Below are positions 1-36,873 of a stretch of 36,873 nt of DNA, one piece after another. This DNA is from Nanobdellota archaeon (GTDB taxonomy: Archaea; Nanobdellota; Nanobdellia; Parvarchaeales; Parvarchaeaceae). The stretch's first letter is position 1; every line of letters starts with the position of its first letter. The translations under genes were made by a program, and so were the position numbers. The stretch spans positions 1-36,873 of the forward strand of contig JAJZLM010000014.1 of assembly GCA_021850635.1 (NCBI GenBank), read 5' to 3'. The notes below the pieces were generated by a model, which saw only the letters and a list, made by a program, of their open reading frames with translations, searched no databases and was not told where the DNA came from.

Positions 1-601
1 GGCCAAAAGGAGAGGAAGAGATGTCTGCCCAGCCTGGACTGGAGCTGGTGACGTTAATCATCTGCTGGAATGGTGTGGGGGTTCCTTGATTCTGAGAATT
101 GGTTATTGTCAAAGGCTCATATGAAGTAGCTGAAGACGGGGGAGAAACCGCTGTTCCTGCTACCGTTCCTGTTGATGTATAAGGCCCGGGGAATATCTGT
201 CCTGGCTCCAGGTAGGATATGACAGCAGAAACGGAATATCTTGCTCCTGGGCTGCATAATGATGATGAGGGTACCGTCACGGTCTGTATGCTATTGGACT
301 GGATTAGGATGTTTGGAGAATAAGTTGTCTTTCCTGATGAAGAGGTTAGGTTGATTTGGGTTATATTTATAGGGTAACCTGTTGAGTCTCCCATAGATAT
401 TGTGAAGCTTGTTCCTCCCAGACAGACTGCATTTACTGTTCCCAGGTTTGCAAATCCTGTTATTGTTGTTGATAGTGATGATGAAGGAGAAAATATTCCC
501 AGACTGTATAAGACTCCTGCTACTATCACGATGATCAGTATGGCCCAGCCATAGGTCATCATGTACTCCAATGCAGACTGGGATCTAATCGGGAGACTCA
601 T
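1..601 (-). CDS. Pilin-like secreted/surface protein with class III signal peptide (partial, C-terminus runs off window)
   Basis: Reverse-strand ATG at 601; translation begins MSLPIRSQSALEYMMTYGWAILIIVIVAGVLYSLGIFSPSSS, a QSALEYMMTYGWAI class III/type IV pilin-like leader, followed by Ser/Thr-rich sequence. Confidence 0.8.
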   Translation of the reverse strand, partial: MSLPIRSQSALEYMMTYGWAILIIVIVAGVLYSLGIFSPSSSLSTTITGFANLGTVNAVCLGGTSFTISMGDSTGYPINITQINLTSSSGKTTYSPNILIQSNSIQTVTVPSSSLCSPGARYSVSAVISYLEPGQIFPGPYTSTGTVAGTAVSPPSSATSYEPLTITNSQNQGTPTPFQQMINVTSSSPGWADISSSPFG

Positions 602-695
602 ACAACAGAGACAGAGAGAATGAATAAATAGTTTTCTTGAGCACTCCTTTTTTAGTTTATATAAAGACGACAAGAAACGTTAACTAAATCAGTTC

Positions 696-767
696 AGCCT
701 CGGGCGAGGATCGAACTCGCGATCTTTTCCTTACCAAGGAAACGCTCTACCACTGAGCCACCGAGGC
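696..767 (-). tRNA. tRNA-Thr(GGU)
   Basis: Reverse complement gives 7-bp acceptor GCCTCGG/CCGAGGC, D arm, anticodon stem TTTCC-TTGGTAA-GGAAA and T-loop TTCGATC. Confidence 0.93.
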
Positions 768-898
768 AGTCTTTTTGTACATCTATACAAATGTAGTATC
801 CATTATAAATATATCAAGAAGCTATGCACAACACGTAATAACTAATCTTAGTTTGTAGGCATCGCTGACTCTAATCCGATACATCCCAGACTTAAACT

Positions 899-1294
899 TC
901 ACCTGTAAGATGTTTGTTTGAGCGCCCTTGCAGCACTTCTGTAAGGTTTCTGTGCTTCAGTCTGTCTCTTATCGTCTACAAGTAAGGATCTATCATATTC
1001 CAAGTATCTTTTCTTTAGACTCTTTTCTTTTTTTGAAAGGCTTTTGGCTATGACAGACCTGACCGCGTGAGCTCTAGCCATGCTGCCCCCTCCTGTAACG
1101 GTTATTGTTATGTCGTACTTGCCAGCCACGTCCTGTGCTATGCGTATTGGCTCTTCCGCTATAAGCCTGAAAAGTTTATCTGGAAAAGTAAACAAGGATT
1201 TTTTATTGACGAATACTTTACCGTCTCCATCTGTTATCACTCCTCTGGCTATTACTGTCTTTCTCTTGGCTATTATCACTACATTCTTCTTCAT
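899..1294 (-). CDS. rpsI: 30S ribosomal protein S9 (uS9)
   Basis: Family-typical sequence (KRKTVIARG..., GGGSMARAHAVRSVIAKSL, C-terminal KQTSYR); 4-nt overlap with L13. Confidence 0.95.
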   Translation of the reverse strand: MKKNVVIIAKRKTVIARGVITDGDGKVFVNKKSLFTFPDKLFRLIAEEPIRIAQDVAGKYDITITVTGGGSMARAHAVRSVIAKSLSKKEKSLKKRYLEYDRSLLVDDKRQTEAQKPYRSAARALKQTSYR

Positions 1295-1707
1295 ATCTCC
1301 TTATACTTCAATATGTTCGAAAGTTCGGATATTTTAAGCCTGTGCACAGGTTTATCCATCCTCATCTTTGCGACTACTATGCTTTCTTTAACCTTTAAAT
1401 CTTCCGGTACACCAGCGTAAACCTTTACTCGGCCGATCGCTTCCCTCCCCCTTGGGGTTTTCCTATGCATCATGCCTTTTATCGCTCTCTTTACTATCCC
1501 TTCGACAGTTCGCTGCTGAAAAGGACCTTTTGACATCGTTCCTATCTCGAGTCTGTTCCTATAATCGCTAACTATGCCGTTTTTATCTCCTATTATAACT
1601 AGGTCTCCTGCGTTAATGACAGACACTTGCTCTCCTTCAAAAGCCATCTTAGCTGCATAGGTAGCAACTCTGCCTAAAACACAGTCCTTTCCGTCTATTA
1701 TCACCAT
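1291..1707 (-). CDS. rplM: 50S ribosomal protein L13 (uL13)
   Basis: IDGKDCVLGRVATYAAK..., GPFQQRTVEGIVKRAIKGMMHRKTPRGREAI; archaeal L13-S9 order. Confidence 0.95.
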   Translation of the reverse strand: MVIIDGKDCVLGRVATYAAKMAFEGEQVSVINAGDLVIIGDKNGIVSDYRNRLEIGTMSKGPFQQRTVEGIVKRAIKGMMHRKTPRGREAIGRVKVYAGVPEDLKVKESIVVAKMRMDKPVHRLKISELSNILKYKEI

Positions 1708-1748
1708 ATTAGATATTCTATTAATTAGGTGGATATACCAATATAAGC

Positions 1749-2198
1749 TTATCTTTTCTTTCTATATCTATCTAGTAGAGCCCGTGTCATGACAGATACT
1801 ACGAGCGCTACTATCAACAGTATTATTACTGAGAACTCTATAATGATATTATAATAACTATAGTACTGCGTTAAGCTGTACTCCTGACCGGTGAGTATCA
1901 ACAGATTTGATTCGTCTATTATCAGTCCCAAACCGAGGCCGAACAAAAAAGCCAGTGTCTTCTTTAGGCGATTGTGCTCAGATAGCTTATCGTTAAATAA
2001 GAAAGCCAATATGCCTACAATGGCTACTAAAATAACCCCGTAAAATAAGTGGTGCAGATATATCCCATCGTATGTAAATGTAACCGAACCACCTAAAAGA
2101 ACATAGACCCTTGCTATAAGTATAGCGGTTATTGCTCCTAGTATTACGTAAAGTATAGGATTATGTACCAGTTTCTCAATCGTTTTATTAAACTGCAT
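1749..2198 (-). CDS. Integral membrane protein, unknown function (about 4 TM; HHLFYG and GLGLIIDE motifs)
   Basis: Complete hydrophobic ORF between L13 and a tRNA. Confidence 0.65.
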   Translation of the reverse strand: MQFNKTIEKLVHNPILYVILGAITAILIARVYVLLGGSVTFTYDGIYLHHLFYGVILVAIVGILAFLFNDKLSEHNRLKKTLAFLFGLGLGLIIDESNLLILTGQEYSLTQYYSYYNIIIEFSVIILLIVALVVSVMTRALLDRYRKKR

Positions 2199-2243
2199 AG
2201 ATACTCTATAAATAAGCTAATACCTATAAATAGATTGAAACAA

Positions 2244-2315
2244 GGGCCGGTGGTCTAATGGCATGACACCGCATTCGCATTGCGGAGGCTAGGGGTTCAA
2301 ATCCCCTCCGGTCCA
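2244..2315 (+). tRNA. tRNA-Ala(CGC)
   Basis: GGGCCGG/CCGGTCC acceptor with G3:U70 pair, anticodon loop TTCGCAT, T-loop TTCAAAT. Confidence 0.94.
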
Positions 2316-2373
2316 CTATGTTGCTTCAGGTCTTGACGCACACATAAATAATAGGACTTCTAAGATACCTAAT

Positions 2374-2988
2374 ATGAAAAGAATCGAACAAAGAAAAAAG
2401 GGGCTATTCATAGTTATTGAGGGTTTGGACGGTTCTGGAAAGGACACGCAGCTAGAAATGCTTAGGGATTATCTCAGCAGACTGGGCTACACTGTTAAGG
2501 CCACCAACGAACCTACTAGCGGTAAACTAGGTAGAAGGATAAGAGAGAACGGTCTGTCCGGAAAGAAAAAATTCACTAATCTAGAGATGCAGCTTCTTTT
2601 CTCGCTTGATAGAGGGGAGCACTTGAAAAACGAGATAGAACCTGCGCTTGCTAAGGGAGAGATAGTGCTCTCTGGGAGATACTCCCCGTCAACGCTTGCT
2701 TACGGGTTCGCTGGAGGAAGCGATACAGACATCCTCGAAGAGGCTAACGAAGGGTACAGAAAACCAGACGTTCTCATATACATAGACGTAAGTTACAGGA
2801 CCGCAATAGAACGTCTGGCAAAAAGGAGAGGGGTTACTGAGATATATGAGAACTCCGAATTTTTGAAGAAAACGGAGGAAGGCTACAAAAGAATCTTAGG
2901 TAGCTTCAATTCTGTAGTTATAGACGGTACACCTAGCCTTGAGGAAGTCCACAAGAAGGTAATAGCCGCCGTGTCTAGATATATTTGA
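2374..2988 (+). CDS. tmk: Thymidylate (dTMP) kinase
   Basis: FIVIEGLDGSGKDTQ P-loop, TNEPTSGKLGRRIRE, LSGRYSPSTLAYG DRY-like region. Confidence 0.92.
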   Translation: MKRIEQRKKGLFIVIEGLDGSGKDTQLEMLRDYLSRLGYTVKATNEPTSGKLGRRIRENGLSGKKKFTNLEMQLLFSLDRGEHLKNEIEPALAKGEIVLSGRYSPSTLAYGFAGGSDTDILEEANEGYRKPDVLIYIDVSYRTAIERLAKRRGVTEIYENSEFLKKTEEGYKRILGSFNSVVIDGTPSLEEVHKKVIAAVSRYI

Positions 2989-3007
2989 TAGAATATGTTA
3001 TTCTAGA

Positions 3008-3241
3008 TCATTTCTGCGTAGCTTTAAGATACTTCCATAAGATGAAGAACACAAAAGACACAAAGAAGGAGGTTACCGCCAGAAGGTTCTGCTTTATCGG
3101 CACGTATACGGAAAGCGCTTCAGAAAGGACTGCATTCGGGTAGAATAGATTTTCTATCGCTATATAAACCCAGATTATTAGAGTATAAACCCATATCGCT
3201 TCGGACAAAACCTGCAGCTTTATGCTGAGTTCCTTTTTCAT
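3008..3241 (-). CDS. Small membrane protein, unknown
   Basis: 77-aa ORF with two predicted TM segments, 4-nt overlap with upstream ORF. Confidence 0.5.
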   Translation of the reverse strand: MKKELSIKLQVLSEAIWVYTLIIWVYIAIENLFYPNAVLSEALSVYVPIKQNLLAVTSFFVSFVFFILWKYLKATQK

Positions 3242-4356
3242 ACTTTGATCGTCATATTATTTCCTTTTGACCATATAAGCCTAGTGACTAATATGAAGGA
3301 TAGCACAGAAAGAACTAATATTATTCCCATCGATATATCAAGAAACATGGTCCTTCCGATAACGCTACTGTACCTTGTTAGATATCCTATCAAGATTATA
3401 TCAGCTATCAATGGGATTAACGAAATAACGTTGAACTTACCGAACCTATACGCTGACTTCATGAACCCTTTATTTCTAAAGTTTATCTTCTCGTTCATAA
3501 TAAAGTTCGAAAACGCGCTTACTTCCCCTCCTATAAGGATAGCAGCCGGATAGAATAGACCCATACTCAGGCTGAAGTATACCGCGATCAAGTTCATGAT
3601 ATAAGTCATCGATCCGAACAGGCTGAGAAGGATATAAGAATGATTGAAACTATGTGCTATCGAATCGAATATCTCCCTCGGCTTAATGCTTTTTAGATGG
3701 TGTTTTCCAGCCGTCTTTATTACTTCTACGGTCTTTATACCCTTTGAGTTTAGGACGCGTGTTGACTCTATAAGGAAAGCCTTACCATTAAGATGTGTGT
3801 CTTTTATTGCCATCGCTGCTTCCTTCGTAAACAGTCTATTCATTGAAAAACCGTTGTAAAAGTTTCCAAACGACAACAAGTTGGACACTTCGGTGACGAC
3901 CATGGCCAGAATCCCTCTTTTGCTGGATTCCACTATGTTTCCGTTCCCTATATAAGGTAGAAACCACACGGCATTCTGTCTGGAATAGTTTTCAAAAGTC
4001 ACTATATTTTCAGCTCCGAGTTCTACTGCAGCGGCAAAACCAGTCCGTAATGTGCTCCCTATATCGTTTCCATGAGAAAACCTTATAAACTTCAGGTTGC
4101 TAACCCCTCTGTAGCTATCTAGGACATCGCAATCGATTAAAGCCACCGTTCCGGGTACGCTTATCTTATCCACTTCGGACACGAATTCTTGGCGTTTTTT
4201 ATTGTTAAGTAAGTCAAAGTTAGGTAAGAGTAGCACCGTACTCGGGTTTGTCATGGAAGAATATACTTTATGGCTGTATTTATAAGTTACTCTTATTGTT
4301 ATAACTGTGTTATATATAGTCTTTAACACAGAAACAATCCACCTGCGGCCAAACAC
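3238..4356 (-). CDS. Divergent GT2/DPM1-like membrane protein, probably catalytically degenerate
   Basis: GNDIGSTLRTGFAAAVELGAENIVTFENYSRQN aligns by eye with DPM1-type RGKGAALRTGF...GADVIVTLDADGQHDP; C-terminal multi-TM region. Confidence 0.6.
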   Translation of the reverse strand: MFGRRWIVSVLKTIYNTVITIRVTYKYSHKVYSSMTNPSTVLLLPNFDLLNNKKRQEFVSEVDKISVPGTVALIDCDVLDSYRGVSNLKFIRFSHGNDIGSTLRTGFAAAVELGAENIVTFENYSRQNAVWFLPYIGNGNIVESSKRGILAMVVTEVSNLLSFGNFYNGFSMNRLFTKEAAMAIKDTHLNGKAFLIESTRVLNSKGIKTVEVIKTAGKHHLKSIKPREIFDSIAHSFNHSYILLSLFGSMTYIMNLIAVYFSLSMGLFYPAAILIGGEVSAFSNFIMNEKINFRNKGFMKSAYRFGKFNVISLIPLIADIILIGYLTRYSSVIGRTMFLDISMGIILVLSVLSFILVTRLIWSKGNNMTIKV

Positions 4357-4431
4357 AGTCAGCTCTACAAATTGGTAGGCTATAACCTAAAATAGAATCC
4401 CCTTGCAAGCACTTTTTTAGTAGATCTAACG

Positions 4432-4905
4432 CTATCCTCTATAAAAGGCAACCGAATCCTCTAAACTTGCGACGAACTCATAACTATTTAAGGTGTTTCT
4501 TATATCCGACAGCGTGCCTATAAGCCTGACCGCGAACACGTTATTTTTAGCAAAAGCGTACTCTTCTACACTGTATAATACCTCCTCCAGTGCATCCTGC
4601 AATCTTCCATCTAAATATGGGTTCACTACGAATTTTCTACCTATCTTACCGTCTTTTTCCTCTCCGAGCGATATACGGTCGCATTCGTCAGTATACTCAT
4701 CAAGCGCCAATGAAACACTATTCAGCGTCTTCTCCAAGCCGCCCTTCCATAGTGGGTGTATAGTCTTACCACAGTAGGCTTCTCCTGTAAACGAAGATAT
4801 ATAAGATATTAATTTCCTCCTATCTCCTAATATACCCCTGAGTATCTCGTCCACTTCATACTTCAGAGACTGATACCCTTCCATGTAGTGTATTAGAAGC
4901 TTCAA
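4432..4905 (-). CDS. Hypothetical protein (157 aa)
   Basis: Complete ORF with good codon pattern, collinear with neighbours. Confidence 0.5.
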   Translation of the reverse strand: MKLLIHYMEGYQSLKYEVDEILRGILGDRRKLISYISSFTGEAYCGKTIHPLWKGGLEKTLNSVSLALDEYTDECDRISLGEEKDGKIGRKFVVNPYLDGRLQDALEEVLYSVEEYAFAKNNVFAVRLIGTLSDIRNTLNSYEFVASLEDSVAFYRG

Positions 4906-4935
4906 TGTATAAAACCCTGATTTATATAAAAACGC

Positions 4936-5565
4936 TCAAAAAAGACTGAATCTTACCCCGTACGTTTCGTATAGTAGCTTAAAGTCAGCATCGTCAGCCA
5001 TCTCCCTACTAATATAGAGCGTGTAATAGTTATCCTCTCCTTTGACGGCTTTGCACTTAATGCATAAGTTCTCCTTGAGCGCTTTATAGGTTATGAACAC
5101 CTTGCTCAATCTGTCTTCTGTCTGGTAGTAAGGCAAAGCAGAAATGTGCCCACATACGTTGCACCTCTTGGCTACTGTGAAATATTCCGAAGGGGGCAGT
5201 ACGTCAAAAAGCTCGGGCTCGTCCTGATCATAAAAATGTTTTGCTGATTTACCCCCCAGTCTTTTAAACATGGCCTCCCACTGCTCATCTGGCTCCATGT
5301 TACTTTCTGGCAACAGTTTAAACTTTGCTCTGGCAGCTATCTGACGCAGTAATTCATTAGCTACTCCCTCTATCGACGAAAATGCCATCGTTAACTCGTC
5401 GATTACTATCTTGTCGTTATATGCATCATAAAGGCTATAATTTCCCAACATAATAATTCTATCTATCTCGCACTCTTCCGAACTAGGTATGAAACGCTCG
5501 TATTCCGGTTTTGGATACGAATATTTTATTCTTGCTAAAACGTCTTCTAAATTTTTGGAAGCCAA
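4936..5565 (-). CDS. Hypothetical protein with zinc-ribbon-like CxxC...CxxC (209 aa; TTG start or 5'-truncated)
   Basis: CNVCGHISALPYY...NLCIKCKAVKG four-Cys pattern; the reported first Met is a TTG codon (caa at 5563-5565). Confidence 0.6.
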   Translation of the reverse strand: MASKNLEDVLARIKYSYPKPEYERFIPSSEECEIDRIIMLGNYSLYDAYNDKIVIDELTMAFSSIEGVANELLRQIAARAKFKLLPESNMEPDEQWEAMFKRLGGKSAKHFYDQDEPELFDVLPPSEYFTVAKRCNVCGHISALPYYQTEDRLSKVFITYKALKENLCIKCKAVKGEDNYYTLYISREMADDADFKLLYETYGVRFSLF

Positions 5566-5599
5566 ACTGTGCGTATCTAACCCTCGTTTTTGCCTTTCC

Positions 5600-5795
5600 G
5601 TGATATCCTCCGTTCTCTAAAGAACGTGGGCTTCCGCAGCTATCTGCTGTCGAGATGGTTCCCGCTTCTTGTATAGGCACGGCCTGGACTTATATGCTGC
5701 CGACATATTGCCATTTTACCACTCTTGCTATTTATGTTTTCCATTCTTTCAGTTCGCTTTCATCCCACTGCTAAAGCACGTGGGGTTTTTCCTGC
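5600..5795 (-). mobile_element. IS200/IS605-family remnant or MITE: end hairpins plus TnpB C-terminal/omega-RNA-like tail, no transposase
   Basis: On minus strand: CCCCACGTGCTTTAGCAGTGGGA hairpin (5763-5785), then PIQEAGTISTADSCGSPR (TnpB-tail-like) over CAGCAGATAGCTGCGGAAGCCCACGTTCTTTAGAGAACGGAGGATATCAC with hairpin 5611-5626. Outer limits approximate. Confidence 0.7.
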
Positions 5796-5892
5796 TCACC
5801 TTTTAGAGTATATGGTTTTAGATGTAGGTCCTTATAGAATGCAAAGGTTTATATATTACCTAATATCATATAGTATATAAGGGGTGATATAA

Positions 5893-6069
5893 ATGGATGA
5901 ATCATTTATGAACAGAAAGATGCATAGAGGGTGTTGCTGCAACGGCGGTATGGGAATGCATCGATTCGACGAAGCCGAAGACGTGGACAGCTTAAAGGAA
6001 TACAAGGAAATGCTTGAAGTTGAGTTAAAGTATCTTAACGAAAAGATAACTTCTGCAGAAAAAGAGTAA
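5893..6069 (+). CDS. Cys-rich small protein with C-terminal coiled coil (58 aa, DUF5320-like architecture)
   Basis: ATG 5893, SD-like GGGGTGAT; translation MDESFMNRKMHRGCCCNGGMGMHRFDEAEDVDSLKEYKEMLEVELKYLNEKITSAEKE. Confidence 0.7.
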   Translation: MDESFMNRKMHRGCCCNGGMGMHRFDEAEDVDSLKEYKEMLEVELKYLNEKITSAEKE

Positions 6070-6071
6070 GT

Positions 6072-6431
6072 ATGATGAATGGACACTGCAGATGCGGTCC
6101 CTTCAGGGTAAATATGATGCCGCAAGGCGTCATAAAACCCTATATACTAAAGCTTCTAAATGAGAGGCCGATGCATGGTTTTGAGATAATGCAGGAAATC
6201 TTCGACAGATCAAAAGGGTTATGGCGACCTAGTACAGCTGCTGTGTATCCAGCGTTGTCCCAGTTAGAAAAGAGAGGATTTATTGAGAAGACCGGTGCGG
6301 ATAAAAACCTCCCTGAAAAAGCAAGAAAGGAGTACAGAATAACAGAAAAAGGGAAAGAAGCTCTTTCTGATTTCAGTAAATTTAAGAAGGATTGGATAGA
6401 AAGCGTAGACAACATGAAGGACTTCTTCTAG
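6072..6431 (+). CDS. PadR family transcriptional regulator
   Basis: LLNERPMHGFEIMQEIFDRSKGLWRPSTAAVYPALSQLEKRGFIE...YRITEKGKEAL is PadR winged-helix sequence; 2-nt gap from upstream ORF. Confidence 0.9.
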   Translation: MMNGHCRCGPFRVNMMPQGVIKPYILKLLNERPMHGFEIMQEIFDRSKGLWRPSTAAVYPALSQLEKRGFIEKTGADKNLPEKARKEYRITEKGKEALSDFSKFKKDWIESVDNMKDFF

Positions 6432-6465
6432 ATTTAATCTAAAAATACTCTTGCTGAAAACGTAC

Positions 6466-6540
6466 TGCCCTCGCCAGGATTTGAACCTGGGATATTCGGT
6501 TTAGGAAACCGACGTTCTGTCCAAGCTAAACTACGAGGGC
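6466..6540 (-). tRNA. tRNA-Arg(CCU)
   Basis: Acceptor GCCCTCG/CGAGGGC, anticodon stem TCGGT-TTCCTAA-ACCGA, T-loop TTCAAAT. Confidence 0.93.
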
Positions 6541-6614
6541 GCAAGTATTAAGATATAATGTGTGAGAAACATATAAATAAACACTGCATAATAAATATCA
6601 TCTAGAACAAAAAT

Positions 6615-7277
6615 ATGTTAGCAAACAACCCATTTATAATGATTACATCTAGCGGCAAAGAAAAGGTGGTCGACCGCATAAAAGAGAAAGTGGAACTTCA
6701 AATGCAAATAAATGAGGCCATTAAGAACGGCAAGATAGTGATTTTGAAGGGTTCTCCTGGTGTTGGGAAGAGCACTCTTTTGAACCTGATCATCCAGAAC
6801 ATAAAAAAGTCTAGCAGCGTGGATGTTATAAGGGAAGACTTCACACCTTCGATATACAACCGCTTGAGAACTCTTACTGTGGGACCTATAAAGAAAATCC
6901 TGATAATACTCGATGACTTCAATAATATAGAGCTTCTAGATAAAAACAGTCAGGAAAAGGTATTGAAACTTATGTCAGAGCTCGCTAGCAGGACAGGCGT
7001 GCTCCTCGTAGAGAATAGGAACGAAGGTGTAGAGAAGGATTTCAGGAAAATGCACATAGATATAGCTAAATTCGATATAATTGGATTACAGCGAAGTGAC
7101 TTAAAGCAACTTCTTATAGATCGCTTGAATATGGTTAGGGATGTGCCGAGAGATAATCTGGACCCGTTTACGGATGATGAGTTCGATAAGATATACAGAA
7201 AATCTGGCGGCAATCCGCGTATAGCTCTTCTTATATGCTCAGCGCTGTACGATCAAAAAGAAACCTCTATAATATAA
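6615..7277 (+). CDS. AAA+ ATPase, compact Orc/Cdc6-like (no winged-helix domain)
   Basis: Walker A GSPGVGKST, Walker B ILIILDDF, sensor-2-like SGGNPRIALLICSALY; only 220 aa. Confidence 0.65.
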   Translation: MLANNPFIMITSSGKEKVVDRIKEKVELQMQINEAIKNGKIVILKGSPGVGKSTLLNLIIQNIKKSSSVDVIREDFTPSIYNRLRTLTVGPIKKILIILDDFNNIELLDKNSQEKVLKLMSELASRTGVLLVENRNEGVEKDFRKMHIDIAKFDIIGLQRSDLKQLLIDRLNMVRDVPRDNLDPFTDDEFDKIYRKSGGNPRIALLICSALYDQKETSII

Positions 7278-7324
7278 GCATGTTATAAATAGTTAGAGAT
7301 TTTAACATCTGTTGAATAATATTT

Positions 7325-8173
7325 ATGAAATGGGAACGTAGGACGACTATTATAGTGCTGGCAGTGTTTATAGCCAGTCTTATCGGCTCCGTTGTATTTT
7401 CTTTTTGGACGGTGTACTTTGACGGGTACAGCGCACAGTCGCTAGGAAAATCTGCATACGTCGTGCAGCCTTATGTAGAACTAGCATATATCTTGATCAG
7501 TCTTTTCGTAGTTACTGCCGCAATGTTATTTCTGATAAAACGAAACATGTCTAAGACGATAATCGGATTTTTTGCATTTGTCTCGTTTTTTGTTCTGACA
7601 GAATTCTTTGCGATTATTATGTTCGCATTTGGAGGAGATTATATCGCACCGTATGTCGGCCTCCCTGCAATAATAGCATCAGCATTGATCGTCCTATACT
7701 ACTTCAAGTATGCAGGACAGTTTATGAGGAACCTAATAAATGTAATAATATTTATTACCATCGCATCCGTGCTGGCGATTGCTCTAGGCCCCATACCATC
7801 TCTTATCCTTATAGGCGCAATAGCCGTGTATGACTATGTATCGGTATTTATCACGAAACACATGTTGACACTTGCACGAGGCCTCCTTAAAGACAAGGGA
7901 TTCTTAGCCGACATAACTTTCATGTCAAAAGCGAAGAAGTCAGCCCGCGCGATGCTTGGGGGAGGGGACATCGTGTTTCCAGCTATACTCATAGATTCTA
8001 TGTTCTTATGGTATTCAGCTTTGGAAGGCACTCTCATGATAATAGCAGCAGTTCTTGGACTAAGCTTAATACTATTCCTTGGAAAGCGCGGCAAAGCTTA
8101 TCCTGCTATGGCGGTGATAGGCCCGATGCAGATATTGTTTTTCGCTGTATACTCGCTGGTGACATTTATATGA
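7325..8173 (+). CDS. Presenilin-family (A22) intramembrane aspartyl protease
   Basis: Multi-TM with YD (AVYDYVSVF), GxGD-type GGGDIVFP and PAL-like AYPAMAVIGP motifs. Confidence 0.82.
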   Translation: MKWERRTTIIVLAVFIASLIGSVVFSFWTVYFDGYSAQSLGKSAYVVQPYVELAYILISLFVVTAAMLFLIKRNMSKTIIGFFAFVSFFVLTEFFAIIMFAFGGDYIAPYVGLPAIIASALIVLYYFKYAGQFMRNLINVIIFITIASVLAIALGPIPSLILIGAIAVYDYVSVFITKHMLTLARGLLKDKGFLADITFMSKAKKSARAMLGGGDIVFPAILIDSMFLWYSALEGTLMIIAAVLGLSLILFLGKRGKAYPAMAVIGPMQILFFAVYSLVTFI

Positions 8174-8475
8174 AAGACGTGATAAAAAAGGATGATGTAA
8201 TATCTGCCCTCAAGCAGTGTTACGATCCTGAAATCCCCGTCAATATATATGACCTTGGACTTGTATATGACATCTCTATTAGCGGAGACGATGTAAAGAT
8301 TACGATGACTCTGACATCGCCGTTCTGCCCAGTCACGGATTATATGATAGAAGACATAAAGAACAAAGTAAAGGAACTTTCTTCGGCTAATAACGTAGAT
8401 CTCCAGATAACGTTCGATCCTCCTTGGGACAAGAATAAAATGAGCGAAGAAGCGAAGTCACAGTTGGGTTTATAG
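8170..8475 (+). CDS. MIP18/DUF59 family Fe-S assembly protein (SufT-like)
   Basis: True start ATG 8170, ATGA overlap with presenilin stop; CYDPEIPVNIYDLGLVYDI...LTSPFCPVTDYM...VDLQITFDPPWDKNKMSEEAKSQLGL. Confidence 0.9.
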   Translation: MKDVIKKDDVISALKQCYDPEIPVNIYDLGLVYDISISGDDVKITMTLTSPFCPVTDYMIEDIKNKVKELSSANNVDLQITFDPPWDKNKMSEEAKSQLGL

Positions 8476-8781
8476 TTCGTTTTCATCGACTTGCTTAACA
8501 TTCATGTAAAATCCTGAATTATACTTTGACGCTATCGATTCTAAGGCAGAGGATATGGAATATAGGTTGTACTCTCCCTCGAATCTCACTTCACAAGTCG
8601 AATGGTGTGCGTCTATCCTGGTTTGCGGGATGCCATAGATTGTTCCGGCACTTAATATCTTTTGTGTCAATTCTTTAGAGACGGACAATATGTCCAATAG
8701 ACTTTTCCTGCCGATTATACCTGCTGTGCACTTCAGGTGTCGTTCCTCGAAAGTAGACAGTTCGTAAAGCCCTTCTGCCAT
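8470..8781 (-). CDS. Hypothetical protein (103 aa)
   Basis: Complete ORF, 6-nt tail-to-tail overlap with MIP18 gene, own upstream intergenic region. Confidence 0.5.
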   Translation of the reverse strand: MAEGLYELSTFEERHLKCTAGIIGRKSLLDILSVSKELTQKILSAGTIYGIPQTRIDAHHSTCEVRFEGEYNLYSISSALESIASKYNSGFYMNVKQVDENEL

Positions 8782-8906
8782 GCAGTATACATGAATTCGA
8801 CTAGTATAAAAACTTATTCTCTAAAAAAGATGTGTAGATTCATCTTAGTTAAGGCTTTTAAGCTGTGTATGCTCTACAATAATATAACAGCGCAATAATC
8901 TATAAT

Positions 8907-9446
8907 ATGGATGAAAGACCTTCGTGCACTATAAATGATTTGGCTCCTGATTTCGAAGCCGATGCGTATCACAATGGAGACCTTACAAAAGTAAAACTAA
9001 GCGCTTATAAGGGAAAATGGGTCGTATTATTCTTCTACCCAGCTGACTTCACTTTCGTGTGCCCCACTGAACTGGAAGGCTTCGCAAAAGACTATCAAAA
9101 ATTCAAGTCCAAAGGCGCTGAGGTAATAGCGGCGAGCGTGGATACGCACTATGTACATAAGGCGTGGGTCGAATTTGACAAGCGACTCTCCAACATAGCC
9201 TATCCTATGATAGCAGACAGGAACGGGAATATAAGCAGATCCTACGGTGTTCTAAACGAGTTCACCGGCAATTCAAGGAGAGGATTATTTATAATAGACC
9301 CTGAAGGATACATAAAATACATAGTTATAACCCCTGACGAAGTAGGCAGAAGCACCGAGGAAACGTACCGCGTGCTGATGGCTCTGCAGACAGGAAGTTT
9401 ATGTCCAGCTAACTGGAAAGAAGGGGAAGCTACTCTGAAAAAATGA
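8907..9446 (+). CDS. 2-Cys peroxiredoxin (AhpC/TSA)
   Basis: FFYPADFTFVCPTELEGFA peroxidatic Cys; SLCPANW resolving Cys. Confidence 0.95.
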   Translation: MDERPSCTINDLAPDFEADAYHNGDLTKVKLSAYKGKWVVLFFYPADFTFVCPTELEGFAKDYQKFKSKGAEVIAASVDTHYVHKAWVEFDKRLSNIAYPMIADRNGNISRSYGVLNEFTGNSRRGLFIIDPEGYIKYIVITPDEVGRSTEETYRVLMALQTGSLCPANWKEGEATLKK

Positions 9447-9457
9447 CCTATCAGCCG

Positions 9458-10375
9458 TCAGAACGCTATCTCTGACAAATCCTCTGGGATTATGATATCT
9501 GCTTTTATTCCCATCTCGGATTTCAATTCTGCCACTTCTTTGGCTATCTCATCAGAGTCCTCATACCTCTGGCTTAAATGAACTAGGTAGACCTTTTTCG
9601 CACCGGACTGCTTTGCTACCGTAAGCGCATCCCTGACCGTAAGGTGCATGAAAGTATAAGCCTGCTCCTGCATCTTTGAGGAAAAAGTAGATTCTATGAC
9701 TAAGATATCAGCATCCTTTGCGAACTTGGCGAGTTTTTTGCTGTAAACCAGGTCCGTTAGGTAAACTAGAGTTTTACCCTTCTTTATGTACGTGAAAACA
9801 CTCGCCTTCAATTTCTTCCCGTTTATGATCACGTCCTTTCCTAATTTTAGCGCTTTGAGCTTTACACTAGGTTTTATGCCCTCTTTCTCTATCAGTTCCT
9901 TCTTTATGTTCCTAACGTCTTCTTCCTTTACTTTGTAACCGAGGCATTTGACCGAGTGCTTTACGTTTATGGCGTAAATGGAGAAACTGCCTATCTTTTT
10001 GACTAGTTTTTCTCTCTCCGAATCTATGGTCTGGGTGTTCACCTTTAACCCTTTATAGAAGCGGTATGTTTCGAGTATATGCTTAACGCTAGCGGAAGTG
10101 CCTACTGGTCCCACTACTGTAAGCGGCTCCTCCTTCTTCATCATATTAAGGCTTTGTATTATTCCACCTACTCCCAGAGAATGGTCGCCGTGCCAATGCG
10201 TCACGAATATGTAGTCTACCGACGGGCTGAGCCCAGCAGCCCTTATCTGTCTCTGCGTACCCTCCCCGCAGTCTAACAGTATCCTTTTTCCATCAAGACT
10301 CACGTACAAGGACGGATGGTTCCTACGCTTAGTAGGAAAAGCAGATGCTGTACCTAGTATCGTTATACTTTCCAT
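9458..10375 (-). CDS. rnz: Ribonuclease Z (tRNA 3' processing)
   Basis: GTASAFPTKRRNHPSLYV, LLDCGEGTQRQ, FVTHWHGDHSLGVGG, LVHLSQRY. Confidence 0.95.
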   Translation of the reverse strand: MESITILGTASAFPTKRRNHPSLYVSLDGKRILLDCGEGTQRQIRAAGLSPSVDYIFVTHWHGDHSLGVGGIIQSLNMMKKEEPLTVVGPVGTSASVKHILETYRFYKGLKVNTQTIDSEREKLVKKIGSFSIYAINVKHSVKCLGYKVKEEDVRNIKKELIEKEGIKPSVKLKALKLGKDVIINGKKLKASVFTYIKKGKTLVYLTDLVYSKKLAKFAKDADILVIESTFSSKMQEQAYTFMHLTVRDALTVAKQSGAKKVYLVHLSQRYEDSDEIAKEVAELKSEMGIKADIIIPEDLSEIAF

Positions 10376-10422
10376 ATATATTCTGTATCTAACGATAGGA
10401 TTTAATGGTTCTTATAGCTGGT

Positions 10423-11175
10423 TTATTTAGTATTAAACAGCCTTTTGAAATTGTCATATACTTTTTGTTTGAGTATTTGGGGGTCGGTTTTACGCACAGT
10501 AGCTATATACTCCAAGAGCTTAGGTATGTTAAAGGGCGTGTTCCTACCGCTATCGGGGCTCAAGACAGGAGAATCCGTCTCAACGAAAAAATGGTCCAAG
10601 TTTAGTTGTCTAAGAAAGCTGTCCCTAGTGTACTTAATTACCCCAGTAGATACGCTTATGAAAGCCCCAAGATCGAGCGCTTTAACGTGTTGTTCTGCGT
10701 TGCCTTCAAAATTATGCATGATTATCTTGACATTAAAGCTTGGTATTATCTCAAGCATACTGGACATTGCTTTTCTGCTGTGGACTATGCAGACTTTGTT
10801 GTTCTTTTCTGCTATTTCAAGTATGTTCATGAATATCTTTTTCTGAGTATCTATCTGTTCCTCGCTCTTTTTATTGAAGTCTAAACCTACTTCTGAAATG
10901 GCGAATGCCTTGTTTGCATTGTTGAACAAGTATTGGAACCCTTTTTCTCTGCTGGCGCTTCCATATCTAGTTATGAAATCTGGGTGCAGTCCTATGCACG
11001 GTAATATATTATCATATTTCTGGCCCAAAGACAGTATTCTTTCATTTTCTTCCGGATATTCTCCAGAATTAAGGACTATGTACTCTCCAAGCTTCGATAT
11101 TATTTCCCCTCTATCGCTGTCAAAAGCGTGGTCACTCAAATGCGCGTGAATGTCCACAAATTTGATATCATCCAT
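10423..11175 (-). CDS. TatD family metal-dependent hydrolase/DNase
   Basis: FVDIHAHLSD, CIGLHPD, SEVGLDF, VCIVHSRKA, MHNFEG, FVETDSPVL. Confidence 0.92.
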   Translation of the reverse strand: MDDIKFVDIHAHLSDHAFDSDRGEIISKLGEYIVLNSGEYPEENERILSLGQKYDNILPCIGLHPDFITRYGSASREKGFQYLFNNANKAFAISEVGLDFNKKSEEQIDTQKKIFMNILEIAEKNNKVCIVHSRKAMSSMLEIIPSFNVKIIMHNFEGNAEQHVKALDLGAFISVSTGVIKYTRDSFLRQLNLDHFFVETDSPVLSPDSGRNTPFNIPKLLEYIATVRKTDPQILKQKVYDNFKRLFNTK

Positions 11176-11294
11176 GGATTAGTCTAGAAACAGCGGTTAT
11201 TAATACGTTCAAATTCGATCTGCTTTCACTATAACTCTTATTAATAATGTATGAGAAGAATAATTATTTAATCTGAATTGTGTAGTAAAGATGT

Positions 11295-11378
11295 GCCTCT
11301 ATAGCTCAGTGGTAGAGCACCTCACTTGTAATATAACAAGATATGAGGGGGTCGTGGGTCCAATCCCCACTAGAGGCT
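11295..11378 (+). tRNA. tRNA-Thr(UGU) with 12-nt intron (11331..11342) at position 37/38
   Basis: Acceptor GCCTCTA/TAGAGGC; splicing CCTCACTTGTA|ATATAACAAGAT|ATGAGG restores CCTCA-CTTGTAA-TGAGG. Confidence 0.9.
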
Positions 11379-11433
11379 ACTGCACATTTATCTGCCAGAA
11401 AATGATTAAAGCTACGGTGCTACATCAATTAAT

Positions 11434-12093
11434 ATGACAAACCCCGTAATTTTAGACAGAGAAAACGCGGAAAAGGCGCTAAAATTACTAGAAAAAAACT
11501 ACCCCAACGCAAAATATTATCTAGATTTTGTTACCCCTATAGACCTTGTCGTCGCTGCTATATTATCAGCACAAACGCATGATAGTGTAGTCAATTCTGT
11601 AACAAGAGAACTTTTCAAAAAGTACCGCACCGCAAAGGATTACGCTTCTGCTAAGGAATCGGATCTGCTTTCATACGTTAACAAGGTCACGTTCGCCGGC
11701 AATAAAGTAAAGAACATAATAAAAACGTGCAGCGTAATCGCAGATAAATACGGTGGGAAGGTTCCGGACAAGATGGATGACCTGGTAAACCTGCCTGGGA
11801 TAGGACGGAAAACTGCAAATACTATCCTGATAAACGCTTACGGGATAGTTGAGGGGATACCTGTGGATACTTGGGTGATAAAACTTTCGTATAGGATAGG
11901 GTTCAGCAGTAGCAATAAACCAGAAAAGATAGAGCAGGACCTGATTAAACTCGTGGACAAAACTCATTGGAAAAACATAGCCTACATCCTAAAGGCACAT
12001 GGTCATGAGGTATGCCATTCTTCTATGCCGCTGTGCAGCAAATGTTTTTTGAACGATATCTGTCCAAAGAATGGGGTCGAAAAACACGGTTGA
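11434..12093 (+). CDS. nth: Endonuclease III (HhH-GPD DNA glycosylase/AP lyase, 4Fe-4S)
   Basis: LPGIGRKTANTIL, VDTWVIKLSYRIGF, C-x6-C-x2-C-x5-C cluster. Confidence 0.95.
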   Translation: MTNPVILDRENAEKALKLLEKNYPNAKYYLDFVTPIDLVVAAILSAQTHDSVVNSVTRELFKKYRTAKDYASAKESDLLSYVNKVTFAGNKVKNIIKTCSVIADKYGGKVPDKMDDLVNLPGIGRKTANTILINAYGIVEGIPVDTWVIKLSYRIGFSSSNKPEKIEQDLIKLVDKTHWKNIAYILKAHGHEVCHSSMPLCSKCFLNDICPKNGVEKHG

Positions 12094-12099
12094 TATTCA

Positions 12100-12813
12100 T
12101 CAAACCTTCAGATCAGATACATTATGGTTCTTCCCGTGAGATACACATATCAAATCAGGAGCTAACTCCCTTACTTTCTTAATGCTACCAAGCATCGAAA
12201 TATAATCATCAAAGAAAGGATGTGCGATTAAAGAACTCGGTGTCCCTTTAAGCAAGTCGCCGACTATTACGGTCTTTGTGTCCGGCAGATAAATGGAAAT
12301 AGAATCAGCGGTGTGCCCAGGTGTTTCCAATATCTTTGCATTCATGTGCATGCTTTCTGGGAATACGCCTTCTTTTAATATCATATCCGGCTTTACAAAC
12401 TTCGGTTTTATCAGTTTCGCCGAGTCCAGTACCTTTAAAAGAGCCACCATCGCTTTGGCTCCGAAACTCTTAGTATTTTTTGCAACTGGCAAAAGGAGCC
12501 CGTCAGTGCCGTCTATATATCTTACGCCCTTTTCATTTATCCCAAGCATAGCCCCAGACAGCTTCTTGATATCTGCAGCGCTACCGAAGTGATCTATATG
12601 GGCGTGAGTAAGAAGGATGTACTTTATGTCATTTACGGATTTCCCTATGTTGTTAACGTAGCTTATTATCTTACCCGAGCTTTTTGACATGCCGGTATCT
12701 ATCAGTATAAGACTGCCGTCTGTCGCTTCGAGTAAAAACGCCTTCACTTTTCCTAAGTATATTTCGTGCAGACTGTCGTTTAGTTTCTGACCGAGCTTGT
12801 TATTTTCCATCAC
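12100..12813 (-). CDS. Metallo-beta-lactamase fold hydrolase
   Basis: LLTHAHIDHFGSAADI (HxHxDH), LETPGHTADSISIYLP, VGDLLKG. Confidence 0.9.
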   Translation of the reverse strand: MMENNKLGQKLNDSLHEIYLGKVKAFLLEATDGSLILIDTGMSKSSGKIISYVNNIGKSVNDIKYILLTHAHIDHFGSAADIKKLSGAMLGINEKGVRYIDGTDGLLLPVAKNTKSFGAKAMVALLKVLDSAKLIKPKFVKPDMILKEGVFPESMHMNAKILETPGHTADSISIYLPDTKTVIVGDLLKGTPSSLIAHPFFDDYISMLGSIKKVRELAPDLICVSHGKNHNVSDLKV

Positions 12814-12911
12814 ATTATGATTGTTTTTCGCTATTTAAGATTATCGGGCTCGGAAGCTACCCTTCTCATCACAGCTTTCGCTCAGAAGGTGTTCATATCG
12901 TCATAGCCCGT

Positions 12912-13478
12912 TCAAGGCAACAGCGGTATACCGCTGGACGCGTTTGCACCGCCATTGTTTAAACTCGTATATACAAGAAGCATAGTTATATTATCACCTT
13001 CAAGTTGCTTAAGGTTAACGGAAGAGAGTAAAGGGGCTCCATTGCCGTTATACAAGGAGAAACCGTCTCCGGATGAATAGAATACTAGCCACTCATAAGT
13101 CGCATTGCTACATAAAGGCGCCAAAAACTGGGTCGAATACAGACATTCAAGCTGGCCGCTTGATTCGTTATAAGTTATGTTATTCTGACTTACTATTGCA
13201 TTTGTGAACTGCATAAGGTTAGTAGCGTTTGTAGACGAAATTATATCGCTTATGGGTGTGTAATAGACTCCCCCTATAGCCGACATGTTCTGACCGGAGA
13301 ACGTTAGCGGTACCCTGTTAAGTAGCGGGGAGCTAGAATTTATCATGTTATTAGGTACGAGTATCTCGTATGTAAAAGGCGTACTATTCGGAACTTTTGG
13401 TATGAAAAACATTATAGATGCTACGAAAGCTATGGCTATGAAAATTGCAACTATCTGTTTTATTAATCTTTTTACCAT
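12912..13478 (-). CDS. Membrane-anchored extracytoplasmic protein, unknown
   Basis: N-terminal TM then Ser/Asn-rich ectodomain; 10 nt downstream of permease gene. Confidence 0.55.
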   Translation of the reverse strand: MVKRLIKQIVAIFIAIAFVASIMFFIPKVPNSTPFTYEILVPNNMINSSSPLLNRVPLTFSGQNMSAIGGVYYTPISDIISSTNATNLMQFTNAIVSQNNITYNESSGQLECLYSTQFLAPLCSNATYEWLVFYSSGDGFSLYNGNGAPLLSSVNLKQLEGDNITMLLVYTSLNNGGANASSGIPLLP

Positions 13479-13488
13479 ACAAGGATGT

Positions 13489-14817
13489 TCACCTTAATAG
13501 TATATATCCTATTATAGCGATCGCGATTATTATACCTAATCCTATCAGGAAAGAGACTGGGGATAACAGTATAAGCGCTATCAAAAGCAGCCCTACGAAG
13601 AAACCGAACAGCGATCTTGCCGGTGTTTTACTTTTAGTGTAATGGAACCCGTATCCTATAGCAAAGAACGCAAATGCAGCTGCAAACGACAGTGCACTCA
13701 GTATGATTATCGGTATATAGACGAACAGAGTGCCTGGGATTATCGTTAGTATGTTCGAAAATATGGTTATGAGGAATATAGGTACAGCTGCAGCGACTAG
13801 CAGTTTCATGTTTTGATTGCCTACCAAGAATCTCGGCATAAGGCCGTCTTTGGCCATGTCATTGAGCGTCTTACTCGAAGAGTTCATCAAGGTGAAAGCC
13901 ATCGTAAGTATTACGACTATTGACAACCCTATTATTATCTCTTGTAATAGGCTGCTGAAGCTTGAAGTTATTACATTGGTAGTGAAAACGGAGGTAAGGT
14001 TAAGCTGTATAGCTCCAGATGTTAGTCCTCCTCCTGTTTCGTATACGAAAAACTGTATTAAAGTGAATATTACTATTAGAGTAAACATGGTGTATATCAA
14101 AGCTCTGGCTACTTTTGATCTGTCTTTTCCATTATAAGCTATCGAGATTCCTTCGAATCCCCCGTACATCCATAGAAGGACAAGAAGAGCTAGAGATATG
14201 GGGACTAAGCCCGTAAGGGAAGCAAAAGGAGCTTGCGAATTTATTGGGTTGCTACCGTGCGTCGCTACGGCTACGAGTCCTATGATTATCAGCAATGCGA
14301 CGAAGAATATCTTTATCAATCCAGAGATAGTGTGCCCTGTACGATTATAAGACAAAAGCCCCCACATAAGCAGGAACGCTATATCGACTATTGCTATCGA
14401 CAAGTATATGTTTAGACCAAAATATAGGGAGAGTTCTCCGACAGAAGCTATGCCCGCAGCTGTTATAGTTATTATAAAAGACACGAGCAATAGAAACCCA
14501 AATATGAACGAATACTCCTTACCGAGCGTCTCCTTTAGGAACCTGTACGGGTCATGGCTGTGGGTCAGCGATATATCATATATTAAAATAGCTATCAGAA
14601 GAGCTATGAATCCTGCCCCTATCACAAGATATACGGACAACGGTCCGCCATAGAATAGAGCTATAAAGACAGGAAGTACGAGTATCCCAAGGCCTATTAT
14701 ACCAGCGACACCATAAAGGTACAATTCGCCCACAGTGTGTTCTTTTACAGTGGATGTCTTTCTTTTACCGATTGTGGGCCTTCTCTTAACCCTTTTTTGC
14801 ATTATCAATAAATGCAC
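13489..14817 (-). CDS. APC-family amino acid permease
   Basis: Multi-TM with GIIGLGILVLPVFIALFYGGPL near N-terminus and MYGGFEGISIAYNGKDRSKVARALIYT. Confidence 0.85.
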   Translation of the reverse strand: MHLLIMQKRVKRRPTIGKRKTSTVKEHTVGELYLYGVAGIIGLGILVLPVFIALFYGGPLSVYLVIGAGFIALLIAILIYDISLTHSHDPYRFLKETLGKEYSFIFGFLLLVSFIITITAAGIASVGELSLYFGLNIYLSIAIVDIAFLLMWGLLSYNRTGHTISGLIKIFFVALLIIIGLVAVATHGSNPINSQAPFASLTGLVPISLALLVLLWMYGGFEGISIAYNGKDRSKVARALIYTMFTLIVIFTLIQFFVYETGGGLTSGAIQLNLTSVFTTNVITSSFSSLLQEIIIGLSIVVILTMAFTLMNSSSKTLNDMAKDGLMPRFLVGNQNMKLLVAAAVPIFLITIFSNILTIIPGTLFVYIPIIILSALSFAAAFAFFAIGYGFHYTKSKTPARSLFGFFVGLLLIALILLSPVSFLIGLGIIIAIAIIGYILLR

Positions 14818-14902
14818 GGCGAGATATAAATAGCTATTCCGCGGCTGAGTGGCTATACAGCTGTGATAATTGTTTTATACTTCATACTGCAATTATTGTT
14901 GG

Positions 14903-15250
14903 ATGGAAGAGATATTATACATCATATACGGGAACCACCCGAAAAGCAAGAAACTCCACGGTGAAGCCGCCAAAATAATAAACTTCATCAGAGAAAAGCA
15001 CTCGGTGAGCCGTGATGAACTGGCGTCATTTCTTAACATAGACCTGCGCTCTCAGAACGGAAAGAAACACTTCTATAACCTCATATCTCCGATGTTCGAC
15101 AAGGTGCTTGTATCGGAACACCACGGCAAAACCGTTTATTATCATCTTTCTTACGATCTGTTCAGGGTTTATCTGGATAATATAAGAAGAAAAGCTAAAT
15201 ACTACCTTACGAGGCAGTCTGAGGACCAGACTGAGGAAGAAGAGGAATGA
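14903..15250 (+). CDS. Winged-helix-like DNA-binding protein (115 aa)
   Basis: IINFIREKHSVSRDELASFLNIDLRSQNGKKHFYNLISPMFDKVLVSEHHGKTVYYHLS; ATGA overlap with adenosyltransferase. Confidence 0.6.
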   Translation: MEEILYIIYGNHPKSKKLHGEAAKIINFIREKHSVSRDELASFLNIDLRSQNGKKHFYNLISPMFDKVLVSEHHGKTVYYHLSYDLFRVYLDNIRRKAKYYLTRQSEDQTEEEEE

Positions 15251-15774
15251 AATATAAATTCGGCAGCGGAGACGATGGGAGGACTAGCACATACGGCGGA
15301 AGAGTCAATAAGACCGACGTGCTAATAAAGGCTATAGGTGATATAGACGAGCTAAGTGCTTTCATAGGCAACGCGATGTCAAACCTAAGCGATTCTAAAG
15401 TATACGATACTTTGAAGTCTATAGAATACGACCTATATCTTATAAGTGCGAACATCGCAGGCTACAAAAAAGAGAAAGATGTAAAAAAGATATCCGAGGA
15501 CGACGTTGCTAGATTGGATAATGAAATATTGGTTTATTCTAAGAACCTGAATGATATAACTGGTTTTGTGTACCCTAATGGCAGCATGTCTGCCACATCC
15601 ATAAACATCTGCAGGACTATAGCCAGAAGAGCTGAAAGGAGCGTGCTCGAAGTAAAGGATTCTGATGCTTCAGTAAAAAGATACATGAATAGGCTGTCTT
15701 CCCTTCTTTTTGTTATGTTCAGATACTTGAACAATGCAGACGAATCCAATGAGGAGAAATTTAACAAAGATTAG
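15247..15774 (+). CDS. ATP:cob(I)alamin adenosyltransferase (PduO/MMAB type)
   Basis: GDDGRTSTYGGRVNKTD, IGDIDELSAFIGNA, RTIARRAERSV, YMNRLSSLLFVMFRYLN. Confidence 0.93.
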   Translation: MKYKFGSGDDGRTSTYGGRVNKTDVLIKAIGDIDELSAFIGNAMSNLSDSKVYDTLKSIEYDLYLISANIAGYKKEKDVKKISEDDVARLDNEILVYSKNLNDITGFVYPNGSMSATSINICRTIARRAERSVLEVKDSDASVKRYMNRLSSLLFVMFRYLNNADESNEEKFNKD

Positions 15775-15784
15775 GTACACAGTT

Positions 15785-16300
15785 TCAAACTACAATAGCT
15801 CTAGTCCTTATACCCAATTTTTTGCCGATTTTATGAGCAGCTGTCTTTGCATGTACAAGATTGACATCCCCAACATGTATCTCAAACAGCCTTCCACCCG
15901 CTCTGACTACGGCTGCAAGTCCTATAGGTTTTCCAAATGATTTCTGCATACCTGACGAGAAACGGTCGGCTCCTGCACCAGTAGCAAGTTTGTGCTCCCT
16001 GAGAACTTGGTGTGGGTAGGCTATCACAATAAGATGAAAGTTCTGGTCCCCTACATTGTCTGTAAGGTACTTGTTCGCGACGATTCTCGCAGCTTCTATT
16101 GCATTATCCCTTATCTGGAGAGTGTTCTCCGACAAAACCATCACCATCCTATCAAATTTCTGCTTGCTGTTGCCAGAGTGGTACTGCGTTATCTTCGGGG
16201 ATTGAGCCATTTTGACGTAATTTGTAGCCTTATATTTAGACTTCCTAGTATAAGGTATCTTCAGTCCTCTGTACGACCTTCCAGGTCTAAGTTTTCCCAT
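15785..16300 (-). CDS. rpl10e: 50S ribosomal protein L10e/L16 (uL16)
   Basis: MGKLRPGRSYRGLKIPYTRKSK...ATGAGADRFSSGMQKSFGKPIGLAAVVRAGGRLF. Confidence 0.95.
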   Translation of the reverse strand: MGKLRPGRSYRGLKIPYTRKSKYKATNYVKMAQSPKITQYHSGNSKQKFDRMVMVLSENTLQIRDNAIEAARIVANKYLTDNVGDQNFHLIVIAYPHQVLREHKLATGAGADRFSSGMQKSFGKPIGLAAVVRAGGRLFEIHVGDVNLVHAKTAAHKIGKKLGIRTRAIVV

Positions 16301-16381
16301 ATCCTATATCCATTTATTTGGAAATTTACTCTATTTAAAGCTTGGCGGACCCCGCCATCGTCGGTTCTGTCATCTAGTGGT

Positions 16382-17509
16382 TCAGTCTAGAAAATTCTTT
16401 TCTTTTAGCTTTTCTGGGAGATAATGCTCGGTCATGAATGAAAGACCCTTTGCGGTAAATGCATCGAGTTCGACTTTAGCGCCAAGCTTCTCCATCTTGC
16501 TCAGCTCTTCCATCCATTGCTTGCTTTTCTTGAACCATTCATAGTTCTTTATCTGATTTAACCTAGATATGTCAACGTCCTTAAATTTGATGAGATGTCT
16601 TTTAAGTCCATATCTTTCTATATCATCCATAGTTAGTCCCATGAACTTCGCTTCGGGAAGAGCCAGCTTGTCAGATGCGCTTGCTAAGGTTATAGAACCG
16701 AACTTTATCGTGGAATATATGTATACCCCCCATATATCACCATCTGTCAGTATATACACCGGCAGATTGTGCTCCTTGTTAAGTCTCTGCAAAAGCCGTC
16801 TTATTCCTCTAGTAGCCTGCCCCTGACTTGCTATTATTATGCAGTTGAGCTTCTTCCACGCTTTGTCCTCGTTTAGTCTGTCCCATATAGTCTGCTTTTC
16901 CATGTATATCACGAATTTAGCGTCTATTTTCTTGAATATCAGGTCCTCGACGTTGCTAGGTATAGCCCAGCCGCCGCTCCCCATCTTTGACCAGTCTATA
17001 ACATCTCCTCTGTCTTCTACTACGACCTCTCCTGCCACAGCTCCGGCTTTATTAGCATTTATATGCAGTTGCTCCCTCGTTAGATCGGTTATCAGCTCTA
17101 AGTCCTCGATAGCTTTATTTGTCTCGGTTTGATCGTCTACTATGTCTATTTTCGTCCCAGGTATAGTCCTTCTTACCTGATAGAAAGCTGACCTTAGGCT
17201 TGTGTGCTTATCACTCTGTATAAGTTCTTTACTTAGAGCCGCCATCGCCACAGTCTGCACGAATTTTCTAACGTGTCCGACGTTTAGGAAATACCTTCTC
17301 GACAGTCCGCTTCCCATCATTAGTATCCTCTTTTCCTCGCTGTATGTCACATTCGACAATCCTCTGGTTGGAAGATCAAAATAAGGATTCTCTCCTTTGG
17401 ATATCTGATCGTATATTTTCTGTCCTAACTTGTCTAGAATTTCAGTGTTCTTTTTCTTCGATCCTTTTGTGTTGTCCGCCATATCCTCATTCTTCTCCGC
17501 TGCCATCAT
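16382..17509 (-). CDS. top6A: DNA topoisomerase VI subunit A (Spo11-like)
   Basis: ESTs-like context: LMMGSGLSRRYFLNVGHVRKFVQT, SLRSAFYQVRRTIPGTK, VYILTDGDIWGVYIYSTIKFGS; start may be downstream Met at 17482. Confidence 0.96.
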   Translation of the reverse strand: MMAAEKNEDMADNTKGSKKKNTEILDKLGQKIYDQISKGENPYFDLPTRGLSNVTYSEEKRILMMGSGLSRRYFLNVGHVRKFVQTVAMAALSKELIQSDKHTSLRSAFYQVRRTIPGTKIDIVDDQTETNKAIEDLELITDLTREQLHINANKAGAVAGEVVVEDRGDVIDWSKMGSGGWAIPSNVEDLIFKKIDAKFVIYMEKQTIWDRLNEDKAWKKLNCIIIASQGQATRGIRRLLQRLNKEHNLPVYILTDGDIWGVYIYSTIKFGSITLASASDKLALPEAKFMGLTMDDIERYGLKRHLIKFKDVDISRLNQIKNYEWFKKSKQWMEELSKMEKLGAKVELDAFTAKGLSFMTEHYLPEKLKEKNFLD

Positions 17510-19367
17510 CTTCTGAGACTGCGCTGTCGGCCGCTATCCTTTTTGAAACCACATCGTTGGTGCTCAAGGTCTCCTTGACGTGCGCCTCCACTTCTCCTTT
17601 CTTCTTTTCAAGCATATTTTCTATTCTAGCTTTTATATTCTTCTCGTCTATGCCTGTCAATTTGGAGAGCGAGAAAGCTAATTCTACACCGTACTTATCA
17701 AAAAGATTTATCCTCTCTTGGAATAGACTACTCCTGTGTTTTTTGTTAAGGAACTGTGATATATTTCTAACGAGTTCTTGCAGGGCTAGTTTTATTTCCT
17801 TGGTTATAACGGGATAGCTAGCTACGGCTGTCTTTCCCTCGTTCGTGTACGGCACCCACACTGAAGCGATATGTACTATGAAAACGAAAGGCCCTACAGG
17901 GACTCTATTATCCGTCTTGATGCCGTACCTACTGTAATCTACTCCTAAGAAGCTCTGTGTTATCGCGCACGAAGCTGAATCGAAAAGCAGCGGTATCTTG
18001 TTAGCATATCTAAGTAGGCTAGCCTTCTCGCCGCTTATGTTACCCCCGTACGCGACGGCTGCCTCTATCTGAAAAGGCATTCCTCTGTACACTTCCGGTT
18101 TTCTGCTTATGGCTTTCACGTATTCTGATTTAAACTCCAGCTTTAGTCTTTTCTCCAGTTCTTCTACCCCTATAGGTGAAAGACAATCTGTCTGCGGCCT
18201 CATTAGGTCCATCGACTGCAGCGCTTTCAGTATGGAATGTGCCTGCTCCCTGCTTATCTCATCTGGTTTAGTCTTAGTATCTAAGCCGACGCTTTTCACT
18301 GTGGACTCTGCTACCGCCCTACTTACCCTTGACAATTCATTCTCCAGAACGGAGACTACTGTCCTTTCTGTGGAGTTTTTAAGTATTCTCATGAAAATAC
18401 CTAACTCCAAGCCCTGCGGATGTGGTTTTATGGCGACAGATTCCTTAGGTAAATGGTCTGTAACCCGTTTGTATACGAATTTTTCATTGTTAGGGTTAGT
18501 ATAGTAAATATTAGCAGCTGGATTGACCAACGAAGTTCGTCTTATATATTCGTCTATGCCTTTGTTACCAGATACGTAAAGACCTTCGACCTCTATTTCT
18601 ATCTGTGTACCATGATCATACTGAAAATCTGCCTCGCCTTTCTCAAGCACTTCTGGTTCGTTCTTGCTTATGTTTATTTGTACCTTCATCATCATAGCCT
18701 TGCTCTGGCTAGATATCTTAGATATTACAGTCGCTGGTTTTCCTGTTGTAAGCTGCGCATACAAAACCGCCGAGTGTATCCCTATTCCTTGCTGCCCGCG
18801 GTTCTGTTTCATAGACTGAAACTTGCTTCCATAAAGCATCCTGCCGAATATATCAGGTATCTTAGACGCGAGTATGCCTGGTCCATTGTCCCTTATCATT
18901 ATTTTGAAAGTGGGGGCAGTTTTCTTTATACGCAGAGACGTGCCGTTTAGAGACGCGGACAGTCTGTCTTTTTCTTCGGATATAAGTATCTCAGAATCGC
19001 CCATTTTGAACGAAACTCTGCCCCCGCGTATCTGTTTCGTCTCGCTCTTGCCTTTATACAGTATAGAATACTGGTTCTTCTGCACGAAGAGTTGCGCTAT
19101 ACTTGTTTTCTCGTCTAATATCTGATAGTTGTCGCTCATTGGTTTTACTTCTATAGTTATCTCTGGGAGGCTGACCTGTTGTTTGTGCTTTTCCTGCATG
19201 TACCCTAGTTCTTCGCATGCGTCAAGGGAATTGTCAACTGCTTCCTTAACACAAGTAAGAAGTGCTTTCTGCTTGTTGTCAAAACCAAGCAGGTGCCTGT
19301 TTTTCTCAAAGAATTCCGTTACGCTTATAGCGCGCTGTTTTTTTGCTAACTCCTCGGCTACTTCCAT
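17487..19367 (-). CDS. top6B: DNA topoisomerase VI subunit B
   Basis: CVKEAVDNSLDACEE, IRDNGPGI, FGRMLYGSKFQSMKQNRGQQGIGIHSAVLYAQLTTGKP (GHKL). Confidence 0.97.
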   Translation of the reverse strand: MEVAEELAKKQRAISVTEFFEKNRHLLGFDNKQKALLTCVKEAVDNSLDACEELGYMQEKHKQQVSLPEITIEVKPMSDNYQILDEKTSIAQLFVQKNQYSILYKGKSETKQIRGGRVSFKMGDSEILISEEKDRLSASLNGTSLRIKKTAPTFKIMIRDNGPGILASKIPDIFGRMLYGSKFQSMKQNRGQQGIGIHSAVLYAQLTTGKPATVISKISSQSKAMMMKVQINISKNEPEVLEKGEADFQYDHGTQIEIEVEGLYVSGNKGIDEYIRRTSLVNPAANIYYTNPNNEKFVYKRVTDHLPKESVAIKPHPQGLELGIFMRILKNSTERTVVSVLENELSRVSRAVAESTVKSVGLDTKTKPDEISREQAHSILKALQSMDLMRPQTDCLSPIGVEELEKRLKLEFKSEYVKAISRKPEVYRGMPFQIEAAVAYGGNISGEKASLLRYANKIPLLFDSASCAITQSFLGVDYSRYGIKTDNRVPVGPFVFIVHIASVWVPYTNEGKTAVASYPVITKEIKLALQELVRNISQFLNKKHRSSLFQERINLFDKYGVELAFSLSKLTGIDEKNIKARIENMLEKKKGEVEAHVKETLSTNDVVSKRIAADSAVSEDDGSGEE

Positions 19368-19870
19368 AATTCGATGTTTTCAAGTTTTCTCCTGTCTATC
19401 GCAGAGAACACACTATTATGCTTTGCACCGCTTAAAAGCATTTCTATGGCTTCTACTGCTAGGTTGATATTCTGATACGGACCTATCACACTTACCGTTT
19501 TACCGAACACCTTGATATAACACCCTGTGGCGATGCTTAATCTCTTCTTTATAAGTCCCCTCGTGCCTATTATCCTCCCCTTAAGCTCTTCCTGTCTGTT
19601 CTTAGAGCCGGAATAATCGCCTACGTTTATTATAGCGAGATCGTACGCATCGTCCAAAAGCAAGGAAGACGTCTTAGAATCGAACCCTCTGTTGAACGCT
19701 AGAACTGCGTTCTTAGCGAGAAGTATACCGAACCCGCTTTCAGCCGATAGAGTCACTATGCTCTTGTTTATCTTTATGGACACCCCGCTATCTGTAATAG
19801 CCTTTATGAATTTTTTCTGACCTTCTAGTTTTTCCGCCCGTATTGCCGTTATGTTTATCTGCTCTTCCAT
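19358..19870 (-). CDS. KH-domain PNO1/Dim2-like ribosome biogenesis protein
   Basis: Two KH-like repeats; GRIIGTRGLIKKRLSIATGCYIKVFGKTVSVIGPYQNINLAVEAIEMLL. Confidence 0.9.
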   Translation of the reverse strand: MEEQINITAIRAEKLEGQKKFIKAITDSGVSIKINKSIVTLSAESGFGILLAKNAVLAFNRGFDSKTSSLLLDDAYDLAIINVGDYSGSKNRQEELKGRIIGTRGLIKKRLSIATGCYIKVFGKTVSVIGPYQNINLAVEAIEMLLSGAKHNSVFSAIDRRKLENIELWK

Positions 19871-19874
19871 ATAG

Positions 19875-21443
19875 TTATAACTCCCTCACCATATAATTAT
19901 CTTCCAGATTATAACCTAATTTTCTATAGTATTCTCTTACTCCCACTCCAGAGATCACCTTTACACTGCGCATTGAATATTCATTCGCTGCGATTTTTTC
20001 GGCTTCGGCCAGCAGAGCTTTTCCTACGCCATTGTGTTGGAACCCGCTCTTGATTTTTCCATCTATAGTTTTCTGCTCGCCGTATACGTGCAACTCCCTC
20101 ACCAAAGCTTCCGATTTATCGTTAGGTATGCGCAAACGCAGAAAACCCACTATAGCATCGTTGGCTATGTCATCTACGCTTAGGAATATCTCATCTCCCA
20201 CAGATGCGCGATAATCCTCTCTTCTCATCCTTAGCTCAGGATCTTCTGACAGCTCTACGTGTCCTATTTCCCTGCTTCTTATATCGTTAGGCTTTCTACC
20301 CATATTTTTTATCCTTTCTAATACTAGCTGCCTCAGGTTAGTCGACTTAACACCGTCTTCTATCAGATTGGAAGGTATGTCCCTATCAACCCTCATTATC
20401 CTTAACCACTTTGGAGAGTTGATTTCTGCTTCTGCTATCAAGTTAATTACATCATCTAGTGGATAAACCTTATGTTTTCCGGCTACCCACATCTTATAAA
20501 GAGCCGTGCCTTTTATTACGAGCGTAGGATAAATTTTTATTGCATCAGGTCTTAATTCTTCGTCGTTCCATATTGCCTTCAAGCTCTCCCTATCCTTATC
20601 GATATCGGAGAAAGGCATGTTTAGCATAACGTGGTAATCTACTTTAAACGCCCTGTCTTTCAACCTTCTTGTCGCATCCTTTACGTCTTTTATCGTGTGG
20701 CCTCTATTATTTCTTTCCAGCACATCGTCGTATATGCTCTGCATGCCTATTTCTACACGAGTTACTCCATAATCTATCATGTCGTTTATATCCTCAGCTC
20801 TGCATCGTTCAGGTTTGGTCTCCACTGCAAGAGCTACGCATCTTACTCCGGCGATTTCATTCTTTTTCTTCTCCTCATGAAGTGACGACTTCTTCCCCAC
20901 CTTTGAAATAGGAAAGTCATTCATGGCTCTGTAAATCTGAGTCATAAATTCTTCTCTATAATCCTTGGGCAGAGTCGTAAAAGTTCCACCTATCACTATC
21001 ACTTCGACTTTCTGTGGATGATATCCAAGAAAGAGATAGTGCTTAAGCCTTGCCTGTATCTGTAAGTATGGATCATACGAGTTAGCTGCTGCCCTCCTTG
21101 CAGCTGGTTCAAACCCAGTATAGCTCTGAGGAGTGTTTATCTTTGTCCCTCCTGGGCAGAATATGCAGGTTCCATGCGGGCAATCGTATGGTTTAGTCAT
21201 AAGCGCTACCACACTCACTCCCGACATAGTCCTTACCGGTTTTGATGCTAACGAAGTTGATAACCAAGATCTCTCTTCCTCTTTTAAAGAGGCCAATATC
21301 TCGCTGTTCTTAGGCATTTCCCTTATCCCTAATTCTGCACTAATCTTCCTTTTTTCAGCGAGTAGCTTCTTTTTATCATCTATTCTAGTATTTTCTATAG
21401 ACTCCTTTAACATTCTGGCGAACTTTTCTATGTTGTCTCCCAT
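19875..21443 (-). CDS. elp3: Elp3, tRNA uridine-34 carboxymethyl synthesis enzyme (radical SAM + GNAT)
   Basis: KPYDCPHGTCIFCPGG, SYTGFEPAARRA, GMQSIYDDVLERNNRGH, C-terminal GNAT FQHNGVGKALLAEAEKIA. Confidence 0.96.
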   Translation of the reverse strand: MGDNIEKFARMLKESIENTRIDDKKKLLAEKRKISAELGIREMPKNSEILASLKEEERSWLSTSLASKPVRTMSGVSVVALMTKPYDCPHGTCIFCPGGTKINTPQSYTGFEPAARRAAANSYDPYLQIQARLKHYLFLGYHPQKVEVIVIGGTFTTLPKDYREEFMTQIYRAMNDFPISKVGKKSSLHEEKKKNEIAGVRCVALAVETKPERCRAEDINDMIDYGVTRVEIGMQSIYDDVLERNNRGHTIKDVKDATRRLKDRAFKVDYHVMLNMPFSDIDKDRESLKAIWNDEELRPDAIKIYPTLVIKGTALYKMWVAGKHKVYPLDDVINLIAEAEINSPKWLRIMRVDRDIPSNLIEDGVKSTNLRQLVLERIKNMGRKPNDIRSREIGHVELSEDPELRMRREDYRASVGDEIFLSVDDIANDAIVGFLRLRIPNDKSEALVRELHVYGEQKTIDGKIKSGFQHNGVGKALLAEAEKIAANEYSMRSVKVISGVGVREYYRKLGYNLEDNYMVREL

Positions 21444-21498
21444 AATAAGATTATAATATCAGAGCGATTTAAAATTAAATATAAAGTTATTTGTGTAT

Positions 21499-23484
21499 AT
21501 GGGTAAAAAAGGGCAGTTTGTTACTATATTTTTCTCCGTTCTATTAATAGGAGTGATACTAGCAGTCCTTGCTCTAGAAGCCAATAATTTGCAGTCAAGT
21601 CAAAACATAGATATTCTGCAAAGCAGGGCTACAAGCAGTAGTGGAGTACTATCCGATTTAGCGTACCAATACTCGTTTTTCCAGAGACTCATGCCTTCCT
21701 CCCACGCACAAAGCATCTTTACCTCATCCTTTGGTGCGATAGCGGATGAATACTTCGGTAATTACGGGTTCAGCTTTACAAATGGACTTTCTCTATCTAA
21801 CAACGCCCAAAACGTTTCAGTCGATTCAATCGCACTGAAGATAACAAACACTCAATCATCGGCTACAGTCTCGCCGTTCCAGCAGCAGGTAGTGTTCGAC
21901 TCAGCACAGTACTCACAGTACGAAGCAAACAGCCTAAAAAACATACAATTCTCTTACTCAAATGGGACGGTGGTACCGTCTTGGCTGGAAGGAGGGAACA
22001 TAGCTGAATTTTTAAATGGTAGCAGTATATCTATACCGAATTCTACAAGTATGTATAACCTATGGCATAGCGGGGATCAGTATACTATTTCTGTGTGGGT
22101 TGACCTATCTTCCGTCTGCTCACAGAGTGTATGTAATGTCTTCCCAGCTGAAGACTTAGTACAAGTAGCCCAAGGATGTACATCAGGTATGGCAGTAGGC
22201 CCGGACAATTCTACCGGATTTAATATAGCGCTGATGCAGTGGAGTGGCAGTGGTGGTTGTACAAATGCTGGCGCCGAAGCTACACAAGACCAGTATGTAC
22301 CCTATAATAAGTGGGAATTTCTCACAGTAGAAGTACATTATAATCCTACTTCTCCAGGTTCATCTTGGTTTGCTTCCTGTGTTGGGACCACTTGCGATAA
22401 CAGCTCGTACATATTGGATGGAACAAACGAATATACCACAGGACAAACTATAATAGGTAAAATTGTAACAGGAGCAATTTCAAACCTACAAATATACAAT
22501 AAAACCCTGAGTATTGGACAGCTTAGTTACTTAAATTCCATTGGAGCCGGTGGTAGTCCTATCAGCAATTCCAATCTAGTGGCATGGTTGCCTCTTGCAG
22601 GCAATTCTAATGACAATAGCGTAAATGGAAATAATGGAGCCGCTACCAACGTAGAATACATAGGTACTGGGGCGTCTAGTACAAGTACGATTTACTGGCT
22701 GAAGATTGGGTCTATACCTGCAGCATCTTCATTAACAATATATATGTCATTTTACCCAAAGAGTTACAGCATGTTCAACTCATTGAACACAGGAGAAGCA
22801 CCACAGCTATCTCCAGTATATGGAGAATATGACAATATCGGCAATGTAATGAACAAGGGGTTAGAGTATCAAGTTTATTACGATCCTAGTGGAACCTGTG
22901 ATAGTACAAATTACCAAAACAACGTATATTCAGCTACCCTAAACAACGGCGCAACGATAAGTTCATGTGTAGCAATGTCATCGTCAACGGCTCCATTTTA
23001 TACTTCTTTGGGCAGCTCGCAAGATGTCAATGGGGCTACTGAGCCTAATGTTGTAATTAACTATCAAGAGGGATATTCCGGAGGGGGAGCATATCCTAAT
23101 CCACCCGTTTCAAACCCGGCAAATTCCTGGATAATAAAGGCAATAGGCTGGGCAGAAGTGAATTTATCAACCTCCTTTTCAGTAGAGTCAGATGACGGTA
23201 TTGGATTGGGTTATTCTACTTCTGCTTATGGAGGTAATGGAGCATACTGGCTTGGAGGAACATCCAATCCAAACAATCTTGTAAATGAGTGGCATGGCCA
23301 GGGAGCTACTACTTATTCCAGCACAATCTCGACAATAGGAACGCAGAGAATAGAGTTAGATTACTTTGAAGGTGGAGGCGGCGCATATACTGCATTGTGG
23401 TCCAATAATCTGATTGATTATTATTCTCCATCTGCGCCTCCAAATGGAGTAATGCCATCTATAATTTATAGCGGAATAGATTGA
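21499..23484 (+). CDS. Large surface protein/adhesin with pilin-like leader, LamG-like, DUF2341-like and PA14-like regions
   Basis: MGKKGQFVTIFFSVLLIGVILAVLALEA leader; YTISVWVDLSS...NLVAWLPLAGNSNDNSVNGNNGAATNV (LamG-like); FSVESDDGIGLGY...NEWHGQG...RIELDYFEGGGGAYTALWSN (PA14-like). ORF track starts at 21493. Confidence 0.75.
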   Translation: MGKKGQFVTIFFSVLLIGVILAVLALEANNLQSSQNIDILQSRATSSSGVLSDLAYQYSFFQRLMPSSHAQSIFTSSFGAIADEYFGNYGFSFTNGLSLSNNAQNVSVDSIALKITNTQSSATVSPFQQQVVFDSAQYSQYEANSLKNIQFSYSNGTVVPSWLEGGNIAEFLNGSSISIPNSTSMYNLWHSGDQYTISVWVDLSSVCSQSVCNVFPAEDLVQVAQGCTSGMAVGPDNSTGFNIALMQWSGSGGCTNAGAEATQDQYVPYNKWEFLTVEVHYNPTSPGSSWFASCVGTTCDNSSYILDGTNEYTTGQTIIGKIVTGAISNLQIYNKTLSIGQLSYLNSIGAGGSPISNSNLVAWLPLAGNSNDNSVNGNNGAATNVEYIGTGASSTSTIYWLKIGSIPAASSLTIYMSFYPKSYSMFNSLNTGEAPQLSPVYGEYDNIGNVMNKGLEYQVYYDPSGTCDSTNYQNNVYSATLNNGATISSCVAMSSSTAPFYTSLGSSQDVNGATEPNVVINYQEGYSGGGAYPNPPVSNPANSWIIKAIGWAEVNLSTSFSVESDDGIGLGYSTSAYGGNGAYWLGGTSNPNNLVNEWHGQGATTYSSTISTIGTQRIELDYFEGGGGAYTALWSNNLIDYYSPSAPPNGVMPSIIYSGID

Positions 23485-23490
23485 CGTGAT

Positions 23491-24654
23491 TCAGCTCAAT
23501 ATAAAGTCAGCTGTTTTTTCTTTGTTGAATGGAACCAAATCACTGTATCCTTGGCCGGTCCCCAAAAACAATATCGGTTTCTTTGTCACGTAAGATATTG
23601 ACAATATAGCGCCGCCCTTCTTGTCAACGTCTGCTTTTGACAGTATTATTGCATCTATCCCGATCTCCCTATCAAATATCCTGGCCTGGTTAACTGCATC
23701 ATTTCCTGTAAGCGCATCCCCTACAAAAATCGTTATATCTGGTTTGCTTACCCGCTTTACTTTCTTAAGTTCCTCGATAAGATTCTTGTTTATATCGCTC
23801 CTCCCAGCCGTGTCTATCATAACTATGTCCGCGTTCTCACTGTGCGCGTGTTTTATAGCATCGAACGCAACCGCAGCCGGGTCCGCACCATAACTGTGCT
23901 TTATCAAATTTACGCCCAATTTCTTGGTGTGTATTTCTATCTGCTCTATAGATGCAGCGCGAAAAGTATCACTTGCAGAAACCACCACTCTGAAGCCTCT
24001 ATCTTTGAAGAAACTTATCATTTTTGCGATTGTGGTTGTCTTTCCTGCTCCGTTCACGCCCATGAACAATATTATGTATGGCTTTTTGTTCTTTATTTTA
24101 GACAGAAATTCCTCTGTCGGGTATTCTAGCATTACGTCTGATATACTCTTCTTTATAGCCCTCTCTACTTCTTTTTTATTAGAGAGGAAAGACACTTCTT
24201 TACCGACCAAAGAGCGCTCAAGATCCTCGTGTATAGCCAGTACTACATCCATAGCGACGTTATTCTCCAGAAGGGCTTCCTTTATATCTCCATATATGGA
24301 TGATATATCTTCACTGGTTATCCTATGTGAGAATATCTTTTTTTTATCAAGTTTTGATTGTGCCTTCTTTTTTTCCTCCCTTATCTCTTCTCTAGCGGTA
24401 CTGTTTTCAGCGGTTTTTTCTTTCTTTTTTACATCGATTGGTTCATCCAAGCCTTTATTTGCCGGTTCTTCGGATATTACCCCTTTTTTTGACTGGATGG
24501 TTTCCGCGTGTTTTTCGTGGGTAGTTTTTGGCTCTTCTACTGGCGGCACGCTTGGTATTTCCTGTGTTTGCCCTTCCTCTTTTTCTTCTTTAACAAGCTT
24601 CCGCTGTATCGTGTTTATCGAATCCTTCAGCTTTTTCTTTATGAAATCAAACAT
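23491..24654 (-). CDS. ftsY: Signal recognition particle receptor FtsY
   Basis: FMGVNGAGKTTTIAKM, VVVSASDTFRAASIEQ, DTAGRSDINKNLIEEL, GTGQGYSDLVPF; charged N-terminal A domain. Confidence 0.96.
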   Translation of the reverse strand: MFDFIKKKLKDSINTIQRKLVKEEKEEGQTQEIPSVPPVEEPKTTHEKHAETIQSKKGVISEEPANKGLDEPIDVKKKEKTAENSTAREEIREEKKKAQSKLDKKKIFSHRITSEDISSIYGDIKEALLENNVAMDVVLAIHEDLERSLVGKEVSFLSNKKEVERAIKKSISDVMLEYPTEEFLSKIKNKKPYIILFMGVNGAGKTTTIAKMISFFKDRGFRVVVSASDTFRAASIEQIEIHTKKLGVNLIKHSYGADPAAVAFDAIKHAHSENADIVMIDTAGRSDINKNLIEELKKVKRVSKPDITIFVGDALTGNDAVNQARIFDREIGIDAIILSKADVDKKGGAILSISYVTKKPILFLGTGQGYSDLVPFNKEKTADFILS

Positions 24655-24697
24655 AGATTATTCTTGTAGTTTTATACTAATATAAGATTCGCACGGA

Positions 24698-25129
24698 TCA
24701 AATCTGCTTATTCTTGCCACTGTATTCTTCATACAGTTTGTTTGCTTCCTGCTCTAACCTTGTTCCGTCTTCTTGTAATTTCTGTATTATCTGGGCTATC
24801 TGACTTATATTGGATTCTACATCGTGCAGGTCCTCTTCTAGTCTTTTCTTTATGTCTTTCATTTCCATTCTCTTGAATATATTGCTCCCTATATTGACGA
24901 TCGCAGACGACGAATCGTTTATTACTCCTTCAAAAAATATGTCTGGAGAATAGGGTACCAGTATTTCTTTATCACCGTGTTTCAGTTCACTTAACCCTGA
25001 AAGAGATCTGCTTATTGACTCCTGCGTCATTTGCAGTGTATTTATGGCGTTTATGTAATTTTCTAACTCCCTGCGGATGTACTCTATCTCCATTAGTCTC
25101 TTGCTTAGGTCCTCTTCGTTGTTTTCCAT
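24698..25129 (-). CDS. pfdA: Prefoldin subunit alpha
   Basis: Coiled-coil ends with central beta region ELKHGDKEILVPYSPDIFFEGVI; next to ftsY. Confidence 0.85.
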   Translation of the reverse strand: MENNEEDLSKRLMEIEYIRRELENYINAINTLQMTQESISRSLSGLSELKHGDKEILVPYSPDIFFEGVINDSSSAIVNIGSNIFKRMEMKDIKKRLEEDLHDVESNISQIAQIIQKLQEDGTRLEQEANKLYEEYSGKNKQI

Positions 25130-25131
25130 GC

Positions 25132-25413
25132 TTACTTAGAACCTTCAGATTTTATGATGTCTATCTTAACGGTCCCTTTATCGTCTTTTATGCAAACTAC
25201 GCGCATCTTTATTGGAGGATTTTGCATGCCATTTTTGAATATCTCGTCATTCACTGGTATTGACATCTTAACTTCTTTCGCTTTCATCTGCTTCTTGACG
25301 AATTTTGACAGGAACTTCGACGCTGCCGAAGCTTTCTTGTACCTTGGTACAGATTCTATAGCTTTCCTCAAGTGAACCGTCATTATCCTCTGCTCTTTTT
25401 TCTGTTCTGTCAT
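25132..25413 (-). CDS. rpl31e: 50S ribosomal protein L31e
   Basis: MTVHLRKAIESVPRYKKASAASKFLSKFVKKQMKA...VNDEIFKNGMQNPPIKMRV. Confidence 0.93.
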   Translation of the reverse strand: MTEQKKEQRIMTVHLRKAIESVPRYKKASAASKFLSKFVKKQMKAKEVKMSIPVNDEIFKNGMQNPPIKMRVVCIKDDKGTVKIDIIKSEGSK

Positions 25414-25416
25414 ACT

Positions 25417-25563
25417 TCATCTTCCTACGTTCTGATTAAGCCTCGATCTGTCCATTTTTCTCGTCCCATACTTTCTTAACTGTGCGAAGACAGGCGGCCT
25501 TCTGACTCTCCTGGCGTGTTTTATCAATTTCCTCTTTTTAACCGCGGATTTGTGTTTGCTCAT
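25417..25563 (-). CDS. rpl39e: 50S ribosomal protein L39e (48 aa; absent from ORF track)
   Basis: Hand translation: MSKHKSAVKKRKLIKHARRVRRPPVFAQLRKYGTRKMDRSRLNQNVGR*. Confidence 0.92.
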   Translation of the reverse strand: MSKHKSAVKKRKLIKHARRVRRPPVFAQLRKYGTRKMDRSRLNQNVGR

Positions 25564-25841
25564 ATTTTCCTGTTGAATGTTATTCTGTTTTCCTTTTTTT
25601 CTCCTGATAATGCCTTTAGCAACTCTTTCAGCTTATCATCGTCTATTACCCCTTTCAACCTGTTTGAAAGCGCCGATTGAAGTATCATATTTTCTACGTT
25701 CTCAGCCATTTCTGGGTGGGCGTATCGTATGCTTCCGAGCCTTTCGCGAGCTTCCTTTGTGAGGTATTTGGCGAATACTTCTTGTTTCAAAGCTTCCAGC
25801 TTCTTTCTCTGTTCTGCTTCTTCCGGATTTTCCATCTGCAT
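25560..25841 (-). CDS. PDCD5-family DNA-binding protein
   Basis: LTKEARERLGSIRYAHPEMAENVENMILQ; 4-nt overlap with L39e. Confidence 0.92.
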   Translation of the reverse strand: MQMENPEEAEQRKKLEALKQEVFAKYLTKEARERLGSIRYAHPEMAENVENMILQSALSNRLKGVIDDDKLKELLKALSGEKKENRITFNRKI

Positions 25842-25842
25842 A

Positions 25843-26271
25843 TTACTTAGAGGTATTTTTAGCAGTCATGTCAGCTAACGATATACCTTTTGGGGATATC
25901 CTACGACCAGGCCTGTTCTGTATTTTGACTTTTGTTATCAATCCTGATTTTTCCAGTTGCTGGAGCAATTTTCTTATTATGGCGCCTCCCGCCGGCTTGA
26001 AGTGCTTTCCACTGTACCTATTCTTTTCTGTGTCGCCGTATACTCTTCTGAGGCGGTTTACTCCTACAGGTCTATTATCCAAATACATTCTCCTAAGTAT
26101 GCTCGCCCCTCTAAGATACCACCAGTCTTCCTGTGAAGGCACTCTGTCTTTAGATGATCCTGTCTTCACGAATTTAGACCATTCTGGAGGCTGTAGGAGT
26201 TTCTCCTTCTTCATTTCCTCGGCTAAGCGATTCACTAGTTCTATTTGGTTAACGTCGCTTGCTCTTATCAT
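25843..26271 (-). CDS. rps19e: 30S ribosomal protein S19e
   Basis: PPEWSKFVKTGSSKDRVPSQEDWWYLRGASILRRMYLD...VGVNRLRRVYG. Confidence 0.95.
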   Translation of the reverse strand: MIRASDVNQIELVNRLAEEMKKEKLLQPPEWSKFVKTGSSKDRVPSQEDWWYLRGASILRRMYLDNRPVGVNRLRRVYGDTEKNRYSGKHFKPAGGAIIRKLLQQLEKSGLITKVKIQNRPGRRISPKGISLADMTAKNTSK

Positions 26272-26557
26272 ATTTCACTTTTCTCACATTACCGCAATTT
26301 AAGCATTTATACGTTACGCTTTTATTTTTCAGCCTTACCACAGCAGTTCTGCCAGGTATAAGGATTCTATTGCAGCGTCTGCATATTAAAAGCTTCCTGT
26401 CCCTAGAAACGTTGATCTTCTTAGATAGGTATATCCTATAGGCTATATAGGCGTACCTATTAGAAAGTTCTCTATTCGTGTCGTATAGTCTCAACGCTTC
26501 CTTAACTAAGAAATTATAATCCTTTTCGAACGAGCTCTTATTCTTTTTCCTTAGCAT
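26249..26557 (-). CDS. rnp4: RNase P protein component 4 (Rpp21)
   Basis: LSNRYAYIAYRIYLSKKINVSRDRKLLICRRCNRILIPG...VTYKCLNCG zinc ribbon. Confidence 0.9.
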   Translation of the reverse strand: MLRKKNKSSFEKDYNFLVKEALRLYDTNRELSNRYAYIAYRIYLSKKINVSRDRKLLICRRCNRILIPGRTAVVRLKNKSVTYKCLNCGNVRKVKYDKSKRR

Positions 26558-26663
26558 AGTTTACTATATATAACTCAATTTAAAAATGCTTATTTATTTT
26601 GTAATATTTACAAATTTCGTAACTTAGAAACTTATTTAAAGAATACAAATCTCTTAACAGTGA

Positions 26664-26685
26664 TATGTTCCTTCTAAGGAACATA
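26664..26685. repeat. Perfect inverted repeat TATGTTCCTT-CT-AAGGAACATA
   Basis: 10-bp arms, 2-nt centre, between a TTATTTAAAG TATA-like box and an AGGAGG Shine-Dalgarno. Confidence 0.9.
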
Positions 26686-26706
26686 GACAAACTAAAAGGA
26701 GGTAGG

Positions 26707-26850
26707 ATGGTAAAAAAGCCTATGAAAAAGAAAGACGAAGAAAACGAAGATATCATAGAAGAGAACGAAGGTTCTGACGGAGATATCTCCGGAGATGAGA
26801 TTGGAGATGATTTAGAGGGCGATGACGACCAGGACGAAGACTTCGAATAA
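26707..26850 (+). CDS. Highly acidic mini-protein (47 aa)
   Basis: AAAAGGAGGTAGG SD before ATG 26707; MVKKPMKKKDEENEDIIEENEGSDGDISGDEIGDDLEGDDDQDEDFE*. Confidence 0.7.
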   Translation: MVKKPMKKKDEENEDIIEENEGSDGDISGDEIGDDLEGDDDQDEDFE

Positions 26851-26907
26851 AACTTAATTATATTATTATTTTTATTTTTTATTTTTTTGTACAATTGTAT
26901 TTATTTT

Positions 26908-27396
26908 TTAAATCTTCTTTAAGACTATCGTAAGGTTGCCGTTTGAAAACTCCTCTGATAGTACTCCTTCCCCTTTTTCACGCTTTATTATCTTAAGATA
27001 CAGTTTTTTGCCAGACATGGCCCTGACTTCTACAGAGTTTTCCATCTTTATTATCCTTATATCTGATTTGCTCGCGACGTCGGGCAGACTTATTACATGG
27101 ACGGTATTACCGCGGGCTTCAGTAACGGATTCTTCCGGTTCCACTACCTCTTCTATCGATTCAGTTCTCTTCTCGAATGGATTGTTCTGACCGTGCTTGT
27201 GCTGTGGTTGTCCTTGAAAGCTCCCACCCATAATCGTATTTATCAAGGGTCCTACCATCTGCTGCATCATCTTACCTATGTCTATTCCGTTTATCTGTGT
27301 GTCCTGCATCTTTTTAGAAGGTGCTCCGCAATTAGGACAGAAATTCCAATCCTTCTCCATTTGAAAGCCACAACTAAGGCATTTTCTCTTTAACAT
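26908..27396 (-). CDS. Zinc-ribbon plus Hsp20/CS-like domain protein
   Basis: CLSCGFQMEKDWNFCPNCG zinc ribbon; C-terminal NTVHVISLPDVASKSDIRIIKMENSVEVRAMSGKKLYLKI...NGNLTIVLKKI Hsp20-like. Confidence 0.75.
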   Translation of the reverse strand: MLKRKCLSCGFQMEKDWNFCPNCGAPSKKMQDTQINGIDIGKMMQQMVGPLINTIMGGSFQGQPQHKHGQNNPFEKRTESIEEVVEPEESVTEARGNTVHVISLPDVASKSDIRIIKMENSVEVRAMSGKKLYLKIIKREKGEGVLSEEFSNGNLTIVLKKI

Positions 27397-27496
27397 ACAA
27401 GTATATTCTATTTTGTTTTACATAGTTTATATACATTATCAGCCGAAAACGCTCCAAAAAGAAAGCGTTAAATTACTTGCGTTCCATAGTATTACT

Positions 27497-27721
27497 ATGC
27501 ATTGGATTTGGTTTTTGATAGGTTTGGTTATAATGATAGTAGGAGCAATAGTCTTGAGCGGAGTGACCATCCCGCACGTTACTTGGAGACTTAATGATGC
27601 TTTCGCTTATATACCTATAAACGCGACCTACACCTCTATAGGCGTAATAATAGTTGGTCTTTTAATAGCTATATTCGGCGGTTTCAGGCAAAAGCTCGGC
27701 AAATACTTCAAGTATTACTAG
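27497..27721 (+). CDS. Small two-TM membrane protein (74 aa)
   Basis: ATG 27497: MHWIWFLIGLVIMIVGAIVLSG...IGVIIVGLLIAIFGGFRQ. Confidence 0.5.
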   Translation: MHWIWFLIGLVIMIVGAIVLSGVTIPHVTWRLNDAFAYIPINATYTSIGVIIVGLLIAIFGGFRQKLGKYFKYY

Positions 27722-27725
27722 AAAT

Positions 27726-27941
27726 ATGGGTTTTGCAGGTACATCCATAACGAATGAAGACGCAGAGATAATCCTCACTTCTCTTGTAAAAGCTTACTCG
27801 ATCGTACCTGCTCCTCTTAAGCAGTTAGTGCCAAAACTTGAAACTATACTTGAAGCTGTACCGGACGAAGCTCGGAAATACTCCCTCGACGAGATAATAA
27901 AACTGCTATCGTGGGCGTCTCAAAACGAGATAATAATATAG
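27726..27941 (+). CDS. Hypothetical helical protein (71 aa)
   Basis: Complete ORF 4 nt after the previous one. Confidence 0.5.
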   Translation: MGFAGTSITNEDAEIILTSLVKAYSIVPAPLKQLVPKLETILEAVPDEARKYSLDEIIKLLSWASQNEIII

Positions 27942-27958
27942 GATTATAAGACTGTTAA

Positions 27959-28858
27959 TCATCCTTTCAGAACTTTCCAGGACATCACTATGCTTATAGC
28001 CCCTAGTACCGCAGCGAATATACCTAGATAAAGGAAGTTGTATAGCATCGGAGTAGTATATTGTATGCCCAAAAGAGCTTGTCTACCTATCTCTATTGTG
28101 AAACTCACAGGGTTTATGTTCGCCACCGCCTGCAACCATGAAGGCATAGCTGATACAGGGAAGAACGCGTTGCTCATGAATAGCAACGGCAAGTTAAGCA
28201 GGTTGGCTATTGCCATCTGCGTCTGCCAGTCTTTTGATTTTAGCGCCAGAAGCACGAAAAGTGAGGACATCCCGAACCCCAGCAGGAACAGCGCACCGAA
28301 CGTTATCAATATGCTTGTAGCCGATACATGTGTTAGGCTCATACCAAGCAGCACGGCTATGACTAGCACTATTATTGCCTGCACCAAAGACCTTATCACG
28401 CCGTTTAGTATCTTGCCTATTACTATCGATCCCCTGGGCACTGGAGTAGTGAGTAGTTTGTCCAAGAACCCTAGCCTTCTATCCCACACTATAGACATGC
28501 CGCTCATCATGGCGGTGAATAGGACAATAAAAGCCAGCATCCCAACCGCGAGAAAAGAAAAATAGCTGGTAGTACCGAATGTATTCATAAGAACGGTGTT
28601 GCCCAAGGAATTAAGCACGCTCTGTGGTATGTTTAAACCTGGGATATTAAATGCGCTGCCTGTGAAAAGATTACCGAAATTGAATGCCTTACCAAAAAGA
28701 CCCAACCACACTACTGGCTGTATAAGCGATATTAGAAGGATGACAGGTGCCGCATACCACTTTTTAAGGTCGCGGTTCGTTAATGACCACAAGCTCCTGA
28801 AAAACCGTGGTGTTGATAACTTACCATCTGTTAGTCTGTCTTTCTTTGCTTTTTCCAT
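27959..28858 (-). CDS. ABC-2 type transporter permease (DrrB-like)
   Basis: Six TM-like segments; VWDRRLGFLDKLLTTPVPRGSIVIGKIL motif. Confidence 0.9.
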   Translation of the reverse strand: MEKAKKDRLTDGKLSTPRFFRSLWSLTNRDLKKWYAAPVILLISLIQPVVWLGLFGKAFNFGNLFTGSAFNIPGLNIPQSVLNSLGNTVLMNTFGTTSYFSFLAVGMLAFIVLFTAMMSGMSIVWDRRLGFLDKLLTTPVPRGSIVIGKILNGVIRSLVQAIIVLVIAVLLGMSLTHVSATSILITFGALFLLGFGMSSLFVLLALKSKDWQTQMAIANLLNLPLLFMSNAFFPVSAMPSWLQAVANINPVSFTIEIGRQALLGIQYTTPMLYNFLYLGIFAAVLGAISIVMSWKVLKG

Positions 28859-28859
28859 A

Positions 28860-29858
28860 CTAACTCCTGCTTATCCTCATGGTTCTGCGCTGTGCCATCA
28901 GATCACTGGAACTGCTATCCTCTTCTCTGAGAGATCTGCCTGTATACTCTAGATAAACTTCATCTAGAGTCGGCCTTGTCATCGACAATTTTGTTACTTT
29001 GTACCCTTTGGAGTCTATTAACTCTATAAGTTTAGGTGCTGCCGTTTCTGCGGATTTTACTTTTAGCCTGTACTCTCCTCCGTTTCTTTTAACGGTTTTT
29101 ACTCCTGCTACTTTTTTTAGGGTGCTTTTTAGGTCCGCCCTCTCGTCGTTTACAGCCAACTTTATTATGTCTCCCCCTATACTAGCTTTGAGCTTATCTG
29201 GGGAGTCTATCTTTATTATCTTGCCGTGGTCTATTATAGCGATTCTGTCACACAACGAATCCGCTTCTTCTAAATAGTGAGTAGTCATGAATATAGTCAT
29301 GTTATAGTCATTTTTCATCTTTTTTATGTAATTCCAGACCGCTGTTCTAGTTTGAACGTCCAAACCGAGTGTAGGCTCGTCCAGGAAAAGCACCCGTGGG
29401 TGGTTCACAAGTCCTATGGCAAGTTCCAATCTCCTTCTCATACCTCCTGAATATGTCCCGACTTTTCTTTTCATGGCAGCTTCCAAGTCGACTAATTTCA
29501 TTAACTCGACTATCCTTTGTTTTGATATTTTTCTAGGAATACCATACAAATCAGCCATCATGAGCGCATTATCAAATCCAGTTAGATCCTCATCTGCCGT
29601 AAACTCTTGCGGCACTACGCCCACCGACGCCCTAACCTTGTTTTGTTCTTTTATTATACTGTGCCCAAAGACTTCTGCATCGCCGGTTGTTGGTTCTACC
29701 AATGTTGTAAGCATTTTTATTGTGGTCGTCTTGCCGGCACCATTTGGACCTAGGAAACCGAATATCTCTCCCTCTTCTACATAGAAGGATATTTTGTTTA
29801 CTGCTTTTACCTTGCCATTGTACACTTTTGAAAGATTCCTAACGCGTATTATATCCAT
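28860..29858 (-). CDS. ABC transporter ATP-binding protein (DrrA-like)
   Basis: GFLGPNGAGKTTTIKML, YSGGMRRRLELA, VLFLDEPTLGLD, DrrA-type C-terminal extension. Confidence 0.95.
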   Translation of the reverse strand: MDIIRVRNLSKVYNGKVKAVNKISFYVEEGEIFGFLGPNGAGKTTTIKMLTTLVEPTTGDAEVFGHSIIKEQNKVRASVGVVPQEFTADEDLTGFDNALMMADLYGIPRKISKQRIVELMKLVDLEAAMKRKVGTYSGGMRRRLELAIGLVNHPRVLFLDEPTLGLDVQTRTAVWNYIKKMKNDYNMTIFMTTHYLEEADSLCDRIAIIDHGKIIKIDSPDKLKASIGGDIIKLAVNDERADLKSTLKKVAGVKTVKRNGGEYRLKVKSAETAAPKLIELIDSKGYKVTKLSMTRPTLDEVYLEYTGRSLREEDSSSSDLMAQRRTMRISRS

Positions 29859-29862
29859 AGAA

Positions 29863-30309
29863 TTATATTTTTTTAAGTTTTTCTACAATTTTCTTTAATT
29901 CAGCTCTGGCAGATCTACTTTTATTCACTTCATCCGCCTTCTCCAAAATATACTCCACGTCGTTCTCTATTTCTTCTATAATCCTTTCTATACTTGTATT
30001 CTGAGGTTCTATAAAAGTCTTCCATGGAAACCACGAACCATTTATAGTCTCTTTACCCTTCTCGGTTATTTTATAGTATTTTTTGTTTTCTTTCATGCTT
30101 AGTTCTAGCTCACCATCCAAGACCATCTTACTCAGAAGAGGATACACGCTGCCCGGAGAAGGCCGCCAGAAGCCCATCGACTGTTTTTCCATCATGTCAA
30201 TAATCATAGCACCGGTAGCATCCTTGTTATACAGTATCGCGAGTATCCAGTACCTTAGTCCCATCTCTCTGTGTGCGCCAAACTGACTTAAATTTCTGTG
30301 TCCAAACAT
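29863..30309 (-). CDS. PadR family transcriptional regulator
   Basis: ILAILYNKDATGAMIIDMMEKQSMGFWRPSPGSVYPLLSKMVLDGELEL...YKITEKGKE; first gene of the ABC operon. Confidence 0.92.
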   Translation of the reverse strand: MFGHRNLSQFGAHREMGLRYWILAILYNKDATGAMIIDMMEKQSMGFWRPSPGSVYPLLSKMVLDGELELSMKENKKYYKITEKGKETINGSWFPWKTFIEPQNTSIERIIEEIENDVEYILEKADEVNKSRSARAELKKIVEKLKKI

Positions 30310-30324
30310 ATCGAAAATCGATAT
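30308..30324. promoter_or_regulatory. Inverted repeat ATATCGA-AAA-TCGATAT over padR start codon (candidate operator)
   Basis: Perfect 7-bp arms. Confidence 0.5.
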
Positions 30325-30489
30325 CTATTTATGATATTCGTATGTATAAATACTTATTTACGAACAAGAGCTTCATTTTTGGTTTAAAACATTCGTATAC
30401 TATTGCCAATCGACTGTAGCTTCTAAACGCACAGACAAATAAGTTTAAATAGGCGAAGCTGTTGTTAATACAAAATAGGTATACACAAT

Positions 30490-30708
30490 ATGGGAAGAAT
30501 AAGAGGAAAGACTATAAGACAGACTGTAATAGAGATACTTAGAACGCACAAGGACTCTTTCAACGACAATTTTGAGAGCAATAAAAAGATACTTTCTGAC
30601 CTGATAATCACGGAGAAGGCTATAAGAAACAAAATAGCAGGTTACATCACAAAGCTCGCTAAGGAAAAGAAGATAGAAGAGTTCATAATAGAGCACTCTA
30701 CAAAATAA
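30490..30708 (+). CDS. rps17e: 30S ribosomal protein S17e
   Basis: MGRIRGKTIRQTVIEIL...FESNKKILSDL...KAIRNKIAGYITKLAKE. Confidence 0.88.
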   Translation: MGRIRGKTIRQTVIEILRTHKDSFNDNFESNKKILSDLIITEKAIRNKIAGYITKLAKEKKIEEFIIEHSTK

Positions 30709-30813
30709 TTTTTATCTCTTTTTGTCAAGAAGATAGTGGAAGTACTAAGAACATATAAGTACTTTAACGCTTCCGCTTTAGTACTTTCCCTTATCCGCCG
30801 CTTTGACCGCTGG

Positions 30814-31086
30814 TCATATAATATCCTCCTCTGCTACGACCACGAAATCTCCTATAGATATAACCGAACTGTAAGGGATCTGTTCAAACCCTTTCTCGTC
30901 TCTTTCGAACTGGAATGTGTTAGCATACGATGTCGGTTGTTTTATAGTAAGAGAAACCAACTCTCCGGTCCTAACTTCATATATCAAATCATTAACTATA
31001 CCGAGTTTCTTGCCGCTTTTCCCTACAACAGTCTTACCTACGATTGCTTTTGCATCTAGCCTTTCGCCTTTTGTTATACCTGACAT
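30814..31086 (-). CDS. PRC-barrel domain protein
   Basis: LDAKAIVGKTVVGKSGKKLGIVNDLIYEVRTGELVSLTI; AAGGAGGT SD supports ATG 31086 rather than 31107. Confidence 0.88.
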   Translation of the reverse strand: MSGITKGERLDAKAIVGKTVVGKSGKKLGIVNDLIYEVRTGELVSLTIKQPTSYANTFQFERDEKGFEQIPYSSVISIGDFVVVAEEDII

Positions 31087-31169
31087 AATAAAACCTCCTT
31101 CATTCACGTTTCAACAAGTCGCTATATTAGAATAAGGGTTAGCCGTTAATTTAAAGCTTTCTCATCGAC

Positions 31170-31189
31170 TGTGTATTTGACAATACACA
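31170..31189. promoter_or_regulatory. Inverted repeat TGTGTATT-TGAC-AATACACA (candidate operator/activator site)
   Basis: Perfect 8-bp arms just upstream of the PRC-barrel gene's TATA-like CTTTAAATTA. Confidence 0.5.
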
Positions 31190-31272
31190 CAAAGTATTAG
31201 TTAAGAACGACATTACTTAGGATTTTTCATATTATACATAAGAGTTTAATTTTAAGACGGTATAGTATAATT

Positions 31273-31818
31273 ATGAGGATCCTCAGTTACATATACATAT
31301 TTGGGATGATAGGTGTCATACTAGCATACACCGCTTTGCATATCAACATCCTATGGGTATTCGGGTACTTATTAGTGCTATTTTTCGCGAACCTAGTACC
31401 TAAGAAGCTTAAAGCAGAGATAATAGTTGCAGTAATTCTTCTTGGGGTGACTATAGCTGCTACGTCTATAGGTCAAAGCGCTATTTCCGATATAGCAGGC
31501 GCATTCCTGCTCCTTGCAACCGGACTCCCTGGAGCATTGATTTATAGTGGAGTAATGATAGGTTTACACAGCAACGCGCAGATACAGGCGATAACATTGG
31601 TGTCGGAATCTACACTTGTCATCATTCTAGTGTTGCAGGTCCTACGGTTTGTGCTTACAAAAGTATTTTTTGTTTCTTTTTGGATACCTATAGTGAACAT
31701 AATACCTATACTCGTAGACACAGCTATCATAGTAGCTATCACATACTTGGTCATAGGTACTGGAAACGGTTCAGTTCTTTACAATGTAATACAAAAAGCC
31801 GTAAACTCGGTGCTTTGA
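31273..31818 (+). CDS. Polytopic membrane protein, unknown
   Basis: 181-aa hydrophobic ORF. Confidence 0.65.
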   Translation: MRILSYIYIFGMIGVILAYTALHINILWVFGYLLVLFFANLVPKKLKAEIIVAVILLGVTIAATSIGQSAISDIAGAFLLLATGLPGALIYSGVMIGLHSNAQIQAITLVSESTLVIILVLQVLRFVLTKVFFVSFWIPIVNIIPILVDTAIIVAITYLVIGTGNGSVLYNVIQKAVNSVL

Positions 31819-31904
31819 TGACTTACATCTAATGTACAATTTTAAACCTGAGCTGTCTTTTGTATAAAAGTATATATTAGTAAAATAGGTTATTCGCTGA
31901 GTAG

Positions 31905-31976
31905 GGGTCGTTAGCTTAGTGGTGGAGCACTCGCCTGATACGCGAGGGGTCAGGAGTTCAAATCTCCTACGACCCA
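31905..31976 (+). tRNA. tRNA-Ile(GAU)
   Basis: GGGTCGT/ACGACCC acceptor, anticodon CTCGC-CTGATAC-GCGAG, T-loop TTCAAAT. Confidence 0.94.
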
Positions 31977-32047
31977 CTAAATGATTGGCCTCTTAATACT
32001 GCGTATATAAAAAGAAAGGATAAACTTGCTCTTAAAAGAATCAATTT

Positions 32048-33649
32048 TTACAATGACTCCTTTGCTGCTTCCAGCAGGCTTACAAACAGAGGAGCTGGTT
32101 TTTCCAATCGTGATTTTAGTTCTGGATGTGCCTGGGTTCCTATTCCAAAACTGTCTTTCCATTCTATCATCTCTGTGAGTTTTCCATCCATGGTAGTGCC
32201 GGAGACCACTAGACCTTTCTTCTTTAAATCTCCCAAAAACTTATTGTTCAATTCGTATCTATGCCTATGTCTCTCGGATACAACCGTTTTTCTGTAGGCC
32301 CTATAAGCTATCGTGTCTTTGTTTGCTATCTTGCATTTCCATGCACCTAACCGCATAGTGCCGCCGTATTTCACGCCTATCTGCTCTGGTATTATGTCTA
32401 TGACATTTTTCTTTGTTTTTGGATCAAACTCCGTGGAATCCGCGTTTTTTATCCCACATACATTCCTAGCGTATTCTATCGCCATCAGCTGCATCCCCAA
32501 GCAAAGCCCCAAAAAAGGCACTTTCTTCTCTCTAGCATATTTTATAGCGTTTATCATCCCTTCTATCCCTCTTTTCCCGAAACCGCCAGGGACTATTATT
32601 GCATCCAATTTATCTAGAACGCTATTTGGGTCCGAATGTTCTAGCGTCTCTGATTCTATCCAATCTATATTTATGTTCACTTCAGATTTTACTCCAGCGT
32701 GTAACAGAGCTTCCTTGACGCTAACATAAGAGTCTTTTAGGTCGACGTACTTTCCTACTATGCCAACCCTGATATATCTGTTTCCGTCGGATATTATACG
32801 GTTCACTTTTTCTTCATAAAGCGCTAGCTTCTTCTTGTTTATCTTACTTTTTTTTAGATCCAATAGTTTCAGAAGCTCCTTGTCTACCCCTTGCCTAAGT
32901 AGACTTAGAGGTACCTCATAGACTGTGTCTAGGTCGTGGTTGTCAACTACCCTATTTTTGTTTACGTTCGTGTACAGAGCTAGTTTGCTCCTTACGTTCT
33001 CGCTAAGAGCTCTTTCGCTCCTGCAGATTATAAAATCAGGAGCTATACCAAGCGCCATTATGTTTCTGAAAGCGTTCTGTGTAGGTTTGGTTTTTTGTTC
33101 TCCTACGACGGATAGTTCTGGGACGTACGTCACATCTATAAACACTGTTTTATGTTTCAGGGCGAGTTGTCTCATAGTCTCTATGAAGTAACTGTTTTCT
33201 ATGTCGCCAACCGTACCTCCAACTTCTATCACTATAACGTCCGCCCTTTTGCTTTTACCTAGATTCTCCAGTTTTTTGATTATCATTTCGGATAGATGCG
33301 GTATGATCTGCACGTCTTGACCTAGGAATTCGCCCCTGCGCTCCTTTTCTATTATCTCGCTGAATAGTTTACCGCCCGTTATAGACGACTCTCCCGTCAA
33401 GTCCTTATCGAGAAATCTCTCATAAGTACCGAAGTCCATGTCTACCTCGCTTTTGTCGTCTAAGACAAAGACTTCGCCGTGGCGGTAAGGATTCATTGTG
33501 CCACAATCATAATTGAGGTATCCATCGAATTTCACGGGAAGCACGTTGTATCCATACAGGTCTAATATCTTGAGTATAGAAGAAGAAGTTACTCCTTTGC
33601 CGAGCCCGCTCATCACAGAACCCAACACTACTACGAACTTAGTCAGCAT
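32048..33649 (-). CDS. pyrG: CTP synthase
   Basis: KFVVVLGSVMSGLGKGVTSSSI, KFDGYLNYDCGTMNPYRHGEVFVLDD, FLGLCLGMQLMAIEYARN. Confidence 0.98.
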   Translation of the reverse strand: MLTKFVVVLGSVMSGLGKGVTSSSILKILDLYGYNVLPVKFDGYLNYDCGTMNPYRHGEVFVLDDKSEVDMDFGTYERFLDKDLTGESSITGGKLFSEIIEKERRGEFLGQDVQIIPHLSEMIIKKLENLGKSKRADVIVIEVGGTVGDIENSYFIETMRQLALKHKTVFIDVTYVPELSVVGEQKTKPTQNAFRNIMALGIAPDFIICRSERALSENVRSKLALYTNVNKNRVVDNHDLDTVYEVPLSLLRQGVDKELLKLLDLKKSKINKKKLALYEEKVNRIISDGNRYIRVGIVGKYVDLKDSYVSVKEALLHAGVKSEVNINIDWIESETLEHSDPNSVLDKLDAIIVPGGFGKRGIEGMINAIKYAREKKVPFLGLCLGMQLMAIEYARNVCGIKNADSTEFDPKTKKNVIDIIPEQIGVKYGGTMRLGAWKCKIANKDTIAYRAYRKTVVSERHRHRYELNNKFLGDLKKKGLVVSGTTMDGKLTEMIEWKDSFGIGTQAHPELKSRLEKPAPLFVSLLEAAKESL

Positions 33650-33806
33650 TTTCTACTATTATACGCGAACTATTAATATTTTAAGATTTTGCCTTGTAAA
33701 ATATTTTTCCTACTCTCTCATTAGTATATTTTAGACTTGATAGGGGTTTCGGAACAAAATATCTCTTCATCATGAATGATTAGCGATGAAGGATCATATT
33801 TCTTTA

Positions 33807-33879
33807 TGGACCGAGAGGGATTTGAACCCTCAGTCTTCCGCATGCAAGGCGGACGCGTTGCCAATTGCGCCATCGGCCC
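33807..33879 (-). tRNA. tRNA-Ala(UGC)
   Basis: GGGCCGA/TCGGTCC acceptor with G3:U70, anticodon TCCGC-CTTGCAT-GCGGA, T-loop TTCAAAT. Confidence 0.94.
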
Positions 33880-33971
33880 ATCGATTATATACCTGCTTGC
33901 GCAATCAATATAAGCTTATTCTATATAAAATTAAATTATTTTAACTAATAGAACCATAAAAGAAGGGGATT

Positions 33972-35360
33972 ATGGAGATAAAACAGCTTCTTACATTCGA
34001 TGATGTGCTGCTTGTCCCTATGGTTTCTAAAGTATCCTCAAGAAAGACAGTGGATACTTCTACTTACCTTACAGACAGCATAAAACTTTCCATACCAATA
34101 ATAAGTTCTAACATGGACACCGTCACAGAGGCTACTATGGCAATAACTATGGCAAGACTAGGTGGTGTCGGTGTAATACACAGATTTAACACTATAGAAA
34201 AGGAAGCCGAGGAAATATCTAAAGTAAAGAGAAAACAGAACGTAATAATAGACAAGCCTTATTGTGTACCACCAAATTTCACGCTAAAGCAGCTTAGCTC
34301 CTTCATAGAGGAGAAAGGAGTCAGCAGCTTTCTTGTAACATCCGGTGAAAAACTTGTAGGTATCATCACCAAAAGGGATTTTCAGTTTGAGACAGATCAG
34401 GATAAGAAAGTTTCTGAAATGATGACAAAAGACGTTATAACCGCCAAAAAAGGCACTTCTTTGGAAGAAGCCAAGAGTGTACTGCATAAAAACAAAATAG
34501 AAAAATTACCTTTAGTGGACGCAAAAGGGAGAGTGTGCGGTATGGTTACCACTAGAGACATAATGATCTCTGAGAGCTACGGTTCGGCTTCCAAGGACAA
34601 ACATGGCAGGTTAATAGTCGGCGGCGCCGTCGGTATAGGGAGCGATTCTTTGGAAAGGACAAAGACCCTGATAGATGCAGGAGCTGATTTTATAGTAGTA
34701 GATGTAGCCAATGGATACCTTGAGAAGACCGCAGACACTGTCAAGGCTATAAAGAAAGCGTTTTCTATAGATGTAGTAGCAGGGAACGTTGCGACTAAAG
34801 AAGGTGTGATAAATCTAAAAAAAGCTGGAGCAGACTGCGTTAAAGTGGGAATAGGGCCAGGTGGAGCGTGCCTTACAAGACCGGTAGCAGGCGTAGGTTA
34901 CCCTCAGTTAAGCGCAATCATGGAATGTTCTGGCAACGGTGTCCCGATAATTTCAGACGGTGGGATAGTAAAATCAGCTGACATATCAAAAGCTATAGCT
35001 GGGGGAGCAGAAACTGTGATGATAGGCGGTCTGCTTGCAGGAACTGATGAAAGCCCGGGAAGCATAATAACAAAGGAAAGCGTAAATTACAAGTTTTATA
35101 GGGGAATGGCTTCAGTGGATGCTTTTGCAGACAGATCCTTCAAGACAAATGAAGTTGTGGATATAGAAGGTTACACACCAGAAGGGACAGAAAAATTGGT
35201 CCCGTATAGGGGCAGTACTGTCAAGATAGTAAACAACCTAATCGGCGGATTAAGGTCTGCTATGACTTATTTAGACGCGAAGGACTTAAAGGAATTCAGA
35301 GCCAATGCCAGATTTGTCAGTTTGACTGAAGCTGGCAAGAAAGAAAGCAAGTACATATAA
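33972..35360 (+). CDS. guaB: IMP dehydrogenase with CBS domains
   Basis: LTFDDVLLVP, two CBS repeats, GADCVKVGIGPGGACLTR, YRGMAS. Confidence 0.97.
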   Translation: MEIKQLLTFDDVLLVPMVSKVSSRKTVDTSTYLTDSIKLSIPIISSNMDTVTEATMAITMARLGGVGVIHRFNTIEKEAEEISKVKRKQNVIIDKPYCVPPNFTLKQLSSFIEEKGVSSFLVTSGEKLVGIITKRDFQFETDQDKKVSEMMTKDVITAKKGTSLEEAKSVLHKNKIEKLPLVDAKGRVCGMVTTRDIMISESYGSASKDKHGRLIVGGAVGIGSDSLERTKTLIDAGADFIVVDVANGYLEKTADTVKAIKKAFSIDVVAGNVATKEGVINLKKAGADCVKVGIGPGGACLTRPVAGVGYPQLSAIMECSGNGVPIISDGGIVKSADISKAIAGGAETVMIGGLLAGTDESPGSIITKESVNYKFYRGMASVDAFADRSFKTNEVVDIEGYTPEGTEKLVPYRGSTVKIVNNLIGGLRSAMTYLDAKDLKEFRANARFVSLTEAGKKESKYI

Positions 35361-35417
35361 TATACACTTACTTTGATTTAGTGTCATCCACTCTTATCAA
35401 TCCGGTATAAAATCCTT

Positions 35418-36692
35418 CTAATCCTTTTTGACTACAAGGTCTATGCATCTTCCAGCGGCTATAGTGAGACCCATGTCTCTTATGACGAAACCTGCTAGCT
35501 GTGGGATGACATCAGCCTTTTCTATCGACAGAGGTTTAAGCGGCTCTAGTACGACTATCGCAGCATCACCTTGTTTTATAGTTGCTGGATTCTCTTCCAC
35601 TGTAGCTCCAGTCTTTGGATCTAACTTCTTAATTATCTGCTTGAACTTTACCGGAACCTGTGCAGTGTGCGTGTGCAAAACTGGACTGTATCCAGCGGAT
35701 ATGGCTGTAGGGTGCTGCAGTATTATTATTTGTCCGGTGAATTCAGTAACTACTGTCGGAGGATTCGATACTAGACCTGCTACATCTCCTCTCTTTATCT
35801 GGTCTTTTTCTATTCCTCTCACATTGAACCCTATGTTATCTCCTGGACCGGCCTGCTCCAAGTTTTGGAAGTGCATTTGAACAGATTTGACTTCTCCATT
35901 CACGTGTGAAGGCTCGAAAACTATCTTGTCCCCTGGTTTTATTATACCGCTTACAACTTTTCCTACAGGAACTGTACCTACACCCTGTATAGAGTAAACA
36001 TCCTCAACTGGTACCCTAAGCGGCAATTGAGTCGGCCTTTCGGGCAAAGGAAGGTTGTTTAGCGCTTCCAGTAGAGTAGGCCCTGTGTACCAAGGCATCT
36101 TATCGGACTTTTTAGCTATATTAATACCGTCTTTAGCCGAGATAGGCACATAATTGAAAGACTCAGCATTAGGGTATGATACCTTGACCATCTCTACTAT
36201 GCTTTTCTTCACATCCTCATATTTCTTCTGGTCATATCCCAAAAGGTCCATCTTGTTTATCACGACGATAAGGCTCTTTATACCGAACACTCTTATCAGA
36301 TATGTGTGCTCCCTGGTCTGGGCCATAATGCCTTCTTTTCCATCTACGACCAGTACGGCAGCATCTGCTTCAGAAGCACCGGTTATCATGTTCTTTATAA
36401 AGTCAACGTGTCCTGGAGCGTCGATTATTGTAAACTCATACTTATCCGTTACAAACTTCTGGTGACTAAGGTCTATAGTTACACCTTTCTTTCTTTCTTC
36501 ACCAGACGTGTCAAGGAAATAAGCGAACTCGAAATCTACTTTTCCTAATGTCTCAATCTCTTTCTGAATCTTCGCTTTATCCTGTTCACTGAAGCTACCT
36601 GTTTCATAAAGAAGTCTTCCGACTGAAGTAGACTTCCCCGAGTCTACGTGTCCTACAAAAATCAAATTCATGTGAGGTTTTACTTCTGCCAT
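35418..36692 (-). CDS. tuf: Translation elongation factor 1-alpha
   Basis: FVGHVDSGKST, DTSGEERKKGVTID, DAPGHVDFIKNMITGASEAD, NKMD. Confidence 0.98.
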   Translation of the reverse strand: MAEVKPHMNLIFVGHVDSGKSTSVGRLLYETGSFSEQDKAKIQKEIETLGKVDFEFAYFLDTSGEERKKGVTIDLSHQKFVTDKYEFTIIDAPGHVDFIKNMITGASEADAAVLVVDGKEGIMAQTREHTYLIRVFGIKSLIVVINKMDLLGYDQKKYEDVKKSIVEMVKVSYPNAESFNYVPISAKDGINIAKKSDKMPWYTGPTLLEALNNLPLPERPTQLPLRVPVEDVYSIQGVGTVPVGKVVSGIIKPGDKIVFEPSHVNGEVKSVQMHFQNLEQAGPGDNIGFNVRGIEKDQIKRGDVAGLVSNPPTVVTEFTGQIIILQHPTAISAGYSPVLHTHTAQVPVKFKQIIKKLDPKTGATVEENPATIKQGDAAIVVLEPLKPLSIEKADVIPQLAGFVIRDMGLTIAAGRCIDLVVKKD

Positions 36693-36849
36693 TTTAAATC
36701 ACCTTTTTGAGTTTTATCCTATTTGGATTATACTATAAAGTAGCTTTTCCTTATTTAAAGCTTTTGGTATGATAGGCTTTGTTTATAAAATATGAAAAAT
36801 ATATGGCTTTGTAAACAAAAAACACTTTATAAACAAAACCTGAACGGGT

Positions 36850-36867
36850 TGAGCGATCAGACGCTCA
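36850..36867. repeat. Hairpin TGAGCG-ATCAGA-CGCTCA
   Basis: Perfect 6-bp arms near right edge. Confidence 0.5.
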
Positions 36868-36873
36868 TAACTT

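Follow-up and report, generated by a model that had tools for sequence, protein, structure and literature searches.

Palindrome-associated transposable elements (PATEs) have been described in Haloquadratum walsbyi as elements with IS605-type ends and near-terminal palindromes, a deleted core, no transposase and no target duplication (PMC3119063). The deletions there are attributed to near-terminal direct repeats, and the terminal-only ISHwa23 copies lead from a tnpB element of ~1500 bp down to 52 bp; mobility of the short element is not required of such terminal-only remnants (PMC3119063). A PATE-like sequence of 271 nt in Halanaerobium hydrogeniformans consists of a left-end (LE) hairpin, the last 58 nt of the tnpB ORF and a right end (RE) (PMC7290912). 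Halobacterium sotRNAs (PMC12558985) and ISDra2 TnpB (PMC10097598) represent tnpB-only IS605 (IS1341-type) elements that carry an omega-RNA at the 3' end. The scaffold of ISDra2 TnpB is 116 nt long, and a pseudoknot links its guide-proximal end to positions near -103 (PMC10097598).

We analyzed a window of 36,873 nt from a Nanobdellota archaeon of the Parvarchaeaceae, whose assembly (G000) comprises 569 kb in 28 contigs and is ~90% complete. Positions 5600–5806 on the minus strand hold a short element, very probably a non-autonomous remnant that arose by internal deletion within a tnpB-only IS605/IS1341-type family with multiple copies in the own genome and across the genus; PATE is the best name for it. 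It has IS605-like palindromic ends without terminal inverted repeats and is too short to encode a transposase. The diverged left tip, CTAAAAGGTGAGCAGG, is followed by the LE hairpin, a promoter-like box, codons of the TnpB N-terminus, codons of the TnpB C-terminus and the right end. Both outer limits (LE tip at ~5806, RE tip at 5600) are set by matches to resident copies and to copies of the genus.

The LE hairpin named in the original prediction, CCCACGTGCTTTAGCAGTGGG, is present on the minus strand at 5764–5784 (CCCAC-G-TGC-TTTA-GCA-GTGGG). It is identical in the resident copies on contigs C25, C20 and C4, and shares the architecture of the RE hairpin of full copies. The predicted right end, GCGGAAGCCCACGTTCTTTAGAGAACGGAGGATATCAC, terminates at 5600 on the minus strand as proposed, whereas the left end extends beyond the proposed 5795. 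The element contains no tnpA and no tnpB body, in agreement with the prediction.

Searching the own genome at the DNA level revealed thirteen further matching places, nine on the left-end side and four on the right-end side. The best left-end match shows 96% identity over 114 nt (E 1.7e-48), and the right-end matches show 82–83% over 71 nt, with E values down to 3.9e-15. Matches of the hairpin ends at this level are far beyond chance. The left-end matches (C25 start, C20, C4, C27, C7, C13 and C17) extend from the hairpin up to the tnpB start or beyond it and break off at contig ends, and the right-end matches (C25 end, C28, C12 and C23 end) derive from the 3' side of tnpB. Multi-copy elements that collapse in an assembly usually leave such a contig-end pattern, and at least seven left ends are of this kind. 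A single long tnpB body is assembled (C25:61443; Pfam OrfB_IS605, 105.8 bits), and a 242-residue C-terminal stretch of its product matches OrfB_IS605 with 104 bits and Cas12f1-like_TNB with 81.3 bits. The resident TnpB retains the RuvC motifs GIDMG, VIETLN and LDRDVN together with paired cysteines.

Full-length copies of ~1.4 kb with the same ends are found in several genomes of the genus, several of them frame-broken by a frameshift or a stop in tnpB. The near-terminal hairpins at both ends of the window copy match those of the full-length members, and full TnpB copies with these ends, in the own genome and in the genus, bear out the assignment to the IS200/IS605 type. A Pfam Y1_Tnp search of the own genome (~90% complete) detected no TnpA. 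Among 28 genus genomes, TnpA is present in two (G008 and G009), at loci without ends of this type. Because of these two findings we refer to the family as tnpB-only (IS1341-type). Compared with its relatives, the window copy is internally deleted, and both its ends and its 3' scaffold belong to the family. With 12–13 N-terminal and ~17 C-terminal codons of TnpB left, it is a derivative of the IS605/IS1341 family and not an autonomous member.

These codons form a 29-codon open frame, MSAAYKSRPCLYKKREPSRQQIAAEAHVL, at 5617–5706 on the minus strand, in which the TnpB N-terminus is joined in frame to the TnpB C-terminus and runs to a stop. Resident TnpB copies start with MSAAYKFRLYPN and terminate with KKQEPVLQQIAAEAHAL and a stop. 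The frame quoted in the original prediction, PIQEAGTISTADSCGSPRS, is not that of TnpB; the TnpB-homologous frame is the next one, ending in KKREPSRQQIAAEAHVL and a stop, which matches the resident KKQEPVLQQIAAEAHAL. At the deletion junction (5660–5675, minus strand), AAGAAGCGG resembles both AAGGAGCAG at tnpB codons ~13–15 on the N-terminal side and AAGAAGCAG near the 3' end on the C-terminal side. The latter two are alike in the same reading phase, and the junction suggests a deletion via microhomology. Upstream of the frame, the promoter-like box GGAAAACATAAATA (5729–5742, minus strand) is near-invariant among 41 distinct left ends of the genus. Its core, AAACATAAATA, begins 33 nt upstream of the tnpB ATG, a spacing kept in most copies. 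Judged by its sequence, the box is a putative promoter, from which the remnant may be transcribed.

The family parallels ISHwa23 in its size range, from ~1.4 kb to 53 bp here and from ~1500 bp to 52 bp there. In contrast to the PATEs of H. walsbyi, the window copy keeps ~200 bp with a promoter-like box, a fused frame and half of a scaffold; its right-end hairpin is rewritten, and it belongs to a different lineage. The 271-nt sequence of Halanaerobium hydrogeniformans has nearly the same anatomy, but belongs to another family with other hairpins, and some of the parents there carry tnpA. The window copy is thus an ordinary kind of transposon remnant, of an already known type.

The original prediction also proposed an omega-RNA-like tail. 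We made a covariance model from the scaffolds of ten relatives, excluding the window sequence, and it matches 5600–5670 on the minus strand (cmsearch 75.1 bits, E 4e-19), so that the tail is supported as the 3' part of an omega-RNA-like scaffold. The next match of the model after this region is the LE hairpin. The 3' 71 nt of the window copy align with the relatives' scaffolds, and the two helices, compared across 13 sequences, contain 8 pairs in which both partners have changed, where shuffles give 3.3. The covariation score is 0.203 versus 0.112 in shuffles; none of 500 shuffles reaches it, and a slid alignment gives at most 0.115. Helix 1 is the apical hairpin CAGC-AGATA-GCTG at 5637–5649 (minus strand), indicated by folding and covariation, and helix 2 is the right-end hairpin. 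Conservation of helix 2 could reflect a role as single-stranded DNA in transposition. Since helix 1 is internal, RNA is the simpler reason for its conservation. In sequence and structure, the region corresponds to the 3' scaffold of an omega-RNA or reRNA, and it still folds (z -2.2). A Rfam search of 5300–6100 gave no credible match to a curated RNA family.

The scaffold is incomplete: its 5' domain is missing, and so is the sequence predicted to pair with the RE tip. The lost domain covers positions -127 to -71 of a scaffold of ~127 nt and includes the upstream segment TGACGGC...GAGCC, TGACGGCGGAACTTGC...GCAAGGTCTACGAGCC, which is present in most full-scaffold copies. The TGAC of this segment is complementary to the terminal GTCA, and RNAfold closes exactly this pairing in one relative. 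The window copy ends in ATCAC where other copies have GTCA. Meanwhile, its right-end hairpin is rewritten into CGTTCT-TTAG-AGAACG (5611–5626, minus strand). Four substitutions ruin much of the outer CCCAC/GTGGG stem, which is lost, and shift the register so that CGTTCT and AGAACG form a perfect 6-bp stem. This new stem is odd for plain decay; it looks like the result of selection and is the strongest sign that something still acts there. The locus resembles the sotRNA and ISDra2 systems in that the scaffold overlaps the 3' end of tnpB, has structured hairpins and a terminal RE motif, and would be followed by a guide after the RE. Unlike these systems, the window copy has neither tnpB nor the 5' scaffold domain.

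An orphan guide-RNA locus was one of the two readings offered by the original prediction. In such a locus, the putative promoter would produce the 3' scaffold together with the would-be guide GGAAAGGCAAAAACGAGG, which is assigned by position (5582–5599, minus strand), and this RNA would load the resident TnpB and direct the cutting of element-free copies of the site. The conserved promoter-like box, the recognisable 3' scaffold with its largely paired helix 1, the right-end hairpin rebuilt in a new register and a tnpB gene at another place in the genome, whose product has the catalytic residues, are in line with this reading. Nevertheless, we consider a working orphan guide RNA unlikely, because the 5' half of the scaffold is gone, including the TGAC predicted to pair with the tip, and only the 3' ~70 nt are left. 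For comparison, the 116-nt scaffold of ISDra2 contains the guide-proximal pseudoknot with ~-103 (PMC10097598). Moreover, the TTAT expected as TAM is not at the left flank, and GGAAAGGCAAAAACGAGG has no second exact match in the own genome, where the nearest one has 3 mismatches. The remnant most likely neither moves nor guides TnpB.

On the left side, the element is a mosaic. A 92-bp tract (5693–5784, minus strand) is the longest identical match to the resident copy at the start of G000:C25, whereas divergence is seen in the left tip, in the 27 nt of coding sequence that follow the tract and in the right end. Immediately beyond the tract, the coding sequence (AAGTCCAGG, KSR) resembles another subfamily. 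A recent insertion, which the 96% left-end identity might suggest, was rejected because the 92-bp tract is sharply bordered and the KSR-type residues are shared with that other subfamily. For the same reasons we favour conversion, and gene conversion by the resident copy fits the mosaic best.

The tract is about the size of an assembly k-mer, and an assembly artefact could give such a mosaic. In that case, two element copies would have been joined via their shared repeat of ~92 bp; the tract is sharply bordered, and family copies end contigs elsewhere in the assembly. On the other hand, the window reads through continuously where the assembler broke at other copies, and no other contig-end copy in the own genome resembles its diverged scaffold and left tip. 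We regard a chimera as improbable and retain gene conversion as the preferred explanation for the left end.

The right end of the remnant faces a gene of 209 aa (4936–5565, minus strand), for which no Pfam match was found. Its first usual start is now TTG. An ortholog with 51% identity, beginning MEQQEE, is encoded in G017. The protein carries two CxxC pairs, and G017 is the one other genus genome in which it is found. Sister copies of the element mostly lie directly after TTAT, and the left flank of the window copy reads ATACTCTAAAAG. Assuming that a TTAT originally stood here, joining the two flanks again would give TTATGGAAAGGCAA, which provides an ATG in frame with the 209-aa gene. The insertion probably separated the gene from its original ATG and may have split this start codon. 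G017, the sole genus genome with the flanking gene, has no similar intergenic neighbourhood and gave no empty site. Oriented divergently to both the element and its flanking gene, 5893–6431 encodes a 58-aa Cys/Met/Gly-rich protein (weak DUF5320) followed by a PadR-type regulator, and a tRNA-Arg (CCT) lies near the element at 6466–6540 on the minus strand.

Based on these comparisons, we propose a history whose order is inferred. A full copy of ~1.4 kb would have inserted by a TTAT-type target, upstream of or in the start codon of the 4936–5565 gene. A deletion between the short in-frame repeats AAGGAGCAG (tnpB 5' end) and AAGAAGCAG (3' end) would then have taken ~1.2 kb out of tnpB, and with it the 5' half of the scaffold of the guide RNA. 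What was left would have stayed in place and decayed, and a resident copy would later have replaced its left end in a conversion-like event. The kept fold, the rebuilt hairpin, the intact promoter-like box and the open fused frame speak against plain decay.

Internal-deletion derivatives of 140–820 bp are common in the genus. We compared them with full copies via anchors, since frame-broken full copies made DNA-level alignment unusable. The shortest forms in the own genome are five nearly identical single-hairpin forms of ~53 bp (L108–L112) at five TTAT sites (G000:C22:6001, C7:34143, C7:24254, C6:3811 and C3:10919), of the form TTAT-CAAATGTGAGCGGGAAAACCCACACTCTTTAGAGGTGGGAGGATGTCAC, with the LE tip and the RE tip around one hairpin. 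The left-end copy on C7 and the right-end copies on C12 and C28 have the 22-bp CCCACACTCTTTAGAGGTGGGA in common. The 53-bp forms could have arisen in place by repeat-mediated deletion, or the short form could have moved. Similar single-hairpin forms occur in G022, G015 and G026 (L113, L115 and L116). In G004, L117, L120 and L121 represent one deletion type with the junction at TTGACGGCAGAACTT just after the ATG; they keep most of the scaffold and are more promising as guide-only elements than the window copy is.

The second reading of the original prediction was a MITE mobilised in trans, and for the window copy in its present shortened form we judge this to be quite unlikely. Both hairpin ends are retained, one deletion type recurs at three sites in G004, so that some short forms seem to have moved, and the 53-bp forms occupy five sites. 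However, the deletion product is single-copy, as no second copy with the same junction was found in the own genome or in 55 relatives. The TTAT target is missing, the right-end hairpin is altered, no TnpA was found in the genome, and the genus TnpA genes are unlinked to such ends. A TnpA or a second copy of the remnant could be missed in a genome ~90% complete. The decaying remnant remains our preferred reading.

The frame could be assigned in 19 derivatives, and 13 of these keep the tnpB frame without stops (p 0.0019 versus one third). Selection or repeat phase may account for this surplus, as microhomology in the same phase is found at some junctions at least, and the events are possibly non-independent. 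A maintained mini-unit, transcribed from the box and translated, whose short scaffold supplies the resident TnpB with a guide specific to the locus as part of a genus-wide selected class of in-frame N/C fusions, is very doubtful.

We looked for a multi-copy relative and for a scaffold match, whose joint absence was to count against the original prediction, and found both kinds of match. The main value of the window copy is that it illustrates a known kind of remnant clearly and in well-dissected form. The 92-bp identical mosaic tract, the 53-bp single-hairpin remnants and the surplus of in-frame deletions are new details. Within the genus, one tnpB-only family has given rise to graded remnants, from 1.4 kb down to 53 bp. 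Remnants with most of the scaffold versus half of it would provide a natural test of the scaffold parts that TnpB needs, and the series would also test whether guide-only elements persist. Two further shortened or decayed members in the own genome lie at G000:C23:16823-17106 (L018) and G000:C1:4462-4509 (L014, L028).
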